A stretch of DNA of 64,000 bases, from assembly GCF_026241095.1 (NCBI RefSeq), contig NZ_JAPFGB010000003.1, forward strand, positions 124,001 through 188,000, given 5' to 3'. Below the pieces are notes generated by a model, which saw only the letters and a program-made list of their open reading frames with translations, had not been told where the DNA came from and made no database searches. Positions within the stretch are counted from its first letter, which is position 1, and every line of letters begins with the position of its first letter. Shown piece after piece: positions 1-64,000 of the stretch. Both the position numbers and the translations under genes were made by a program. This stretch comes from Saccharopolyspora sp. NFXS83. GTDB taxonomy: Bacteria; Actinomycetota; Actinomycetes; Mycobacteriales; Pseudonocardiaceae.

Positions 1-2543
1 GCTTCCTTGATCAGGGGATCGCCGATCTCGACGAAGTCCGCCCCGGCCTTGACTGCAGCCTGTGCGATTCCAATGGCCTGATCGACGTCGTGGACGTCGA
101 GGGCGATCTGGACTGCGCGGGTGTCGCGTGTCCTACGGAATCGCTCGTGATTCCGCAAGGAGTTCTCGCTGGTGCGCTGTTGGTGGATCTCCGTGATCAG
201 GTGGTCTGCTTCTTGACGAACGAGCCAGTGATCGCTGCGTTGCGCCCTGTGCGCGATGTCGCGGACGCGTGTCGTCGAGAGCTCTAGATAGCCGGTGCGG
301 ATTTCTCTGAGGATGGTCAGAAGTGCACGGGGGTCATCATTTCGTCCGGGTCCGGTGCCGGTGCCGAGCAGGATGTGAAGCCTGTGCCAGCTTGGCCGCA
401 CATGTTGAGGGCAGTGTTGCCAGCTGGGATCAGCGGCGGCGACGGCGGTGTGGACGAGTGCGTCATCTGGGCAATGAGCAGCGCGGTGATCCAGACTGCG
501 GAGTACGAGCTCGCGGACGTGCCAATTGTCGTCGTGTAGGAGGGTGGCGACGTGGCGTTGTGCTGTGGTTCCAGTCAAGCGGGTAGCAGCGCGCGCCGCG
601 GCGGAGCGGACTTTGTAGTCGGGGTCGTGGGCGAGCTGTTCGAGAACGTTGTGTGTCGAGACATCGAGCGGGGCACGGTCGTCACTGATTCCCTCCGCGA
701 GCGCGGCACGGACCCGCCAGTTCGAATGACCGAGAAACGCGTCTAGCTGCAGGATGTCCGTGGCGATTGCGAAGAGGTAGAAGTGCCGTGCGATGAAGAT
801 CGCCTCGTCACCGACCGTCAGGTCTGTGGCGTCGACCAAGTCGCGGGATTCAGCGATACCGAAGGTGTGCTCGACGAACCTGGTGATGTCGGGCCACAAG
901 GAAGTTTCGAAGTGGCGTAGGAGAGCAACAAGCCAGGCAGCAAGCTCGGACCCGAGCGCCGTGGCAACGGATCGGACGTGAAGTAGGGACCGGCACAAGT
1001 CCAGCGACGATTCACGCTCAGCCCGAAGCACGACTTGACGCAGCAATTCCGGGGCTGCAAACCTGCTGCCGTCGGCCGCGGCCATCAACAGTGGCAACGT
1101 CGTTTCCACCGCGGTGGCCGGTGCTGTGGCTACGTACCCGAGCAAATCGGGAGCGATGTTGTCGAGCCGTTGGAACACCAGCTCGATGATGTTCCGGGCG
1201 ATACCTGAGGTGACCGCGCGCTTCGCCAGGTCGTTGAGCGTTCTAACGCTGGCGAGGCACCGGCCTTGAGCGTGAAGGTAGTCGGAAATGGCTGTGCTGA
1301 CGAAAAACTCGCGAAGTATGTCGTGGGTGAACTCGAACCGGCCGTTGCACTCGCAAGCGATGTTCCTCGTGACATCCGCCAGCAGAACCGCGTGCCGAGT
1401 CGCGTTCACGTGCGTGAGCCCGGGTGTGGCCTCGGGCATCGTGGCTGGAAGCTCCTCGCGGTACTGAAGGTAGGCGTGGTCAGTCAGCAGCGACATGACG
1501 GCGACAGCGTCACTGTTTCCGATGATCGTGCGAACGCACTGATCAAGAAGCGCGTACAGGTTGAGGTCGCCCTTCGGTGTCTGCAGCGAGGCAGTCAAGG
1601 CGAGCCGCAGGTAGACCGGTGTCAGGACAAGATTCTGAATGCCGCGGGGAAGCTGGTCGTACGGCGTCGTCTGTTCTGTTCGAGCCTGGTCCCAGAGCGA
1701 GCGCGCTTCCGCCGGGGTCCACCGGGCAAGTTCAACGCTGTATCGAGCCGACGGGCTTTTCGTTGGAGTGTAGATATTGGCGTGCACCAACGGGTACGCC
1801 GTGGTTTCAACGGCCAGCGGGGTCCGTATTGCAATCAGGAACCGCAGATGCGAGGTCGTGACTTGGCGGAGGATAGCTTCGACTTGGCGACCGATGAACG
1901 CGACATCGTGGTCGTTGGCTACGCCATCGATGATCACGACACAGGGCCGTGAAAGCCCAGCGCAATGCTTTTCGAGGGTGAGGAGAGCATCCTGGCCAGG
2001 AGGGATCGATGCATAACGAAGAACCTCGCTAGCCAGGTCGACATGCTCGTCGGTCCACTCAGTCACCGCGAATAGCTGGAGGTCCGCGTCGTTTGCAAGC
2101 TGGTCGGCGAGATGGTGTGTCAGCTGTGTTTTCCCTGTTCCAGCGGGCCCGGCGAGAAGGAAGACCCGTGTGGCCGAGGACAGGAACGAACGGAACGCTT
2201 CGACTGTGCTCGCCGGCGCGTAGTACGGCAACGGGGATGCGACATCGCTGAGCGAGTCGATGACGTGACGGGTGCGTGTTGCCGATCCCACGCCCAGCTT
2301 GCGTGGGGAGTTGGAGCATTGGCGGTCGAACCGCTCCCGATGCTCGGCGGAAAGGTTGTCGAGCGCACGATTGAGAACTTCTTGTGTCTCGTGATGCAGG
2401 CTGCCGTTACGGGTGGCTTTCTCCCAGTTCGCGACGGTGCTCTGGGCGAACCCGAGGTGCTCGGCGAAGGAACGTTGACTGAGGTGCTGGACCTCCCGCA
2501 GCACCTTGACTTCGTGCGGGCTCCACGTCAGATCGCGGGTCAC
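1..2543 (-). CDS. HTH - STAND NTPase - HEAT-like - HUMPS-type fusion (C-terminus beyond window)
   Basis: Reading the minus strand from GTG 2543 gives one uninterrupted frame of 847 codons to the window edge. The start is backed by GGGAGGA about 7 nt upstream. Residues ~10-45 look like an XRE helix-turn-helix (LSQRSFAEHLGFAQSTVANW). A P-loop GPAGTGKT lies at ~132-139, and a Walker-B-like strand VVIIDG follows about 70 residues later, the layout of NACHT/STAND ATPases. Residues ~430-800 are helical with HEAT-like units (DAFLGHSNWRVRAALAEG; HDDNWHVRELVLRSL). The last ~40 visible residues (VQIALDVHDVDQAIGIAQAA, then GADFVEIGDPLIKE) match the N-terminal beta-alpha-beta of the hexulose-6-phosphate synthase / 3-keto-gulonate-6-P decarboxylase family. 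Known: STAND proteins are signal-gated switches with an effector domain. Inferred: the TIM-barrel could be effector or sensor. The barrel catalytic residues lie outside the window. Confidence 0.85.
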   Translation of the reverse strand, partial: MTRDLTWSPHEVKVLREVQHLSQRSFAEHLGFAQSTVANWEKATRNGSLHHETQEVLNRALDNLSAEHRERFDRQCSNSPRKLGVGSATRTRHVIDSLSDVASPLPYYAPASTVEAFRSFLSSATRVFLLAGPAGTGKTQLTHHLADQLANDADLQLFAVTEWTDEHVDLASEVLRYASIPPGQDALLTLEKHCAGLSRPCVVIIDGVANDHDVAFIGRQVEAILRQVTTSHLRFLIAIRTPLAVETTAYPLVHANIYTPTKSPSARYSVELARWTPAEARSLWDQARTEQTTPYDQLPRGIQNLVLTPVYLRLALTASLQTPKGDLNLYALLDQCVRTIIGNSDAVAVMSLLTDHAYLQYREELPATMPEATPGLTHVNATRHAVLLADVTRNIACECNGRFEFTHDILREFFVSTAISDYLHAQGRCLASVRTLNDLAKRAVTSGIARNIIELVFQRLDNIAPDLLGYVATAPATAVETTLPLLMAAADGSRFAAPELLRQVVLRAERESSLDLCRSLLHVRSVATALGSELAAWLVALLRHFETSLWPDITRFVEHTFGIAESRDLVDATDLTVGDEAIFIARHFYLFAIATDILQLDAFLGHSNWRVRAALAEGISDDRAPLDVSTHNVLEQLAHDPDYKVRSAAARAATRLTGTTAQRHVATLLHDDNWHVRELVLRSLDHRAAHCPDDALVHTAVAAADPSWQHCPQHVRPSWHRLHILLGTGTGPGRNDDPRALLTILREIRTGYLELSTTRVRDIAHRAQRSDHWLVRQEADHLITEIHQQRTSENSLRNHERFRRTRDTRAVQIALDVHDVDQAIGIAQAAVKAGADFVEIGDPLIKE

Positions 2544-2571
2544 GCAGATTCCTCCCAGCACGGCGTTGCTG

Positions 2572-2614
2572 TGATCAGAGTATCGGGCCCGGGGTGACTG
2601 ATCAGAACCGATCA
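2572..2614. promoter_or_regulatory. TGATCAGA repeats in divergent promoter region
   Basis: The 172-bp gap between the divergent STAND gene and the lanthipeptide operon carries TGATCAGA at 2572-2579 and 2599-2606, and GATCA again at 2610-2614. Repeated words in a divergent promoter next to an HTH-bearing gene could be an operator, but no binding partner can be named. Confidence 0.3.
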
Positions 2615-2715
2615 CTTCCGGTGCGTCGCGGTCTTCCAGTCCGTCCTGCGTGACGGGCACGGTGAGGACGTGATCGTCACGAGACGGCGATGCTCGTCTA
2701 CCGGGGGATGTGCCT

Positions 2716-3012
2716 ATGTCACAGCTGACAAGAGCTGAACGAACGTCGGCTGAGCCGAGTTTGCTCCGTCGCCTTGTATCGCAGCAAGGGCATGTCGATG
2801 ACGCTCAGCTCGCCGTGTTGCTGCGGGAGGTGCAGTGGGAGATCGACTCGATGGCATTCGATCTGCCGGCTGGTCGTGGCACTCCAGAGCGTCGTGCGCT
2901 TCTGGCGGATGTGTTGGTCAAGCTCGCTGACGTGCTCCGGCCACCGCTGGTCATCTCCACCGAGACGAGCTCCTCGTCCGCACCGTCCGGCACTGAGGTC
3001 CGCCTCACGTGA
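2716..3012 (+). CDS. small conserved-type protein leading the lanthipeptide operon
   Basis: 98 residues, soluble, mostly helical, with no signal peptide or recognisable catalytic motif. ATG 2716 is preferred over GTG 2710 because GGGGGA lies about 7 nt upstream of the ATG and would be too close to the GTG. The Ser-rich tail (TETSSSSAPSG) looks disordered. It lies 80 nt before the precursor gene on the same strand, so it is probably co-transcribed. Its place suggests a small accessory or regulatory role in the lanthipeptide pathway, but I do not recognise the family and assign no function. Confidence 0.6.
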   Translation: MSQLTRAERTSAEPSLLRRLVSQQGHVDDAQLAVLLREVQWEIDSMAFDLPAGRGTPERRALLADVLVKLADVLRPPLVISTETSSSSAPSGTEVRLT

Positions 3013-3092
3013 TGACCGCTCCTACGTCGGCGGAGGGCTTCACGTAGTCCTCGTCGACGGTCCAGTTCACCCACACCAGCGAAAGGAAAGTG

Positions 3093-3275
3093 ATGAGATC
3101 TCCGGCGATTGACCACCTCAGCAGCATCGACACGAACGATCTTGAGGCTGGAGGCGACCCCTTTGACCTCGACATCACTCTCATTGAGGGGACGCCTGCA
3201 GCCGAGACGGTGTTGATGTGCAGCACGGGGGACGGGTGTGGTTCCTCCTGCCCGAGTGCGTGCACGACCTCGTAG
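3093..3275 (+). CDS. FxLD-family lanthipeptide precursor
   Basis: 60-residue peptide with a clear leader and core. The leader carries the family motif FDLDI (residues ~24-28) in an acidic stretch. The C-terminus is Cys/Ser/Thr-rich: Cys43, 49, 53 and 57, with Ser44, Thr45, Ser51, Ser52, Ser55, Thr58, Thr59 and Ser60 as dehydration candidates, so up to four (methyl)lanthionine rings are possible. An Asp47-Gly48 pair sits inside the ring region, the classic sequence for aspartimide/isoaspartate formation, and a PIMT-type methyltransferase is encoded downstream. ATG 3093 is chosen over GTG 3090 because GAAAGG is 6 nt upstream of the ATG. The leader cleavage site cannot be read from sequence, and no dedicated protease gene is visible nearby. 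Confidence 0.88.
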   Translation: MRSPAIDHLSSIDTNDLEAGGDPFDLDITLIEGTPAAETVLMCSTGDGCGSSCPSACTTS

Positions 3276-3331
3276 CCCTGCCGCAGTAGCGCTGTCCGGT
3301 TCTGGTTGGTCTGGCATCAAGGAGTTGGTGA

Positions 3332-5374
3332 GTGATGACGCGGTCGCGAGCGCGGTCGTATCGGCGTGCGGGCGCTGCGCTGCTACGTGCCGCAACCCAC
3401 GTCAAAGCGCCACCGTTGCCTGAGTGGCCGGGACCGGGCGGCACGGTCGCGCAGTGGCAGGCCTGGATGGCGCCGGTGTGGGCCGACGAGGAATTCCAGC
3501 ATGCGGTGAGCAGCACGAGCCCGGATTTGGCGCATCGAGTGGAGGCGGTGTTGGCAGGCCAGTCGCCGGACGTGCGACGGGCTCGGCGGGCCGCTCTTGC
3601 ACTCGCCCGCTTCGCCATCCGGTATGGACATCGGGCCACACCGTTCGGCCTGTTCGCAGGGGTTGCGCGCTTTGAGTTCGGTGAGTCCGCGCAGGTGCAG
3701 ATCGGCGACGCCCACGAGATCGTCGCTCGATCCGCGCCGCACGCGGTGGCTGCTCGCATCGCTTCGTGTGAATCCGACGCTGCGCTGATGGCTACAGTCG
3801 AGGTGCGGGTCAACCCGTTTGCGCAGGTGCGAGCCGACCGTGTCTACGTTCCCGCCGAAGGTGCCTCGGAGTTCTCGCTGGCGGTGACTCCCGCTGTGGC
3901 GGTGGTACTGGATGTAGCTCAAGCTCCGATCAGCCATGAGGTGTTGCTGGGCAAGCTCGCCGCCGAATTCCCAGACACCGCGCCTGAACGGCGGTCCTCG
4001 CTGGTAGCCGAATTGCTGCGGGTGGGGCTACTGCGCTCGGCACTACGGGCTCCGGCCACCGTCGTTGACCCCGCCAGCGTTCTGCCCGCCGACGAGATCT
4101 CGCTCGGGAGTGAGCCTGCTGGGAAGGATGCGTGCGATGTTCGGCTGGACGCGGATGTGCGTCTGCCAGAGGCGGTGGGGGTTGAGGTGGAGACCGCGGC
4201 GACTGTGCTGGCGCGCCTTGCCCGGCATCCGCAGGGGACACCGGCTTGGTGTGACTACATTGAGCGCTTCGCCGACCGGTGGGGCGAGGGCGTCGAGATC
4301 AGCCTGGAGCACGTCATCGACCCTGACCGCGGGCTGGGGCTTCCTGCGGGTTTCGGATCAGTCGCTGAGCCTCCGAGGACGATGACGCGACGCGACCGAC
4401 TGCTACTGGAACTTGCTGGATCCGCGTCGCTCGAAGGTCGCCGGGAGGTGCAGGTCACCGGCGCGATGCTCGAGGAACTCGAAGCCTCCGCAGGACCGCC
4501 GCCGACCACCTCGGCACCGCATTTCGAAGTGTGCGCACAGGTGCAGTCGCGCTCTCGGGACGCGTTGCAGCGAGGCGGTTTCCGGCTGCGCGTGCAGACG
4601 GTGTCGCGAGCGGCTGGGTCGATGACCGGCCGATTCTGGCACCTCCTGCCGGAGGCGGCTGGATACCCCGCCGATCTCCCGACTGTCACAGCTGGAGCCA
4701 AGGTCGCGCAGTTGTCGTTTCACTCGTGCCGAAGCGATGCCGATTTGCTCACCCGTGCGCCCCAGGTCCTGCCCGACGTCCTCAGCGTCGGCGAATTCCG
4801 CGGCGGCGGCGAGACGGTTCTGCGCCCGGCCGATCTTGTCGTCGGCCTTTCCGACGGGCACCTGTATCTCGCGGTCGCTGCAACCGGACAGCGCATCGAT
4901 CCCGTGGCACCGACGGCGATCAACTTCGTGTGGAACAACTACACCCCACCGATCGCCCGGTTCCTCGCCGAGCTCAGCCGAGCCGCCACGCCACAGGTGA
5001 CGTGGTTCGACTGGGGAGCGGCGTTCACACTGCCGTTCACCCCGGCCTTGCGGTACCGACGCAGCATCCTCACCCCTGCCCGGTGGCTGCTGCGCCCCAG
5101 CGCGCTACCCGAATCGAAAGCATCGACCGCTCAGTGGACGGATGCGCTGCACGCCTGGCGGAAGCGAGCCGGGGTAGGCGAGCGAGTGCTGCTGGCCGCT
5201 GACGATCAGCACCTCCCGCTCGATCTCAGCCGAGACATGGATCGGGACCTGTTGCGTACCCATCTACGGACTTCGCCGGTGGCTGTCCTGCACGACGCTC
5301 CGCCCGAGGACGCCGATGGCTGGATCGATGGCCGCGCACACAGCATCGTCGTGCCAGTGAGGTCGAACCGATGA
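3332..5374 (+). CDS. LanB-type lanthipeptide dehydratase, glutamylation domain
   Basis: 680 residues resembling the N-terminal lantibiotic dehydratase domain that uses glutamyl-tRNA to glutamylate Ser/Thr of the precursor. The family stretch RYGHRATPFGLFAGVARFEFG lies at ~97-117. The C-terminal 'SpaB_C' elimination domain of full-length LanB (~1000 aa) is missing here and sits at the start of the methyltransferase gene 1.1 kb downstream, so the enzyme is split. GTG 3332 and ATG 3335 are both possible (GGAG 7-10 nt upstream). The stop overlaps the start of the cyclase gene (ATGA). Cytoplasmic enzyme acting on the peptide encoded 57 nt upstream. Confidence 0.9.
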   Translation: MMTRSRARSYRRAGAALLRAATHVKAPPLPEWPGPGGTVAQWQAWMAPVWADEEFQHAVSSTSPDLAHRVEAVLAGQSPDVRRARRAALALARFAIRYGHRATPFGLFAGVARFEFGESAQVQIGDAHEIVARSAPHAVAARIASCESDAALMATVEVRVNPFAQVRADRVYVPAEGASEFSLAVTPAVAVVLDVAQAPISHEVLLGKLAAEFPDTAPERRSSLVAELLRVGLLRSALRAPATVVDPASVLPADEISLGSEPAGKDACDVRLDADVRLPEAVGVEVETAATVLARLARHPQGTPAWCDYIERFADRWGEGVEISLEHVIDPDRGLGLPAGFGSVAEPPRTMTRRDRLLLELAGSASLEGRREVQVTGAMLEELEASAGPPPTTSAPHFEVCAQVQSRSRDALQRGGFRLRVQTVSRAAGSMTGRFWHLLPEAAGYPADLPTVTAGAKVAQLSFHSCRSDADLLTRAPQVLPDVLSVGEFRGGGETVLRPADLVVGLSDGHLYLAVAATGQRIDPVAPTAINFVWNNYTPPIARFLAELSRAATPQVTWFDWGAAFTLPFTPALRYRRSILTPARWLLRPSALPESKASTAQWTDALHAWRKRAGVGERVLLAADDQHLPLDLSRDMDRDLLRTHLRTSPVAVLHDAPPEDADGWIDGRAHSIVVPVRSNR

Positions 5375-6450
5375 CCTCACCCCGGACTCAGGCGTTGTCC
5401 GAAGACGCCCTAGGAATGGCCCTGCTGCCGATCGAGCGTGGCGACCTCAAGCACGCGCGTCGATTGCTCCGGCAGGCGATCGACGGCGGGGTTAGCGTCG
5501 GTGCGAATGCGTCCCTGTTCCACGGCGCCCCCGCCCTGGAATTCGTGCTCGGCCGCGCCGGCCGGACCGAGCCAGGGGTTCATGAGGCGGTCGATCGACT
5601 CGTGGCCAGCCGCCTGGCCTCCGCCGTCCGACGGCGAGGAAGCCGACGTCAACCGAGTTTGGCGGAATTCGACCTCATCCGAGGCCTCACCGGACTCGGC
5701 GCACTGCTCCTCGCTCGCCCACAGCCCTCGCCACCTCTGACCGAGGTATTGGCGTATCTGGTGTCTCTGGCCCACCCGGTCCCCCCGGGCGAGTTCGCCG
5801 ACGGCGCCGAGCTACCTGGGTGGTGGTCGCTCGAGACGCTCGGACACGATGCCGCCGTGCCCGGTGGCCACAGCAACCACGGCGTTGCACACGGCATCGC
5901 CGGGCCGCTGGCGCTGCTGGCCCTCGCCGTCCGGCACGGAGTCGCTCCTCCCGGCGGTGATGAGGCGATCAAGGTGTTCGCTGACTGGTTGCGCCGTTTC
6001 AGCGGTTACTACTGGATGACCCGTGACCAGCTCGCCGAGCCGAAATGCGCACCCGGCTCGGTACCGGCGCGGCCATCCTGGTGCTACGGGGCGCTCGGGA
6101 TCGCCCGCAGCCTGCAGCTGGCCGCACTCGCCACCGGAGACGAGGCGGCATGCCATGCCGCGGAGGAGATCGCCGTGGCTGCCCTCGCCGACTCCGCAAG
6201 CACCAGCCTGGTGACCGACGCATCCCTGTGTCACGGATGGGCTGGGCTGCTGACGGTCACCCGCGCGCTCGCCGCCGACGCCACCCACCCGGCGCGCTTC
6301 GCCGTCCACCTCGAGTACCTCGAGGACCGGCTGGCAGATGAGCTGAACACCGTCGACAAGCCCGGCTTCCTCGAAGGCCGCACCGGCGCGCTCCTCGCGG
6401 TCGACGGCACGGACCGGACCGGCTGGACCCGAGCACTGCTGATCACCTAA
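5371..6450 (+). CDS. lanC: LanC-type lanthionine cyclase
   Basis: 359 residues of the LanC alpha/alpha-barrel zinc enzyme family, which adds Cys thiols to dehydroalanine/dehydrobutyrine to close lanthionine rings. The zinc ligands are visible: Cys238 in WCYG, and Cys287-His288 in LCHGWAG. Repeated HG-type toroid motifs are present (HGIAGPLALL). Length is slightly short for LanC (~400). The start overlaps the LanB stop (ATGA), implying translational coupling. It works on the dehydrated FxLD peptide, probably in a complex with the split LanB. Confidence 0.9.
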   Translation: MTSPRTQALSEDALGMALLPIERGDLKHARRLLRQAIDGGVSVGANASLFHGAPALEFVLGRAGRTEPGVHEAVDRLVASRLASAVRRRGSRRQPSLAEFDLIRGLTGLGALLLARPQPSPPLTEVLAYLVSLAHPVPPGEFADGAELPGWWSLETLGHDAAVPGGHSNHGVAHGIAGPLALLALAVRHGVAPPGGDEAIKVFADWLRRFSGYYWMTRDQLAEPKCAPGSVPARPSWCYGALGIARSLQLAALATGDEAACHAAEEIAVAALADSASTSLVTDASLCHGWAGLLTVTRALAADATHPARFAVHLEYLEDRLADELNTVDKPGFLEGRTGALLAVDGTDRTGWTRALLIT

Positions 6451-6493
6451 CCCACCGAACCCACATGAGCTGAACAGGAGCGAGGAAACGCCG

Positions 6494-8545
6494 ATGACCT
6501 GGAATGACGAGGACCTGCCGACGACGAACGATCAGGAGTCGTGGTGGCAAGCGATCATCGCTTTCCCCGACCCCAGCGGGATCAGCCCTGAGGCCGCAAC
6601 TGCCCTGGCCGCCGGGTTGGAAGGGCAGCGGTTCCACTTCCTGCGCAAGGAAGGCAAGCTCCGGCTCCGCGTCGAAAAGCCCACCGCCGATGTTCTCGAC
6701 CGGCTTGTCGCCGACCAGCACGCGACCGGCTGGGCGCCCGGAATCTATGAGCCGGAGGTCGAGGCTTTCGGTGGCGCGGAAGGCATGGCGATCGCCCACG
6801 AGCTGTTCTGCGCCGACAGCCCGGCAGCGCTGGCTGCCACCGGCGATTCGCGCAACCGCGAACGCTGCATCCTGCTGCTGTCCACGCTCCACCGAGCCGC
6901 AAGACTGGATCCCTTCGAGATCGGTGATGTCTGGTCCCGCCTCGCCGCGCTTCGACCGTCGATCACTCCACCCGATGAGCAGGCACGGGCCCCGCAACTC
7001 GCTGCGATGCGGCGCCTGATGCACGCCGATGCCGCTCAACGCGAGACCACCGAAAACCACTGGTCCGAGCGCGTTACCGCCTTCACCGCTGCCGGGAGCG
7101 CGCTCGCCGAGCTCGCCTCTACCGGGCGATTGACCAGGGGCCTGCGCGCCGCGCTGGCTCACCACGCGATCTTCGCGTTCAACCGCGCGGGAACCCCACC
7201 TGCCGAGCAGGCCGCCGTCGCGTGGCTGGCCCAGCACACCACCTTCGACAGCGATGTCTCGACCACCGTGTCGCCCTCGGACACGGGCTCGCCGGCCCCT
7301 AACCTTCCGCGGATGAACAACATGATCACCACTGACCCCGCCGAACTCCGCGAGGAGTTCGTTTCCCGCCTGACCGCATCCGGACACCTGACGACCCAGG
7401 AGATCATCGACGCGTTCCGCACCGTCGAACGCCACACGTTCGTGCCCGATGCCGACCTGGCCTCCGCCTATGGGGAGGGCACCGTCGCCATCAAAGGCGC
7501 CCCGGACGATGGCGAAACGCTCTCCTGCATCTCCGCCCCGTCGATCGTGGCGACGCAACTCGAACAGCTCGCCCCACAGCCTGGCCACCGCGTCCTGGAG
7601 GCGGGGGCTGCGACCGGCTACAACGCCGCGCTGCTGGGCCGACTCGTCGGACCCAGCGGGCATGTGTGGACCGTGGACGTCGACGAAGACCTGGTCTCTG
7701 GTGCGGCCGCCAACCTGGCGTCCGCCGGTATTGAGAACGTGACGGCCTTGCTGGGCGATGGCGCAGCGGGATTGCCTGAGCAGGCGCCGTTTGACCGGCT
7801 TCAGTTCACCGTCGGTGCAGGCGACATCCCCACCCAGGTCCTGGATCAGCTTGCCCCTGGTGGCCGGCTGGTGATTCCCATGCGCATCCGTGGATCGATC
7901 TCGCGGTCGTTCGCTTTCGAACGCGAGGCCAACGGCCTGACGTGGAAGACGGTCTCCTGCGAGATGGCCACGTTCATTCCGCTACGCAAAGGCGTCGCCG
8001 ACGACGTCCGCACCATCGTCCACCACGACGGGCCCGGCGACGTTTTCTTGGAGACCTACACCGAGCAGGAAGTTGATCGGGAAGCGATGCGCGGCATCCT
8101 CGATCAACCCTCGCACAAGATCTACACCGACATGAGGCTCCGCCAGGGCTTCTCCTGGGAATGGGTCTACCTGCACCTTGCCTGCACGCTGACCAACGGC
8201 TTGTCCCGCATGCCCGGACAGCGCCCAGGCTTCACACCGCATTTCGCATGGGGCTCCATGGCCGCGCTCGAGGGCGACAGCCTCGCCTACCTCACCATCC
8301 GCGAAGGCGATGACGAGGATGGCCGTTATTGGGAGCCCGGCGTCATCGGCCACGGACCCCGCGCCAACGAGCTCGCCGACCAGGTCGCCACCGAATTCGC
8401 CACCTGGGCACGCGAACGAGGCAACGACGCCCCCGAACCCGGTTTCCGGATGACCACAGCCGACCACCGCGACCTCCTCGAGGCCACGGATCCCCGGTTC
8501 GTCATCGACAAACCCCACAGCCGACTGGTCGTCGACTGGCGATGA
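6494..8545 (+). CDS. LanB elimination domain fused to PIMT-like methyltransferase (FxLD system)
   Basis: 683 residues with two parts. Residues ~15-250 match the 'thiopeptide-type bacteriocin biosynthesis' (SpaB_C) elimination domain: FHFLRKEGKLRLRV, GIYEPEVEAFGG and MAIAHELFCADS are typical. It should remove glutamate from the glutamylated peptide. Residues ~285-560 are a protein-L-isoaspartate O-methyltransferase fold with the SAM motif VLEAGAATGYNAALL. In lanthipeptide pathways of this kind the PIMT homologue methylates an Asp side chain, giving aspartimide and then isoaspartate. The Asp-Gly of the precursor is the obvious substrate. ATG 6494 has GAGGAAA about 7 nt upstream. The stop overlaps the next start (ATGA). 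Confidence 0.88.
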   Translation: MTWNDEDLPTTNDQESWWQAIIAFPDPSGISPEAATALAAGLEGQRFHFLRKEGKLRLRVEKPTADVLDRLVADQHATGWAPGIYEPEVEAFGGAEGMAIAHELFCADSPAALAATGDSRNRERCILLLSTLHRAARLDPFEIGDVWSRLAALRPSITPPDEQARAPQLAAMRRLMHADAAQRETTENHWSERVTAFTAAGSALAELASTGRLTRGLRAALAHHAIFAFNRAGTPPAEQAAVAWLAQHTTFDSDVSTTVSPSDTGSPAPNLPRMNNMITTDPAELREEFVSRLTASGHLTTQEIIDAFRTVERHTFVPDADLASAYGEGTVAIKGAPDDGETLSCISAPSIVATQLEQLAPQPGHRVLEAGAATGYNAALLGRLVGPSGHVWTVDVDEDLVSGAAANLASAGIENVTALLGDGAAGLPEQAPFDRLQFTVGAGDIPTQVLDQLAPGGRLVIPMRIRGSISRSFAFEREANGLTWKTVSCEMATFIPLRKGVADDVRTIVHHDGPGDVFLETYTEQEVDREAMRGILDQPSHKIYTDMRLRQGFSWEWVYLHLACTLTNGLSRMPGQRPGFTPHFAWGSMAALEGDSLAYLTIREGDDEDGRYWEPGVIGHGPRANELADQVATEFATWARERGNDAPEPGFRMTTADHRDLLEATDPRFVIDKPHSRLVVDWR

Positions 8546-9663
8546 CCGTGGCCCCAGCCGTGAACCCCGCACTCGCCGAACAGATCCCCCTGGTGCGCCG
8601 CCTCAAACCACTCGGGCTACCCCTGGAAACGCGGATCGCGGAGCTCACCGCGCTGACCGACTGGCCCGCAGGCGCGGACCACCACCAGCAGGTGGCCCGC
8701 GCCAGCGGCGTCATCAACGTCGCCGCCCTCATCGCCTCCGACATCGGGCTTGCCGACCTCGCTGAAGACCTCTGCTGGCGTCTGCACACGATCTTCACCG
8801 AGCCGCCGGACCTCACCCCCGATGCTGCGGTGATGGCGCTGATGCCACTGACCAACATCGCACGCCTGCTCATCCGCGAAGGCCAGCCCACCGAGGCCTA
8901 CGAACTGCTCCAACGTCTCTATTGTGCAGCCCGACAACGCGAGATGGCCACGATCCGCGGCCGGAACGTCGACCTCCCGACCTGGACCTGCACCGTTGAG
9001 CACCACCGCCGGGTTTGTGTGGATCTGTGGCGCACGCTGCTGATCGATGGCGCCCGCGCCCTGACGCGCGCCGGCTGCTGGACTCGCGCTGCTGAGACGA
9101 TCGCCGCCCATCGTGGCATCGGAACCCGGCTACTCGACGGCCGCCAAATCAAGATCATGTCGCTGCTGGAACAAGACCTCCACCCGCAGGCGAGAGCCCT
9201 GATCGACTCCACCGTGCCCACCGAAACCTGGGAAACAGCAGTCGGAAACCTCCTGCGACTGTCCTGCACACAGGCCAGGCCATCAGTCCCTCACGGCGAA
9301 CTCGAATCCGCAGTGGACACGACACTTGCACTGATGAACGACAGAGAGCCCAGCACCGCAGCGTTCCGAGTCCGCCTGGGTCTGACCGCGCTGGGCCTGA
9401 CCGGTGACCGCTCCACCGTGACAATCACGCAGTTGCGAGGGGCGGTCGTCGCCGCTGCGCTCACTGACGCCTACGCCGCACGCGATGTGCTACGGAACCA
9501 GGCATTGTGCGCCCACCTCACCACAGACCAGGAACACGAACTCACCGCCGTGCTCGCCAGCTCAGGGCTCGGCCGACGAGCCCTGACCGGAGATCAAGCC
9601 CACGACTTGACCGCCGCGGTCCATCGTGCGGAAGAGCATTTGCGGACGCTGCTCACGCAGTGA
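8542..9663 (+). CDS. helical repeat protein of the FxLD lanthipeptide operon
   Basis: 373 residues, mostly alpha-helical, with TPR-like helix pairs (for example AYELLQRLYCAARQREMA and YAARDVLRNQALCAHLTTD) and no catalytic motif or membrane segment that I can see. ATG 8542 overlaps the stop of the methyltransferase gene, so it is translationally coupled and probably used by the same pathway. It could be a scaffold, a chaperone for the precursor or a regulator; sequence alone does not decide. The upstream part of this frame (from 8329) is antisense-like filler and is not included. Confidence 0.75.
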   Translation: MTVAPAVNPALAEQIPLVRRLKPLGLPLETRIAELTALTDWPAGADHHQQVARASGVINVAALIASDIGLADLAEDLCWRLHTIFTEPPDLTPDAAVMALMPLTNIARLLIREGQPTEAYELLQRLYCAARQREMATIRGRNVDLPTWTCTVEHHRRVCVDLWRTLLIDGARALTRAGCWTRAAETIAAHRGIGTRLLDGRQIKIMSLLEQDLHPQARALIDSTVPTETWETAVGNLLRLSCTQARPSVPHGELESAVDTTLALMNDREPSTAAFRVRLGLTALGLTGDRSTVTITQLRGAVVAAALTDAYAARDVLRNQALCAHLTTDQEHELTAVLASSGLGRRALTGDQAHDLTAAVHRAEEHLRTLLTQ

Positions 9664-9920
9664 TGTCTCAGACGCGGTTGTTCGGTATGCGACAGCACGT
9701 CGATTGTCGGTGTCGTCCGGCACTGTTGAACGCAGGCGTCGATCACGACGCGCGGGTGCACGAGAAATCGCGCGTTGATCGCCGCGCTTCCGTCAAGACA
9801 GCCGTGGGGGACGTTCGGCCGCTTGGAGGTGGAGCGATGCGGGTTGTTGGGGCGATCGGATGTGCCTGACTGACATTCCTTCGAGTTCCGTTGCCGAGAA
9901 CTGTCCGGAGAAGGTGTTAC

Positions 9921-11903
9921 ATGCTGGGGAGCAGGAACGGACATCGACGCGCATCTGGGTCGCCGGAGGGCGCGCTGATCGGCGTTGAGGACTTGGAACC
10001 GCCTCGGTGGGCGGATGTGGATCAGAAGGTCGCGGGCGCGGGTTTGTGGGAGACGGTCCGCGAGCTGCCGATGGCGGCCAGACTGGTGGTGGGGCTGTCG
10101 TTTCGGGCGTCGCCCGGCAGGACCGTGCTGGCGGGTGTGGTCCAGTTGGCTTCGGGCTGTGCATCGGCGCTCGGACTGTTCGCCACGGCCGGGGTATTGA
10201 CGCAGCTGTTGACTGCGGGGCCTACGCCGGAGCGGGTGGTGGCGTCGCTGCCCGCGATCGCCGCTGTCGTGGGCGCTTTCGCCTTACGCGGTTTGCTGGA
10301 CAGCGCGGTGTCGGCGGTGCAAGGGGTGTTGATGCCTTTGGTGCGCCGCGCGGCCCAGGATCGGCTCAACTCGGCGGTCGCTGAGGTGGAGTTGTTGGCG
10401 TGGGAGGATTCCGACTTCCAGGAACTGGCCCGGCAAGGCGGCTATCAAGGTGTTCAGGCCGTGGAGTCGAGCGTGCGCAGCATCGCCTCGATCTCCTCGG
10501 CACTGGTGTCGCTGGCTGCGGCGATGATCACGGCCGCACTGCTCAATCCCTGGTTGCTACCGGCGCTTCTAGTGCCCACGGCAGCCGAGGCGTGGGCGTC
10601 GATGCGCGCGGCAAAGCAGGGATATGTGAACTTCCTGAGCCTGGTGACCCGCCGGTTACGGCTGCACGTCGTGGAGAACCTGCTCGTCGCGCGCGATGTG
10701 GGCACGGAACGCACCGCGTTGAACCTGCAGGAACCGCTGCTGACCGAACACCGCCGTATCGCTGATCAGGTGACTGAAGAGGCGATCCGCGCCGAACACC
10801 GGCAGACCTGGACGCGGTTGATCGGACGCACTCTGGCCGGCACTGGCACCGGTCTGGCCTACGGCGTGCTCGGCGTCCTTCTCTTCACCGGTGCGATGCC
10901 GCTGGCCATCGCCGGAGCCGCGGTCATCGCGATGCGGGCTGCGGCGAGTTCGCTGTCGACCACGATGGTGTCGGTCAACCGCCTCTACGAGCACTCGTTC
11001 TACCTGCGGTTCTACACCCAGCTGCTCGCCGAGTCACGGCGACGCCGAAGGCCCGCGAGTGGTGTGGCCGCTCCTTGCAACCCGGAGACCATTCGGCTGG
11101 AGAACGTGTCGTTCACCTATCCCGACGCCGACGAACCGGCGCTGGTCGAGATCGACCTGACCTTCCACCGTGGCGAGGTCGTGGCGCTGGTCGGGGAGAA
11201 CGGATCCGGCAAGACCACGCTCGGAAAACTCATCACGGGCCTGTATCCACCGACCCAGGGACGAGTGCTGTGGAACGAGGTCGATCTGGCCACCGCGGAT
11301 CTCCACGGCGTGTACGAGCAGGTCGCTCTGATCGACCAGGATCCCGCGCGGTGGCCCATGACCGCCGACACCAATATCCGCATCGGAAACCTCGCGGCCC
11401 CGCAGCCCTACGGCGGCACCTGGGAGACCGCGTTGCGCGAGTCGGGCGCCGATGAAGTCCTCGCCAAGCTCCCGAAAGGGCCCGGCACGGTCCTGTCACG
11501 GCAGTTCCGGGGAGGCCATGAGCTCTCCGGCGGCTCGTGGCAACGGCTCAGCGTGGGCCGCGGGATCTTCCGCGATCACGCCGCGGTGCTGATCGCCGAC
11601 GAACCCACCGCCGCGCTCGACGCCAAGGCCGAAGCCCGCGTTTTCGCCGGCCTGCAACGCGCGACCCAGGGATCCCGTGACGACGCCCATCGCACCACGG
11701 TCCTCGTCACGCACAGACTGGCCAACATCCGCCACGCCCACCGCATCGTCGTCATGGATGCAGGCCGCGTCGCCGAGACCGGCACCCACGAGGAACTGAT
11801 GGAAGCCAACGGCCTGTACCGAGAACTGTTCACCATCCAGGCCCGCGCCTACGCAATCGAACCCGGTTGCCGCACATGCCGCACCGCGCCAAGCCGACAA
11901 TGA
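9921..11903 (+). CDS. ABC transporter, fused permease-ATPase (putative lanthipeptide exporter)
   Basis: 660 residues: an N-terminal exporter-type transmembrane domain (residues ~60-370 with several hydrophobic helices) and a C-terminal ABC ATPase. Walker A is GENGSGKTT, the signature is LSGGSWQR (an unusual W before Q), Walker B with catalytic Glu is VLIADEPTAALD, and the switch His is VTHRL. There is no N-terminal C39 peptidase domain, so it exports but does not cleave the leader. ATG 9921 is preferred over TTG 9891 because GGAGAAGG precedes it by 6 nt. A 257-bp gap separates it from the upstream gene, so it may have its own promoter. Likely transporter or self-immunity pump for the FxLD peptide. 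Confidence 0.88.
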   Translation: MLGSRNGHRRASGSPEGALIGVEDLEPPRWADVDQKVAGAGLWETVRELPMAARLVVGLSFRASPGRTVLAGVVQLASGCASALGLFATAGVLTQLLTAGPTPERVVASLPAIAAVVGAFALRGLLDSAVSAVQGVLMPLVRRAAQDRLNSAVAEVELLAWEDSDFQELARQGGYQGVQAVESSVRSIASISSALVSLAAAMITAALLNPWLLPALLVPTAAEAWASMRAAKQGYVNFLSLVTRRLRLHVVENLLVARDVGTERTALNLQEPLLTEHRRIADQVTEEAIRAEHRQTWTRLIGRTLAGTGTGLAYGVLGVLLFTGAMPLAIAGAAVIAMRAAASSLSTTMVSVNRLYEHSFYLRFYTQLLAESRRRRRPASGVAAPCNPETIRLENVSFTYPDADEPALVEIDLTFHRGEVVALVGENGSGKTTLGKLITGLYPPTQGRVLWNEVDLATADLHGVYEQVALIDQDPARWPMTADTNIRIGNLAAPQPYGGTWETALRESGADEVLAKLPKGPGTVLSRQFRGGHELSGGSWQRLSVGRGIFRDHAAVLIADEPTAALDAKAEARVFAGLQRATQGSRDDAHRTTVLVTHRLANIRHAHRIVVMDAGRVAETGTHEELMEANGLYRELFTIQARAYAIEPGCRTCRTAPSRQ

Positions 11904-11958
11904 CCAGGGCGCTTCCGTGTCTAGCGGTGCGGCAGCGAGCTGTGGGCAGATGCCCTGG

Positions 11959-12474
11959 TCAGGAGGATTCCGAACCGCTGGGTATCGCCGCGAGGAAGCG
12001 GCGGACCTCACGGCGGGTGCGCAACCGGATCAGTTCGCCCACGGCGTGTTCGGCGATCAAGCGCTCGACCCGGGGGCGCATCGTGCGCCGGTAGCGAAGG
12101 ATGTACCTGACGAAACCCAAGGTGATGCGGCCGCGCCGGTGACGGGAATGCACGTCGTCACCGCGGTGCTGGTACCGGCGTTGCATGATCCCCCACAGGC
12201 AGACCAGCGGGTGAATATCGAGGAAGATCACTGCCTCAGCTTTGCCGAGCCGGATCGGCATCGTCGAAGCGTAGTTGCCATCGATGATCCACTCGTCGTC
12301 GGCGACGAGCTCGCGCTGCCGCTGGGCGAACGACTCAGGGGCGAGAGCATTCCAGTGCTCATCCCAGTACTCCATGTCCAGGAGGACGATGGGCAGGCCA
12401 AGCCGTTGCCCGAGCTGGCTGGCCACCTCGGATTTCCCGCTGCCCCCGCACCCGCAGACCATGATCGTGCGCAT
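11959..12474 (-). CDS. P-loop kinase-like protein ('topology modulation' type)
   Basis: 171 residues with an N-terminal P-loop (VCGCGGSGKSEVASQLG), a DxD-like segment (VLLDMEYWDEHW) and an Arg-rich lid-like C-terminus (RYQHRGDDVHSRHRRGR). This is the arrangement of adenylate-kinase-like proteins annotated as DNA topology modulation protein FlaR. The substrate is unknown. ATG 12474 is chosen because GGGGGAA lies just upstream; the frame extends further but has no comparable ribosome site. It converges on the exporter and lies 26 nt after the SDR gene on the same strand. Confidence 0.75.
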   Translation of the reverse strand: MRTIMVCGCGGSGKSEVASQLGQRLGLPIVLLDMEYWDEHWNALAPESFAQRQRELVADDEWIIDGNYASTMPIRLGKAEAVIFLDIHPLVCLWGIMQRRYQHRGDDVHSRHRRGRITLGFVRYILRYRRTMRPRVERLIAEHAVGELIRLRTRREVRRFLAAIPSGSESS

Positions 12475-12500
12475 AGTTCCCCCAAGCGCTGAGCATGCGA

Positions 12501-13310
12501 CTACCAACGGCGGAAGCCGCCCTCGCTGTTGAGGACTTGGCCCACAACCCATTCCCCGTCGTCGGAGGCAAGCCAGGCGATTAGACGAGCTGGATCATCC
12601 GGCGTGCCGAAGCGCCCGCGGGGAAACCGCTGGCGCAGCGATTCCAACGTGTCCTCATCGATGCCCATGCCGGGATCAAGGAACCCCGTGTTCACCGGCC
12701 CTGGGTTCACGGTGTTGAGAATGATGCCTTGATCAGCGAGCTCATCGGCAACGGTCAACGTCATGCCTGCCAAGGCGGCCTTAGCCGCGCCGTAAGCCAC
12801 TTCACCAGCCATGGGTGCGTCCTGTTGCCCCGAGGTCATCCACACCACCCGCCCACCAGGACGAGCCGGATCGTGTTGCGCGGCGAAGGCCTTGGTTAGC
12901 AGCAGCACCGAACGCGCGTCAGTGGCCCAATGCTCATCCAACTGTTCCAGGGTGATGTTGGCCAGAGTGTCATCTCCGCCGGAACGTGCGTGGTTACACA
13001 CCAGAATGTCCAGCGGCCCAGCAGCGGCCACCGCCTGCTGCACCAGGTTCTCCGGCGCGCCGGGCTCCGTCAGGTCACCCGGGACATCAACCAAGCCCGC
13101 CCCCTCACGTAGGTGCGGACGGATCGATTCCAGAACCTGATCGAGATCATCGGGACCCCACGGCTGAGTCGTGTCATGGGCCCGGTGATGGTGCACCACC
13201 ACGCTGGCGCCCATCGAAGCCAGCCGCCGGACCACCGCCGCCCCGATACCAGGAACCCGACTCGCCCCCGAAACCAGCGCCGTACGCCGCTCCAACGGCA
13301 GCATTGTCAT
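12501..13310 (-). CDS. SDR-family oxidoreductase
   Basis: 269 residues, Rossmann-fold short-chain dehydrogenase. The cofactor motif is a variant, VSGASRVPGIGAAVVRRLA, close to TGxxxGxG with two extra residues. VCNHARSG replaces the usual NNAG. The Tyr-Lys pair is in the catalytic motif YGAAKAAL, with Ser in MTSGQQ. NPGPVNTGF is the usual segment after the active site. ATG 13310 follows GAAGGGAA. Probably NAD(P)H-dependent; substrate unknown. The kinase-like gene lies downstream on the same strand. Confidence 0.85.
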   Translation of the reverse strand: MTMLPLERRTALVSGASRVPGIGAAVVRRLASMGASVVVHHHRAHDTTQPWGPDDLDQVLESIRPHLREGAGLVDVPGDLTEPGAPENLVQQAVAAAGPLDILVCNHARSGGDDTLANITLEQLDEHWATDARSVLLLTKAFAAQHDPARPGGRVVWMTSGQQDAPMAGEVAYGAAKAALAGMTLTVADELADQGIILNTVNPGPVNTGFLDPGMGIDEDTLESLRQRFPRGRFGTPDDPARLIAWLASDDGEWVVGQVLNSEGGFRRW

Positions 13311-13724
13311 CAAGTTCCCTTCAGCCGCCGCACCCAATCCGGCGGCGAAGACCATCGCAGCGGCTTTCGGAACAGCCCAAACGTTGAACTCCGCCGAAGC
13401 CGTAACCTTCCCGCCGGCCTGCCCGCCACCCATGATCACGAGCGCCTCGACACGGGACCGGCCCCGGGTTCAGGGCCTACGCAGCGGCGATGTTGCTCAT
13501 TGGCCCGAGGCGGCACATGGCACTCACCAGGCGTCACTGCCGACGATGTACGCCACCGCAAAGCCGTGATCGGTGAAGCGTCAACTCAACTCTGGGAAGC
13601 CGGGCAACGACTCATCGACAAGGGCGAAGCCCGTGGTTAGGCTCGGCCCGCTGCCGAGAAGCCGTCCGTGTGACGTACCCGCAAGATCTGGGGCAGAAGC
13701 GATGCCGGGGTCCCGCAAACATCC
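13311..13724. other. gene-free gap with a possible ORF remnant
   Basis: 414 bp with no convincing gene. A plus-strand frame ending at 13640 yields a credible helical tail (HRKAVIGEASTQLWEAGQRL) but no acceptable start or upstream domain, so it may be the relic of a decayed gene. Confidence 0.35.
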
Positions 13725-14717
13725 TCATGGCCCCTGGGTGAGCCAGACGGTAGCCCAGACGAGTAGCACGCACAGGACGACGCCGAGTCCGAGGCCGGTG
13801 AGGAAGACGTGCTTGGTGTCGAAGCTCGATTCCACGGGTGCTGGTGCTGGCCGTTGCGGCTCACGGTTCTGCTGGTGGGCGCCGCTCTGCTCCAGGGTGG
13901 CCGTGACCTGGCGAGCCACAGCGTGCGAGAGCTCGCGCGTGTCGGGGCCCGTGTCGAACTGGGCTTTGTCGATCGTCTCAGCAGCACCGCTGGCCTCGCC
14001 CGCGGCGATGATGAACGCTCGCAGATCGAAATCCTGCAGCATTGAAGCACCCGCATTGAACTGGCCCGCGTCATCGCTGAAGGTGCCGAGTCGGCCCACA
14101 GCTCCGTTGAGAGTGTGAACCGTCTCGGCGAAGTTTCCCGAGGCCAGCCGCTCAGAGGCAGTGTTGAGCATCGCCGCGACTTCGTAATCGCGGCGCTTGT
14201 CGGTGAACTGCTCATAGAGCACCGTGAGGACCTTGGCAGTGGCCGAATCGACCTTCGTGCCAAGCTCATCAATCCCCGACATGATCACCTCAGTGCCCTG
14301 CGACGTGGCCAGCTTGATCATGTCCTGGATGTCGGTGTAGCTGTAGCGGTCGATCCCGTTGAACTTCTCCCGCAGCTCGTGCTCAGCCTCTTCTTTCCAC
14401 TCCAGTAGCATCTCTTCGGTGTACTTGCGGGCGACTGGGCTCTTGTCCACGAGGTGATGATGCGTGTCGCACAGCAACACGAGGTTCAAGTAGTTGTCCC
14501 GGACCGCCGCGTCCATCGGACGCCACCGCGGCATCGACGGAGAAATCGGCACGATGTGCGCGGCCTGCACGTTCTTCCCTGCCCTCTTGTCTACAGAGAG
14601 CTTGACCGTCGGAATCCGACATTCCGGGAACGCACACCGCGTGGACACAGCAAACAAAAACGCCTCGGCAGCAGCATTCGGACGCCGCTCACGCATAACA
14701 GGGCCACCCACCCTCAT
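13725..14717 (-). CDS. HNH endonuclease-like protein with C-terminal membrane anchor
   Basis: 330 residues. The N-terminal ~100 form an HNH-type zinc nuclease module: Cys28 and Cys33 (CAFPEC), His54 in AAHIVP, Asn78 and Cys83 in NLVLLCDTHHH, with His86/87 as the final H. The middle (~110-270) is helical and possibly coiled (regular MLNTASERLASGNFAETVH type helices). A Pro-rich linker (PQRPAPAPV) leads to one hydrophobic helix at ~303-325 (HVFLTGLGLGVVLCVLLVWA) and a very short tail, so the nuclease would be tail-anchored to the membrane. ATG 14717 is annotated; ATG 14696 is also possible. The pairing of nuclease and anchor suggests an abortive or surveillance role, but this is inference. Confidence 0.75.
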   Translation of the reverse strand: MRVGGPVMRERRPNAAAEAFLFAVSTRCAFPECRIPTVKLSVDKRAGKNVQAAHIVPISPSMPRWRPMDAAVRDNYLNLVLLCDTHHHLVDKSPVARKYTEEMLLEWKEEAEHELREKFNGIDRYSYTDIQDMIKLATSQGTEVIMSGIDELGTKVDSATAKVLTVLYEQFTDKRRDYEVAAMLNTASERLASGNFAETVHTLNGAVGRLGTFSDDAGQFNAGASMLQDFDLRAFIIAAGEASGAAETIDKAQFDTGPDTRELSHAVARQVTATLEQSGAHQQNREPQRPAPAPVESSFDTKHVFLTGLGLGVVLCVLLVWATVWLTQGP

Positions 14718-14741
14718 CCCAGATCGATCCGATCACGGCGC

Positions 14742-15133
14742 GTGACCGTAGCGCGCCCCACCGACACTGGAGCTCAGATCGCTGGCCGCACCGCTCGCAG
14801 GCAGGTCTGGATTGTTGGAGCGGTGATCGCGTTCCGTAGCCAGGACCGTCCGGGAGGCCTGTACCTCCCAGACGTGACCACCGACCCGGATCTCCGTCGG
14901 CGGGGCGTTTCCGCAGCCCTGCTGCGGGCGGTGCAGGAGGCTAGTAGCGAGTTCGGGTGTCGGCGCCTCTACCTGACGTCGGAGCCCGAGAACATCGCAG
15001 CACACCGCACGTGGACACGTCTGGGTACGTTAACGTCCCGGGCGATCGCATCGTGAACGGTGTTGAGGTCATCTCCGATTACAAGGGTCCAGGCAAGCAC
15101 CGGGCTGTCTACGAACTGCAGCTGAAGGATTAG
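14742..15133 (+). pseudogene. GNAT acetyltransferase remnant, frameshifted and truncated
   Basis: Residues in the first frame (DVTTDPDLRRRGVSAALL, then EPENIAAHRTWTRLG) are the acetyl-CoA-binding motif A and the following helix of a GNAT acetyltransferase. After CTGGG (15021-15025) the frame ends in nonsense (stop 15054-15056), while the next frame continues as YVNVPGDRIVNGVEV to QLKD and stop 15131-15133, a proper GNAT C-terminus. A single-base deletion at ~15025 explains it. The N-terminal part of the domain is missing too, so this is a decayed gene rather than only a sequencing slip. Confidence 0.75.
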
Positions 15134-15250
15134 ACGCTGGTTGAGCTGCTGACTCCGACAAATGAGCGAACTTAGTTTGTCGAGAACAGGACGTCTGCTG
15201 ACTCGTTTAAGGTCGCGCTTGCGTCGGACGTAGAGGGGTGAGGGGGCCGT

Positions 15251-15574
15251 GTGTCGGAGGGGTTTCGTGTCGATCTGCATGCCTTGGAGGAAGCGTCCAA
15301 GGGGGTCAGCGACACTGTTCAGGCTGCGCGGAAGGACAGAGTCGCCGACCTGGACACGGGTGTGGAGTTCGGCCACGACCGCCTTGCCGGGACGGTGACC
15401 GACTTTTGTGATCGTTGGGACCTGGGTGTGGCTCACCTCGTGACCGACGGCAGCGAAGTCGCGGGTCAACTGGCGCACTGCGTGCAGGTGTATCGGGAGA
15501 CCGACGAAGCAGCCCGAGCGCAGTTGGAAGGGCTGATCGAGCGCTCCTCTGGCGATGACCCGGCGGCTGACTGA
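15251..15574 (+). CDS. WXG100-like type VII secretion-associated protein
   Basis: 107 residues, helical hairpin type. It has GVSDTVQAARKDRV, then a loop and a second long helix (TDFCDRWDLGVAHLVTDG) in the position of the WXG turn, and an acidic tail. The stop overlaps the start of the toxin gene (the TGA and ATG share a base at 15574). Known cassettes of this type carry a small WXG partner upstream of an effector for ESX-type export. GTG start at 15251. Confidence 0.7.
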   Translation: MSEGFRVDLHALEEASKGVSDTVQAARKDRVADLDTGVEFGHDRLAGTVTDFCDRWDLGVAHLVTDGSEVAGQLAHCVQVYRETDEAARAQLEGLIERSSGDDPAAD

Positions 15575-16707
15575 TGGCGGCTGAACTCGGCCGCACCCGT
15601 GATCCGAAAATGCTGATCCCCGGCGATCTTGATGGAATCCTCGGCACAGCATCGTCGATGGCCTCCTACATTGAGGTCCTGCATGAGGCGGGAGAAGGTC
15701 TCAAGCGCATCGACACCACTGAAGGGTGGAGGGGCGAGGCGGCCGAGCAGTTCCGTTCGGCCTTCGACGGTGAACCCGGCAGGTGGTTAGAAGCCGGCGA
15801 TTGCTTCCACGACGCGGCCACAGCACTGGAGCGCTACGCAGAAGCCCTCACCTGGTCACAGGGCCAAGCGGCTGAGGCGATCCGACTGTGGGACGAGGGC
15901 GAGGCTGCCACCAAGAGCGCGAAGGCCGAGCACGAACAAGCCCCGGACGACACCCCGCCGCAGCCGTTCCACGATCCGGGTGAAGAGAAGCGCCGCGCGG
16001 CCACGGCGTTGCTGCAGCACGCGCGCACTGAGCTCAGGAATGCGGGTGACGTTGCTGCCGACGCGGTTGGCCGGGCACGGGACCAGGCTCCTGAACAGCC
16101 GAACTTCGTGGAACAAGCGGGAGCCGCGAGCGGCGACGCGGCCGGCACGGTCGTCAATGGCCTGGCCTCACTGGGCAACGCCGCGATCCACCATCCTGAA
16201 ATGGTCCTGGGATTGGCCGGCGGTGCTGCGCTGACCGCGGTCAGCGCAGCAGGCGAAACCGCAGGCGTTGTGCTGGATGCGACCGGTGCGGGCGCGGTCG
16301 CCGGGGTTCCACTCAACGCGGTCTCTACGGCAGGGATCGCTACCGGCGTCGGTATGATGGGCGTGGCCATGGCCGGGCTCGCTTCGGAAGCCGCTGGCGA
16401 CGACGAAGTCCAACCCGTGGACACCGATGGCGCCGAGGCTGCACCCGCGGAAGAGGCGCCGGCCAAACCCCCGGAAGAGATCACCGGGATGACCAAGCAC
16501 GGTGAAGAGCGGGCGATGGGGCGTGACGGTCACGGGGTCTCGGATCAGGCCATGAAGGACGCGGTGGAGAATCCGGTGAAGTCGGTGAAGGAACAAGCCG
16601 GTGGGAAGTACAAGTACACCGGTGAGGACGCCACCGTGATCCTCGGCTCCGATGGCCAGGTGATCACGACGTGGGCGCGCAACTCGAACGGATGGAGGCA
16701 TCCATGA
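15574..16707 (+). CDS. polymorphic toxin with WXG-type N-terminus and BECR-like RNase C-terminus
   Basis: 377 residues. Residues ~10-130 are an ESX/WXG-type helical trafficking domain (TTEGWRGEAAEQFR has the W-x-G turn). The middle is helical, with an Ala/Gly-rich hydrophobic stretch (~205-270) and a disordered acidic/Pro linker. The last ~75 residues (from TGMTKHGEERAMGRDGHGV to the end) resemble DUF4258/BECR-fold ribonuclease toxins: His-x-x-(E)R near the start, a helix ending ENPVK, then beta strands KYKYTG, TVILGSDGQVITTW. Likely a contact-dependent or secreted interbacterial toxin neutralised by the overlapping downstream gene. The exact toxin family is not certain. Confidence 0.75.
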   Translation: MAAELGRTRDPKMLIPGDLDGILGTASSMASYIEVLHEAGEGLKRIDTTEGWRGEAAEQFRSAFDGEPGRWLEAGDCFHDAATALERYAEALTWSQGQAAEAIRLWDEGEAATKSAKAEHEQAPDDTPPQPFHDPGEEKRRAATALLQHARTELRNAGDVAADAVGRARDQAPEQPNFVEQAGAASGDAAGTVVNGLASLGNAAIHHPEMVLGLAGGAALTAVSAAGETAGVVLDATGAGAVAGVPLNAVSTAGIATGVGMMGVAMAGLASEAAGDDEVQPVDTDGAEAAPAEEAPAKPPEEITGMTKHGEERAMGRDGHGVSDQAMKDAVENPVKSVKEQAGGKYKYTGEDATVILGSDGQVITTWARNSNGWRHP

Positions 16708-16961
16708 GCAACGTCATCGACAGCTTGCCGCCCGAGCTCCAGGACGTGTTCACCGCAGTCCTCGACGAGCACGACAGCGACCTGCTGAACTCCCTACGGG
16801 CCAGCAGCGAGCCCAGCCAGGACGAACGCGAGGCCGTGGAAGACATTCTCTCCGACGCCTTCAGCGAGCACATCGATGACGACGGCGAACCGACCGAGCG
16901 CGGACGCCTCATCGACGACGCGCTGGGGAAGTTCCTGCTCCACTGGCCTATCGACGATTAA
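16704..16961 (+). CDS. putative immunity protein
   Basis: 85 residues, very acidic (many Asp/Glu), helical. ATG 16704 overlaps the toxin stop (ATGA) and has GATGGAGG 5-6 nt upstream. Small size, acidity and tight coupling to a toxin with a basic C-terminus make immunity the natural reading. The sequence itself is not one I recognise. Confidence 0.7.
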   Translation: MSNVIDSLPPELQDVFTAVLDEHDSDLLNSLRASSEPSQDEREAVEDILSDAFSEHIDDDGEPTERGRLIDDALGKFLLHWPIDD

Positions 16962-17068
16962 CCGTCGGTGTACACACGGTGCTGGCCACAGAATGCCCTG
17001 GTTAGGGAAGCAGCACGCAAGGACGTTTCTCCGTAGTTGCGTCAGTGCTTGCTGAAACGGCGACTCGC

Positions 17069-20000
17069 TTACTTTGCTTGTTGGACTGCACTTTCTAGCT
17101 CGCCTCGCAGGCTGTGCCACATCCGTAGGCGTTGGTCGTCGTGGATCTGCAGCTCGGTTGTGCTCTCGTGGAGGAGTCGCCGTGCGTTGGTGTGATCACC
17201 GCGGAGCAGCGCTTCCGCGGCGTCAAGTACGTGGAAGGCCTGAAGGTCGATTGAGTACGTTGCGGGGTGTTGTTCCCGCAGTGTTCGAGCCAGATTGGTG
17301 AGCCTTGGTAGCAGGGCAGTAGCGAAAGGAACAGGTTCGGGGATGAGGGTCGAAGCAGCAGCGCAGTAAGGGCCCGTCAGGTGGAGGAATTCGACAGCCG
17401 TGACTGGGTACAAGGGTCCCTGGCTCGCATGTTCATCAAGCAGCTCCGTAGCCGCGCGAAAGGCCATCTCCCACTCGCCGAGGAACATGTACGACGCCGA
17501 TAGCAGCACGAAAAACTGCTGTGCGTGGAGAGGTTCTTGCGGCTCACTGAGTGCCTCGATGCATAGCTGGACCGTGATGCGCAAGTCGTTGTCTGAGTGG
17601 AAGTTGGCGTGTGCTTGCTGTAGGAGCCTCGCTGTGCGACCGACTCCCGACTCCGGGAGATGCCGGAGTAGTTCGGTGAACTCCCCGATCAGCTCGCTGG
17701 TCCGCCCGTCGAGGACATCGTCTATGGCCAGTTGACGGAGAATGCTGACTGCTTGCTGTGCGTACTGAGCAGCGAGGTCAGGTTTTTGGTCGGCAGCGGC
17801 GGGTATCTCAGCAGCCGCGACCGCGAGGTGGTCGACGACCATTCGTGATTGGGGTTTGGTCTCGTGTGGCGTGCCCAGGAGGAGGGCCTGGGCGAGTTCA
17901 CACCGCACGTACACGCGACGTATCGCAACTTGGTGAAGCGGCCACTCGTTGAGCGCGGAGAGTGCCGTCCGTAGATACTCTACGGCGGTCTCGTAGTCGC
18001 CAAGCTCGACCAGGGCGTGGGCGGTGGCCTCCCAGAGCAAGATCATGTGCTTGTCGTGGTCGTTGCGTTCCAGCGCATGGTCAGCGGTAGTTCGGGCGTG
18101 GTCGATCAGTACTCCTGCATGCATGGTCTTGCCCGCGTCGACCGCCCCTTGAACCCAGTTCTGTAGGTGGTGGGCAATACCGGCGAACATGGCTTCGTCT
18201 TGATCGGGGCTTTGATAGCGGAACCGGTCGCGTAGGACGTGCTGCACGATCTCGTTCATGTGCACCGTGAGATCTCCGCCGGGAAACTGCTCGGCGTTGA
18301 ACCACCCGAGGTCTTTGTCGCGCCGAGCAAGGGATTGACGGGTTAACGCCCGTAGGACCTCCTCGGGTGTGGTGTGAGGCTCGACCTTCCACCGGCGAGG
18401 TCCAGGTGCCCCGAGGTTGTCCAAATCGGTGGAGTGGACGTAGGCCACGCCGATCAAGAGCTGCAATGGCATTTGGTGAGGGGAGAGATACGCCGCGCTC
18501 TGCAGTATTCGCTCCCCAAACGCGGCTGAGACGTCGGCGGGATCTTGCTCGCAATATTTCGACATGCGGTCGAGTGCGATATTGATCGCACCAACGAGGT
18601 TTCCGTTGTAGCCGTGTGGGCTCCGTGCAGAGTCGGCCAGGGAACGCTGTTGAACCTCGGTGGTGTAGCGATCAATACCGCTGATCCCAAGGCCCGTGCT
18701 GTTGAGATACGCGGCAGCGAGCTCGAGTGCGAGCGGCCAGTCCTGCATGAATGCCGCGAGATCAGCAAGGCTAGATTCGGTGCTGCTGTGATCGGAGTCC
18801 GATAGGAGACGTCGGCGAAGCAGCTCGATCGACTGCGCACGATCCATCGAAGGCACTTCCACGTCGCTGGTCGCGGGGCCGTGCCAGCAGCCTCGCTCCG
18901 TGGTCGTGACGAGAACGCGACCCCAGCCGCGCCGCGGAACCCAGGACTGGACGAGCTCAGTGCTTACCGCATTATCGAGCACAAGCAGCCACGGCCCAGG
19001 GCACGTGCTGAGCAAGCTGTGTACGCGCTCACGCACGTCACCTTGGTCAGCGAGGGCCGGCGGTTGCTGTCGGCACGTACCCAACCATCTGCGAATCTCG
19101 TCTTCGACTAGCGCAAAGGAGCGATGCAGACTGGTGGTGTCGCTGGCCGATACCCAGAACACGCGATCAAACTCGTAGGCGCGATCAGCGGCCCAGGCCG
19201 CAGCAAGTGATGTCTTGCCGACCCCGGACAAGCCATGCAGCACGCAACAGGGCACTCCGCTGTCGTTTCCGGTCGTCGCGAGAGAACGGCTGATTATTCC
19301 GAGGAGATCTGCACGGTCTACATCAGGCACGACCGGAGCAAGGCCGGCGTGGACATCCCAATCGCGCTCGCCGACTGCCTCAGTGACCACGCGTTCATCT
19401 GCGCCCAACACCTCACGAAGTTCGTCCAGCGATAGCACTACGTTCTCAGGATGGGCGGCTCGATCAGCCAGGAGGTCCAGCAGGTTTCGAAACACCAGGC
19501 CGGTAGACCGTGCCCCCGCCCCTGCGCGGTATTGCGTTCGTAGCGAGCGGACGCGGAGTCGCAACTTTTCCTGATACGAGTCGATGGTTTCCGTAGAGAT
19601 CACGATTCGAGCCCGCGTCAGCACGGATAGATGCGTAGCATCAGCCATCTCGAGCTGAGATCGCATGTCCGAATCACTAGCGTGCAAGTCGATGAGTGAG
19701 GCGCGAAGGTCTTCAGCGTCGCGATGATCTTGTTCCAAGGTGCTCGCGAGCTCACGGACCAAGCGTCCGGGGCGCCGGTTAGTCACGAAGTGGTAGTCAG
19801 GAGCCGCTGCCTGCTTGGTGGCGTTCCAGAGTTCCCGCCACACCATGGCGAACGAGTATGTCGACGAAGGGGCACCGCTCTTGACCTGGACGTCAAGCTC
19901 TGGCCGTCCATGGGAGAGCAACGAGAAATCCAGTTCGTTGAGTACCTTTCCTGTTGCCTCGTCACATCGGCTCTCCACTGCGACCGCGGTGACATGCTCC

Positions 20001-20098
20001 TGCCCGGACTCAATGGCCTGCAATGCGTAGTCGAGCGCGCACAGGTTCTGGTACCGCAGTCCTCGTGCGTTTGCGCTACCCCCTCCGATAACACCCAC
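17069..20098 (-). CDS. Cap4-like nuclease - STAND (NB-ARC) - TPR protein, Avs-like
   Basis: 1009 residues. N-terminus (~5-210): Cap4/DUF4297-type PD-(D/E)xK nuclease, with GGGSANARGLRYQN, Asp57 (NELDFSLL) and the QxK motif Gln71-x-Lys73 (LDVQVKSG). Middle: NB-ARC NTPase, with Walker A HGLSGVGKTS, Walker B PWLLVLDN and an RNBS-like VLVTTTERG. C-terminus (~650-1009): helical TPR-like pairs. Known: antiviral STAND (Avs) proteins use this plan, a C-terminal sensor recognising a phage protein and an N-terminal nuclease degrading DNA. Start: GTG 20098 is chosen for AGAAGGGA 7 nt upstream; ATG 20122 and TTG 20158 are alternatives. A small gene on the same strand ends 57 nt upstream. Confidence 0.88.
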   Translation of the reverse strand: MGVIGGGSANARGLRYQNLCALDYALQAIESGQEHVTAVAVESRCDEATGKVLNELDFSLLSHGRPELDVQVKSGAPSSTYSFAMVWRELWNATKQAAAPDYHFVTNRRPGRLVRELASTLEQDHRDAEDLRASLIDLHASDSDMRSQLEMADATHLSVLTRARIVISTETIDSYQEKLRLRVRSLRTQYRAGAGARSTGLVFRNLLDLLADRAAHPENVVLSLDELREVLGADERVVTEAVGERDWDVHAGLAPVVPDVDRADLLGIISRSLATTGNDSGVPCCVLHGLSGVGKTSLAAAWAADRAYEFDRVFWVSASDTTSLHRSFALVEDEIRRWLGTCRQQPPALADQGDVRERVHSLLSTCPGPWLLVLDNAVSTELVQSWVPRRGWGRVLVTTTERGCWHGPATSDVEVPSMDRAQSIELLRRRLLSDSDHSSTESSLADLAAFMQDWPLALELAAAYLNSTGLGISGIDRYTTEVQQRSLADSARSPHGYNGNLVGAINIALDRMSKYCEQDPADVSAAFGERILQSAAYLSPHQMPLQLLIGVAYVHSTDLDNLGAPGPRRWKVEPHTTPEEVLRALTRQSLARRDKDLGWFNAEQFPGGDLTVHMNEIVQHVLRDRFRYQSPDQDEAMFAGIAHHLQNWVQGAVDAGKTMHAGVLIDHARTTADHALERNDHDKHMILLWEATAHALVELGDYETAVEYLRTALSALNEWPLHQVAIRRVYVRCELAQALLLGTPHETKPQSRMVVDHLAVAAAEIPAAADQKPDLAAQYAQQAVSILRQLAIDDVLDGRTSELIGEFTELLRHLPESGVGRTARLLQQAHANFHSDNDLRITVQLCIEALSEPQEPLHAQQFFVLLSASYMFLGEWEMAFRAATELLDEHASQGPLYPVTAVEFLHLTGPYCAAASTLIPEPVPFATALLPRLTNLARTLREQHPATYSIDLQAFHVLDAAEALLRGDHTNARRLLHESTTELQIHDDQRLRMWHSLRGELESAVQQAK

Positions 20099-20154
20099 TA
20101 GACAGTCCCTTCTTGGCTTCATCTTCACGACGGCGGATGTCGATAAGGAATGAA

Positions 20155-20757
20155 TCAACGTGGTCGAGGAATTTCGTCAGCGACCAAGTGGCTTTCTACC
20201 ACGCGGCCATGACAGTAAAGGACGCTTGCAGGTGAGCTCTGGGCAGCTTGCCGCCGGAGCTCCAGAACATGTTCATCGCAGATCAAGATCGGTCCGTGGC
20301 CAGGTGACGACCCGAGGCTCAAGACGGATGACGCCGGTTTCCTCTGCTCAGAGCAACCATCTTGACGCCGTCGAGCTACTTCCGTGACCCCGTCACGCAG
20401 CTTGTCCCATGACTGGGTCGGCCGAAGCGCTGCTCGCACATCGGTTACCGCGCGCACCGAAGTCGGGATTCCTGGCCATGGAGGCGAGCTGAAGTCGATC
20501 CAGTACAACCGAAGGCAGCAAGCAAGAACCTCGCAGGTCAACGCTGAACGCTCAACCGTGGGCGGGCTCATGCCCAAATCATGAAGCACGGCCGGGGTCA
20601 CGTCATCGGGAGTGCCAGGAACCCACCACACCTGGTCACTGCCCGGCTCGATCAAGCGTGACATCCCGACCGGAGCGCGTCGCCCGGTATCTATGCGTTC
20701 CAGTCCGCGCGCACGACTCCGTGCCCAGATCAGCGCCTCCGAGCACACCTCATCCAT
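20155..20757 (-). CDS. unknown protein upstream of the STAND nuclease
   Basis: 200 residues with no family that I recognise. It starts at ATG 20757 (GGAG 9 nt upstream) and ends 57 nt before the Cap4-STAND gene on the same strand, so the two probably form one operon. The middle is rich in Trp and hydrophobics (QVWWVPGTPDDV, CCLRLYWIDFSSPPWPG). The C-terminal ~60 residues are less protein-like and could hide a frameshift. Candidate accessory factor of the STAND protein. Confidence 0.5.
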   Translation of the reverse strand: MDEVCSEALIWARSRARGLERIDTGRRAPVGMSRLIEPGSDQVWWVPGTPDDVTPAVLHDLGMSPPTVERSALTCEVLACCLRLYWIDFSSPPWPGIPTSVRAVTDVRAALRPTQSWDKLRDGVTEVARRRQDGCSEQRKPASSVLSLGSSPGHGPILICDEHVLELRRQAAQSSPASVLYCHGRVVESHLVADEIPRPR

Positions 20758-21023
20758 CCGGCATCTCCGTTCCAGGCGCACGACATCGACTGAACCAACC
20801 GTCTGTCACCCACGAGGGCACAACGCCCGGGTCAACGTCGAGACGCGGCCCCATGACACTTGTGCCCCGACAGTCAGCGGCTGCACGGTCCGGCGCAACG
20901 CGCCCCGAGTTTCACCCCTCGGGAGCTCACCGCCGAAGGCGCCCACTCCCCCGGCTGTAACTCCGCGGCACAACGCTGCTCGTAGAGCACCGGTTTGTCG
21001 GGGGACTGTGAGATAACCGAAGC

Positions 21024-22166
21024 GTGGAAGATCGGCCAGCCCACCGCGGCACGAAGCGGCATGCACGCCTGCGACACAACCCGCGCGGACCGTTGCTGTG
21101 GGTAGGTGACGACGAGGACTGGGAGACCGCACGTCAGAAAGACCAAGTACTGGTGTGCCCGGAGACTGCATGCGACATCGAGCTGGCCGCCGTCCATGCC
21201 CCCAGCAACCGCTATAACCCTCGGTTCTTCCGGTTCAAGTCGGCTTCGCGCATCTGCGGCCACTGGCCTGCCGGCAACCGCGGCGGCCCGGAAACCCCGC
21301 AGCACGACTGGGTGAAAGCGCGCCTTGCCCGCATCGCTCGACACCAGGGTTACCAAGCCACCGCTGAGCACTGGCACACCCGCGCCGACGTGTACGTCCA
21401 TGAGCCAGCTTTCTGCCTGGAAGTACAACTGCGCCCGACCCAGTTCGCCGACCGCACAGCCAGCCGCCATCACAAGGGGACCGAAGTGTGCTGGTTCATC
21501 CGTGACGGCTTGGACTCCAAGAAGAGCCGCCAAGCGCTGTTTCACGGAAGAGGCGTGCGATTCCGAGTTGTCGATCGCGAGACGCATCGACCGATTGAAC
21601 CCTGGAACGAACCCGGAAATTACGATCTTGACCGCCGCGCCGTCATCGAGGTGTGGGGCACGGTCGCTCGCCTGCCGCGCCGTGGGCGGGAACCTGATCC
21701 CACGGCGACCGGACCAGGTGTCTCCTGGTTCACCACGGGCACATTGAGCGGCTATCAGTTCCTCACAGAGGTGCTGTCCGGCCAACGCCGCTGGCACCCG
21801 GCCGGGCGCATCGGTAACAAGACCGGCCTGTGGGTGCTGGACACCGACGTCGCTGCCTACAACGAGTTCCGCAAGCGGCAACAGCAACACCGCGAACAAC
21901 TAGCCCGAAAGGCCGAAGAGGCTGGCGGCCCTCAGCTATCCGGGGAACCGCAGACCGAGCCAGCCGAGCCGACGCCGCACATGCCAGTGTCTGCCATCCA
22001 GCGCCATGAGACGACACGGGAGATAGCCGAGCTCGAAGCGGACACAGGCCCAATCAACAAGATTGGTAACTTGCCGCGGGCCGCCGTTCCTGTGTATTCA
22101 TCTGCTTCTAGGCCCCGGCCCCGGCCTCGGCGACGGCGTTGGTGGCAGTTCTGGCTACTATGGTGA
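21024..22166 (+). CDS. CoiA-like nuclease-domain protein
   Basis: 380 residues. Residues ~40-165 resemble the CoiA family (PD-(D/E)xK fold): a Cys-containing N-terminal segment (CPETACDIELAAVHAP, ICGHWP), QHDWVKARLARIARHQGY, then the nuclease core RADVYV (Asp) and LEVQL (Glu-x-Gln) followed by TEVCWFI. Known CoiA acts on incoming DNA in natural transformation, but actinomycete homologues often sit in defence islands. The C-terminus (~280-380) is charged and disordered, and ends in an Arg/Pro run and WWQFWLLW, which may contact the membrane. It is divergent from the 20155 gene and converges on the HEPN fusion (24-nt gap). Confidence 0.7.
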   Translation: MEDRPAHRGTKRHARLRHNPRGPLLWVGDDEDWETARQKDQVLVCPETACDIELAAVHAPSNRYNPRFFRFKSASRICGHWPAGNRGGPETPQHDWVKARLARIARHQGYQATAEHWHTRADVYVHEPAFCLEVQLRPTQFADRTASRHHKGTEVCWFIRDGLDSKKSRQALFHGRGVRFRVVDRETHRPIEPWNEPGNYDLDRRAVIEVWGTVARLPRRGREPDPTATGPGVSWFTTGTLSGYQFLTEVLSGQRRWHPAGRIGNKTGLWVLDTDVAAYNEFRKRQQQHREQLARKAEEAGGPQLSGEPQTEPAEPTPHMPVSAIQRHETTREIAELEADTGPINKIGNLPRAAVPVYSSASRPRPRPRRRRWWQFWLLW

Positions 22167-22189
22167 CGCGTATCTGTCCGTGTTGACGG

Positions 22190-25180
22190 TTAAAGAAAAC
22201 CGACATGTTGCAGGGGTGCTCGCATGTCGGTGACTGTGATCGTGTCTGGGTGATCGAGGGCGAGATATTCGATTTCCTGTGTGTTCGCGTTCCATTGATC
22301 GAGGATGAAGAGGGCCAGTTGACCGCAGGTTGGGCAGTGCTGGGTAAGTAGGAATGGGCGCAGGAGTCGGTAGCGTCCGTAGGAGTCGGCGATGTAAGGG
22401 CTACCGGTTTCCAGAATCTGTGTTGTGTGCTCGTCAGTGGGGGAGACGATGTTGTGGTCGCCCATGAGTTCGCGGTAGGTGATTTGCGAGGTGTTGATGA
22501 AGCTGTCCCAGTGGCAGGCGTCGATATGGCGGAGAGGGTAGTCGACGAGCCATTCGACGCCGCTGAGAATGGTTTTCAGGTGCCTTCGGGAATTTCGAAC
22601 GGCGTCGTTGATTTCGTGGGCTGCTGGTCCTCGGCCGTGGGATTTATAGTTGCGTCGTTCGTACAATTCGCGGACCGCGCTCGCCATGTCGGCGTCGGTA
22701 AAGCAGCGGAACCGCGTCAGTGGCGAGTCACTGGGAATGTCCTGCTCAGTGGCAGCTGTGGCGACCTCGCGGAGGATGTTTAGCCAGATTCCGAAGGTCA
22801 TCTGGGCCATGTTCCCCTGGCGGACACGGCGACGTAGGGCATGGACGCGGTGGAGGGAAATTTGCGCTTCGCGGGCAAAGACAAGGCCGAGGACCGCGCA
22901 GTACGCGATAGCGGCCTCGGCGCACTCCAGAACCAGTTTGTAACCAGCCTCATCGGGGCGTGCGGCCTGTACCTCGCGCCAGCGTCGTGCGATCGGGTAC
23001 GGCAGTGTGGCCCGTAGCCGCGAACCGACCTCGTTGACTGCACTAGCTGCTTCGCGTCGCTGCCGGGTGAGTCGGCCCGACTCGATCATATGGGCGCGTG
23101 CAGTTGTGGGGTCGGGCCACTGGAAGAAGCTGTGGACAGCGTCGTCGGCGTCGCGTTTCCAGGTTCCGAAACTTTCGGCTGCGCTGGTCAGTTCGGTAAT
23201 GGCGTTGAGTGTCGCACTATCTGGCTTTGGGATGCGCTGGCGTTTCAGGATTTCTGGGGGGATAATTGCGAGGTTGTCTCTGCAGGTGATCCCGCCGAGC
23301 AGGTAATTGCTGCAGATATACCGCAGATAGAAGAATTCTTCGCTTGGGGACAACGGCTTGAGGGGGCGAAGAACAAGTAAGGAATCTGACGGTGTTCTTT
23401 GTTGTTCTTCCGATGAAATGATGATGATAGGCACCCGGTCGCCTGACCAAATTCGAGCGATTACGAAGTCGCCGGGCTGCAGCAAATCTTGCTTGCGAAC
23501 GCGCTCCGGTGCGGAGGTGCGAGGGAAGGCGTAAGTGTTGGACGCTTGGATGTGGAGGTCGTACGCCGTCAGCGCATACGCCGTGCACTCATCCTGGCTG
23601 TCGCTTCCGATGGGCAGGGTTTGCCGAGTGCGCTCGTGGACGCTGAATACTTCCTCGAACGGGATACCGTCCATCGCGCCGGTCATATTCGCGTCCTGTG
23701 GGCCGTCATCCGAAGCAGGGGCCAGGCTGACCGGTGTCCTGGCATGTACTCGCCGCTCGGTTGACAGTGGATCTCTGTCGGAGCGAACAAGCAGGATTGG
23801 TGAAAATTGCGGGAAAAGATCAGACATGAACTGTGCAGTAGTGGCTATGAGCTGCAGGTCTAGCGCTGACACTACCTTGCTAAGAACGTGCCAGGTGGAC
23901 GGGGTGAACTGTGCGAGTTGCCCATCGACGATGATGATGCCACGCCGCTGCCCGGTTTTTTCATCTTTCGCTTGTGCTAGATTCGCTGCGAGAAATCCGG
24001 TGACGACGTATGAGAGCAACTGAGTCAGGTCATCATCACCAGGGGAGAGCCCGCTTCGCCGTGACAGCGGGAGATGGCGAGCCGAAGCGGATGCGGAAGG
24101 GGATCGGTTGGGGGCGCAGACGTCGATTGCGATGTCTGCAGCCTCGAATACTCCCTGGAGTAACAGCTGGGAGGCGCCGTGCGTGGTGTGGATGTCTGTC
24201 GCTCTATCGAGTAGAGCAGCTAGTCGTTCGGTGCGTTGGTCCTCGTTGTGGTATTCGCAGGAAATCTGAAAGAGCTCCTTGCCTCCGAGTCCATAAGGAA
24301 GACCGTCAGGCAGGCGAGAGAGCCGCTGAGCCTCCTTTAAGGAGGCCAGTATACCTTCAATCATGTAGCCGAGGAGGTTGACCACCGATTGCTTCGTGGT
24401 GAGTGGGACGCCGTTCGTGGCCTCGGGCTCAAGAAGTGTGTACTGCAACTTCGCGTAGCGGTCCAGGGTGTCGGCTAGATGCGTTAAGCGCTCATCGGGG
24501 ATGGTTTCGTGAAGCACGAAACCAATGAACTCTTTTTCGGTCAAATAGGGCAGCTTTCGGTTGCCAAGGGCGTGATCACCCATCCATTGGAACCAACGCG
24601 CGTTGAACCCGTGACTGTGTAGATGCTCCCGCCAGTCCTTGCGTGAACGTACCCAGGTCAGGTCTGCGTCGTCGAGAGACTGAAGCGTTGCGCCTAGCCG
24701 TGCACGCAACGACGAGACGTCTTCAGACGGCTCGCCATGGTCGAACGGCATAGATTCAAGGCCAAGCGCCCGACGTGGCTGAAACGAGTACCATGCCTCC
24801 ATTAGGCCCTCAGTGCCTGACGAGTCCACCTGAGCACACACGATCCATCCAGTGATCAGTCGTGCACCGGTCTGTGGGTGCCGCCATTCCAGTACGATGT
24901 GACCCGTGCCCTGCTCAGCGCCAGCTCGCGCGACACGAGCGGCCGGCTGCTGTGACTGCCCGAGAACCGTCAGAATGAGCCACAGCAGCGTCGATTTTCC
25001 CGCACCGTTCTCGCCGGCGATCACCGTTGAAAGGGCTGGCCTCGCCTCCTGATCGCTACTCGCCGCATGACCAGGGACGCGCGTCTCGGACCACGTTTCC
25101 CGGAGATCGACAATTACATCGTCAAAACGAGCCTCGACAGGCCCAACTGACCGCAGACGTACCCGCATCAAGTCGTACAC
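22190..25180 (-). CDS. ABC/SMC-type ATPase - HsdS-like TRD - HEPN - CPxC fusion
   Basis: 996 residues with four recognisable parts. (1) ATPase: Walker A GENGAGKS (56-63), signature-like LSPGDDDL (379-385), Walker B strand GIIIVDGQ (Asp419), where Gly replaces the usual catalytic Glu. (2) ~528-655: a type I specificity-subunit-like target-recognition domain (LQPGDFVIARIWSG, LLVLRPLKPLSPSEEFFYLR, IIPPEILKRQRIPKP). (3) ~745-885: helical HEPN-type region with RNYKSH (Arg843, His848), the Rx4H RNase motif. (4) HCPTCG (948-953), a zinc-knuckle-like pair near the end. Known relatives in logic are PrrC and RloC, ATPase-gated anticodon nucleases. Start GTG 25180; ATG 25168 is also possible. Confidence 0.85.
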   Translation of the reverse strand: MYDLMRVRLRSVGPVEARFDDVIVDLRETWSETRVPGHAASSDQEARPALSTVIAGENGAGKSTLLWLILTVLGQSQQPAARVARAGAEQGTGHIVLEWRHPQTGARLITGWIVCAQVDSSGTEGLMEAWYSFQPRRALGLESMPFDHGEPSEDVSSLRARLGATLQSLDDADLTWVRSRKDWREHLHSHGFNARWFQWMGDHALGNRKLPYLTEKEFIGFVLHETIPDERLTHLADTLDRYAKLQYTLLEPEATNGVPLTTKQSVVNLLGYMIEGILASLKEAQRLSRLPDGLPYGLGGKELFQISCEYHNEDQRTERLAALLDRATDIHTTHGASQLLLQGVFEAADIAIDVCAPNRSPSASASARHLPLSRRSGLSPGDDDLTQLLSYVVTGFLAANLAQAKDEKTGQRRGIIIVDGQLAQFTPSTWHVLSKVVSALDLQLIATTAQFMSDLFPQFSPILLVRSDRDPLSTERRVHARTPVSLAPASDDGPQDANMTGAMDGIPFEEVFSVHERTRQTLPIGSDSQDECTAYALTAYDLHIQASNTYAFPRTSAPERVRKQDLLQPGDFVIARIWSGDRVPIIIISSEEQQRTPSDSLLVLRPLKPLSPSEEFFYLRYICSNYLLGGITCRDNLAIIPPEILKRQRIPKPDSATLNAITELTSAAESFGTWKRDADDAVHSFFQWPDPTTARAHMIESGRLTRQRREAASAVNEVGSRLRATLPYPIARRWREVQAARPDEAGYKLVLECAEAAIAYCAVLGLVFAREAQISLHRVHALRRRVRQGNMAQMTFGIWLNILREVATAATEQDIPSDSPLTRFRCFTDADMASAVRELYERRNYKSHGRGPAAHEINDAVRNSRRHLKTILSGVEWLVDYPLRHIDACHWDSFINTSQITYRELMGDHNIVSPTDEHTTQILETGSPYIADSYGRYRLLRPFLLTQHCPTCGQLALFILDQWNANTQEIEYLALDHPDTITVTDMRAPLQHVGFL

Positions 25181-25226
25181 GTGTCATATTGTGTCACCCC
25201 TGCGTCACAGAAAGTGAAAGTGTCAC
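25181..25226 (-). promoter_or_regulatory. phased GTGTCAC repeats upstream of the ATPase-HEPN gene
   Basis: GTGTCAT at 25181, GTGTCAC at 25191, GCGTCAC at 25202 and GTGTCAC at 25220. Spacings of 10, 11 and 18 bp put three copies on one helix face, directly upstream of the start. This looks like an operator array. The regulator is unknown. Confidence 0.4.
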
Positions 25227-25337
25227 GTTGATCGTGGCCAAGAGGCTTCCACTGACCAGTGACGCCGGACCTACGTTCGGCGTTGCATGCCTAGTCGCGG
25301 CAGACATAGCGGTACGCCGTCACTCTGTGCGCTGGTG

Positions 25338-26399
25338 TTAGCCGACCGCTCTTTCCGGGTCGGTGGTGTCGCAGACCGTAGCGCGGTCGTGGTCTTTGAG
25401 GACGCGGGCCAGTGTGCGGGCGCGGTCGGAGCCTATCTTCAGGTGGCGGCGCAAGGTGTCGGCGGACGCGGTCCGCCCGTGTCTATGCCAGTGTTGCCGG
25501 TTGACTGCGAAAGCTCGCTGTAGCAACGGATCCACCACGCGAGTATCTACCGGCCGGTCTTGTCCGGGCTCGGTGCTCTGTTCATTGGTGATGGCAGCGG
25601 ACTCCGCATCGGCCAGGTCCGTGAAAGGAGATCGGTCTGTTGCGGCCAGTGAGCTGACGTCCTCCTGCAATGGCCTTGTGCTGTCGTCTCTGGGCGGCTT
25701 GTGTTCGGTGTGGCTCACCAGTTTGTGCATGAGCGTGGTGATCTCTTGCCGGTTCATGCCGGTGTCGAGCAGCCATGCCCATTCTGCGGGGACTTTCTTT
25801 CTCCACTGTGGTCCGTGGTGAGATCGTAGAATCGTTCTGGCATGCCGGATGCGGATTTCGTCGTTGAGTGCGTCGTGGTAGTTGGTGATGTGCCAGAGCA
25901 CCATGCGTCGCCACAGCCAGAAGGTTCGCCAGGGTTCGAGGAACCAGCGCGCGAGCGGGATGCGGTCGCGCAGGGTGCCGGTGCGGGCGCCGATGCGGCG
26001 CAGCAGCACGGTGCGTGCGGCTTCGATCATGGCCAACAGCATCAGCGGTGCCGCCGTGTGCAGGCCGACGGCGACGGGATCCGGCCATCCTGCGGTTGCG
26101 TTGGCGGCGACGGTCCCGAGGCTCAGTAGCCGGACGAGTTGGCGCAGCCATCCGATAGGGCAGGTGATCCAGGTCAGCACGAGATCGACGAGAACGACGC
26201 CGAGCAGGCCTCCGTCGAGTCCGAGTGGAACGAGCTCCGGCAAGGGAAGGTGTCTGTCAGCCGCGACCGCAGCGAGCGTCCGATACGAGCCTGCTGCCCC
26301 GTAGGCGGCCAGTGCCACCCCGGCGACCAGGGAGCCCCCGCATGCCGCGATCTGTCCTCGGGACAACTTTGGTGCTGCTGGGCGGAAGGGATCCGTCAT
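25338..26399 (-). CDS. DUF2637/SpdB-like membrane protein of a mobile element
   Basis: 353 residues. The N-terminal half has four hydrophobic helices (around 18-40, 58-82, 92-112 and 115-135), the DUF2637 pattern seen in SpdB-type proteins of actinomycete conjugative plasmids and AICEs, where they help intramycelial spread. The C-terminal half is cytoplasmic, with a helix-turn-helix-like end (TASADTLRRHLKIGSDRART). ATG 26399 overlaps the integrase stop (ATGA), so it is the third gene of the AbrB-integrase-DUF2637 operon. Confidence 0.8.
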   Translation of the reverse strand: MTDPFRPAAPKLSRGQIAACGGSLVAGVALAAYGAAGSYRTLAAVAADRHLPLPELVPLGLDGGLLGVVLVDLVLTWITCPIGWLRQLVRLLSLGTVAANATAGWPDPVAVGLHTAAPLMLLAMIEAARTVLLRRIGARTGTLRDRIPLARWFLEPWRTFWLWRRMVLWHITNYHDALNDEIRIRHARTILRSHHGPQWRKKVPAEWAWLLDTGMNRQEITTLMHKLVSHTEHKPPRDDSTRPLQEDVSSLAATDRSPFTDLADAESAAITNEQSTEPGQDRPVDTRVVDPLLQRAFAVNRQHWHRHGRTASADTLRRHLKIGSDRARTLARVLKDHDRATVCDTTDPERAVG

Positions 26400-27457
26400 C
26401 GTGCACCTCCGTGCCGTGGACTGCGGGCGAGGGGGTGGGGTTCGCCGGTGAGTGCCGCGAGGGCGGCGGCGACTTCATCGAGGTTGGCTCGGACGTAGGT
26501 CGTGGTCGTGCCGGTATCCCCGCCGCTGTCGGCGTGGCCTGCGTAGGCTCGTGCGACGGCGTAGCCGAAGTGGCGTTCGACCCAGGTCAGGGTGGTGTGG
26601 CGCAGCCAGTGGGTGCTGATCTGCTGGGTGGCGACCCATGGCAGGTGGGTTCCGATCCTTTTCCAGAGGTGGTCGTAGCGTCGGGATGTGATCGGTTTGC
26701 CGGAGCGGTAGCGCAGCAACCGTCCGCCTTCGAGTGCGGCACCTCGTTGCTCGGCGTGTGCTTGCAGGTGGCGCATCAATGTGGGCGAGACGGGCTGCCA
26801 GCGGACCGTGTCGCCCTTTTCGTGCAGCGCGATCAAGCACTGTTGCGTGTCGAGATCTTGCGGGCGTAGCGCGAGGACGCCGCCGCGGCGGCAGGCGGTT
26901 TCGGTGTGCAGTCGCAGCAGCAGTGTGTCCAGTGCGGGATCGTTTCCGGTGGTGGCGGCCACCTGGTTGATCTCTTCCAGGCCGGTGTCGGGCAGGCCGC
27001 GGCGGGTGCTGGGCAGCCGGCGCGGTTTCGGGACTCGGCGGGCCGGGTTGTCTGATTCGGCGATCAGATCGTCGGCGACGGCGTGGTTGTAGAGGCAGCG
27101 CATCGCGGCGATGAGGTGTTCGGCCGCGCTGCGGCCTCCTCGGGCGTTGCGGCGAGCGACCACGTGTTCCCGGATGTGCTCGGCGAGCTGCTTGATCTCC
27201 AATGGCGTGGGTTCGTCAAGCCGCCGATCGCCCCACTGCTGTGCGATGCGCTTCCAATACGACGAATACACCCGGCGGGTGCCGTGAGATACCGCGGCTG
27301 AGACCTGCGGGATGTAGTCGGCGAAGGTCGGCGCCACCGAACGGTTCTGCTGGCCGGTGCTGAGCAGGTCCGCGGGTGCAACGCCCATTCTTTCCAGCAC
27401 AAGACGCGCGGCTTCGAGTTCCGCGGCACCCGGGCGTTGTTCCGAACCGGTGGTCAT
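26396..27457 (-). CDS. tyrosine recombinase/integrase
   Basis: 353 residues. A SAM-like N-terminal DNA-binding domain (~45-135) precedes the catalytic domain. The tetrad is visible: Arg in ACRRGG (~190), His283 and Arg286 in HWLRHT, His308 in AGHAD, and the nucleophile Tyr321 in TTTTYVRA. It overlaps both neighbours by ATGA. It lies ~0.6 kb from the att-like repeat at 28043-28080, the usual layout of an integrase beside its attachment site, and so it may have mobilised the island to its left. Confidence 0.9.
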   Translation of the reverse strand: MTTGSEQRPGAAELEAARLVLERMGVAPADLLSTGQQNRSVAPTFADYIPQVSAAVSHGTRRVYSSYWKRIAQQWGDRRLDEPTPLEIKQLAEHIREHVVARRNARGGRSAAEHLIAAMRCLYNHAVADDLIAESDNPARRVPKPRRLPSTRRGLPDTGLEEINQVAATTGNDPALDTLLLRLHTETACRRGGVLALRPQDLDTQQCLIALHEKGDTVRWQPVSPTLMRHLQAHAEQRGAALEGGRLLRYRSGKPITSRRYDHLWKRIGTHLPWVATQQISTHWLRHTTLTWVERHFGYAVARAYAGHADSGGDTGTTTTYVRANLDEVAAALAALTGEPHPLARSPRHGGAR

Positions 27458-27924
27458 GACAACTCACCCCCGGGCGCGGAAGAGTGGAAGGCGGTGACCA
27501 TGGAATCGAGGGCGCTCATGGTGTAGATCACGAGCATGCCGTGCTGTGGTGCCGCTGCCAGCAGGACTCGGTCGGCTGTCTGCAGGTGGCACCACCGGCG
27601 TGCGGTGACCGGCAGCGGGATGTGGTGTCGGCGGGCGAGGCTGAACATCCCGGCCGGGTCGGGGAGCACCGCGATCGCGGACTCCGAGATCAGGCCGAAC
27701 TGCAGCCGCTGCCCCGCGACCCAGCCCAACGCATCGATCACCGATCGCTCGGCGATCCGGCCTCGCTGGTCGAGAGAAGCGATCCGATACAGGGTGCGCG
27801 TCTCGCCAGGTCGTTCAGTCAGGTCCGGCACCGGCAAGCTGCGAGCAGGCTTGGTCCCGGACACAGCGCCATCGGACGAGGGCCGAGGGATCACTGCGGG
27901 AATGAACGTCTCAGCCACGGCCAT
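27454..27924 (-). CDS. AbrB/SpoVT-like DNA-binding protein beside integrase
   Basis: 156 residues. The segment TLYRIASLDQRGRIAERSVIDALGW resembles a swapped-hairpin AbrB/MazE strand-turn-strand (residues ~46-70), followed by strands LQFGLISESAIAVLPD and VTARRWCHLQ. Proteins of this type often head integrase operons of actinomycete elements and could regulate them. The stop overlaps the integrase start. ATG 27924 is chosen over the adjacent GTG 27927. Confidence 0.65.
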   Translation of the reverse strand: MAVAETFIPAVIPRPSSDGAVSGTKPARSLPVPDLTERPGETRTLYRIASLDQRGRIAERSVIDALGWVAGQRLQFGLISESAIAVLPDPAGMFSLARRHHIPLPVTARRWCHLQTADRVLLAAAPQHGMLVIYTMSALDSMVTAFHSSAPGGELS

Positions 27925-28042
27925 CACCCCGGTCCATGCAGCGGGGTCCAGACAGCACGATAGGGCGACGGACGCACTGCGTCACATCGCCCTGTCGGCT
28001 GATAACTTGCTTCTGTTCGAGTGGGAGGGATCCCACCCACTG

Positions 28043-28080
28043 GTGTCCGAGGGGCGAGTTGCGCACTAACCACACGGATC
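28043..28080. repeat. att-like direct repeat, left copy
   Basis: GTGTCCGAG, seven variable bases, then TTGCGCACTAACCACACGGATC. The copy at 33510-33547 has the same length and 29 of 38 identical positions, the mismatches being the seven spacer bases and two transitions. GTGTCCGAG is the 3' end of tRNA-Leu on the minus strand. The gap 27925-28252 holds nothing else that I can see. Confidence 0.55.
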
Positions 28081-28252
28081 CGGTTGGACATGTGACCGCG
28101 TAGAGCGGTGTCCTGTGCCGGGATCGCGAGGACTGCACGATTCGGGTCGGGCCACGCAACGAAGTTCACCGAGCGTCGTCGCTCGGAGGGCTCTTCGAGT
28201 GGTCTTATCTGTTCTGGCCCACCGGGCTTCGATCAACAGCTACAACGGGCTT

Positions 28253-28951
28253 GTGAGCGACGGTAAGCAATCTCGGCGGCTACGCGGTTTCCGCGCACTC
28301 ACCCCTGAGCCGGTCTGGGCCGCCCTCGTCCAGCACGGTGTCCGCAAACACCACCACACCGGTGAGCGGTTACTGGGCCAGGGCGAGCCTGGGGGGTGGC
28401 TACTGGTGTGCCTGTCCGGTCGGCTGAAAGTTGTCTACACCGAACCCGACGGTCGCGAAGTGCTACTAGCCGTCCGAGGCCCCGGCGATCTGGTGGGTGA
28501 ATTTTCCGGAAGAGATGGACAGTCGCGTTCGGCGACGGTGCAGGCCATCGAACCTGGGATTACGTCAAAGCTGGCCGATCATCGCTTCAGCGAGCTCGTC
28601 CAGCGCTTCAGCGTGACCGAACAGCTCACCGCCTACATCATGGGCAAGATGCGGGAAAGCGCGTCGCACGCCTGGCGACTAGCGCATCACAGCGCTGCGG
28701 CACGGCTTGTAGAACTCATCGAGACGCTCCTCAACGTCGCGGGTCCTGACCATCCCCACCCGAACATCATTGCGATGTCCCAGGAAGAGCTGGCATCAGC
28801 GTTGGGGTTGGCTCGTTCGGCGATCACCCCGGTCCTCGCCACGTGGAAGTCCGCAGGACTTATCCGCACAGCGCGGGGCAAGTTGCAGGTGCTCGACTTC
28901 GCCGCCATCAAAATGCAGGTTCTGTCCAGTACTGGACAGAACCAGCAATAA
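28253..28951 (+). CDS. Crp/Fnr-type cNMP-binding transcriptional regulator
   Basis: 232 residues from GTG 28253 (no strong ribosome site; the frame is open further upstream). N-terminal cyclic-nucleotide-binding beta-roll: GERLLGQGEPGGWLLVCLSG and the phosphate-binding cassette region PGDLVGEFSGRDGQSRSATV. It keeps Gly-Glu-like GEFSG and an Arg-Ser-Ala-Thr (RSATV) match to the cAMP-pocket RxA(T/S). A dimer helix and a C-terminal winged HTH follow (MSQEELASALGLARSAITPV). It lies 50 nt before a class III cyclase-like gene, which could make its ligand. Proposed: transcription factor controlling the module that follows. Confidence 0.88.
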   Translation: MSDGKQSRRLRGFRALTPEPVWAALVQHGVRKHHHTGERLLGQGEPGGWLLVCLSGRLKVVYTEPDGREVLLAVRGPGDLVGEFSGRDGQSRSATVQAIEPGITSKLADHRFSELVQRFSVTEQLTAYIMGKMRESASHAWRLAHHSAAARLVELIETLLNVAGPDHPHPNIIAMSQEELASALGLARSAITPVLATWKSAGLIRTARGKLQVLDFAAIKMQVLSSTGQNQQ

Positions 28952-29001
28952 ACTTCGGGGATTCTTTGTTCCGCCAAGCATCTGAGCCAGAAAGGCCACT
29001 G

Positions 29002-29970
29002 GTGGATCAAAAAGACACACACAGACTCGGTCACTACACGGGGATTCTCGCGATCGACGTACGCCGTTTTAGCAGTCACAACGACGTCAAACAGCGGAAG
29101 ATCGTGGATCTGCTGCCCACGGTCCTTAGTGAATCGTCCGAACGAGCAGGGATCGCAGGATTGATGCGGGACAACGTCTTCCGCGCGTTCCGTGGAGATG
29201 GCTACCTCATCGGGTTCAACCCGGATCTAATGGTTGCCGTGGTGGACAAGTTTTTTGACTCTTTGCAGGCTGAGCTCCGCCGCCGCTCCGCAGAACTCCG
29301 ATCAGCTGCAATCGAGCTCCGCATCCGAGCTAGCCTGCACCTCGGCCCGGTCCAGTCGTTCAACATTCTCGTGTCCGATTCGCCATCCGGCACCGTCATG
29401 GTGGAGACCGGACGGATGGTTGACGCGGAGCCGGTGCGAGCGTTGCTCGATAACTCGGACCCGAAGGTCACGCTGGTCGCTGCGGTGCTGTCCGAAGAGG
29501 TCATGAAGCAGGTCGTCGAATCAGGTCGGACCGCACGGCAGCCCAGCGAATTCGTGCCGGCGCCCCTGCGCGTTGAAGCGAAGGACTACGCAGGGAAGGG
29601 GTACTTGAGAGTTCCCGTACCCTCCGGAGACTTGCTCACGTCCGGCTTGTTGCACGGACAGCCCGAACCGTCCATCGAGGCTGCTGACCAGTCGGTAGCA
29701 TCCAGTGGTCCGGCATCCAACTCGTTCACCGGGTACGCCGACAAGGTCATTCAGGCCCGTGATGTAGGCGGCGGAATCCACGATCATTCCGCGTACGCCG
29801 ACGGCGGTATCGCTGTGCACGGCAACGGAAACGTGACCGCCGGAGGCGACATCGACAAGTCGGACAACAAGCAAGAGTTCTCCGGTCAATTCAACACTCA
29901 GGGGGATTCCAACTTCGGCCCATCCAGCGGTCGCCGCATCCGATCGAACCACGACCAGGCGGAACTCTGA
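29002..29970 (+). CDS. class III nucleotide-cyclase-like protein with amyloid-signalling-type tail
   Basis: 322 residues. The first ~190 follow the class III cyclase plan: metal Asp19 in GILAIDVRRFSS, the second metal Asp66 in FRGDGYLIGF, then IRASLHLGPV and a long helix. Both metal-binding Asp are kept, so activity is plausible; bases that fix purine or pyrimidine choice cannot be called. The tail (~244-322) is Gly/Asn-rich: VIQARDVGGGIHDHS (249-263) resembles the QARDxxGG(V/I)H motif of actinobacterial amyloid signalling sequences, and HGNGNVTAGGDIDKS (273-287) recurs in the next protein. GTG 29002 has AAAGG 7 nt upstream. Operon with the Crp-type gene. Pycsar cyclases (PycC) are the known comparison. 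Confidence 0.78.
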   Translation: MDQKDTHRLGHYTGILAIDVRRFSSHNDVKQRKIVDLLPTVLSESSERAGIAGLMRDNVFRAFRGDGYLIGFNPDLMVAVVDKFFDSLQAELRRRSAELRSAAIELRIRASLHLGPVQSFNILVSDSPSGTVMVETGRMVDAEPVRALLDNSDPKVTLVAAVLSEEVMKQVVESGRTARQPSEFVPAPLRVEAKDYAGKGYLRVPVPSGDLLTSGLLHGQPEPSIEAADQSVASSGPASNSFTGYADKVIQARDVGGGIHDHSAYADGGIAVHGNGNVTAGGDIDKSDNKQEFSGQFNTQGDSNFGPSSGRRIRSNHDQAEL

Positions 29971-29976
29971 GGTACC

Positions 29977-32199
29977 ATGAACCCTTACGATATCGATGGC
30001 TCCGATTTGCCCGAACCTCCGCACACGCCGGATCCACCGATCGTTCCAGTGCCCCCAGCGGACCGAGAAACGCCGCAGAATGATTCGGTCGCCGATCTAC
30101 CAGAGGAGAACCCGTCGCCCGAAAAAGAGGTACCAGCACAGCGTGCTGTAGTCGCGGTGGCCGGGCGCCACAATGAGACAGCAGGACGAGACATCGACGG
30201 ATCCTGGTTCAAGGATGCCGATCTGCGCGGCGCCGTCATCGCGACTACACCGGACATCGTGGAGCGCCTGGCGCGATCGGGTATAGAGAAGCGAAGTGGC
30301 CGCGGTATTCAAGACACAGAGGCGCTGCAACGCCTGGCAAGCATGTACGTAGCGCCAGCAGGCTTGCTCGGGCGAACGCCGGAAGGCAAGCCCGACACGG
30401 CGTACCAGATCCTAAGCGAGCGCAGAGTTCTTTTGCTCACTGCACCTGGCGACAACTGTGGTCAATTTTCCGCGAGTCTCCGACTTGGTCAAGAGTTGCG
30501 GACGGAGAACCCTGAACTCAGCGTCTGTGAAGAGCTTATGGACCCGGACCTTGGGTTGGTCCCGGAGGGGTTCTTGGTCGAGAATGAACCCGCAACGCTC
30601 ATAATCGACCTCCGTGGATTCGGCGAGCAAGATCTGCAAGTCGTCCATCGCACCCTGGTCGGTTTCAGTGCGCAGCTAGCGCGCTATGAGAGCTATCTGA
30701 TACTGATCCTTCCTCCTGGGCAAGAGCGGGATTTCGATGATCGCTATCCAAACAGGATGCACTTGTTGGAGAAGCCTTCGTCCATAGATGTCTTCGCATG
30801 TCAGGTTGGTCGAAATGATTCTTCTGTGATTATCGAAGACACGGAAACAGCTCGCCAGCTCGAAAGCATGTGGCCGCCAAAGGTCAAATTCATCGCAGAA
30901 ATCGTACGGGAAAGTATTGACCAGGGCGAGGCGCCGCGACAGGCGTTCCAGGAGGCACTGCAACGGGAATGCGCCAGCCAACCTTCGCAGCTCCGAATCG
31001 ATATCAGGGAAAAGCAGCTGGCAGGCGACACCGAATGGCTCGCATTGCTGATCGCTGCCGCTCTGCTCGAAGGCGCTCCACTCATGCATATCGTCGATGC
31101 GTCGGACGAGTTCCTGTCATACAGTGAAGTTCGGCCGTCGGAAGATCTAGCACCACTGCTACGTCCAAGCCCTTACACTCGACTACTTCGCCTCGCGGAG
31201 GAGCCGCAGAAACGTTTCGACATCGACACGCGAGAACTTCAGCCGCACGGATTCGCCAAGCATGTGTTGCGACACTTTTGGCTGGAACACCCCGATGTTC
31301 GTGAACCCTTGGTTGAGTGGCTGGGCGAAATTCCCAGAGTCATGGCTGGACTCGAACGCCAGAACCTGGAGCAAATCGCTGACCGGGTTGCCGATCTTGC
31401 CTCGGAAAGCAACGCCAAGATCGCTATCAAGCTGGCGGCTCACTGGGCTAAGACCAAGGTGGGCGACGATTCCGGTGGACTCCGGACCTCGACCAGCCCA
31501 AGTGCCCGATACCGGCGGTCCGTCGCTGTGCGCCTTCTGACAACGACCGCGACTGACGCGACGATTGGCAGACACGTGCGTCACCAGCTCTGGGAGTGGT
31601 CACGAGGCAGCGACGCCGATTTGCAACTGCTGACTGCGGAGGTCTGTGCTGGATTCGGGACGTCCTTCCCTCGGAATGCGCTCACCCGGCTCAAGCACCT
31701 GGCGAACTCTGGAAACACGGACGTGCGAAACTCAGTGGTGAACGCCGTCCAGCAGATCGGTATCGACCTCGGCACGTCTAGGCTCCTCCGGTACTTGGCG
31801 GAGTGGTTCGATCGCGCCTCGGCAGCTCGATTGAGTGTGCTCTCGGAGAGCGTCAGGAACGTGCTAGGGGCGCGGTCCGACGACGTCGAGGCTGGTTCGG
31901 CCGAGTCGTTTTGGCGCCGCGCACTGGACGCCATGCCACCGGACGATCTGCGCCCGCTCGTTAAAAGCTGGGTGAGCACTGCGGCCGAACTTGACTCCGA
32001 CCAACGTGCTGGCATGGTGGAACCGCTCGTGCAGGCCACCGATCACAATTCTGCACGGATCGCACAAATTTGGTATGCCAGCAGACTTGGCCCCACGTCT
32101 CTTGATCCGAGTTCGTACGAGAACGATCCGGTCACCGAGGTGATACATCAGCTTTGGACACGGCTTGACGAAGTCGACCCCATTTGGGCGCGGGAGTGA
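29977..32199 (+). CDS. large HEAT-like protein with degenerate P-loop and matching amyloid-type motif
   Basis: 740 residues. The N-terminal ~55 are Pro-rich and disordered. AGRHNETAGRDIDGS (62-76) mirrors the tail motif of the cyclase-like protein. A nucleotide-binding-like core follows: VLLLTAPGDNCGQFSASL (151-168) sits where a P-loop should be but lacks the GK(S/T) lysine, and ATLIIDLRG (~207-214) sits at Walker B. From ~330 to the end the protein is helical (HEAT/ARM-like; LKHLANSGNTDVRNSVVNAV). ATG 29977 has GAGG 5 nt upstream and lies 6 nt after the previous stop. Reading: a STAND-like partner that has lost ATP binding, recruited to the cyclase through motif templating. Function inferred only. 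Confidence 0.7.
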   Translation: MNPYDIDGSDLPEPPHTPDPPIVPVPPADRETPQNDSVADLPEENPSPEKEVPAQRAVVAVAGRHNETAGRDIDGSWFKDADLRGAVIATTPDIVERLARSGIEKRSGRGIQDTEALQRLASMYVAPAGLLGRTPEGKPDTAYQILSERRVLLLTAPGDNCGQFSASLRLGQELRTENPELSVCEELMDPDLGLVPEGFLVENEPATLIIDLRGFGEQDLQVVHRTLVGFSAQLARYESYLILILPPGQERDFDDRYPNRMHLLEKPSSIDVFACQVGRNDSSVIIEDTETARQLESMWPPKVKFIAEIVRESIDQGEAPRQAFQEALQRECASQPSQLRIDIREKQLAGDTEWLALLIAAALLEGAPLMHIVDASDEFLSYSEVRPSEDLAPLLRPSPYTRLLRLAEEPQKRFDIDTRELQPHGFAKHVLRHFWLEHPDVREPLVEWLGEIPRVMAGLERQNLEQIADRVADLASESNAKIAIKLAAHWAKTKVGDDSGGLRTSTSPSARYRRSVAVRLLTTTATDATIGRHVRHQLWEWSRGSDADLQLLTAEVCAGFGTSFPRNALTRLKHLANSGNTDVRNSVVNAVQQIGIDLGTSRLLRYLAEWFDRASAARLSVLSESVRNVLGARSDDVEAGSAESFWRRALDAMPPDDLRPLVKSWVSTAAELDSDQRAGMVEPLVQATDHNSARIAQIWYASRLGPTSLDPSSYENDPVTEVIHQLWTRLDEVDPIWARE

Positions 32200-32975
32200 A
32201 AGCGTTGTCAGAATTCGGGCGGCGTCAACTGTGGCACCGCCAGTACGCACGAGGAATCCGTGAGCAGATGGCGGGCAGGGGCGATTTGACCGGATGGCCG
32301 CACGACAGTCGCTCTGATACGTCTCAGGCGCTGCCCAGCGCGGACGGCCACATGCACTTCCATGCGAAGATCTCGTTCTGGACATGGTGGGACGGCACCG
32401 AGCCATCCCCTCCGGCATTACTGGACATCGCCAAGGCTGGCATCATTCGTCGTGCCGAAAAGGTCAGCGTCCGGCGCAGTATCACGGACTGTGATCGACT
32501 ACGAACGGAGTTGAACACCGAGCTTATGAACTGGGAGGCGGTCGCCGAGACGCAGGTGCACGTGCGTGGCCACTGTACGTCGGTCGATGCAGACCCGGAT
32601 CTCATCGCAGCCGTGGATGAGCATGAGCAAGCTATCCGGCGTCACGTCGTCCAGTCCTGGTATGAAGAACGACGCAAGCAGCAGCAAAACCAGATGTGCT
32701 CACTGATCCTCGACCCACTGCGGGCAACCGCGTGGTGGTTGCTCGACAACCAGGACAAGCCTGAGGAAGCGGTGACCATCGCGCAGAATTTCCAGGAGCT
32801 GCGCAACATTCTGAAGCCCGCCGAACAAACAGATACTCCCGGAAAACTCGTCGATGAGCTCCTGATCCCGGCAGACGAAGCCGTGCGCCATCGCGTGATC
32901 CAGTTCGTCCGAAACTGCTTCCAGGAGCTCCATCGGGACGATCTGGCCGCTCGGCTCGACCCGGTTGACGACTGA
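32196..32975 (+). CDS. unknown protein closing the cNMP module
   Basis: 259 residues from GTG 32196, which overlaps the previous stop (GTGA). The middle (MHFHAKISFWTWW, VSVRRSITDCDRLRTELN, AETQVHVRGHCTSVD) alternates strands and helices in a way that recalls SPFH/band-7 modules, followed by charged helices (WYEERRKQQQNQ). No transmembrane segment or catalytic motif is evident. Tight coupling to the HEAT-like gene suggests a joint function. Confidence 0.6.
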   Translation: MKALSEFGRRQLWHRQYARGIREQMAGRGDLTGWPHDSRSDTSQALPSADGHMHFHAKISFWTWWDGTEPSPPALLDIAKAGIIRRAEKVSVRRSITDCDRLRTELNTELMNWEAVAETQVHVRGHCTSVDADPDLIAAVDEHEQAIRRHVVQSWYEERRKQQQNQMCSLILDPLRATAWWLLDNQDKPEEAVTIAQNFQELRNILKPAEQTDTPGKLVDELLIPADEAVRHRVIQFVRNCFQELHRDDLAARLDPVDD

Positions 32976-33384
32976 CGGATCCGACGCTCCGTGTGCCCGA
33001 CCGCATCGTCGTCAGGTACACGGAGCCTTGCGCGCCATCGACATCACCGATTCTGAATCAGTGCCGGACAGGCCACTGCCTGTGGCATCGCACGAGACCA
33101 CCGGCTGAGTCAGCACGACCAGGAATAGGTGACGTGCCGTGCTGGCCATGGCTTCTCCGAATGGCCATGACGGGCGCGGTGGAGATCTATTCAAGCTCAG
33201 GCTGGCCGCAAGTCTGGGTGTGCTGATCAGTATGCCGCCGTCATCCTCAGCGCCGACGGTACCGCCACGATGACCACGAATCTGAAAGACCAACAACCCG
33301 TTGTCCGGACTACGGGTCGGGAACTCGCATCGGCGTACGCCAGAGGGCGGATCCCACGGTGGACCTCATGCCCCTAGCGAGCAA

Positions 33385-33430
33385 GCGTGTCCGAGCGGGA
33401 GTCGAACCCCGACGGCCGAAGCGCCAAGTC
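33385..33430 (-). other. tRNA-Leu 3'-end-like fragment
   Basis: Read on the minus strand, this has a GGTTCGACTCC-type T loop followed by CTCGGACAC, like the 3' end of the tRNA-Leu at 49.2 kb (both share GCGTGTCCGAG and GAACCCC on the plus strand). The T stem does not pair at two positions and no 5' half exists, so it is a diverged attachment-site relic, not a tRNA gene. Confidence 0.5.
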
Positions 33431-33509
33431 ACGCCCAGCAGGGTCCGGAACATGGCAACCTAACAACACGGAAAATACCTGGTCAGAGGATTGAACAGGG
33501 ATTGACTGC

Positions 33510-33547
33510 GTGTCCGAGTCCGTTTTTGCGCGCTAACTACACGGATC
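33510..33547. repeat. att-like direct repeat, right copy
   Basis: Second copy of the GTGTCCGAG-N7-TTGCGCRCTAACYACACGGATC repeat found at 28043-28080, same orientation and length. The two copies bracket the Crp-cyclase-HEAT module (28253-32975). Confidence 0.55.
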
Positions 33548-33832
33548 GAGCTACCGGAGCCCAATTAATCCCCCTCTAAGATCGCTTCAAAGGATCTGAT
33601 AGCCAGGTAAATTTGCACATCCGGCAATACTCAGGAATATCTTTCCCGGAATTGACAACGGCTTTGAATATTCCTTGGATCTGAGATGAGCATACCACGC
33701 ATTCGCGACCCTTCCTGTCGGCCATAGGTCGGCGTTACGCTTTCAGCGAAACGCCACGTTTGTGAACCTAGTGCAGTTGCTCTTGTGGGAGCATGTCCGG
33801 ACGACCGTTGATCAAAGAAGGGGTTCGCGGCT

Positions 33833-35287
33833 GTGGAAAAATTCCCGGAACCAAACGGAGAAAAATCTTCGCCGACGCGGAAAGCGAAGTCTGGGCGGAC
33901 GCCGAAGCCCCGCCGAAGGTCTGCGATAGTAGAAGAAACTGAGCGATTGGAACACGAACACGAACAAATTAAAAAACAGGTTGAAATACTAAAAGTGCAA
34001 GCTAGCGACCTCGGATTGAACCTTTCCGCCCGCAGCCAGCCAGGGCGCGGTCTGCCGGGGCACGGCTTATCTTTGCATCTTTCAGATGGCGCACGTGCAA
34101 CCGAAGTCCCGCTCAGGCTGGAAAAATCAAGTAGCGTGTCACAATTCATAGATGAATTATCCGCAGACCTGTCACTTATTCCGGGATACGCTGGTCTAAT
34201 TCAAATCAAAAAGGGGTACATTGAGGTAATAATTGAAGACATCGGATCATCGCACACGTCTCAGAGATATGGGTATTCCTATACCTTGCCGAGGCAGATT
34301 TCCGGAGATGTGGGTCTTCGTAAACGAGCCAGCAGCGGAGTGACGGCGAAAGCGTCGCAACTTACTGTCGAAATTTCCTCACCAAGTGCACTGTTTGATG
34401 GGCTCGGGTCAAGGCTCTGTCCGCCCCCTATGGACTATTTCGCGTACGACGATTACCTAACCCTAAAGATTTCCGGGGTCAAGATTTGTGATTTGCCACA
34501 TGGCGTGAAACTACTCGAGGAGATCGGAAATTCATTTTCCATCGACCTCGACGTCCGCTTCGGTGGAGGCTTTTCGATATCGCCAAGATTCGACTGGGAA
34601 AAGTTCTGGGATCGCAGAAATGAGGGCAGTGCTTCAAGGGTAGCTGGCAGCCTAATTGATCAGCCACTAAATCTGAGCATGAACAAATACGATGAACTGG
34701 CCACGAAGTACTACTGGCACGGCAGGAGGTCTGAGTCCGTCCCTTTGGCTGCGTTTCTAGCATACTACCAAGTATTGGAGTATTACTTCCAGCGTTACGT
34801 GCGTGAAGATGCCATCAAGCTCACTCGAATTAACCTAAAAAGTCCATCGTTTATGGTCGAAAATGACGACAACATTGCTCGGCTAATTCAGATATTCGAG
34901 GATGAGGTTCGAGCGAAGAGTAGTGAGCAGAATAAGTTGACCGCGACAATGCTAAACTGCGTCGATCCGGAACTTTTGGCTGGCTTTATTTCGTGCGATT
35001 CCATCCTTGCGCGTCATCTGGGCAATAAGGACCGACTTCCAGGGGTCCCCACTGTTCCTTCTAAGCTGTCTGGTGAGCAGCTCGTTGAGCGCGTCTCCGA
35101 ACGCATCTACCGGCTACGGTGTCAAATCGTTCACGCCAAGGGTGATGCACGCGATGGTAAAGTGGTGCTACTGGCTCCGGGCACTCCGGAAGCAGTCGGA
35201 GTTCGTGAGGATGTCAAGTTAGTATCTCATGTAGCTCAGGCCGTCATGATAGCGAGTTCCACTTCAATAGCTTTGGATGATCGCTGA
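33833..35287 (+). CDS. HEPN-domain protein with coiled-coil N-terminus
   Basis: 484 residues. The N-terminal ~60 are basic, then a short coiled coil (EETERLEHEHEQIKKQVEIL). The C-terminal ~200 fit a HEPN bundle: the typical PLAAFLAYYQVLEYYFQRYV helix and the motif RCQIVHAKGD, where Arg-x4-His matches the HEPN RNase signature (Cys replaces the usual polar Asn). Many proteins of this shape act in abortive infection. The codon use is clearly more AT-rich than in neighbours (many AAA, ATT, AAT codons), which points to recent transfer. GTG 33833 has AAGGGG ~9 nt upstream. It stands alone. Confidence 0.75.
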   Translation: MEKFPEPNGEKSSPTRKAKSGRTPKPRRRSAIVEETERLEHEHEQIKKQVEILKVQASDLGLNLSARSQPGRGLPGHGLSLHLSDGARATEVPLRLEKSSSVSQFIDELSADLSLIPGYAGLIQIKKGYIEVIIEDIGSSHTSQRYGYSYTLPRQISGDVGLRKRASSGVTAKASQLTVEISSPSALFDGLGSRLCPPPMDYFAYDDYLTLKISGVKICDLPHGVKLLEEIGNSFSIDLDVRFGGGFSISPRFDWEKFWDRRNEGSASRVAGSLIDQPLNLSMNKYDELATKYYWHGRRSESVPLAAFLAYYQVLEYYFQRYVREDAIKLTRINLKSPSFMVENDDNIARLIQIFEDEVRAKSSEQNKLTATMLNCVDPELLAGFISCDSILARHLGNKDRLPGVPTVPSKLSGEQLVERVSERIYRLRCQIVHAKGDARDGKVVLLAPGTPEAVGVREDVKLVSHVAQAVMIASSTSIALDDR

Positions 35288-35509
35288 TTCAAGCTACGAT
35301 TGAGTGAAATACTGATGCATAATCTGAGATTTATGTAGTGCCACACATGCGGGCGTAAGCGGAAGCGGCAGGGAGTTCGAGTTGGCCGACCATACGGACG
35401 ACTGAACGGTGTGTCCTTTCCGGTGATTTCGGTCGACCAAGACGGGGACTGGCGTCCCCGGTATCCCTGTGAGCTGGCACTGTAAGTGGAGAGCGAGCGA
35501 TCGGCAGAT

Positions 35510-36106
35510 CTACCGTAGTTTTAGTTTTTCTAAGGCGCGCGGGTTGGTTTTGGCGCTGCCCCGCTGCACCGAGTGGACGATTCCGTTGTAAACGAGGTCC
35601 CAGAGGTCGCGATTGGTTTGGATCTCCCGCAGGTTGATCGAGACCTCGTGTCCCTGCTTGTCCTTGAGTTCGAGGTCCCATGCGAGGCCGCCGCTGGCTC
35701 CGACTACTTTGACCTCGGCCAGTTCGTAGGTCTCGACGTAGCCGTTCTTGACCGCGAACCAGTCGGATCCGGCAGAGATGCCGACGCTTTTACCGATGAA
35801 GTAGAAGACGAATGGAGGCCAGACGATGAAGAGCCATAGCCACCACGTGCTCATCCAGCTGATTCCCCAATCCCGTAGGCACATGAAGGCCAGAAGAATC
35901 AGCATGAGAAAGAATCCACCTAATACTGATGTCGAGACACGGCCTTGGTGCCATTCGAGCACTGGCCCGTGCCCTTCTGGGGCTGCCGGATAGTCAGCCC
36001 GGTCCGGGTCATTCTTCACGTCACCGCTGTAATCGGCAGAGACCGGAGCACGCGGCGGACGAGGATTCCCGGTGAGGGAGTTTGGCTTGGGCGCGATTTC
36101 GGGCAA
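35510..36106 (-). CDS. two-helix membrane protein, possible immunity to the WXG effector
   Basis: 198 residues. A disordered N-terminus (~1-55) is followed by two hydrophobic helices (VLGGFFLMLILLAFMCL and WWLWLFIVWPPFVFYFIG, ~62-105), then a beta-rich cytoplasmic domain (~110-175) like a bacterial PH-type fold (WFAVKNGYVETYELAEVKVV). It begins 36 nt after the WXG glycine-zipper gene on the same strand. TTG 36106 has GAGG ~7 nt upstream. Membrane immunity proteins are known partners of pore-forming LXG/WXG toxins, so that role is proposed, not shown. Confidence 0.65.
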   Translation of the reverse strand: MPEIAPKPNSLTGNPRPPRAPVSADYSGDVKNDPDRADYPAAPEGHGPVLEWHQGRVSTSVLGGFFLMLILLAFMCLRDWGISWMSTWWLWLFIVWPPFVFYFIGKSVGISAGSDWFAVKNGYVETYELAEVKVVGASGGLAWDLELKDKQGHEVSINLREIQTNRDLWDLVYNGIVHSVQRGSAKTNPRALEKLKLR

Positions 36107-36142
36107 CTTCAGCCTCTCAACAAGGAAAACGTCGGCGGTTTC

Positions 36143-37282
36143 TCAGTCTGGCCAGATCTCGTCGACCACGAAGCCGACGCCGATTCCGACGACACCGCCG
36201 ACGACGACGCCGACCGGTCCGCCGATTGCAGCTCCTACGACAGCTCCGGATACGAACGAGGAGCCCCCGCTGACAGCGGCTTGTGTCGGGTCCTTACCTT
36301 GGCCGATGTCGTAGCCGACGCCGCCTGCTGTGATTCCGAGTCCGATCCACGGTAGCTTGGATGCGATCTTACCTGCGCCCTTGAGTACGGGACTTCCTGA
36401 CTTGGGCGGGTTCGGTATCAGTTTTCTGTCCAGAACGCGGATGCCCGCTTGGATCTTCGGCGGGAACCGGTCAATGACACGGGCAGCACGTGATGCCATC
36501 GCGTTATCCATCGCGTCCTTGGCTGCGAGTTCGTTCGTGATCTGGATGCGCGCGGCTTGGGTCCGGTTGGCCAGGCTGAGGTTCTGGCTTGAGGTGAGGT
36601 GGGCGGCTCGTTCGGCTTTGCTGATGGCGGATTCGGCGAACTCGCGGAACTTGGTGGTGCGGACCGCGATCGCGCCAGCCATGCCCGTTGACATGTCGGC
36701 CAAGGTCAGCGAGAGCTTCGCCGGGTCCAGAGTTCCGGACAGGAACCGGATCAGAAAGTGCTGGGAGTCGGATTCCGTCTTGCGGGCATCCTTCACGATC
36801 TGTGAAGCCTGAGCGTAAGCCTGCGCCTTCTTCTCGAAAGCTCCCTGAGCTTGGACCGCTGCGCCGTGGTCCTGCTTCTGCTGCGGGGTTGCTGGCTTGT
36901 CCGTCGGTAGCGGAGTCGGATTCGCAGGAGCAGGACCCGGTTCCTGGATCTCGTAGCCCTTGATCTCCAGGCCGCCTGCCGCGGCTACGTCGCGAGCCTG
37001 CTGCATCTTGGTTCGGACGGTCCGTAAGTCGTCGCTGTGCGTCTCCAGCGCTCCGCACGTGTCGTTCAGGGCACCGGTGACGTCGTCAGTCATGCGCCCG
37101 AACTGGGTCATGAGGTTGCGGAACGCTTCACCGGCGGCCTCGCCCCACCCGGCTTCCGACTCACCGCGAACCGAGTGCACCTGGTCCGCGGTCGCGGAAC
37201 TTCTCTCGGCTTGCTCACGCAGCCAGTCGCACGTGGCCGTCAGGCTTTCAGGGTCGCCCTCGACCTTGGTATCCAGCCCCAC
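36143..37282 (-). CDS. WXG-type secreted effector with C-terminal glycine-zipper region
   Basis: 379 residues. The N-terminal ~100 are a WXG100-type hairpin (SEAGWGEAAGEAFRNL contains the W-x-x-A turn). A Pro/Gln-rich linker and long helices follow. The last ~60 residues are Gly/Val/Ala-rich with repeated GxxxG spacing (GAVVGAAIGGPVGVV, VVGIGVGFVVDE), like glycine-zipper pore-forming tails of TelE-type LXG toxins. It is preceded by an EspC-like gene 24 nt upstream and followed by a membrane protein. Likely exported by an ESX system encoded elsewhere. Confidence 0.75.
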   Translation of the reverse strand: MGLDTKVEGDPESLTATCDWLREQAERSSATADQVHSVRGESEAGWGEAAGEAFRNLMTQFGRMTDDVTGALNDTCGALETHSDDLRTVRTKMQQARDVAAAGGLEIKGYEIQEPGPAPANPTPLPTDKPATPQQKQDHGAAVQAQGAFEKKAQAYAQASQIVKDARKTESDSQHFLIRFLSGTLDPAKLSLTLADMSTGMAGAIAVRTTKFREFAESAISKAERAAHLTSSQNLSLANRTQAARIQITNELAAKDAMDNAMASRAARVIDRFPPKIQAGIRVLDRKLIPNPPKSGSPVLKGAGKIASKLPWIGLGITAGGVGYDIGQGKDPTQAAVSGGSSFVSGAVVGAAIGGPVGVVVGGVVGIGVGFVVDEIWPD

Positions 37283-37306
37283 TGCGGTGTTCCCCCTCGA
37301 AGATTC

Positions 37307-37603
37307 TCAGCGCGGCTGCTCGGCCTTGAGCTCCTGCGCGTGGAAGGCAGCTGCCTGCTCGTAGTCGGTGTCCACGTACACGACGCGGCTCTCTGCGACG
37401 GAGTCTCCTGTCGCGCCTGCGCCAGTCGCGACATTGCCCAGCGCCTCGGTCAGCTGGGCCAGTGCGCCCATGATCGCACCGGTGACCACGCCAGCCTGAG
37501 GTTCCGGCGGCGCCGTCGCCGCGCCTTCCATATCTGCGCTGGCGTTGCGCAGCTTGCTGGCCAGCCCGCCCAGGACTGCGGGGTCGACTTCGCTGCCGCT
37601 CAT
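37307..37603 (-). CDS. EspC-like ESX secretion-associated protein
   Basis: 98 residues with two amphipathic helices and an Ala/Gly-rich centre (GGLASKLRNASADMEGAA, VTGAIMGALAQLTEALG), then a YxxxE-like end motif region (DTDYEQAAAFHAQE). This size and shape fit ESX-1-associated EspC/DUF6317-type partners. ATG 37603 overlaps the stop of the SAV_915-like gene (ATGA). Confidence 0.65.
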   Translation of the reverse strand: MSGSEVDPAVLGGLASKLRNASADMEGAATAPPEPQAGVVTGAIMGALAQLTEALGNVATGAGATGDSVAESRVVYVDTDYEQAAAFHAQELKAEQPR

Positions 37604-38016
37604 CGGTTGCCCTCCTGGAACTTGGCCTTGCGCTCCTCAATTGGGAGCGCTGCGTCCCACAGGATCACATCGGCCCCGGACTCCTCCCGCAAGCCCTCGA
37701 CCTGCCAACCGCGGACCGCTACCCACGCCTGTCCGTCACCGCAGCCTTCGACCAGCTCTTTGAGAGACGTGAAAGCCAGCAGCGCGCGATCTCCCGAAGC
37801 GGTCTGCCGTAGTTCCAAGGTCACCTCAGCGTCCCGCTTGGTCACTCGCGCGGACGGGACGTAGGCCGTCTCGGGCACATCGTCTTCACCATCGAGCGCC
37901 GCCATGTTTTCGGCTCCGATCACCGACGGCGCAGCGTCCTCATGCACTCGCATGAAGTCTCGGTCCCCATAAACCAAGCGGGCATCCCTCCAGATGTCGA
38001 TCCAGGTCGGGACCAT
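37600..38016 (-). CDS. SAV_915/SseB-like protein heading the WXG operon
   Basis: 138 residues from ATG 38016 (the frame extends upstream, but that part is Arg-rich and unlike protein). RALLAFTSLKELVEGCGDGQAWVAV is the pattern of SAV_915-family proteins, which commonly precede WXG genes in actinomycetes; VILWDAALPIEERKAKF closes the domain. It overlaps the EspC-like gene, so four genes (SAV_915-like, EspC-like, WXG effector, membrane protein) form one minus-strand operon. Confidence 0.65.
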   Translation of the reverse strand: MVPTWIDIWRDARLVYGDRDFMRVHEDAAPSVIGAENMAALDGEDDVPETAYVPSARVTKRDAEVTLELRQTASGDRALLAFTSLKELVEGCGDGQAWVAVRGWQVEGLREESGADVILWDAALPIEERKAKFQEGNR

Positions 38017-38353
38017 ACCCACGAGATCATTAACGTGGGTGGTGGACCTGCGAGGTAACCCGATTGGATCAAACACACCTGGGCGGTGTGGGACACATTT
38101 GCGACGTCGGTCACTCGGATCCGTCCGTTTCGAGTCAGTCCTCCGTTGAGCGGTTGGGCGTCTCGGTCGTTTCGTTGCCGACACCGGTCGCTACGGAGTC
38201 CGTCTGGACCTGGACAAGGATCGGGGGACCAACGATCGCTGGCTTCTCTTCGTAGACCTCGTCCACGGCTCTGGTTCCTTCCTGGCGGATGTGGGTGGCG
38301 TCGCCGGTACGTGCGCCGGTGTGTGTTGCTGAGGAAGCCGACGGTCTCGGTAT
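38017..38353. other. upstream region of the WXG operon
   Basis: 337 bp. Both strands give only Arg/Pro-rich out-of-frame reading. It probably holds the operon promoter, but no convincing -35/-10 pair stands out. Confidence 0.35.
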
Positions 38354-38743
38354 CTACGGCCTGCGGGGTGTCCTTCGTCCGTCCCAGTGGTGTCCCGCGA
38401 ACGGCTGTGGCTCTACAGCCCGGGACAGCTTCGGTACGGCCCTGAACTGCGGTTTCGATATTTGGGACGGCGCGCGTCGTCCGTCCTGGCTGTCCCGTGG
38501 GGGCTTCCAGCGGCTTGCGGAGAGACAACCTTGGAGGGACGGGACAGCGTCCCGGCGAATTCGCGAGTGCCAGGCGGGCGTGGTCGCGCTGGGCGTCGAA
38601 CTAGCTGCGTGCTGACAGGCATCGCAGAGAGTTCGCCTCGGGCGTCCAGTTCCGAGTGGTGGCGTCCCGACCAGCCGCCGGTGGACGGGAGTGTGCAAGC
38701 GGTGGCCGCAGGCGGCGGCGGGAGTCGGGCCGCTGGATGACAT
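38354..38743 (-). CDS. possible small zinc-binding protein
   Basis: 129 residues from ATG 38743. The only recognisable part is the N-terminal ~45: ACGHRLHTPVHRR, then GTGRPRRTLCDACQHA, a CxH...CxxC zinc-finger pattern seen in small actinomycete mobile-element proteins. The remainder is basic and low in structure and may be read-through. It lies 66 nt after another small Cys-bearing gene on the same strand. Weak call. Confidence 0.4.
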   Translation of the reverse strand: MSSSGPTPAAACGHRLHTPVHRRLVGTPPLGTGRPRRTLCDACQHAASSTPSATTPAWHSRIRRDAVPSLQGCLSASRWKPPRDSQDGRRAPSQISKPQFRAVPKLSRAVEPQPFAGHHWDGRRTPRRP

Positions 38744-38809
38744 CGCGACCAGGTGCCAGCGCGATTCACGGACGCTGATCATCCAGGCATAGCGGCTGTG
38801 CATGGCCGG

Positions 38810-39100
38810 TCACGCATGCTCGTCGGCCAGCGTGACGCGAGCGGATGGCTGGGCCGCGGAGTGCTCGATTGCGGCAGTGGCGAGCAGCAGACACGGGACG
38901 CAAGGTCCGCATGGCGCCACTTGGCCGGGACTAGGCGTTGCGCCGGGCTCTGCTGCTACTTCGACGGTGACGGCGTCGAATTCGCGGCGGCACCACGAGC
39001 GGATTCGGTCTCCGATGGTGTGGCGGGCGCAGTGGGTGACTCGTTGGGCTTCGCCGACCAGGCCGGGCTTGTACTGGAACCACTGGATCGTCTCGGACAC
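38810..39100 (-). CDS. small Cys-rich protein
   Basis: 96 residues from GTG 39100, with a strong GAGGAG 8 nt upstream, which is the main support. It carries HCARH, SWCRR and a PCGPCVPC cluster that could bind zinc. It is divergent from the HTH-Nudix gene. Function unknown; probably an element-borne accessory protein. Confidence 0.5.
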   Translation of the reverse strand: MSETIQWFQYKPGLVGEAQRVTHCARHTIGDRIRSWCRREFDAVTVEVAAEPGATPSPGQVAPCGPCVPCLLLATAAIEHSAAQPSARVTLADEHA

Positions 39101-39251
39101 GCGACTGCTCCTCGAAGTTGGGCCGCGGGCGGAACCGGGGATCGGGGGTTTGCCGGCTCCGCCCGCGGTGGGTCCGGCGGCGGCGCGAAATAGGCGGAGC
39201 GCTCGCCGTCGGACGACTCAATGGACCGTGGGTGTTCGGTCCGTGTCAGAC

Positions 39252-39279
39252 TGAAATCAGCTTGTTGCTGCTGAAATCG
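39252..39279 (+). promoter_or_regulatory. two TGAAATC words upstream of the first HTH-Nudix gene
   Basis: TGAAATCA at 39252-39259 and TGAAATCG at 39272-39279, 20 bp apart (about two helical turns), inside the 245-bp divergent gap. The same octamer is the core of the inverted-repeat operator at 43553-43580, so the same XRE repressor may act here. Confidence 0.35.
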
Positions 39280-39345
39280 GGGCGGAACGACGTCGGGGCG
39301 ACTTGCGGACGACACGAGGCGACCTCTTCGGGGAGGGGATCGACG

Positions 39346-41028
39346 GTGTGGAGCTACCGGACGGTGCTCGAACAGCGGATACGTGAGCGGCGACTGACGT
39401 TGGAGGAGTTCGCCGAGTACGCGGAGGCGTTCGCGCGCGAGAACGGCGAGGTGGGCACGCTCGGGGTGCGGCACTTGCAACGGCTCGTCGCTGGGCGTGG
39501 GGCTCATGGGAAGCAGCTGGGGAGGGTGCGGCCAGCGACGGCGAGGCTGTTGGAGCGAATCTTCGGCGACAGCATTGAGACGCTGCTCGGCGAGCCCGAA
39601 ACGCACTCGGTCGCCTCGGGAGTCCCTACAGCGGCGCCCCGCAGCGACGACCGATCGACCCCGCAGCGGACAAGCGCTGAGCCAAGCGCGGGTTCCGGGA
39701 TCGAGGCGCCGACTGCGGCCGGAGGTGAGGCGTCCGGTGATCTTCTCTCCGCTTTCGATTGGCTCGATCAGCACACTGGGTGGGCGACCGGGGCCGCCAA
39801 GCGGAAGGTTCGATCCCGTCTGTCCCGGCTGAGCGCGGGTGACCTACTCGACCGGAACGCCCGGCGGTCTCGCATCGGCCGGAACGCAGTCGCCGAAGCT
39901 CTTGCCGAGTACTACGGGCGGAGCCTCGCCAACGGATACTCGATCCACCGCGCCCGAGTGGATGACCGCGAGGTCGGAACCAGCCTTCTCACGCGACCGG
40001 ACTGGATCGACCTCGCGTCACCGCTCACACCGGAAGGTGATGCGCTAGCACTGACTGAGCAGCACTCAAGCCCAGCGACGAGTCCGATCGACAGCCGGAG
40101 AGCTGTTCACCGACTCGCCGAAGCCACGGCGCTCGGCGTGCGGATGACCAACGCGCCGCTCTACCGTCTCCACGATGTCGACTTCACCGGGGGCAAGGTG
40201 AACGGCTCGCTCAACCTGGCGCCTTTCGTCGAGTACGCGCTCACCTCGGATCTCCTCGAAGGTGAGCTGCTGGACGCCATCAGCCAGGGGCAATCGATTC
40301 GACCGGGAGAGTTACCGCTCCGGGACGCATACCTACCGGATTTCCCAGGTGTTCTCGACCTATCCGCACGGAAGTGCGTCGGTGGAGTCTTGGCCCTCTG
40401 CGCGGTCGCGCGACCAGCCGACCCGTACCGAGGTTCAGCGGACTTCGCGCTTCTCGTTCAGGAACGCTCGGGGAATGTGCTCAACGCGACCGGACAGCTT
40501 GCCGTGATCCCGAAGGGGTTCCACCAGCCGTTGAAAGAAGCTCGGGCGGAAGCGCGGATCGGTTCGACGCTACTTCGAGAGCTCGAAGAGGAGCTGTTCG
40601 GCCGGGCCGAGGTCGACGGCACGGCTGGAGAGCCGCGCGTGGCCGCTCCGATGCACCGGAGCCGACTATCGGAGCCGATGCGCTGGCTGCTCGACGAGCC
40701 CGGTCGGCTGCGAAGGGAGTGCACCGGGTTCGGGTTCAACTTGGTGAGCGGGAACTATGAGTTCGCCAGTCTCGCCGTCATCGACGACGAGGAGTTCTGG
40801 AAGCGGTACGGAGGCGACATCGAGGCGAACTGGGAGGCGTCCGGGCTGCGGCTCTACTCCACACTGGACCGCGAGCTGTTGAACCAACTGATCGCTGACG
40901 AAGCGTGGAGCAACGAAGGTCTTTTCGCGCTGCTTCAGGGAATTCGCAGGCTCGGCGAGAGCGATGATCCGCGCCTCGATTTGCCCACAGTGGACGCCGA
41001 GTTCACGACGTCGGCCAGCGGACGGTGA
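39346..41028 (+). CDS. HTH - Nudix-like protein (paralogue 1)
   Basis: 560 residues from GTG 39346 (GGAGGGG 6-7 nt upstream). The N-terminus (~1-75) resembles a helix-turn-helix (LTLEEFAEYAEAFARENGEV, LGVRHLQRLVAG). A helical middle is followed by a C-terminal domain (~340-520) with a Nudix-like box: GFHQP, about 20 residues, then LLRELEEELFGR (REx2EE core). The loop between Gly and the REx2EE is longer than canonical, so activity is not assured. It is a clear paralogue of the minus-strand protein at 41347-42921 (shared HQPL, RLSEPMRWLLDEPGRLR, LFALLQG). The 3' end overlaps the convergent cupin gene by 26 nt. Confidence 0.7.
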   Translation: MWSYRTVLEQRIRERRLTLEEFAEYAEAFARENGEVGTLGVRHLQRLVAGRGAHGKQLGRVRPATARLLERIFGDSIETLLGEPETHSVASGVPTAAPRSDDRSTPQRTSAEPSAGSGIEAPTAAGGEASGDLLSAFDWLDQHTGWATGAAKRKVRSRLSRLSAGDLLDRNARRSRIGRNAVAEALAEYYGRSLANGYSIHRARVDDREVGTSLLTRPDWIDLASPLTPEGDALALTEQHSSPATSPIDSRRAVHRLAEATALGVRMTNAPLYRLHDVDFTGGKVNGSLNLAPFVEYALTSDLLEGELLDAISQGQSIRPGELPLRDAYLPDFPGVLDLSARKCVGGVLALCAVARPADPYRGSADFALLVQERSGNVLNATGQLAVIPKGFHQPLKEARAEARIGSTLLRELEEELFGRAEVDGTAGEPRVAAPMHRSRLSEPMRWLLDEPGRLRRECTGFGFNLVSGNYEFASLAVIDDEEFWKRYGGDIEANWEASGLRLYSTLDRELLNQLIADEAWSNEGLFALLQGIRRLGESDDPRLDLPTVDAEFTTSASGR

Positions 41029-41362
41029 TCACCACCGCGTCAGTCAGCGCTTCCCACTTGTGCTCGTGTCCCGGACCCCAAACCGCGTAGTCGCCCTGGT
41101 GCTCAAGCGTGATGCTGGTGTCGGCGAGGTCGAGCCGGAAGCGGCCCTGGACGAGGAGCAGCATCGTCGTGCGGTCGGCGTCGGATGCCCACTCCGTACG
41201 CGACTCGCCGGGCTCGTGGATACCCCACTTCACTTCGGCGTCAGTCGAGTGACGCACGTCCTCTTCGGGCCTGAAGTGGCCGAGCAGCCAGCCGCGGGTT
41301 TCCTTGCCGTCTTCGGCGGCGTTTCCGCTGTACCAGTTGTCGCCCACTACTGAAGCTCCCAT
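41003..41362 (-). CDS. small cupin-like protein
   Basis: 119 residues. Beta-rich single-domain cupin pattern: WGIHEPGESRTEW, TTMLLLVQGRFRLDL, ITLEHQGDYAVWGPGHEHKWEAL. The HEH pair and Glu could bind a metal, or the fold may only bind a ligand. ATG 41362 overlaps the end of the HTH-Nudix gene by 16 nt, so the two are translationally coupled. Such small cupins are often paired with regulators and signal-related enzymes; no substrate is evident. Confidence 0.7.
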   Translation of the reverse strand: MGASVVGDNWYSGNAAEDGKETRGWLLGHFRPEEDVRHSTDAEVKWGIHEPGESRTEWASDADRTTMLLLVQGRFRLDLADTSITLEHQGDYAVWGPGHEHKWEALTDAVVITVRWPTS

Positions 41363-42921
41363 CCGATGTCCGGCAGGTCCACTCGCTCGCCGCCGAGGTC
41401 CGCGAGCCGCCGAAGTCCTTGCAGCAGCGCGAACAATCCTTCGTCGCTCCACGCTACATCGCGCACCAGATCGGCCAGCGCTTCGCCGTCGAGGCTGGAG
41501 TACTGCCGTAGGTTCGCCGTCTCCCAGTTGGCTTCGACCTGCCCGCCGAAGCGGTTCCAGAACTCCTCGTCTTCGACGACGATCAGCCCGGCGAACTCGA
41601 AGTTTCCGCTGACCAGGTTCAGGCCGAAACCGGTGCATTCCGTCCGCAACCGACCGGGCTCGTCGAGCAGCCAGCGCATCGGTTCGGAGAGGCGACTCGG
41701 GTGCATCGGGTCGGCCTTGCGCTGGTCGCCCACGGTGTTGTCGATCTCGTCGCGGCCGAACAGCTCCTCTTCCATCTCCCGTCGTAGCGTCGCGCCGACC
41801 TGCGCGTCCGCGCGCACATCGGTCAACGGCTGATGGAAGCCCTTCGGTGTGACGGCCAGGCGTCGGGAGGCGTTCACGACGTGGCCCGAACGCTCCTGGA
41901 CGAGCAACAGGTAGTCGGCTTCACCACGGAGTGGGCTCGCCGGGCGTGCGAAGGCGCACAAGGCCAGCGTGCCGCCGGAGCAGAGCCGCCCGGACGTGTC
42001 GAGAACCGATGCCACGTCGGGTAGGTGGCGGTCCCGTAGCGAGAGCGCCCCCGGTTCCGGCGCTTGCCCCGAGGTGAGCGTGTCGACCAGTTCGGCTTCG
42101 AGCAGGTCCATCGTCAACGCGTACTCGACGAACCGCGTCATCCCGAGTGACCCGCCGACCCGGCCACCACCGAAGTCCACGCCGAGCAGCCGGTACAGCG
42201 GCATGTCGACCATGCGGATGCCGAGCGTCAGCGTCTCCGCCACCCGGTCGACGGCGCGCGAGGCGGCTTCCTCGTCCAATGACAGTTCGGCGTCAGCCGC
42301 AGTCGAGGCGCGAAGCCGGTCGTGCGACGCGATGAGGGGCGCGTTCAGGTCGAGCCAATCCGGGCTGGTGAGGATGCTCGTCGCCGACTCGTGGTCGCCG
42401 TATCGCGCGCTGTAGAGCCCGTGGGTGTCCGGACGGTTCCGGTAGTACTCGGCGAGTGCGTGCGCGATGTCGCGCTGATTCACGCGCCCGCGCTTCTTTC
42501 CGCGGTCCTCCAGCGAGCGCGCGTCGAGCTGGACCAGCCGCGCTGCGGTCTTCCGGCGCGCGGTGCCTGGTTCCCAGTCTGCCCGGTCGTCGATCCAATC
42601 CATCGCCGCACCGATGTTGCGATCGGCGCTCAACCGGGCCTCGGCGTCGGTGGTCGCCGGATCGTTGTTGGCCGCGCCCGCATCCGGCGAGTTCGCGGTC
42701 AGTGCGGCGAAGCGGTCCTTCACCTGAGCCGAAGCCTGCTCTAACACGGTGTCGAGGAGCTGTTGCATCTCGGATTTCGGACGTAGGTCCGGTTTCTGAT
42801 GCCACCCGGCCACGGTCCGCACACCGATTCCGAGGTGCTCGGCGAATCCTTCATTGCTGAGCCTCAACGCCGCTTGTAATGCGCACGCCGTCTCGCCCGT
42901 CCAACCGCTGGTCAGGTCCAT
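41347..42921 (-). CDS. XRE HTH - Nudix-like protein (paralogue 2)
   Basis: 524 residues. The N-terminus is an XRE-type HTH (LRLSNEGFAEHLGIGVRTVAGWH, ~20-42). The linker is Ala/Asp-rich. The helical middle is shared with paralogue 1 (AMDWIDDRADWEPGTARRKT; DIAHALAEYYRNRP). The C-terminal Nudix-like region has GFHQPL and LRREMEEELFGRDE. ATG 42921. A half-operator of the element repressor lies 94 nt upstream (43015-43025). It is followed by the coupled cupin gene. Together they may sense or hydrolyse a nucleotide derivative and adjust transcription; this is inference from domains only. Confidence 0.75.
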   Translation of the reverse strand: MDLTSGWTGETACALQAALRLSNEGFAEHLGIGVRTVAGWHQKPDLRPKSEMQQLLDTVLEQASAQVKDRFAALTANSPDAGAANNDPATTDAEARLSADRNIGAAMDWIDDRADWEPGTARRKTAARLVQLDARSLEDRGKKRGRVNQRDIAHALAEYYRNRPDTHGLYSARYGDHESATSILTSPDWLDLNAPLIASHDRLRASTAADAELSLDEEAASRAVDRVAETLTLGIRMVDMPLYRLLGVDFGGGRVGGSLGMTRFVEYALTMDLLEAELVDTLTSGQAPEPGALSLRDRHLPDVASVLDTSGRLCSGGTLALCAFARPASPLRGEADYLLLVQERSGHVVNASRRLAVTPKGFHQPLTDVRADAQVGATLRREMEEELFGRDEIDNTVGDQRKADPMHPSRLSEPMRWLLDEPGRLRTECTGFGLNLVSGNFEFAGLIVVEDEEFWNRFGGQVEANWETANLRQYSSLDGEALADLVRDVAWSDEGLFALLQGLRRLADLGGERVDLPDIGWELQ

Positions 42922-43014
42922 CGTTCAGCGCCTCGCAAAGCCGTTGTGCACTGGTTCCGCACTGCTCCTGCACTGGAAGTGCGTCGAATCCGCATGGGGA
43001 GCGGCGGTGATTCC

Positions 43015-43025
43015 AGATGAAATCA
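43015..43025 (-). promoter_or_regulatory. XRE operator half-site upstream of HTH-Nudix paralogue 2
   Basis: AGATGAAATCA differs in one position from the 11-bp half-site TGATGAAATCA of the perfect inverted repeat at 43553-43580. It lies between the xre stop (43061) and the HTH-Nudix start (42921), so the Nudix gene may share control with the excisionase. Confidence 0.4.
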
Positions 43026-43060
43026 ATGGCATGGAGAACACCACGGCGACGAATTCGCCG

Positions 43061-43441
43061 CTACCGGTTCGGACGGACATTCTCGGCCACCGTTCTCAGG
43101 TCGGTCTTCAAGTCGTCCAGGCGCTCGGTGATCTCGGCCAGGCGGTCTTCGACGGCGTCCAACCTGGACGCCAGCGAGTCACCGCGGCTGGTGTCTTCGG
43201 CCTGCTCAGGTGGCGTGCGCCCGTTCAGCACGGCGTCCAAGTGCTGCGGATGCCACCCGAGGGTGGTGGACAGGGACTCCAGCGTTCGCGCGCTCCGCCG
43301 GCGCTCCACCGTGTGGTGCTGGATCTCCCTGACGATCGCTTGCGAGACGCGCGATCGGTCCGCGAGTTCCCGTTGGCGCCATCCGAGCGCGTTGACGCGC
43401 TCGTTTATGGCCTTGGCGACTGACGCCCAATCTTCCGACAC
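43061..43441 (-). CDS. XRE-family repressor with coiled-coil tail
   Basis: 126 residues. HTH at ~10-65 (WRQRELADRSRVSQAIVREIQ) then a C-terminal coiled coil (LDAVEDRLAEITERLDDLKTDL) suited to dimerisation. It is divergent from the excisionase gene across 159 bp that contain a perfect inverted repeat, as expected for an autoregulated element repressor controlling excision and transfer genes. Confidence 0.8.
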   Translation of the reverse strand: MSEDWASVAKAINERVNALGWRQRELADRSRVSQAIVREIQHHTVERRRSARTLESLSTTLGWHPQHLDAVLNGRTPPEQAEDTSRGDSLASRLDAVEDRLAEITERLDDLKTDLRTVAENVRPNR

Positions 43442-43552
43442 CTATTCCTCCGCGCTCCGCCTCGGCGCCGAGGTTAACCGTTCTCGCTCTTCCTTCCACC
43501 CGTGACACCGCGCTTTTCGCGGCACGGCGAACGAACACGTCCATTCATGCGC

Positions 43553-43580
43553 TGATTTCATCAACATAATGATGAAATCA
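43553..43580. promoter_or_regulatory. perfect 11-bp inverted repeat, likely XRE operator
   Basis: TGATTTCATCA (43553-43563), six-base spacer ACATAA, TGATGAAATCA (43570-43580). It lies between the divergent xre and excisionase genes, 20 bp before the excisionase start, where bound repressor would block its transcription. Confidence 0.75.
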
Positions 43581-43600
43581 TTAATCCAAGGGGATTTTTG

Positions 43601-43816
43601 ATGCGATCTGCTATTCGTCCCGCCGACCGTTCGACCTTCTACACGGTTCGGCAAACCGCTTCGATCCTCGGCGTCGAGACGGCGACCGTCTCCCGCGCCG
43701 TTCGCGTCGGGAACCTTCGTGCCGTCCTGCGGCGCGGTCGGCTCGTCGTTCCGGTCAGTGCCCTCACGCGGCTGCTCGGCGAGCCCACCGAGACCCGTTT
43801 CGGGGGTGGCCGATGA
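43601..43816 (+). CDS. excisionase-type HTH protein
   Basis: 71 residues, MerR/AlpA-like helix-turn-helix (STFYTVRQTASILGVETATV, then LRAVLRRGRLVVPVSALTRLL), the usual form of excisionases (Xis) in AICEs. ATG 43601 is preferred over TTG 43598, with AAGGGG upstream. The stop overlaps the WhiB-like start (ATGA). First gene of the transfer operon that runs to the integrase. Confidence 0.8.
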   Translation: MRSAIRPADRSTFYTVRQTASILGVETATVSRAVRVGNLRAVLRRGRLVVPVSALTRLLGEPTETRFGGGR

Positions 43817-44154
43817 GCACGCCGTTCAACGACCTCCGGCTGATCGGGATCGCGTGGCGGCTGGACCGGCTGCGCTGGGTGCCGAGCGACTCGCTCGCCG
43901 AGATCGTCGGCCGTGATGGGAGCTGCATGACCAGCGACCCGCACGACGAGCCACCCGAAGAGTCGCTCTCGGATCGCGAGCTTGCCGCCCGGCTCTGCGA
44001 GGGCTGCCCGGTTCAGGGCGAGTGCCTGGAACTGGAACTCCGCACCGCTGGTGAGAACACCGTCGGCGTCTTCGGCGCACTGCCCGAGGACGACCGGCGC
44101 GACCTGCTCATGCATTGGCTCCAGCGCGGTGAACGCGCCGAGGGAGGTGACTGA
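43813..44154 (+). CDS. WhiB-like Fe-S regulator
   Basis: 113 residues with the four-Cys WhiB pattern: Cys38, Cys62, Cys65 and Cys71 (C-x23-C-x2-C-x5-C) binding a [4Fe-4S] cluster, and a GVFGAL turn in place of the usual G(V/I)WGG. No strongly basic tail follows, unlike many chromosomal WhiB proteins. Phage and element WhiB proteins are known to interfere with host sigma-factor regulation. Coupled to the excisionase gene. Confidence 0.85.
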   Translation: MSTPFNDLRLIGIAWRLDRLRWVPSDSLAEIVGRDGSCMTSDPHDEPPEESLSDRELAARLCEGCPVQGECLELELRTAGENTVGVFGALPEDDRRDLLMHWLQRGERAEGGD

Positions 44155-44156
44155 CC

Positions 44157-44483
44157 ATGATGCCCCAACTGACCCCGGTAGAGATCCTGATCGGTGTCGC
44201 CGTGCTCGTCGCCCTGGTCGCGCTACGCCGGGCCAGCGCGCGGGCCGCCCGGAAAGCGCACGACGCTGCGCAGGTCGGCACACGACTGATGTCGCTCGCG
44301 AGCCGCGTGCTGCTCGGCGCGGCCGTGATCGTCGGTGTGCAGTGGATCGTGATCAGCCACGTCGAGAACCGCGCGCTGCTCTGGACGGTGCTCGCAGTCC
44401 CCGCGCTGTTCGCCGCCTACACCGTGACCAAGGCGTTGACCGTCACCGTCGAGTCGCCGCGCCGGAAGGGCGGCCGACGATGA
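44157..44483 (+). CDS. small membrane protein of the transfer operon
   Basis: 108 residues (ATG 44157 or 44160) with hydrophobic helices at ~9-24, ~50-68 and ~75-92 (LTPVEILIGVAVLVALVAL, LLGAAVIVGVQWIVI, LLWTVLAVPALFAAYTV) and a basic C-terminus. Its stop overlaps the SpdB-like start. Position and topology fit small spread or transfer proteins of AICEs. Confidence 0.7.
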   Translation: MMPQLTPVEILIGVAVLVALVALRRASARAARKAHDAAQVGTRLMSLASRVLLGAAVIVGVQWIVISHVENRALLWTVLAVPALFAAYTVTKALTVTVESPRRKGGRR

Positions 44484-45163
44484 ACCGGCGGGATGTCGAG
44501 AGCGGGCGGCACGGGCCGCCCGCCTCACCCGAAGTCGAGACGATCGAACGCACCCGGTCGCAGGTGGACCGGTTGTGCTGGACCGGAATCCTGCTTGGGC
44601 TTGCATTCACCATGACCAACGTCCAGAGCTTCGCCGCTGCCGGTGCCGCGGTGTGGTCGCTGCCTTGGTGGGCCGCGTGGCTGCTCGATCCGATGGTGTC
44701 GCTAGTGCTGCTCGCGGTCCTCCGGGCCGAGCAGGTCACCGCCCGGTACGGCATCCGCACCGGCGGATGGGTTCGTGGCGCGAAGTGGTTCACGCTCGCG
44801 GCCACCTACGTCATGAACACCTGGCAGGCGTTCGCGGACTCCTCGGCGGCCTTGGTGGTGCTGCACTCGGTGCCGCCGCTGGTGGTGTTCGTCGCGGCCG
44901 AAGCTGTGACCGACCTGCGCGACAAGCTCGGCGAGGCCGCGCGCGGTATGGCCGTGAACGTCAATGAACGCCCCGCTCCGGTCGTGGACGAGGACCCCGT
45001 GCCGAAGCGGCGGGTGAGCTTCGACGAGTACTTGGAACGCGCCCGGTCGGCGTGGACCCCCGGAACGGCCGTCACACCCGCTTGGGTTCGGGAGGTCGCC
45101 GGTTGCTCGCGTGGGCTGTCGTCCCGGCTCGCCGCGACGCTCGCGGAGGAGGTGCGCGAATGA
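44480..45163 (+). CDS. DUF2637/SpdB-like membrane protein
   Basis: 227 residues. Four hydrophobic helices between ~35 and ~155 (LCWTGILLGLAFTMTNV, WWAAWLLDPMVSLVLLAVL, FTLAATYVMNTW, VLHSVPPLVVFVAAEAV) and a cytoplasmic tail ending in an HTH-like segment (TPAWVREVAGCSRGLSSRLAA). A second DUF2637-type protein is at 25338, consistent with two different mobile elements. ATGA overlaps on both sides. Confidence 0.75.
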   Translation: MNRRDVESGRHGPPASPEVETIERTRSQVDRLCWTGILLGLAFTMTNVQSFAAAGAAVWSLPWWAAWLLDPMVSLVLLAVLRAEQVTARYGIRTGGWVRGAKWFTLAATYVMNTWQAFADSSAALVVLHSVPPLVVFVAAEAVTDLRDKLGEAARGMAVNVNERPAPVVDEDPVPKRRVSFDEYLERARSAWTPGTAVTPAWVREVAGCSRGLSSRLAATLAEEVRE

Positions 45164-47301
45164 GCACGGAAGAGAACGCCGCCTCGTCCGGGCACGTCGA
45201 GCGGCACGTGTTCGAGGCGGACCTCGTCGATGATGTGCCGCCGGTGTCGAAGCCGAGTCCTTGGCGACGCTTTACGAGGTGGTGGCGAAGCTCGACGCAC
45301 GTCCCTGCCGGGCTCCGTTCACGGGAAGCCGCGAAGAACGCCGCGGTGAATGCCGCTCTGTTCCTGCTCGGCTCGCCGAAGTCGTTCATCGGCGCGGTGT
45401 GGCGCGGCTTGGTGATGGCCGTGCGGGCGTGGCGCCGGTGGGTACGCGTCGTGGACTACCGGGAAGCGGCTGAGCAGTCCGAGAAATTGGCGGACAAGTT
45501 CATCGAGATCCGTGAACTCACCTTGTTCCGGTGGAAGCTCACGGGTGCCGTCGCGGTGTTCACGGTTTCGGCGCTCCTCGTCGCGGATCTGTGCTTCGGA
45601 CCGGTGGCGCTGTGGGGATCGGGCACTGTTGCCGCGGTCGCTCTCGCCGTCACCGGTCGCCGGAAGGAAGGCGTACCCGGACGTAAGTCCGTGCTGTCCG
45701 GTCCGCGTTCGTTCGCGTGGACGATGGAGCCGCAAGTACTTGTCGATGCCTTCCGGGACGCGAAGCTGGTTGGCAAGGACGAGTCGCTGCGCTTGGTCGA
45801 GCGTGCGGCACGTGCCGGTGACGGCTGGGCGATCACTGTGGATCTCCCGGCCACCCGTAAGGCGGCCGACGTGGTGAAGAACCGGGAAGCGCTCGCCTCC
45901 GCGTTGGCGGTCGATGAGGTTCAGCTCGTCGTCGAGCGGGTGCGCGGTCGTGGCGGGCACGCCGGGCGGGTTTTCCTGTGGGTGGCGGATGAGGACCCGT
46001 ACGCCGGTCCGCCGGTGCGGTTCCCGTTGCTCGAAGCGGAGTGGTGGGACGCCTGGCGACCCGTCCCGTTCGGTTTGGACGCCCGGAACCGGAAAGTTGA
46101 CCTGCCGTTGGTGTGGACCTCGCTGCTCGTCGGCGCGATCCCGCGCCAGGGCAAGACCTCGGCGGTCCGGGTTCCGGCCGCCGGGCTCGTTCTCGACCCG
46201 CACACCCGGCTCTACGTCTTCGATGGGAAGGGCGGGAAGGATTGGGAGGCCGCCGAAGCGGTCGCGCACCGCTTCGTCTGCGGCGACGAGATCGAGCACA
46301 CCAACGCCGTCCGGGACTACCTCGCCGAGTTGGTCACCGAAGTGCAGGGTCGTTACACCCGAATGTCCAAGTTGGACGACGAAGTATGCCCGGAATCGAA
46401 GATTACCCCTGCCATGTCGAAGGATCCGATGCTCGGGATGCCACTCACGGCTGTGATCATCGATGAAGTCCAGGTGTATCTGGAGAACCCGGAACGTGAG
46501 GACGTGGGCGGGCGCAAGACCACGCTCGGCGGGTACATCGCGGACCTGCTGACCTACCTCGCCCGCAAGGGGCCGGCGGTCGGCGTGGTGGTCGTCCTCG
46601 CCACCCAGCGGCCCGACTCGAACACGATCCCGTCCCGGTTGCGCGCCGTGCTCGGATCGCGGTTCGCGCTGCGGGTGATGGACTGGCGGGACTCCAACAT
46701 CGTGCTCGGCGAGCAGATGAACACCCGAGGATTCGACGCCTCGACGCTGCTCACGCACCACAAGGGAGTGGGCATACTCCGGCCGGACGGCGACACCGAC
46801 GCGGGCGAGGAGACGTTGGCGCTGACGGTCCGGACCTTCTACCTGCTCAACGCCGAGTGGCGAAGCATCTGCCAGCGCGGCCGAGCGCTCCGTGAAGCGG
46901 CCGGAACGCTCACCGGCCATGCCAGCGGGGACGACGCTCACAAGGCGATCGACGAAACCGCAGTGGTGAAGGCACTCGGCGCGGGGACCGCTCGCACGCC
47001 GATCCCGGAGAACCTGCCTGAACCGCTGGGGTCCGTGTGCCACTACCTCGGTTCGGAACTCGACGAGCGGGACTTCGTACCGTCCGGAGAACTGACCGCC
47101 GCGCTCGGCGTGGTGCCCGGCATCTTCGCGCAGCAGATGGGCGACCTCGGCTGCCGACCCACTCGCAACCGGGTTCCCGCCGACGACGGCGAGACCAAGC
47201 GGGTTCGCGGCTACTTCACCGCCGAGATACGCGCAGCTGTCCAGCGCTTCGCGGCTGATGAAATCGGCTCCGAGGAGGAAGCGGAGGACGACGAGGCGTG
47301 A
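45160..47301 (+). CDS. FtsK/TraB-type conjugative DNA translocase
   Basis: 713 residues. A basic N-terminus and two hydrophobic stretches (~125-165) are followed by a FtsK/SpoIIIE ATPase: Walker A GAIPRQGKTS, Walker B AVIIDEVQVYL, and VVVLATQRPDS of the family. The C-terminus has a winged-helix-like segment (FVPSGELTAALGVVPGIFAQQ). Known: actinomycete plasmids and AICEs move double-stranded DNA between hyphae with a single hexameric TraB translocase that binds clt repeats. Starts by ATGA overlap with the SpdB-like gene. No replication initiator gene is visible in the element. Confidence 0.88.
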   Translation: MSTEENAASSGHVERHVFEADLVDDVPPVSKPSPWRRFTRWWRSSTHVPAGLRSREAAKNAAVNAALFLLGSPKSFIGAVWRGLVMAVRAWRRWVRVVDYREAAEQSEKLADKFIEIRELTLFRWKLTGAVAVFTVSALLVADLCFGPVALWGSGTVAAVALAVTGRRKEGVPGRKSVLSGPRSFAWTMEPQVLVDAFRDAKLVGKDESLRLVERAARAGDGWAITVDLPATRKAADVVKNREALASALAVDEVQLVVERVRGRGGHAGRVFLWVADEDPYAGPPVRFPLLEAEWWDAWRPVPFGLDARNRKVDLPLVWTSLLVGAIPRQGKTSAVRVPAAGLVLDPHTRLYVFDGKGGKDWEAAEAVAHRFVCGDEIEHTNAVRDYLAELVTEVQGRYTRMSKLDDEVCPESKITPAMSKDPMLGMPLTAVIIDEVQVYLENPEREDVGGRKTTLGGYIADLLTYLARKGPAVGVVVVLATQRPDSNTIPSRLRAVLGSRFALRVMDWRDSNIVLGEQMNTRGFDASTLLTHHKGVGILRPDGDTDAGEETLALTVRTFYLLNAEWRSICQRGRALREAAGTLTGHASGDDAHKAIDETAVVKALGAGTARTPIPENLPEPLGSVCHYLGSELDERDFVPSGELTAALGVVPGIFAQQMGDLGCRPTRNRVPADDGETKRVRGYFTAEIRAAVQRFAADEIGSEEEAEDDEA

Positions 47302-47462
47302 GCAGCGCGGACGACAGAAACGAGACCATCGCCATCCGCGTCCCAGCTGAAATTCCGGAGCTCAACCCGCAGACCTGCCGCGCTCTACTTGCCATACTGG
47401 TCGACATCACTACGAGCGAGGCCCCGGAGTGGTCTCGGGAGGGGAGTGCACGTGACTGCTGA
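47298..47462 (+). CDS. 54-residue protein between translocase and integrase
   Basis: GTG 47298 overlaps the translocase stop (GTGA), and its own stop (47460-47462) overlaps the integrase start (GTG 47452). The sequence (ETIAIRVPAEIPELNPQTCR, then ALLAILVDITTSEA) is protein-like. The double overlap is the main support for a real coupled gene; function unknown. Confidence 0.6.
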   Translation: MSSADDRNETIAIRVPAEIPELNPQTCRALLAILVDITTSEAPEWSREGSARDC

Positions 47463-49215
47463 AATCAGTGATCCGTGGGCGACGCTCGACGACCTGATGG
47501 GTGTGGAAGTCGTCGAGCCCGTTGACCACGCGATCGGTCCGATCGCCTTCTACGGACGGTGCTCGACGGAGGACAACCAGGACCCGGAGACCTCGCACGG
47601 CTGGCAGCTCGACACTGCGCGGAAGTTCGTCGAACCCCTGGGTGCGACCGTGGCCGCCGAGTACTTCGACATTGGGCAGTCCCGTTCGGTCCCGTGGGAG
47701 CGTCGAGACGAAGCCGGACGGCTGCTCGCGGCGTTGAAGAACCCGAACCGCGGGTGGAACGCCGTTGTGGTCGGCGAAGGAACGCGGTGCTGGTTCGGCA
47801 ACCAGTTCTCGTTGATCGCCCCGAAGTTCGCCGCGCACGGAGTCGAACTGTGGGTGCCGGAGCTGGGCGGCAAGTTCGACGCGCGCAACCCGTCGCACAA
47901 GATGTTGATGAGCGTGCTCGGCGGCATGAGCGAATCGGAGCGCCAGCACGTGCAGGCCCGTGTCCGGGCAGCGATGGATGCGCAGGTCGTCAACGAGGGA
48001 CGTCACCAGGGCGGCCGGGCACCGTTCGGGTATTGCACTGCGGACGGTGGTCCGCACCCGAACCCGCGCAAGGCTGCTGAGGGCTATCGGCTGCGTGTGC
48101 TCGTGGTCGAGGAGGCGTCGGCCGAGGTGGTACGGCGGATCTTCGCGGAGTACATCAGCGGTAAGGGTGATCGGGCGATTGCGAACGGTCTCAATCGCGA
48201 TGCCGTTCCGTGCCCGTCAGCGCGGCGACCGGACCAGAACCGACACCGGCTCGCCGACGGATGGCAGGGCAGCACCGTGCGCGCGATCTTGGAGAACCCG
48301 CGCTACACCGGTTACGCGTTCTTCGGCCGATGGACTCGGCAGGAGACGCTGATCGACCCGGACGACGTCGCGGCCGGAAGCGCGGTCCGGTTTCGTCGAT
48401 CGAGCCCCGACCGCGTCGTGAGATCGAGAGAACCGGCACATCCGGAAATCGTCTCGATCGAAGACTTCACCCAAGCCCAATTGCTGCGCCGCTCGAAAGC
48501 CGCAGGAGGGCTCAAGACCGCGCGCAAGACCGAACGCAGCGGCCGATCCACCAAGCACGTCTACCTGTTCCGGGGACGAATCCGCTGCGCGCTCTGCGGA
48601 CGCAAGATGGAAGGCAGCCCCCGCGCGCACGGCATGTACTACCGGTGCCCAGCCCGCACGCTCGCGCCCGGCTCACCGGCGTTGGAATCACACCCGCCTT
48701 CGGTCTACCTGCGAGAAGATCTCATCCGCGACGCGGTTAACGGCTGGCTCGGTCGCCTGTTCGACCGGAGCAACGTTAACGACACCGTCGCGGCCCTGGT
48801 TGCCTCACAGGGTGCCTCCGGCGGTGTCCCGAGCGAGAAGGGCCGGTTGAAGCAGAGGCTCGCCGACGCAGAGGCCAGGCTGAGCAAGTTCCACGCCGCC
48901 ATCGGAGCGGGAGTAGATCCGGCCGCGATGGTGGAAGCGATCAACGCCGCCCAGAACGAACGAGCAGCGCTCAGAGCTGAACTCGAACACGCGCCCACTC
49001 CCAGCACGCTGACCGACGCCGAGATCCACGCAATGATCGACTCGCTCGGCGATGTCGGCGCGGCCCTCTCGCAGGGGAAGCCGGAGCGCCTGGCGGATCT
49101 CTACGCCGCCGTTGACCTGCACGTCCACTACCAGCACGAAGACCGCGCAGCCGACATAAAAATTCACCCGGCACGAAGCCGGGTGAATAGTGTGCGTGTC
49201 CGAGGGGGGACTTGA
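47452..49215 (+). CDS. large serine recombinase (integrase)
   Basis: 587 residues. Resolvase-type catalytic domain with the nucleophile Ser38 in FYGRCSTEDNQ. A recombinase domain follows (GGRAPFGY; STVRAILENPRYTGYAFFG), then a zinc ribbon (CALCGRKMEG ... YYRCPA) and a coiled coil (SEKGRLKQRLADAEARLSKF), the full serine-integrase plan. GTG 47452 has GGAGGGGA ~7 nt upstream. The 3' end of the frame runs through the tRNA-Leu terminator and stops inside the tRNA gene (49213-49215), so the last ~18 codons coincide with host tRNA-locus DNA. Confidence 0.92.
   Translation: MTAEISDPWATLDDLMGVEVVEPVDHAIGPIAFYGRCSTEDNQDPETSHGWQLDTARKFVEPLGATVAAEYFDIGQSRSVPWERRDEAGRLLAALKNPNRGWNAVVVGEGTRCWFGNQFSLIAPKFAAHGVELWVPELGGKFDARNPSHKMLMSVLGGMSESERQHVQARVRAAMDAQVVNEGRHQGGRAPFGYCTADGGPHPNPRKAAEGYRLRVLVVEEASAEVVRRIFAEYISGKGDRAIANGLNRDAVPCPSARRPDQNRHRLADGWQGSTVRAILENPRYTGYAFFGRWTRQETLIDPDDVAAGSAVRFRRSSPDRVVRSREPAHPEIVSIEDFTQAQLLRRSKAAGGLKTARKTERSGRSTKHVYLFRGRIRCALCGRKMEGSPRAHGMYYRCPARTLAPGSPALESHPPSVYLREDLIRDAVNGWLGRLFDRSNVNDTVAALVASQGASGGVPSEKGRLKQRLADAEARLSKFHAAIGAGVDPAAMVEAINAAQNERAALRAELEHAPTPSTLTDAEIHAMIDSLGDVGAALSQGKPERLADLYAAVDLHVHYQHEDRAADIKIHPARSRVNSVRVRGGT
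49162..49188 (-). terminator. intrinsic terminator of tRNA-Leu
   Basis: A perfect 11-bp stem, ATTCACCCGGC / GCCGGGTGAAT, with a 5-base loop, followed on the minus strand by TTTTT. It starts 8 nt after the tRNA 3' end. It lies antisense to the last codons of the serine integrase. Confidence 0.85.
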
Positions 49216-49282
49216 ACCCCCACGCCCATTAATAGGGCACTAGCACCTCAAGCTAGCGCGTCTGCCATTCCGCCACTCGGAC
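49197..49282 (-). tRNA. tRNA-Leu (anticodon GAG)
   Basis: 86 nt on the minus strand. Acceptor stem GTCCGAG/CTCGGAC with discriminator A, anticodon stem CTAGC/GCTAG enclosing the loop TTGAGGT (anticodon GAG), long variable arm (TGCCCTATTAATGGGCG), T arm GGGGGTTCAAGTCCCCC. CCA is not encoded. It serves as the attachment locus for the element on its left. Confidence 0.93.
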
Positions 49283-49402
49283 GCCTCAGTGCCGCCTGTC
49301 TTGCCCGGCGGCCTCTGCTGTGTTGTGTTCATAGATTAGCTGATCCATTTCGAGGCCTGAGACCCACCCCCCACTATGGGGCTGAAGTGATAGAAAGGCC
49401 TG

Positions 49403-50755
49403 GTGAGTGAGCACATGGAGAGCGCTGCGGGTGATCTTGAGGCCGGGTTGCGGGTGGCCGAGGACGAGGTCGTCGGGCTGGCCAGTGACCTGATTCGGAT
49501 CGATACGACGAACACGGGTGATCCGGCGACGCTCGCGGGTGAGCGGGTGGCCGCCGAGTACGTGGCGGACAAGCTGGCGGAGGTCGGGTACGAGACGACC
49601 TACGTCGAGTCCGGTGACCACCCGGGGCGCGGGAACGTGATCGCGCGGTTGCCGGGGTCGGGGTCGGACCGGGGTGGGCTGCTGGTGCACGGGCATCTCG
49701 ACGTGGTGCCCGCGGACGCCTCGGAGTGGTCGGTTCACCCGTTCTCGGGTGCGGTGCAGGACGGTTACGTGTGGGGGCGTGGCGCCGTCGACATGAAGGA
49801 CATGTTGGCGATGAGCCTGGCGGTGGCGCGGCGGTTCAAGCGGGACGGGATCACGCCGAAGCGGGACATCGTGTTCGCGTTCCTCGCGGATGAGGAAGCC
49901 GGTGGGCTGCAGGGCGCGCAGTGGCTGGCGGATCATCGGCCGGAGCTGTTCGAGGGCTGCACCGAGGCGATCAGCGAGGTCGGCGGCTATTCGGTGACGT
50001 TCCAGGACGGGGTGCGGGCCTACCTGGTGCAGACCGCGGAGAAGGGCATCCGCTGGTTGAAGCTGCGCACGCGGGCGCGCGCGGGGCACGGGTCGATGGT
50101 GCACGACGACAACGCGGTCACGCAGCTCGCCGAGGCCGTCGCGAAGCTGGGGCGGCACCGGTTCCCGCTGGTGCTCAACGAGTCGGTGCGGGAGTTCCTC
50201 GACGGTGTCACGGAGCTGACCGGGTGGGACTTCCCGGCGGACGATCTCGACGGTTCCGTGGCGAAGCTGGGCAACCTGTCGCGGATCGTGGGGGCGACGC
50301 TGCGGGACACGGCGAATCCGACGATGCTCACCGCCGGCTACAAGCACAACGTGATCCCGTCGGTCGCGGAGGCCGCGGTGGACTGCCGGATCCTGCCGGG
50401 GCGCGAGGAGGCGTTCGACCGCGAGCTCGCGGAGCTGCTGGGGCCGGATGTCGAACGGGAATGGGTCGGGCTGCCGCCGGTCGAGACGAAGTTCGAAGGC
50501 CGCCTGGTGGACATGATGAGCGCGTCGCTGATCGCGGAGGACCCCGCGGCGAAGACCTTGCCGTACATGATGTCCGGCGGTACCGACGCGAAATCGTTCA
50601 GCAGGCTCGGGATGAACTGCTACGGCTTCGCGCCGCTGCGGCTGCCCGCGGAGCTCGACTTCAGCGCCCTGTTCCACGGGGTGGACGAGCGGGTTCCCGT
50701 GGACGCGCTGCGGTTCGGCACGCGAGTCCTGGACCGGTTCCTGCGCGAGGCGTGA
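49403..50755 (+). CDS. M20-family metallopeptidase/deacylase
   Basis: 450 residues. Metal-ligand motifs of the M20 family: HGHLDVVP (His, and Asp two residues on), GRGAVDMKDM (bridging Asp), ADEEAGG (catalytic Glu and ligand), and C-terminal SGGTDAKSF and LFHGVDERV (last His ligand). A lid/dimerisation domain lies between. The substrate (N-acyl amino acid or dipeptide) is not readable. GTG 49403 with AAAGG upstream; ATG 49415 is an alternative. First chromosomal-type gene to the right of the tRNA. Confidence 0.88.
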   Translation: MSEHMESAAGDLEAGLRVAEDEVVGLASDLIRIDTTNTGDPATLAGERVAAEYVADKLAEVGYETTYVESGDHPGRGNVIARLPGSGSDRGGLLVHGHLDVVPADASEWSVHPFSGAVQDGYVWGRGAVDMKDMLAMSLAVARRFKRDGITPKRDIVFAFLADEEAGGLQGAQWLADHRPELFEGCTEAISEVGGYSVTFQDGVRAYLVQTAEKGIRWLKLRTRARAGHGSMVHDDNAVTQLAEAVAKLGRHRFPLVLNESVREFLDGVTELTGWDFPADDLDGSVAKLGNLSRIVGATLRDTANPTMLTAGYKHNVIPSVAEAAVDCRILPGREEAFDRELAELLGPDVEREWVGLPPVETKFEGRLVDMMSASLIAEDPAAKTLPYMMSGGTDAKSFSRLGMNCYGFAPLRLPAELDFSALFHGVDERVPVDALRFGTRVLDRFLREA

Positions 50756-51092
50756 GCAGCACGAGGAGCGTGCAGGTGTGCAGGGGATGAAAAATCGCCC
50801 TGCACCCGCGGCGTTGCTCGGGTTCGGGATGCGTTGACGTTCCTTGGCAGGTTCGCCGGGTGGCGGTGGTGTCGAACGTGGGAACGGGACTGCCGCCGCC
50901 ACGCTGGCGCTGGGCGTGCGGTGCCGGACGGGAGGTCGGTGCTTCAGGGCGAGGCCTCGCTCGTCGTGGCTGGTGACCGGCCACGGGTGCCGTGAGCGGC
51001 GGAGGACCGCGGAAGTCGCTGGACGGACCCGGGGAACCCGGAATGGTGCGGGCGTGAACTCCCGTTCACGCCCCGGCGACGCGCGGCGGCGG
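50756..51092. other. intergenic region with a hairpin after the M20 gene
   Basis: 337 bp between convergent genes. GTGCAGGG (50778-50785) and CCCTGCAC (50798-50805) can form an 8-bp stem with a 12-base A-rich loop shortly after the M20 stop, a possible weak terminator without U tract. Nothing else is seen. Confidence 0.4.
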
Positions 51093-51950
51093 TCAAGGCC
51101 CGCGCTCATGGGCGAGCGCTTCGGTGATCATCTGATGACCCTGCTGCTCGAATCGTTCATCGCCGACTCGGTAGGCCCAGGCCGCGGTAGCGATGGCTTC
51201 GCGGATCTGGTTGCGCCGCCACGCCGCCGATTCCCGTGGATCTCCGCCGTAGCCCTCGCGGAACGCGACCTCGAGCGCAACGTCACCGCGGAACTGCTGT
51301 GCCGAGAGCCGCGCCCAATCGGTGAACGCCGGACGCAGGTCGGCGCGGCCGAAATCGATCGCACTCACGGTTCCCCCGCACATCAGCCAGTTGCGGGGCT
51401 GCCAGTCGCCGTGCGTCGGTACCAGCCTGCTCGGCGGTGTCGGCCACGATCGCACGAGGGCGCGGAGCCGGGCAGCGACACCGGGAGCGATCCGGTGGGG
51501 CGCGTCCAACCAGCGCAACGCCTTCTCCTGCGCCCGCGCCTCGAACTCGGCGTCGTCGTGGCCCTCCTGATCGTGCAAGCGGGCGAGCAGTTCGCCGGCC
51601 TGCCGGTAGGTCTCCGGCCGGCGCTCGGCGTCGGTGCCCTCGACGAGACGTCCGGGTAGGTACCTGGTCATGACGAGCTTCGCGGCACCATCGGTCCGGA
51701 CGACCTCCGGCGCCCGGCCGGACGCGGTCCACGGCCGCAGCCACTCGTGGTGAGCCCGAATCTCCCGAGCGATGTGGTGATCGTTCTCGTCGCCGGCTTT
51801 GACGATGTAGCGCTTCCGGTCGTGTCGGAGTTCGAGCACGGTCGTGCCGACCAGCCCCCAGCTGTGATCGGCGATGACCTCCGCGGCGGGCAGCCACCCT
51901 CGTACGAGCTCCTGTTGCCGACGGGAGAGCCCGTCGATCCTCTCGTTCAC
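51093..51950 (-). CDS. aminoglycoside-phosphotransferase-family kinase
   Basis: 285 residues with the APH/choline-kinase fold: ATP-site Lys in RKRYIVKAG, hinge region KLVMTRYLPG, catalytic loop HGDWQPRNWL (Asp base, Asn) and metal Asp in SAIDFGRAD. The substrate is not deducible; most such actinomycete proteins are not resistance enzymes. ATG 51950. Confidence 0.85.
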   Translation of the reverse strand: MNERIDGLSRRQQELVRGWLPAAEVIADHSWGLVGTTVLELRHDRKRYIVKAGDENDHHIAREIRAHHEWLRPWTASGRAPEVVRTDGAAKLVMTRYLPGRLVEGTDAERRPETYRQAGELLARLHDQEGHDDAEFEARAQEKALRWLDAPHRIAPGVAARLRALVRSWPTPPSRLVPTHGDWQPRNWLMCGGTVSAIDFGRADLRPAFTDWARLSAQQFRGDVALEVAFREGYGGDPRESAAWRRNQIREAIATAAWAYRVGDERFEQQGHQMITEALAHERGP

Positions 51951-52392
51951 AGTGCCAGGCTAGCCAGCGTCAGCCGGTGGGTTCGACAGCGCGCGACGTG
52001 CCGGCACCGCGTCCTCGCCGATGATCCGGGACGAGCCCGCTGGGCTTGCTCGCCGACCGTCCGAGCCGATGTCGCGTTGGTGGTGGCCCGCGGGGGACAC
52101 CGGCCGCCGGTTCTCGCGATTCGGCTTACACCTTCGAGACGTCCTGTTATCTTCGAATCTTCGCTGACAGATCAATCGTCGGCGTGCGTGGGCGGGGCGG
52201 CGCGTTGCTCAGCTCGCCGAGTTTCCGGATCTCGACAGCGCCCGAGCACACCCTGACGGACGGTTCGGGCCGCTGGGGAAGCAGCACCGATGCGCGGTGT
52301 TCCGTCGGTGCCGCAACGGAAATCCCACCTGCCACTTCAGTGCCGCACAGCACCACCGGGGCTCACGACTCGATTCCGAGGGGGAGAACAAG
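51951..52392. other. divergent intergenic region
   Basis: 442 bp between the divergent kinase and decarboxylase genes. Only out-of-frame reading. It must hold both promoters, but no clear consensus was recognised. Confidence 0.35.
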
Positions 52393-54300
52393 GTGACCGA
52401 AGTCAGTCGCGAACAGTCCGCGCAGTGGCTCCCGATCGACCAGGAGAACAACACCCGGCTGGGCCGGGACATCATCTTCGACTATCTCAGGACCGCCGGT
52501 GTCGACCGGCTCTACGGGGTGCCGGGGACCAACGAGATCCCGCTCATCGACGGTACCGACGTTCCGGAGAACCACGTCGAGTACGTGCCTTGCCTGCACG
52601 AGAACATCGCGCTCGGTGCGGCGATGGGCTATGCGCGGCACCGGCGGACCGATGCCGGCGAAGTGGTGCCCGGCGTGGTCGGGTTGCACGTCACGCCGGG
52701 GGTCGGGCACGCGCTCGGGAACCTCTTCAACGCGTTCCGGTCGAACATTCCGCTGCTGGTGCTGTGCGGGCAGCAGCACAGCAATCTGCTCATCCAGGAA
52801 CCGCTGTTGGGCTCCGACCTGGTTCAGGTGGCCCGGCAGTACACCAAGTGGGCTTACGAGGTCCGCGGCCCCAACGAGATCGGCATGGCGATGCAGCGCG
52901 CGTTGAAGACCGCGCTCGCACCACCGATGGGCCCGGTCTTCCTGTCGATCCCGTGGCAGTTCCTGCTGGAGCAGGGGGCCGATCCGCAGCGGGGCCGCTT
53001 CACCCGGATCGCCGGGGAGTTCCACGCGCAGCCTTCCGAGCTGGACAAGGCCGCCGACCTGCTGGCCACGTCGCGGTATCCGGTCATCGTCGCCGGGGAC
53101 GGCGTCGGTGAAGCGGGGGCGTGGCGCGAGCTGCAGGACCTGGCGACGGCCATCGGTGCGCCGGTGTACAACGAGCAGCTCAGCAGCTACCTCAACTACC
53201 CCCATCACCTGGCGCATGCTCGTGGCGAGCTGCCGAGCGCTCAGCAGCAGGTCCGGCAGGTTCTGGGGCGCAAGGATTCGGAGGCGGTGCGGGACACCGC
53301 GTTCCTGTGCGGGTTCAACGCGCAGGCGCAGCTGGTGATCTACAACTGGGACGACGGCCCCTTGATCCCGGGGCACCTGACCCAGGTCTACCTGCACAAC
53401 GATCCGTGGCAGATCGGCAAGAACCACTACGGGGCGGCGGCGGCCCTGGGCGACATCAAGGACGCGCTGCCCAAGATCACTGCGGCGGTCAAGACCCATC
53501 CCCGGTACGACAAGGCGCACGTGGACGGCCTGAACGAGGAGTTGGCGCAGGAGGACCGGGCGCTCGCGGGAGATTTCCAGCAGCGCGCGAAGGAGATCCC
53601 GGAGCGGGGCGTCGCTCCGGCGATGCTCGTGGACGCGCTCAACGCGGCTCTGCGCGACCACTCGGTCCGACTGATCAACGAAGCATGTTCGGACACCGCC
53701 GATTTCCAGCAGGGATTGGCCTTCGACGCCCCGAGCAGCTACATGTCCTCCGAAGGCGGCTCGTTGGGGTACTCGATGCCCGCCAGCCTCGGTGTCGCCG
53801 ACGCGGTGTTCGGGTCCGGTGCGGGCGCGGCGGCGGACGGCAAGCGGCCCCTCGTGGTCAACGCCGTAGGGGACGGGTCGGCGCTGTTCTACCTGAACAC
53901 GTGGTGGACGGCGGGCAAGTTCCAGCTCCCGGTGCTGTACCTGATCACGAACAACAAGCAGTACAAGACGCTGCGGGTCGGCTTGGACGTGCTGCGGAAG
54001 TCCTACGACTGGGAGCCGAGCGGTGCGGCCGAGTACCTCGAGCTCGACGGGAACCCGCAGCTGTCGTTCGTGGACCTGGCAGCGGGATTCGGCGTCGACG
54101 GATGCCTGATCGACTCGGCGGGCGACCTCGAGCGGGCACTGGCCGACGCGGTTCAGGTCGTCGACGGGGGCGAGCCCTACGTCGTGGAGGTCCTCACCGA
54201 CCCGGCTCTTCCGGACATGGACGAGGTTGACATCAACGTGGACGGGCGTCTCAGCACGTCGCGGGGGAACAGCGCCATCTGGAACTTCGGGCCCGCCTGA
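52393..54300 (+). CDS. thiamine-diphosphate-dependent decarboxylase-like enzyme
   Basis: 635 residues. The three-domain ThDP fold (PYR-central-PP) is visible: PYR domain with the cofactor-activating Glu in CLHENIALGAAMGYAR, and PP domain with GDGSALFYLNTWWTAGKFQL...TNN, the GDG-x(n)-N metal/ThDP motif. The nearest family is benzoylformate decarboxylase/acetolactate synthase-like, but the substrate is open. GTG 52393 has GGGGAG 7 nt upstream; the reading frame before it (from 52297) is not credible protein. Confidence 0.88.
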   Translation: MTEVSREQSAQWLPIDQENNTRLGRDIIFDYLRTAGVDRLYGVPGTNEIPLIDGTDVPENHVEYVPCLHENIALGAAMGYARHRRTDAGEVVPGVVGLHVTPGVGHALGNLFNAFRSNIPLLVLCGQQHSNLLIQEPLLGSDLVQVARQYTKWAYEVRGPNEIGMAMQRALKTALAPPMGPVFLSIPWQFLLEQGADPQRGRFTRIAGEFHAQPSELDKAADLLATSRYPVIVAGDGVGEAGAWRELQDLATAIGAPVYNEQLSSYLNYPHHLAHARGELPSAQQQVRQVLGRKDSEAVRDTAFLCGFNAQAQLVIYNWDDGPLIPGHLTQVYLHNDPWQIGKNHYGAAAALGDIKDALPKITAAVKTHPRYDKAHVDGLNEELAQEDRALAGDFQQRAKEIPERGVAPAMLVDALNAALRDHSVRLINEACSDTADFQQGLAFDAPSSYMSSEGGSLGYSMPASLGVADAVFGSGAGAAADGKRPLVVNAVGDGSALFYLNTWWTAGKFQLPVLYLITNNKQYKTLRVGLDVLRKSYDWEPSGAAEYLELDGNPQLSFVDLAAGFGVDGCLIDSAGDLERALADAVQVVDGGEPYVVEVLTDPALPDMDEVDINVDGRLSTSRGNSAIWNFGPA

Positions 54301-54324
54301 CGACGCCGCCGACGGGCCGGTGGG

Positions 54325-56157
<1,833 letters not shown>

Positions 56158-56381
56158 TATGCGTGCCCCTTCACGTCAGTGAGGACAACCACCGTAGTGC
56201 GATCGATCGTAGGCGGAGCACGACCCGCGCAGTGATCAATACCGCAGTACTGCACGGCACTCTGCCCTTTCGGGCGAAGTGGTAGCGGAATCCTTGTGGT
56301 TCAGCGGATTCGGCGCGGCCGATCGGCGGCCCCGCGCATCCCGGTCGCCCGGAGACGCGCGGGACCGCCGGGGCGCCGCGC

Positions 56382-57296
56382 TCAGTACGTGATGTCGGGG
56401 AAGTCGCTCTTGGCGGTGGTGAACTGCTCGTCCCGCTCGGCGGGCCAGCCGAACGCACGGGTGGCGAGCTCCTTGAGGTCCTCGCCGGCGGCGCCGCTCA
56501 TGAAGTGCACGAACTCGCCCCAGTTCAGGTCGCGCTCGAAGTCCTCGCCGGAGGCGGGGAAGTGGCGGCCGAGCAGGTCGAAGTAGCGCACCATGACCTG
56601 CGCGCCGCCGTGGTCGCGCCACAGCGGGTGGAACCAGTCGCGGAACCAGTGCGTCTGCTCGCGCGGGAAGTCGTCGGTGTGGTCGTCGGCCATCATCCGG
56701 TCGTGGAAGTCCGCGGCCTCGGCCTCCATCCCGAGTCCTTTGTAGACGTCGTAGATGTAGAACTCCATCCACTTGCTGTCGCCCCAGAGGGAGAACGCGG
56801 GGGAGCCGTGCTTCCCGGAGGCGATGAGCTCGACGATGTGGCCGGTTTCGTGCGTGACCAGCTCGTACTGCGGAGTGGTCCAGTCGTTGCCGCCGACGTC
56901 GCTGACGTTGCGGAAGTCGTGCGACTCGTCGTAGATGGTGGACGGGTGGCCGCCGCTGTGCTTGCCCTCGTGGTGGATCGAGTAGAGGCGGTCGGCGGTC
57001 ATCTCGTTGCCGTCGTTGCCGTAGGTCCGCTGCGCGTACTGCCACATCGAGGTCATGAACGGCAGCAGCCATTCGCTCGCGGCCGGGTCGACGTCCTGGT
57101 CGAAGTAGAGCGCGACGGTGTCGTTGTGCCCGGCGAGCCGCAGGTCCTCGGCGTGCTCGAACCAGTGCTCCTTCCAGGTCTCCGGCGGCGCGTCGAGCCT
57201 CGGTGCGGGGGCGGCGGAACTCGTCGCGGCTGCGGCCCACGCCGGAGCGACGATCGCGGACGTGAGCGTCGTGGCCAGGAAGGTTCTTCTCCGCAC
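56382..57296 (-). CDS. secreted HExxH protein with Tat-like signal
   Basis: 304 residues from GTG 57296 (GAGGTG 5-6 nt upstream). N-terminal signal with twin Arg (RRRTFLATTLTSAIVAPAWA) and an AxA-type cleavage region. The mature part has HETGH in YELVTHETGHIVEL, a zincin-type zinc motif, then a Trp/Asp-rich helical domain (WFRDWFHPLWRDHGG). Most likely an exported metallopeptidase-like protein; the third zinc ligand is not obvious. It lies 165 nt downstream of the P450 gene on the same strand. Confidence 0.75.
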   Translation of the reverse strand: MRRRTFLATTLTSAIVAPAWAAAATSSAAPAPRLDAPPETWKEHWFEHAEDLRLAGHNDTVALYFDQDVDPAASEWLLPFMTSMWQYAQRTYGNDGNEMTADRLYSIHHEGKHSGGHPSTIYDESHDFRNVSDVGGNDWTTPQYELVTHETGHIVELIASGKHGSPAFSLWGDSKWMEFYIYDVYKGLGMEAEAADFHDRMMADDHTDDFPREQTHWFRDWFHPLWRDHGGAQVMVRYFDLLGRHFPASGEDFERDLNWGEFVHFMSGAAGEDLKELATRAFGWPAERDEQFTTAKSDFPDITY

Positions 57297-57461
57297 GGTG
57301 GCACCTCGGTGTCGGGCCGGTGCGCCCGGTGCGCACGGCAAGATCGTTATCGTGTCGCCGGGCGGGTGCGGACGAGCGCGGTTGGCGAGAAGTCGCCGGT
57401 CCTCTCGGGGAGACCGGCGCACTCGCTGGGGGCGTGCGGCGCAACCGGTGGATCGGGGTGC

Positions 57462-58763
57462 TCAGTCCCAGGTCACCGGGAGCGAGTGCACGCCGTAGAT
57501 GATCATTCCTGTGCGCAGTCCGATCTCGTCCGCGGACGCGTCCAGCCGCAGGCCGGGCAACCGCGCGAGCAGTTCGGCCAGGCCGATGCGCAGCTCGACG
57601 CGGGCTAGTTGCTGTCCGAGGCACTGGTGCACGCCGTGGCCGAAGGCCAAGTGGTGGTTGCGCGTCCGGGTCAGGTCGAGCTCGGCCGGGTCGGACCACT
57701 GGCCGGAATCGCGGTTGGCCGCGGGCACCGAGATCATGACGGTGTCCCCGGCCGGGATCGTCACGTCGCCGAGGGCGAGGTCTTCGACGGCGACCCGCAC
57801 CGGGCCGGTGTGGATGACCGACAGGTAGCGCAGCAGCTCCTCCACCGCGGTGTCGATCAGACCGGGATCCGCGCGCAGCGCGTCGAGCTGCCGCGGGTGT
57901 TCGAGCAGCGCGTAGGTGCCGAGGGCGAGCATGTTCGCGGTGGTCTCGTGCCCGGCGCCGAGCAGCATCGTGGAGATGTCGACGAGTTCCGCGTCGGTCA
58001 GCGGCGGATCGGCGTCGCCGTGCACGAGGCCGGAGATCAGGTCGTCGGCCGGGTGCGCGCGCTTGTCGGCGACCAGCCCGCGCATGAACTCGTAGAGCCC
58101 TGCCTGCGCGTGCAGCCGTTCCTCGTCGCTCGCGTGGAGGTTCACCGCGACCGCGGAGCGCTCCTGGAACTCGGCCCGGTCCTCGTAGGCGACGCCGAGC
58201 AGTTCGCAGATCACCAGCGACGGCAGCGGCAACGCGAACGCGGACACCAGGTCGGCCCGCGGGCCGGCGGCCCGCATCGCCTCGATGTGCTCGACGGTGA
58301 TCTCCCGGACCCTGGTCTCCAGGGCGCGCATCCGCCGCACGGTGAACTGCCCGACCAGCAGGCGGCGCAACCGGGTCTGCTCGGGCGGGTCCATGAAGAT
58401 GAACAGGCCGTCGTTGCGCGGCTGCTCGGTCACGGGGCAGCCGCCGCGGCCCGCCGCCGCGGTGGCGCGCTGCTGGACGACCTGGTTCGGCGTCAGCTGC
58501 ATCGCGTTGGGATGCCGGTGGGTGTCCGCGCTGAACCGGTCGTCGGTGAGCACCGCGCGGGATTCGTCGAAGCCGGTGACCATCCAGATGCGCGCCCCGT
58601 TGAGCAGTTCCACCGGGGAGACCGCCGCCCGTTCGTGCAGGCGGTCCAGTCCTGGTGGTGGGGAGAAGGGGTTGTCGCCGCGCAGCAGCAGTTCCGGCGG
58701 CAGGGGCCGCTGGATCAACCGGTCGGAGTCGGTGGCGGGCGACCGGTCGCTGGTCGTGCTCAT
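57462..58763 (-). CDS. cytochrome P450
   Basis: 433 residues, class I bacterial P450. I-helix oxygen-activation motif GAGHETTA, ExxR in EELLR, and heme loop FGHGVHQCLGQQLAR with the axial Cys. Best resemblance by eye to CYP105-like actinomycete enzymes. ATG 58763 has AAGGGA 6 nt upstream. A ferredoxin reductase gene lies 1.7 kb away on the same strand and could serve as redox partner. Substrate unknown. Confidence 0.92.
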   Translation of the reverse strand: MSTTSDRSPATDSDRLIQRPLPPELLLRGDNPFSPPPGLDRLHERAAVSPVELLNGARIWMVTGFDESRAVLTDDRFSADTHRHPNAMQLTPNQVVQQRATAAAGRGGCPVTEQPRNDGLFIFMDPPEQTRLRRLLVGQFTVRRMRALETRVREITVEHIEAMRAAGPRADLVSAFALPLPSLVICELLGVAYEDRAEFQERSAVAVNLHASDEERLHAQAGLYEFMRGLVADKRAHPADDLISGLVHGDADPPLTDAELVDISTMLLGAGHETTANMLALGTYALLEHPRQLDALRADPGLIDTAVEELLRYLSVIHTGPVRVAVEDLALGDVTIPAGDTVMISVPAANRDSGQWSDPAELDLTRTRNHHLAFGHGVHQCLGQQLARVELRIGLAELLARLPGLRLDASADEIGLRTGMIIYGVHSLPVTWD

Positions 58764-58911
58764 CGAGATCCCTTCGTCGTGCAGCGGCGGGGCCGAGGTG
58801 GTGCCGTCCGCTCCGCGGCGCGAGCGCACCTACCGGGCCGTACCGCGTGATCGTCCTCTGTCCGTCGGGCGAGGATGATCGAAGCACGCGTCACCGGCAC
58901 CGCGGTGGAAA

Positions 58912-59928
58912 TCAGCCCGATTGCGCGGGCTTCGGGAGCGATGGCACCCGTTCGGGCTCCGGCGGCGGTCCTGGCGGTGTGCCGTCGCCGAAGGGACGTC
59001 CGCCGAGCCGTTCGCGACCGTGCGGGGTGAGCCAGCCGGAGAGGTCCGGTCCCTTCGGCACGATCCCGGTCGGGTTGACCTCCGCGTGCACGCCGTAGTA
59101 GTGCTGCTTGATCTGCTCGAAGTCGATGGTGTCGCCGAAACCGGGCGTCTGGAACAGGTCCCGGGCGTAGGCCCAGAGCACGGGCATCGCGGCGAGCGTG
59201 GACCGGTTGCACTTGAAGTGCCCGTGGTAGGCCGCGTCGAACCGGGCGAGGGTGACCCACAGCCGGACGTCGGCCTCGGTGATCGTGTCGCCGACCAGGT
59301 ACCGCTGCTCGGCGAGCCGCTCGGACAGCGCGTCCAGGCGCGCGAACAGGGCGTCGTAGGCCTCGTCGTAGGCGTACTGCGCCTTGGCGAACCCGCACTT
59401 GTAGACGCCGTTGTTGACGTCGTGGAACACCTGGTCGGAGATCTCGGCGATCTCGTCGCGGCGGTCGGCGGGGAACAGGTCCGGGGCGCCGGGGCGGTGG
59501 TGGGCCGTCCACTGCGTGGCGAAGTCGAATTCGAGGTCCTGGTAGGCGTTGGTGACGACCTTGCCGCTGGAGATCTCGACGACCGCGGGCACCGTCACGC
59601 CCTTGTCGTAGCCGGGGATCGCGTTCTCGTAGGCCTCGCGCAGCCATTCGATGCCCAGCACCGGGTCGACGCCGCCCGGGTCGTTGTGGAAGCGCCAGCT
59701 GCGCTCGTCGTGCAGCGGCCCCGCGATCCCCAGCGAGAGGACCGGCTCCAGGCCGAGCAGGCGCCGGACGATGACGGTCCGGTTCGCCCACGGGCACGCC
59801 CGCGCGGCGATGAGGCGGTACCGGTGCGGTTCGACCGGCCACGGTGAGGAACCGTCGGCGGTGATCCGTTCCTGCACGCCGAGCGGTTCGCGGACGAACT
59901 CGTCGGTCGAGGACTGCGCGGCTCCCAT
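58912..59928 (-). CDS. glutathionyl-hydroquinone-reductase-like protein (GST fold)
   Basis: 338 residues. Xi-class GST features: CPWANR active-site Cys in the thioredoxin-like half (RLIAARACPWANRTVIV), NDPGGVDPVLGI, VPAVVEISSGKVVTNAYQ and GDTITEADVRLWVTLARFD in the helical half. Actinomycetes use mycothiol rather than glutathione, so the thiol partner may be mycothiol. A Pro-rich tail (PPGPPPEPERVPSLPKP) is unusual. ATG 59928. Confidence 0.85.
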   Translation of the reverse strand: MGAAQSSTDEFVREPLGVQERITADGSSPWPVEPHRYRLIAARACPWANRTVIVRRLLGLEPVLSLGIAGPLHDERSWRFHNDPGGVDPVLGIEWLREAYENAIPGYDKGVTVPAVVEISSGKVVTNAYQDLEFDFATQWTAHHRPGAPDLFPADRRDEIAEISDQVFHDVNNGVYKCGFAKAQYAYDEAYDALFARLDALSERLAEQRYLVGDTITEADVRLWVTLARFDAAYHGHFKCNRSTLAAMPVLWAYARDLFQTPGFGDTIDFEQIKQHYYGVHAEVNPTGIVPKGPDLSGWLTPHGRERLGGRPFGDGTPPGPPPEPERVPSLPKPAQSG

Positions 59929-60094
59929 GGTGATCAGGGCTCCCTTGCGGCGTCGGTGATCCGGAGGTTCCGCTCGGCGGCGTCGCCCGGCACCGGGAAC
60001 GCCGCTGCTACCGGGCGTGATGGTACGTCGCCGCGACGGTGCGGCAGGCTTCGTCGGCGGCGTTTCCCGGCGGCGATCGGGTGAGCTCGCGCGG

Positions 60095-60460
60095 TCAGCC
60101 GCTGAGCACGTCGACGAGCACGGCGGCCTGGCTGATGTCCGGGTGCTTGGTCCCGGTCAGCAAGGTGACGCGCCGGTGCTCGGCGAGCGCGCGCAGGTGT
60201 TCGAGCGCTTGGGCCCGTTCCGGCTCGTCGAGTTCCGCGCGGTAGCGGCGGCTGAACTCGTCGAACTTGTCCGGGTCGTGGCCGAACCACTTGCGCAGCT
60301 CGGGTGACGGCGACACGTCCTTGCACCATTCGCTGAGCCGGGCTTCGTCCTTGCGCACGCCGCGCGGCCACACCCGGTCGACGAGCACCCGCTCCCCGTC
60401 CTGCTCGGCCGGTTCGTCGTAGACGCGGCGCACTCTGACGTCCGGCTCCTTGTTCGCCAT
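60095..60460 (-). CDS. DUF488-family protein
   Basis: 121 residues. DUF488 pattern: VRRVYDEP, VLVDRVWPRGVRKDEARLSEW and the conserved SPSPELRKWFGHDP, RRYRAEL segments, ending VTLLTGTKHPDISQAAVL. Small cytoplasmic proteins of unknown role. ATG 60460. Only 38 nt separate it from the upstream ferredoxin-reductase stop, so the two are likely co-transcribed. Confidence 0.85.
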   Translation of the reverse strand: MANKEPDVRVRRVYDEPAEQDGERVLVDRVWPRGVRKDEARLSEWCKDVSPSPELRKWFGHDPDKFDEFSRRYRAELDEPERAQALEHLRALAEHRRVTLLTGTKHPDISQAAVLVDVLSG

Positions 60461-60498
60461 GGTGACTCCCCTCGACGTGTGCGGGACGTGGGACGCGT

Positions 60499-61737
60499 TC
60501 ACGACGTGCCGACGAGACCGGTGAGCGGCACCGCCGGGTCGGCAAGCGCTGCCGGATCGACCTGGTCGCCGGACCGGACCAGCCGCTGGACGGCGTCGTT
60601 GACGTCCCAGACGTTGACGTTCATCCCGGCCAGGACGCGGCCCTGGGACAGCCAGAACGCGACGAAGTCGCGGGCGGCGAGATCGCCGCGGACGACGACA
60701 TCGTCGTAACCGTCGGGCTCGACGTGGCCCGCGTATTCCATGCCCAGGTCGTACTGGTCGGTGAAGAAGTAGGGCACCCGGTCGTAGGCGGCGAGCGGAT
60801 CGCCGAGCATGCCGCGGGCGGCGGTGGCGGGCTGGTCGAGCGCGTTGGCCCAGTGCTCGACGCGGATGTGGGTGCCCAGCAGCGGGTGGAAGGCGCGGGC
60901 GACGTCGCCGGCGGCGTGCACGTCCGGGTCGGAGCTGCGCAGCGCCGAGTCGACGACGACGCCGTCGGACACCTCGATCCCCGCCGCGGTGGCAAGTTCG
61001 GTGTGTGGCGTCGCGCCGACGCCGACGATCACGGCGTCGCAGCCGATGCGCCCGCCGTCGGTCAGGAGCACCTCGGTGGCCCGCCCGTCCCGCTGGACGA
61101 TCGTCTCGACGCCGGTGCCCAGGCGCAGGTCGACCTCGTGTTCGCGGTGCAGCTCGGCGAACACCGGCGCGATCCGCGTGCCGAGCACCCGCAGCAGCGG
61201 CAGCTCGGCGGTCTCCACGACGGTCACGGCCGTGTCCGCGGCGCGGGCTGCTGCGGCCACTTCCAAGCCGATCCAGCCCGCGCCGATGATGACCACCTGC
61301 TCGGCGGACCGGAGGGCGTCCCGGATGCGGTCGCTGTCCTGCACGCGTCGCAGGTGCAGCACGTTGTCGGCGTCCGCGCCGGGCACCGGCAACCGGCGCG
61401 GCGCGGAGCCCGTGGCCAGCAGCAGCTTGTCGTAGCCGACGCGCTCACCGCCCTCCACGACGACCTCGTGGCGCTCCCGGTCGATGCCCGTGGCCGCGAG
61501 GTTCAGGCGCAGGTCCACTCCGTGCTCGGAGTACCACTCCGGGCGGTGCACGAAGATCGTTTCTCGGTCCGCCTTGCCCTGCAGGTATTCCTTGGACAGC
61601 GGCGGGCGTTCGTACGGGCGCTCGGATTCGTTCCCGATGAGCGTGATCTCGCGGTCGAAGCCCTCGTTGCGCAGTGCTTCGGCGGCCTTGGCGCCGGCCA
61701 GCCCGGCGCCGATGATCACGAAGCCCGGATGTGCCAT
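60499..61737 (-). CDS. NAD(P)/FAD-dependent ferredoxin reductase
   Basis: 412 residues. FAD dinucleotide fold VIIGAGLAGAKAAEALR at the N-terminus, second (NADH) fold VVIIGAGWIGLEVAAAAR mid-protein, and the FAD-closing motif DVHAAGDVARAF. The PYERPPLSKEYLQG segment is typical of oxygenase-coupled ferredoxin reductases (putidaredoxin-reductase type). ATG 61737; the frame upstream is Arg-rich and unlikely. A candidate electron donor chain for the nearby P450, though no ferredoxin gene is visible. Confidence 0.9.
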   Translation of the reverse strand: MAHPGFVIIGAGLAGAKAAEALRNEGFDREITLIGNESERPYERPPLSKEYLQGKADRETIFVHRPEWYSEHGVDLRLNLAATGIDRERHEVVVEGGERVGYDKLLLATGSAPRRLPVPGADADNVLHLRRVQDSDRIRDALRSAEQVVIIGAGWIGLEVAAAARAADTAVTVVETAELPLLRVLGTRIAPVFAELHREHEVDLRLGTGVETIVQRDGRATEVLLTDGGRIGCDAVIVGVGATPHTELATAAGIEVSDGVVVDSALRSSDPDVHAAGDVARAFHPLLGTHIRVEHWANALDQPATAARGMLGDPLAAYDRVPYFFTDQYDLGMEYAGHVEPDGYDDVVVRGDLAARDFVAFWLSQGRVLAGMNVNVWDVNDAVQRLVRSGDQVDPAALADPAVPLTGLVGTS

Positions 61738-62097
61738 GGTGCTCCCGTCCGCGTTCCCGAGTCGCTGCTCGCCCGGTGCCCGACGAGTCGCGCACCGCGC
61801 CTGCGCCGGATCGGACCGACCCTGCTGGGCTCGGCTTTCCCGTTCCACCGCACGCTGAAACGGCACGTTCGTCCGTACCTCGGAGCTCCCACGGCCCGTG
61901 CGAGCGAGCGGTTTCACCGGAACGGACGGTGCGAGCCGCACCGGACCGGGGGCCGCTCCCGATACGCTCGTCGCCGGTTCAGGAGGTCCGCGATGCTACG
62001 GCGAACCGCTGCGCGTCCTGGGTGGCTCGGGTGCGTTCACCGAGCCGCGATGCGCCCCGGCCGCCGAATCCGCCGCCCGTCCAGGAGGTCGAAAGCC
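61738..62097. other. divergent intergenic region
   Basis: 360 bp between the divergent reductase and acetyltransferase genes. No reading frame of protein character was found. It should contain both promoters. Confidence 0.35.
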
Positions 62098-62904
62098 GTG
62101 ACGACGATCGATTCGGCCGCGCTGGAATCGATGCACCAGCTCCGCACCGGCTGGCGCACCCTGGTCCTCGACTCGGACCCGCGGGCCGACGTGCGGGACC
62201 TGCCGGGCGTGGCGGTGCGCTGGGCGGAATCCCGGTTCGTGTTCTGGAACTGCCTGACGCTGACCGAGGTCGGGGCCGAGCCGGACCTGCTCGCCGAACA
62301 CCTCGACCGGGCCGCCGGGATCATGCGGGAGAAGTCCTGTCCCGGATTCCTGTGGGTGTTCGAAGACCTGCTCGCGCCGCACGCGCGCGAAGCCCTGCCT
62401 GCGGCGGCCGGACGCGCGGGCCTGGAACTCGCCTTCTCCGGCACGGGCATGGCGGGCGACATCTTGCCCCTCCCCGAACCGAGGCACCCGGAGTTGACCT
62501 TCGTGCGGGTCAGCACCGAGGAGCGCCTGGAGGCCTACGCCGACTTGAACTCGCGCGCCTACGGCTTCGCCCTGGAGGACGGGCGCGACGGGCTGGCGGG
62601 GTCAGAGCTCTGGCGCACCGGGATCCATGCCTACCTCGGCCTCCAGCACGGGGTTCCGGTGACCGCGGCAGCTGCGCTGGAGTGCGACGGCCGGTTGTTC
62701 GTCGTGCTCGTGGCCACCGCGCCCGAATCGGAGCGGCAGGGCTTCGGCGAGGCCGTGACGCGCAAGGCGCTGCACGAAGGGGCGCTCGCCACCGGGTTCA
62801 CCCGCGCGACGCTGCACGCCACCGCCGCGGGCGCGCCGGTGTACCCGCGCATCGGCTTCGCGCTGAACTCGCCGATCCGCTTCTACGCGACCAAGACGTC
62901 CTAG
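62098..62904 (+). CDS. GNAT-family acetyltransferase
   Basis: 268 residues, two-part GNAT. C-terminal domain with the acetyl-CoA-binding motif in ATAPESERQGFGEAVTRKAL and HATAAGAPVYPRIGFALNSP. The N-terminal half is a degenerate GNAT-like domain. GTG 62098 has AGGAGG 9 nt upstream. Substrate unknown. It converges on the PadR gene. Confidence 0.82.
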   Translation: MTTIDSAALESMHQLRTGWRTLVLDSDPRADVRDLPGVAVRWAESRFVFWNCLTLTEVGAEPDLLAEHLDRAAGIMREKSCPGFLWVFEDLLAPHAREALPAAAGRAGLELAFSGTGMAGDILPLPEPRHPELTFVRVSTEERLEAYADLNSRAYGFALEDGRDGLAGSELWRTGIHAYLGLQHGVPVTAAAALECDGRLFVVLVATAPESERQGFGEAVTRKALHEGALATGFTRATLHATAAGAPVYPRIGFALNSPIRFYATKTS

Positions 62905-62935
62905 CCGCGAGGCCGCCGATCCGCGGCCGAGTGGA

Positions 62936-63502
62936 TCACTCCGCCGGGAGGCGCGTCCTGCTCCGCAGGACGGCGGCGGCGCGTTCGCACCAGTCGCGGT
63001 TCTCGGATTCGAACACCCGGCCCCGCAGGCACGTCAGGTACGGGCCGATTCCGGTGCCGCGAGCCAGGAACTCGTCCTCGTCGAGGTCGCCGCGCATCGT
63101 GGCCAGGAGTCCGTCGAACAGGTCGAGCTTGGCGCGCGAGGCCTCCGCGCGTTCTTCTAGCCTGCTGATCAGCTCGGCCGGGTCGACCGAGTCGGCGGCG
63201 GCGACCTTGACCAGGAGGTCGTCGCGGATGAACGACGGCTTCGACGGGGTGGCCGCGAACCGCTGCAGCTCCGCCGAACCCGCGTCGGTGACGGTGAACA
63301 GCCGCTTGTTCGGCCGGGCCTCCTGGACGACCTCGCGGCCCGCGACCAGCCCTTCCCGCTCCAGCTTCGCCAGCTCGGCGTAGAGCTGCTGGGGCAGCGC
63401 GTGCCAGAAGTTGGCCATGCCCATGTCGAACGCCTTGGCCAGCTGGTAACCGCTGCGCTCGCCGTCCAGCAACGCCGCGAGCACCGCATGTCGCAGAGCC
63501 AT
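62936..63502 (-). CDS. PadR-family transcriptional regulator
   Basis: 188 residues. N-terminal winged helix of the PadR type (HAVLAALLDGERSGYQLAKAF, ALPQQLYAELAKLEREGLV, then the wing KRLFTVTDAG) and a C-terminal coiled helical dimer domain (PAELISRLEERAEASRAKL). ATG 63502 with GAGAGGAG upstream. Divergent from an NTF2-like gene across an inverted repeat, the usual PadR layout. Confidence 0.88.
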   Translation of the reverse strand: MALRHAVLAALLDGERSGYQLAKAFDMGMANFWHALPQQLYAELAKLEREGLVAGREVVQEARPNKRLFTVTDAGSAELQRFAATPSKPSFIRDDLLVKVAAADSVDPAELISRLEERAEASRAKLDLFDGLLATMRGDLDEDEFLARGTGIGPYLTCLRGRVFESENRDWCERAAAVLRSRTRLPAE

Positions 63503-63541
63503 CCGCACTCCTCTCTGGCCGAAGACACCCGCTCGACACTA

Positions 63542-63559
63542 TAGTCAATTTTCTGACTA
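63542..63559. promoter_or_regulatory. inverted repeat, likely PadR operator
   Basis: TAGTCA (63542-63547), spacer ATTTTC, TGACTA (63554-63559), perfect 6-bp arms in the 83-bp gap between the divergent PadR and NTF2-like genes. Arms and spacing are reasonable for a PadR dimer. Confidence 0.55.
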
Positions 63560-63585
63560 ATCACATCGTTGACTGAGGAGTTCGA

Positions 63586-64000
63586 GTGGACACCATCGAG
63601 CGCTTCCGCGCCGCAGTGGAGCACCACGACGCCGACGCGCTGGAGCCGCTGTTCGCCGCCGCTCCGCGATTCTTCAGCCCCGTCAAGTTCCGGCCGTTCG
63701 AGGGCCGCGACCTGGTGCTCGGTGTGTTCGGCGTCCTGCTGCGCCGCGTGTTCGAGGACTTCCGGTACGTCGGCACCCTCAGCGGCGAAGCGGAGACCGA
63801 CGCCGACGAGCACACCGACTCGCACGTGCTGATCTTCCGGGCGACGGTCGGCGGCAAGCAGATCCACGGCATCGACCTGATCCAGCTCGACGAGCACGGC
63901 CTGATCTCGGAGTTCACCGTCATGGTCCGGCCGTTGAGCGCGGCGACGACCCTCGGCGAAGCCGTGCACGCCGGGCTCGTCGCCGAAGGCCTCGTCCCCG
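63586..64000 (+). CDS. NTF2/SnoaL-like protein (C-terminus beyond window)
   Basis: 138 codons are visible, open at the right edge. GTG 63586 has GAGGAG 5 nt upstream. IERFRAAVEHHDADALEPLF, FFSPVKFRPFEGRD and HVLIFRATVGGKQIHGIDLI form the cone-shaped NTF2/SnoaL fold pattern. Probably under control of the adjacent PadR regulator. Role unknown (small-molecule binding or isomerase-like). Confidence 0.75.
   Translation, partial: MDTIERFRAAVEHHDADALEPLFAAAPRFFSPVKFRPFEGRDLVLGVFGVLLRRVFEDFRYVGTLSGEAETDADEHTDSHVLIFRATVGGKQIHGIDLIQLDEHGLISEFTVMVRPLSAATTLGEAVHAGLVAEGLVP

Follow-up and report, generated by a model that had tools for sequence, protein, structure and literature searches.

A recurrent Crp–cyclase–STAND-like operon of actinomycetes as a candidate receptor-gated cyclic-nucleotide circuit

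What could a Crp-type regulator, a class III cyclase-like protein, a STAND/HEAT-like partner and a small fourth protein do together when encoded side by side? This question was raised by a locus of Saccharopolyspora sp. NFXS83 (GCF_026241095.1, contig NZ_JAPFGB010000003.1, forward-strand positions 124,001–188,000), and the whole stretch of 64,000 nt is called the window here, its positions being those used throughout (module, 28253..32975). As argued below, the four genes probably form a receptor-gated cyclic-nucleotide circuit.

Gene order, partner family and distribution

The order from Crp gene to cyclase-like gene, partner and small gene, tightly packed as the earlier note had described it, was confirmed (Table 1). 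The probable start of the fourth gene is a GTG codon at 32196.

Table 1. Features of the module, in window coordinates
Feature	Position	Strand	Remarks
Crp-type regulator, 232 aa	28253..28951	+	Passes the Pfam cut-offs for cNMP_binding and HTH_Crp_2
Candidate Crp operator, a perfect palindrome of 26 bp, GGTTCTGTCCAGTACTGGACAGAACC	28918..28943	.	Core TGTCC-N6-GGACA at 28923-28938
Class III nucleotidyl-cyclase-like protein P0002, 322 aa	29002..29970	+	Core approximately residues 9-215
Cyclase tail motif A ASNSFTGYADKVIQARDVGGGIHDH, residues 238-262	29713..29787	+	Resembles the N-terminal motif of 4 same-genome NB-ARC/STAND-type proteins
Cyclase tail motif B IAVHGNGNVTAGGDIDKSDNKQEFSG, residues 270-295	29809..29886	+	Pairs with partner N-terminus; modest for the window's own pair
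Partner P0003, 740 aa	29977..32199	+	Family resembles nSTAND3 NTPase and HEAT repeats
Partner N-terminal motif VAVAGRHNETAGRDIDGSWFKDADLRG, residues 59-85	30151..30231	+	Resembles cyclase motif B
Small fourth protein P0004, 259-263 aa	32184..32975	+	Homologues in 17/18 close loci

The arrangement of Crp, cyclase and partner recurs across many related bacteria. Among 18 close loci fetched on the cyclase, 17 carried the Crp gene, all 18 the partner and 17 the small gene; over 80 loci, Crp adjoined the cyclase in 69, and in a held-out set of 32 loci from three other families, Crp was present in 27 and a STAND-family gene in 23, the nine with no adjacent STAND match being L168, L169, L175, L178, L181, L182, L185, L190, and L191. 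The absence of synteny beyond the strain, named earlier as the outcome that would speak against the module, was thus not what we found. The conserved four-gene synteny proposed earlier held widely for Crp, cyclase and partner, the small fourth gene being found almost only within the close clade. A search of the phage collection gave no cyclase relative at E 1e-5. Two distant relatives came from the plasmid collection; both are carried by large replicons of Streptomyces and Embleya, where Crp and STAND matches recurred, but the tail alignment of one plasmid locus (L215) gave no convincing motif match.

A STAND-like, HEAT-like partner had been proposed, and this stands for the family, in which 10 of 30 members matched nSTAND3 at E 0.01 or less and 8 matched HEAT_2. 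P0003 itself had no nSTAND3 match, and none to NB-ARC or NACHT at E 1; its Walker A is degenerate (APGDNCGQ, with neither a P-loop nor an intact Walker A Lys in alignment A2), so that NTP-driven switching is doubtful in the window's clade. The same region reads GSGR in many distant relatives. As for P0004, no useful match was obtained in Pfam, NCBIfam or PADLOC, and its family had no match in the PDB at E 1, while those in Pfam were weak and scattered; a presumed likeness to Band-7 proteins is not claimed.

Matched motifs in cyclase tails and partner heads

The first pair test used cuts set by alignment columns and the 23 loci, out of 80, that alignments A1 and A2 share; it gave 65.8 vs 36.1 for cognate cyclase tails and partner heads (0/100,000 permutations). 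In the 23 held-out pairs, the values were 66.7 vs 38.2 (again 0/100,000), with z of 3.8 or more over shuffles in 18. The match was absent (z below 2) from the other five rows (L161, L164, L171, L174, L176), all of which were kept in the count; in four of them (L161, L164, L171, L176) the called ORFs overlap by 304–493 bp, so their starts are probably wrong. The best local alignment of the whole proteins joined the cyclase tail to the partner N-terminus in 20/23 loci of the first set, among them L043, where it fell on a linker outside the motif. For the window's own proteins, another whole-protein alignment outscored the motif pair (55 vs 48), so the case for this pair is drawn from the family. 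The own partner was the top-scoring one in only 11/23 pairs of the first set and 12/23 of the held-out set.

By eye, a dozen or so motif types could be told apart across the operons. Four NB-ARC/STAND-type proteins encoded elsewhere in the same genome carry an N-terminal motif similar to cyclase motif A, and NB-ARC genes with a similar motif were present in L054 and L102 (pairs judged by eye). Published amyloid peptides were also compared with 113 tails, 76 heads and 108 control cores. The BASS3 peptide scored z above 3 in 2 tails, no heads and 4 control cores, with no excess resemblance in the tails over the controls; the archaeal amyloid-signalling peptide did so in 0, 1 and 0, and the fungal sigma peptide in 12, 4 and 0, respectively. 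These counts indicate a resemblance to sigma only, and a weak one.

The best surviving alternative is an ordinary physiological or developmental cyclase–Crp pair, in which the tail would only anchor the enzyme on a scaffold, with neither templating nor immunity. Crp–cyclase pairs with no STAND gene in view (most of L097–L116, and L181, L182, and L185) speak for it, and PADLOC matched none of the cyclase, partner and fourth protein. However, the matched pairs are locus-specific and of many sequence types, and the cyclase family is also found fused to NB-ARC-TPR (L112, L197) and to EAD1 (L193–L195, twice with TIR), all of which points to NLR-type signalling; we consider the ordinary pair unlikely, if the most serious of the alternatives.

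The cyclase-like protein and its Crp regulator

No useful match for P0002 was obtained in Pfam, NCBIfam or PADLOC, and none of 29 relatives matched the Pfam cyclase models at E 0.1. Its predicted structure, compared with VIA-align, has the class III catalytic-domain fold, with low pLDDT along the tail. The conserved cyclase residues are D19, D66, R107, R109, R138, and K194; the claim that both metal-binding Asp are kept was borne out, D19 being present in 80/80 loci and D66 in 79/80. By fold and metal ligands, P0002 is a putative class III cyclase that may make a cyclic nucleotide.

The neighbouring protein combines a cNMP-binding domain with a winged HTH, and its phosphate-binding cassette (G82-E83 ... 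R92-S93-A94) is intact. Its matches to PycTIR and PycC in PADLOC centre on the cNMP-binding domain.

A second alternative takes P0002 for a pseudoenzyme, an NTP-binding sensor or scaffold, with Crp answering a cyclic nucleotide made elsewhere. Within the transition-state Asn-xxx-Arg pair (spacing by eye), Asn at -4 occurs in only 7/80 loci and is absent from 73, and the usual position of the base-selective Lys, assigned by eye, varies over the 80 loci; moreover, several vWA-fused cyclase domains are catalytically inactive, according to the accessible text of PMC7159879. Against this, both metal Asp, Arg138 (79/80) and Lys194 (78/80) are near-invariant, the structurally characterized adenylyl cyclase Ma1120 apparently also carries Ala at the Asn position, by our reading of the alignment, and the Crp residues G82, E83, R92, and A94 are kept in 67/67 sequences. 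A pseudoenzyme therefore seems quite improbable to us.

The palindrome core TGTCC-N6-GGACA is present once in the 64-kb window and five times in the 6.9-Mb genome, two of these copies lying at the genome's two crp/cyclase junctions; the three others (C11, C34, C45) were not taken as targets. A reversed-pattern control gave 4 copies against 5. A strict scan of 69 junctions found the core in 34, to which L035 and L036 are added, where the end of the Crp ORF was misplaced; it was missing from 33, and the remainder of these 69 loci holds one further copy. Judged from its sequence, the Crp protein looks able to bind a cyclic-nucleotide-type product, and its gene lies beside a candidate operator of its own.

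A proposed circuit and its place among known systems

In the circuit that we favour, the STAND/HEAT-like protein would detect a trigger, and its N-terminal motif would then nucleate an assembly that takes in the cyclase through the matching motif at its C-terminus. The assembly may be a cross-beta structure, like those of NLR signalosomes in bacteria and fungi. Since class III cyclases act as dimers, clustering would turn the enzyme on. The cyclic nucleotide made would bind the adjacent Crp protein, which could then act at the palindrome before the cyclase–partner operon, either amplifying or resetting the response. Further input could come from those receptors of the window's genome whose motif resembles cyclase motif A. 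The role of the circuit may lie in defence or stress. The fuller reading, held tentatively and at slightly less than even confidence, is that of an amyloid-gated cyclase in which NLR-like recognition would lead, by prion-like templating of the tail, to a cyclic nucleotide and Crp-driven transcription, the operons forming a class across actinomycetes with several receptors perhaps sharing one cyclase. A testable prediction thereby arises for cyclase–Crp gene pairs of actinomycetes.

The earlier note had read these genes as a cNMP module of cyclase, Crp and STAND-like partner, which the wide synteny, the metal Asp and the Crp cassette bear out; the motif pair, the palindrome and the NLR link had escaped it. 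The note was aware of no described system of this composition, in agreement with our search of the open-access literature, in which no published Crp–cyclase–STAND arrangement was found.

In Pycsar, a dedicated class III-type cyclase adjoins a cNMP-binding protein, and the likeness noted earlier holds to that extent, as an analogy. We regard it as very improbable that the operon is an anti-phage system of the Pycsar kind, with the cyclase switched on directly by a phage cue, Crp as the sole effector and the STAND-like protein as an accessory: P0002 gave no PADLOC match to PycC at E 1 or less, the receptor is a DNA-binding Crp with an HTH, Pfam revealed neither a TM nor a TIR effector in the module, and the partner is kept in 18/18 close loci and bears a matching motif.

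NTP-dependent conflict systems are among the closest known: the accessible text of PMC7159879 and PMC8195603 describes cNMP cyclases as signalling domains, STAND modules that have lost activity, one adaptor shared by two components and, in some loci, linked CRP-like regulators. These features recall the module, and its wider cyclase family also includes fusions to EAD1. Whereas the systems described there are MoxR-vWA ternary systems (VMAP, iSTAND, iSTAND2, TERNS3), the module is a compact Crp–cyclase–STAND operon in which short disordered motifs replace globular EADs.

BASS amyloid signalosomes, reportedly defined by Dyrka et al. in 2020, consist of an NLR and a Bell-domain effector. According to the accessible text of PMC7889193, the effectors of bacterial amyloid-motif signalosomes are chiefly Bell domains, thought to target membranes, with CHAT and TIR as exceptions; some published pairs came from local alignment of neighbouring proteins (PMC7889193, PMC8086366, PMC12261475, PMC9815663), and none of the four has the word "cyclase" in its main text. 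As in the BASS described there, the module has adjacent genes, in filamentous bacteria, with a short motif at the effector C-terminus and at the N-terminus of an NTPase receptor, and this match was found for the family, being modest for the window's own pair. In contrast, its effector has a class III cyclase fold rather than Bell, CHAT or TIR, it is predicted to signal through a second messenger that has a Crp of its own, and its partner is usually nSTAND3/HEAT-like, NB-ARC/NACHT being absent from P0003 and present in L054 and L102. For want of a Bell domain, we do not class it as a BASS member. If the amyloid-gated reading is right, a cyclase in place of the Bell domain would give such signalosomes a diffusible second messenger and an output in transcription, and would link NLR-type amyloid signalling with cyclic-nucleotide immunity, two fields so far separate.

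Gene order and spread of the unit

The window lies on contig C23 of a 6.9 Mb genome, and the four open reading frames of the module were found where the earlier note had placed them. Its statement that the last two genes nearly touch or overlap their neighbours also held: the gap between the cyclase and partner genes is 6 nt, and the partner and fourth genes overlap, while 50 bp separate the end of crp from the cyclase start. ORFs were called by a simple script that is known to have misplaced some starts. Upstream, the JetC-like protein is shorter than JetC, and the integrase and DUF2637 genes are possibly part of an integrative element adjoining the module. The flanking genes do not appear to belong to the unit: none of the 40 loci compared yielded a homologue of P0005, which is encoded downstream.

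Genes flanking the module in the window
Feature	Coordinates	Strand	Remarks
JetC-like gene	22190-25180	-	996 aa; upstream; first ~245 residues match JetC (Wadjet) model, E 4e-51
Phage-type integrase + DUF2637 gene	25338-27457	-	upstream
P0005, DzbB/MauJ-like	33833-35287	+	484 aa; downstream; C-terminus hits the PADLOC model for DzbB (4e-11) and, below cut-off, the Pfam model for MauJ

Conserved synteny beyond this strain, whose absence the earlier note would have counted as a refutation, was seen in close loci, in a set of 80 loci and in three other families. Among the 18 close loci fetched for the cyclase (L034-L051), the partner was present in all, and the Crp and small genes in 17 each. The cyclase ORF was present in all of the 80 loci, chosen from cyclase-search matches in the window's family and not a random draw, and was adjoined by a same-strand Crp gene in 69 (66 under a tighter limit). 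In 32 further loci, picked among the better matches in 29 genomes of three other families of the class, 27 had Crp and 23 a STAND-family gene next to the cyclase. Overall, the cyclase family was detected in 109/200 genomes of the window's family (E 0.001) and in 74/394 genomes of the class (E 1e-15). Relatives are carried by Saccharopolyspora, Actinopolyspora, Kibdelosporangium, Saccharomonospora, Saccharothrix and Halosaccharopolyspora and, more distantly, by Actinopolymorpha and Candidatus Stackebrandtia; of 14 loci from these genera, at least six of which coincide with loci in the other counts, all have the partner, 12 have Crp and 12 the junction palindrome.

Other arrangements were also observed. 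A second Crp-cyclase pair of the window's genome (L053, contig C29) has a RHIM-like tail and its own junction palindrome; its third gene encodes a membrane-type protein bearing the motif VGHSQGS, as in L066, L070 and L071. The remote pairs L097-L116 mostly have no STAND gene; in several of them the tail is similar to STVVQAGRDA...DVIQNFDRNDQRGSHFGP and the palindrome is of another type. Pairs L181, L182 and L185, without a STAND neighbour, have tails finishing in a short FEA-containing sequence.

Matched motifs in cyclase tails and partner N-termini

Cyclase residues 227-322 are predicted with pLDDT mostly <50. Comparison of cyclase tails with the N-termini of same-locus partners revealed GPVNTGTQGNVQTGSGQQFN against GPVNTGSQGNVQTGSGQQIN in L055, GGTGDINGNGNITLTG against GGTGDINGDNNVNLTG in L056, GDQIGGASHRADGHGIVNAPGRDQ against GDDIGGASHRATDGGTVNAAGRDQ in L188, and GDGAQSAFGNTV on both sides in L183. 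Across 23 pairs, matched motifs scored a mean of 65.8 versus 36.1 for mismatched ones, with 0/100,000 permutations as high (7/100,000 for the 13 close pairs, 0/100,000 for the 10 distant ones). In 23 held-out pairs from other families, the values were 66.7 and 38.2, again with 0/100,000 permutations as high; over shuffles, z was >=3.8 in 18 of these pairs and none of the other five exceeded 1.8. Perfect pairing specificity is not expected, because motif types (counted by eye) are common to relatives, and it was not seen, the own partner being the single best scorer in 11/23 and 12/23 pairs of the two sets. The window's own pair, formed by cyclase motif B (residues 270-295) and the partner N-terminus, scores modestly (48, with z 4.9 against shuffles and rank 7 of 23), and the best alignment of whole cyclase against whole partner falls elsewhere. 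The P-loop of this partner, P0003, is lost. The one BASS3 peptide compared showed no resemblance to the motifs.

A 27-residue query for cyclase motif A gave six weak matches besides itself in the window's genome (E 0.027 to 2.6). Four of them lie near the N-terminus of NB-ARC/STAND-matching proteins, with NB-ARC above the Pfam cut-off in L203 and L204 and below it in L202 and L206, and with motifs including RNELSGSAKEVIQAGRVSGGIHFH and RNVFTGTARNVVQVGKVHGDVHFH; the remaining two, L205 and L207, have no NB-ARC/STAND domain. For those four, 0, 0, 0 and 1 shuffles per 2000 each scored as high, and the reverse search with the L202 segment recovered the cyclase tail (E 0.019). Similar motifs, identified by eye and unscored, occur in NB-ARC/TPR genes one gene away from the cyclase in L054 and directly after the Crp-cyclase pair in L102. 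In addition, the cyclase family is fused to NB-ARC and TPR in L112 and L197 and to EAD1 in L193-L195, two of these also with TIR; L196, L198 and L199 resemble L197, the only one of these four with a Pfam-based domain call. RHIM-like tails were found in L054, L061, L079, L080, L084 and L092, with a nearby NB-ARC-type P-loop gene, by pattern, in L054 only.

The Crp regulator and its junction palindrome

Gly82, Glu83, Arg92 and Ala94, which form part of the phosphate-binding cassette in cNMP-binding Crp proteins, are kept in 67/67 Crp sequences (66 loci and the window). The palindrome TGTCC-N6-GGACA, whose arms and spacer are arranged as in a Crp site, sits at the crp/cyclase junction. Of 69 junctions, 34 have it by strict scan, two more (L035 and L036) carry it but escaped that count because the Crp ORF end was misplaced, and 33 lack it. 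Only one extra copy, in L086, occurs across those 69 loci (11-12 kb each). In the window, as in most members of the close clade, it falls within the last crp codons; coding constraint alone is insufficient to explain it, because in L043, L049, L051 and the distant loci having it the palindrome lies past the crp stop codon. The core occurs five times in the window's genome, including once at each of the two crp/cyclase junctions there, against four for the reversed-pattern control. One of the remaining genomic copies (L220 near 1501, C45:204196) coincides, possibly by chance, with the start of an apparently MazG-like gene. An alternative junction palindrome, ACCGC-N6-GCGGT, was found in the remote loci L101, L102, L103 and L114.

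Comparison with known systems

Larger conflict systems contain cNMP cyclases and inactive STAND modules, joined in some loci by CRP-like regulators (PMC7159879, PMC8195603); neither this operon nor these motifs are described in the passages of the two papers that were consulted. In published NLR/effector amyloid pairs of filamentous bacteria, to the extent covered by the sections consulted, neighbouring genes encode an effector with a C-terminal motif and a receptor with the cognate motif at its N-terminus (PMC7889193, PMC8086366, PMC12261475, PMC9815663). The arrangement of the module fits this logic, and there is a real chance that it represents a new class of signalosome with candidate amyloid motifs. 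In comparison with those pairs, as far as these sources describe them, the novelty lies in the effector, predicted to be a nucleotide cyclase and accompanied by a Crp of its own and a candidate operator.
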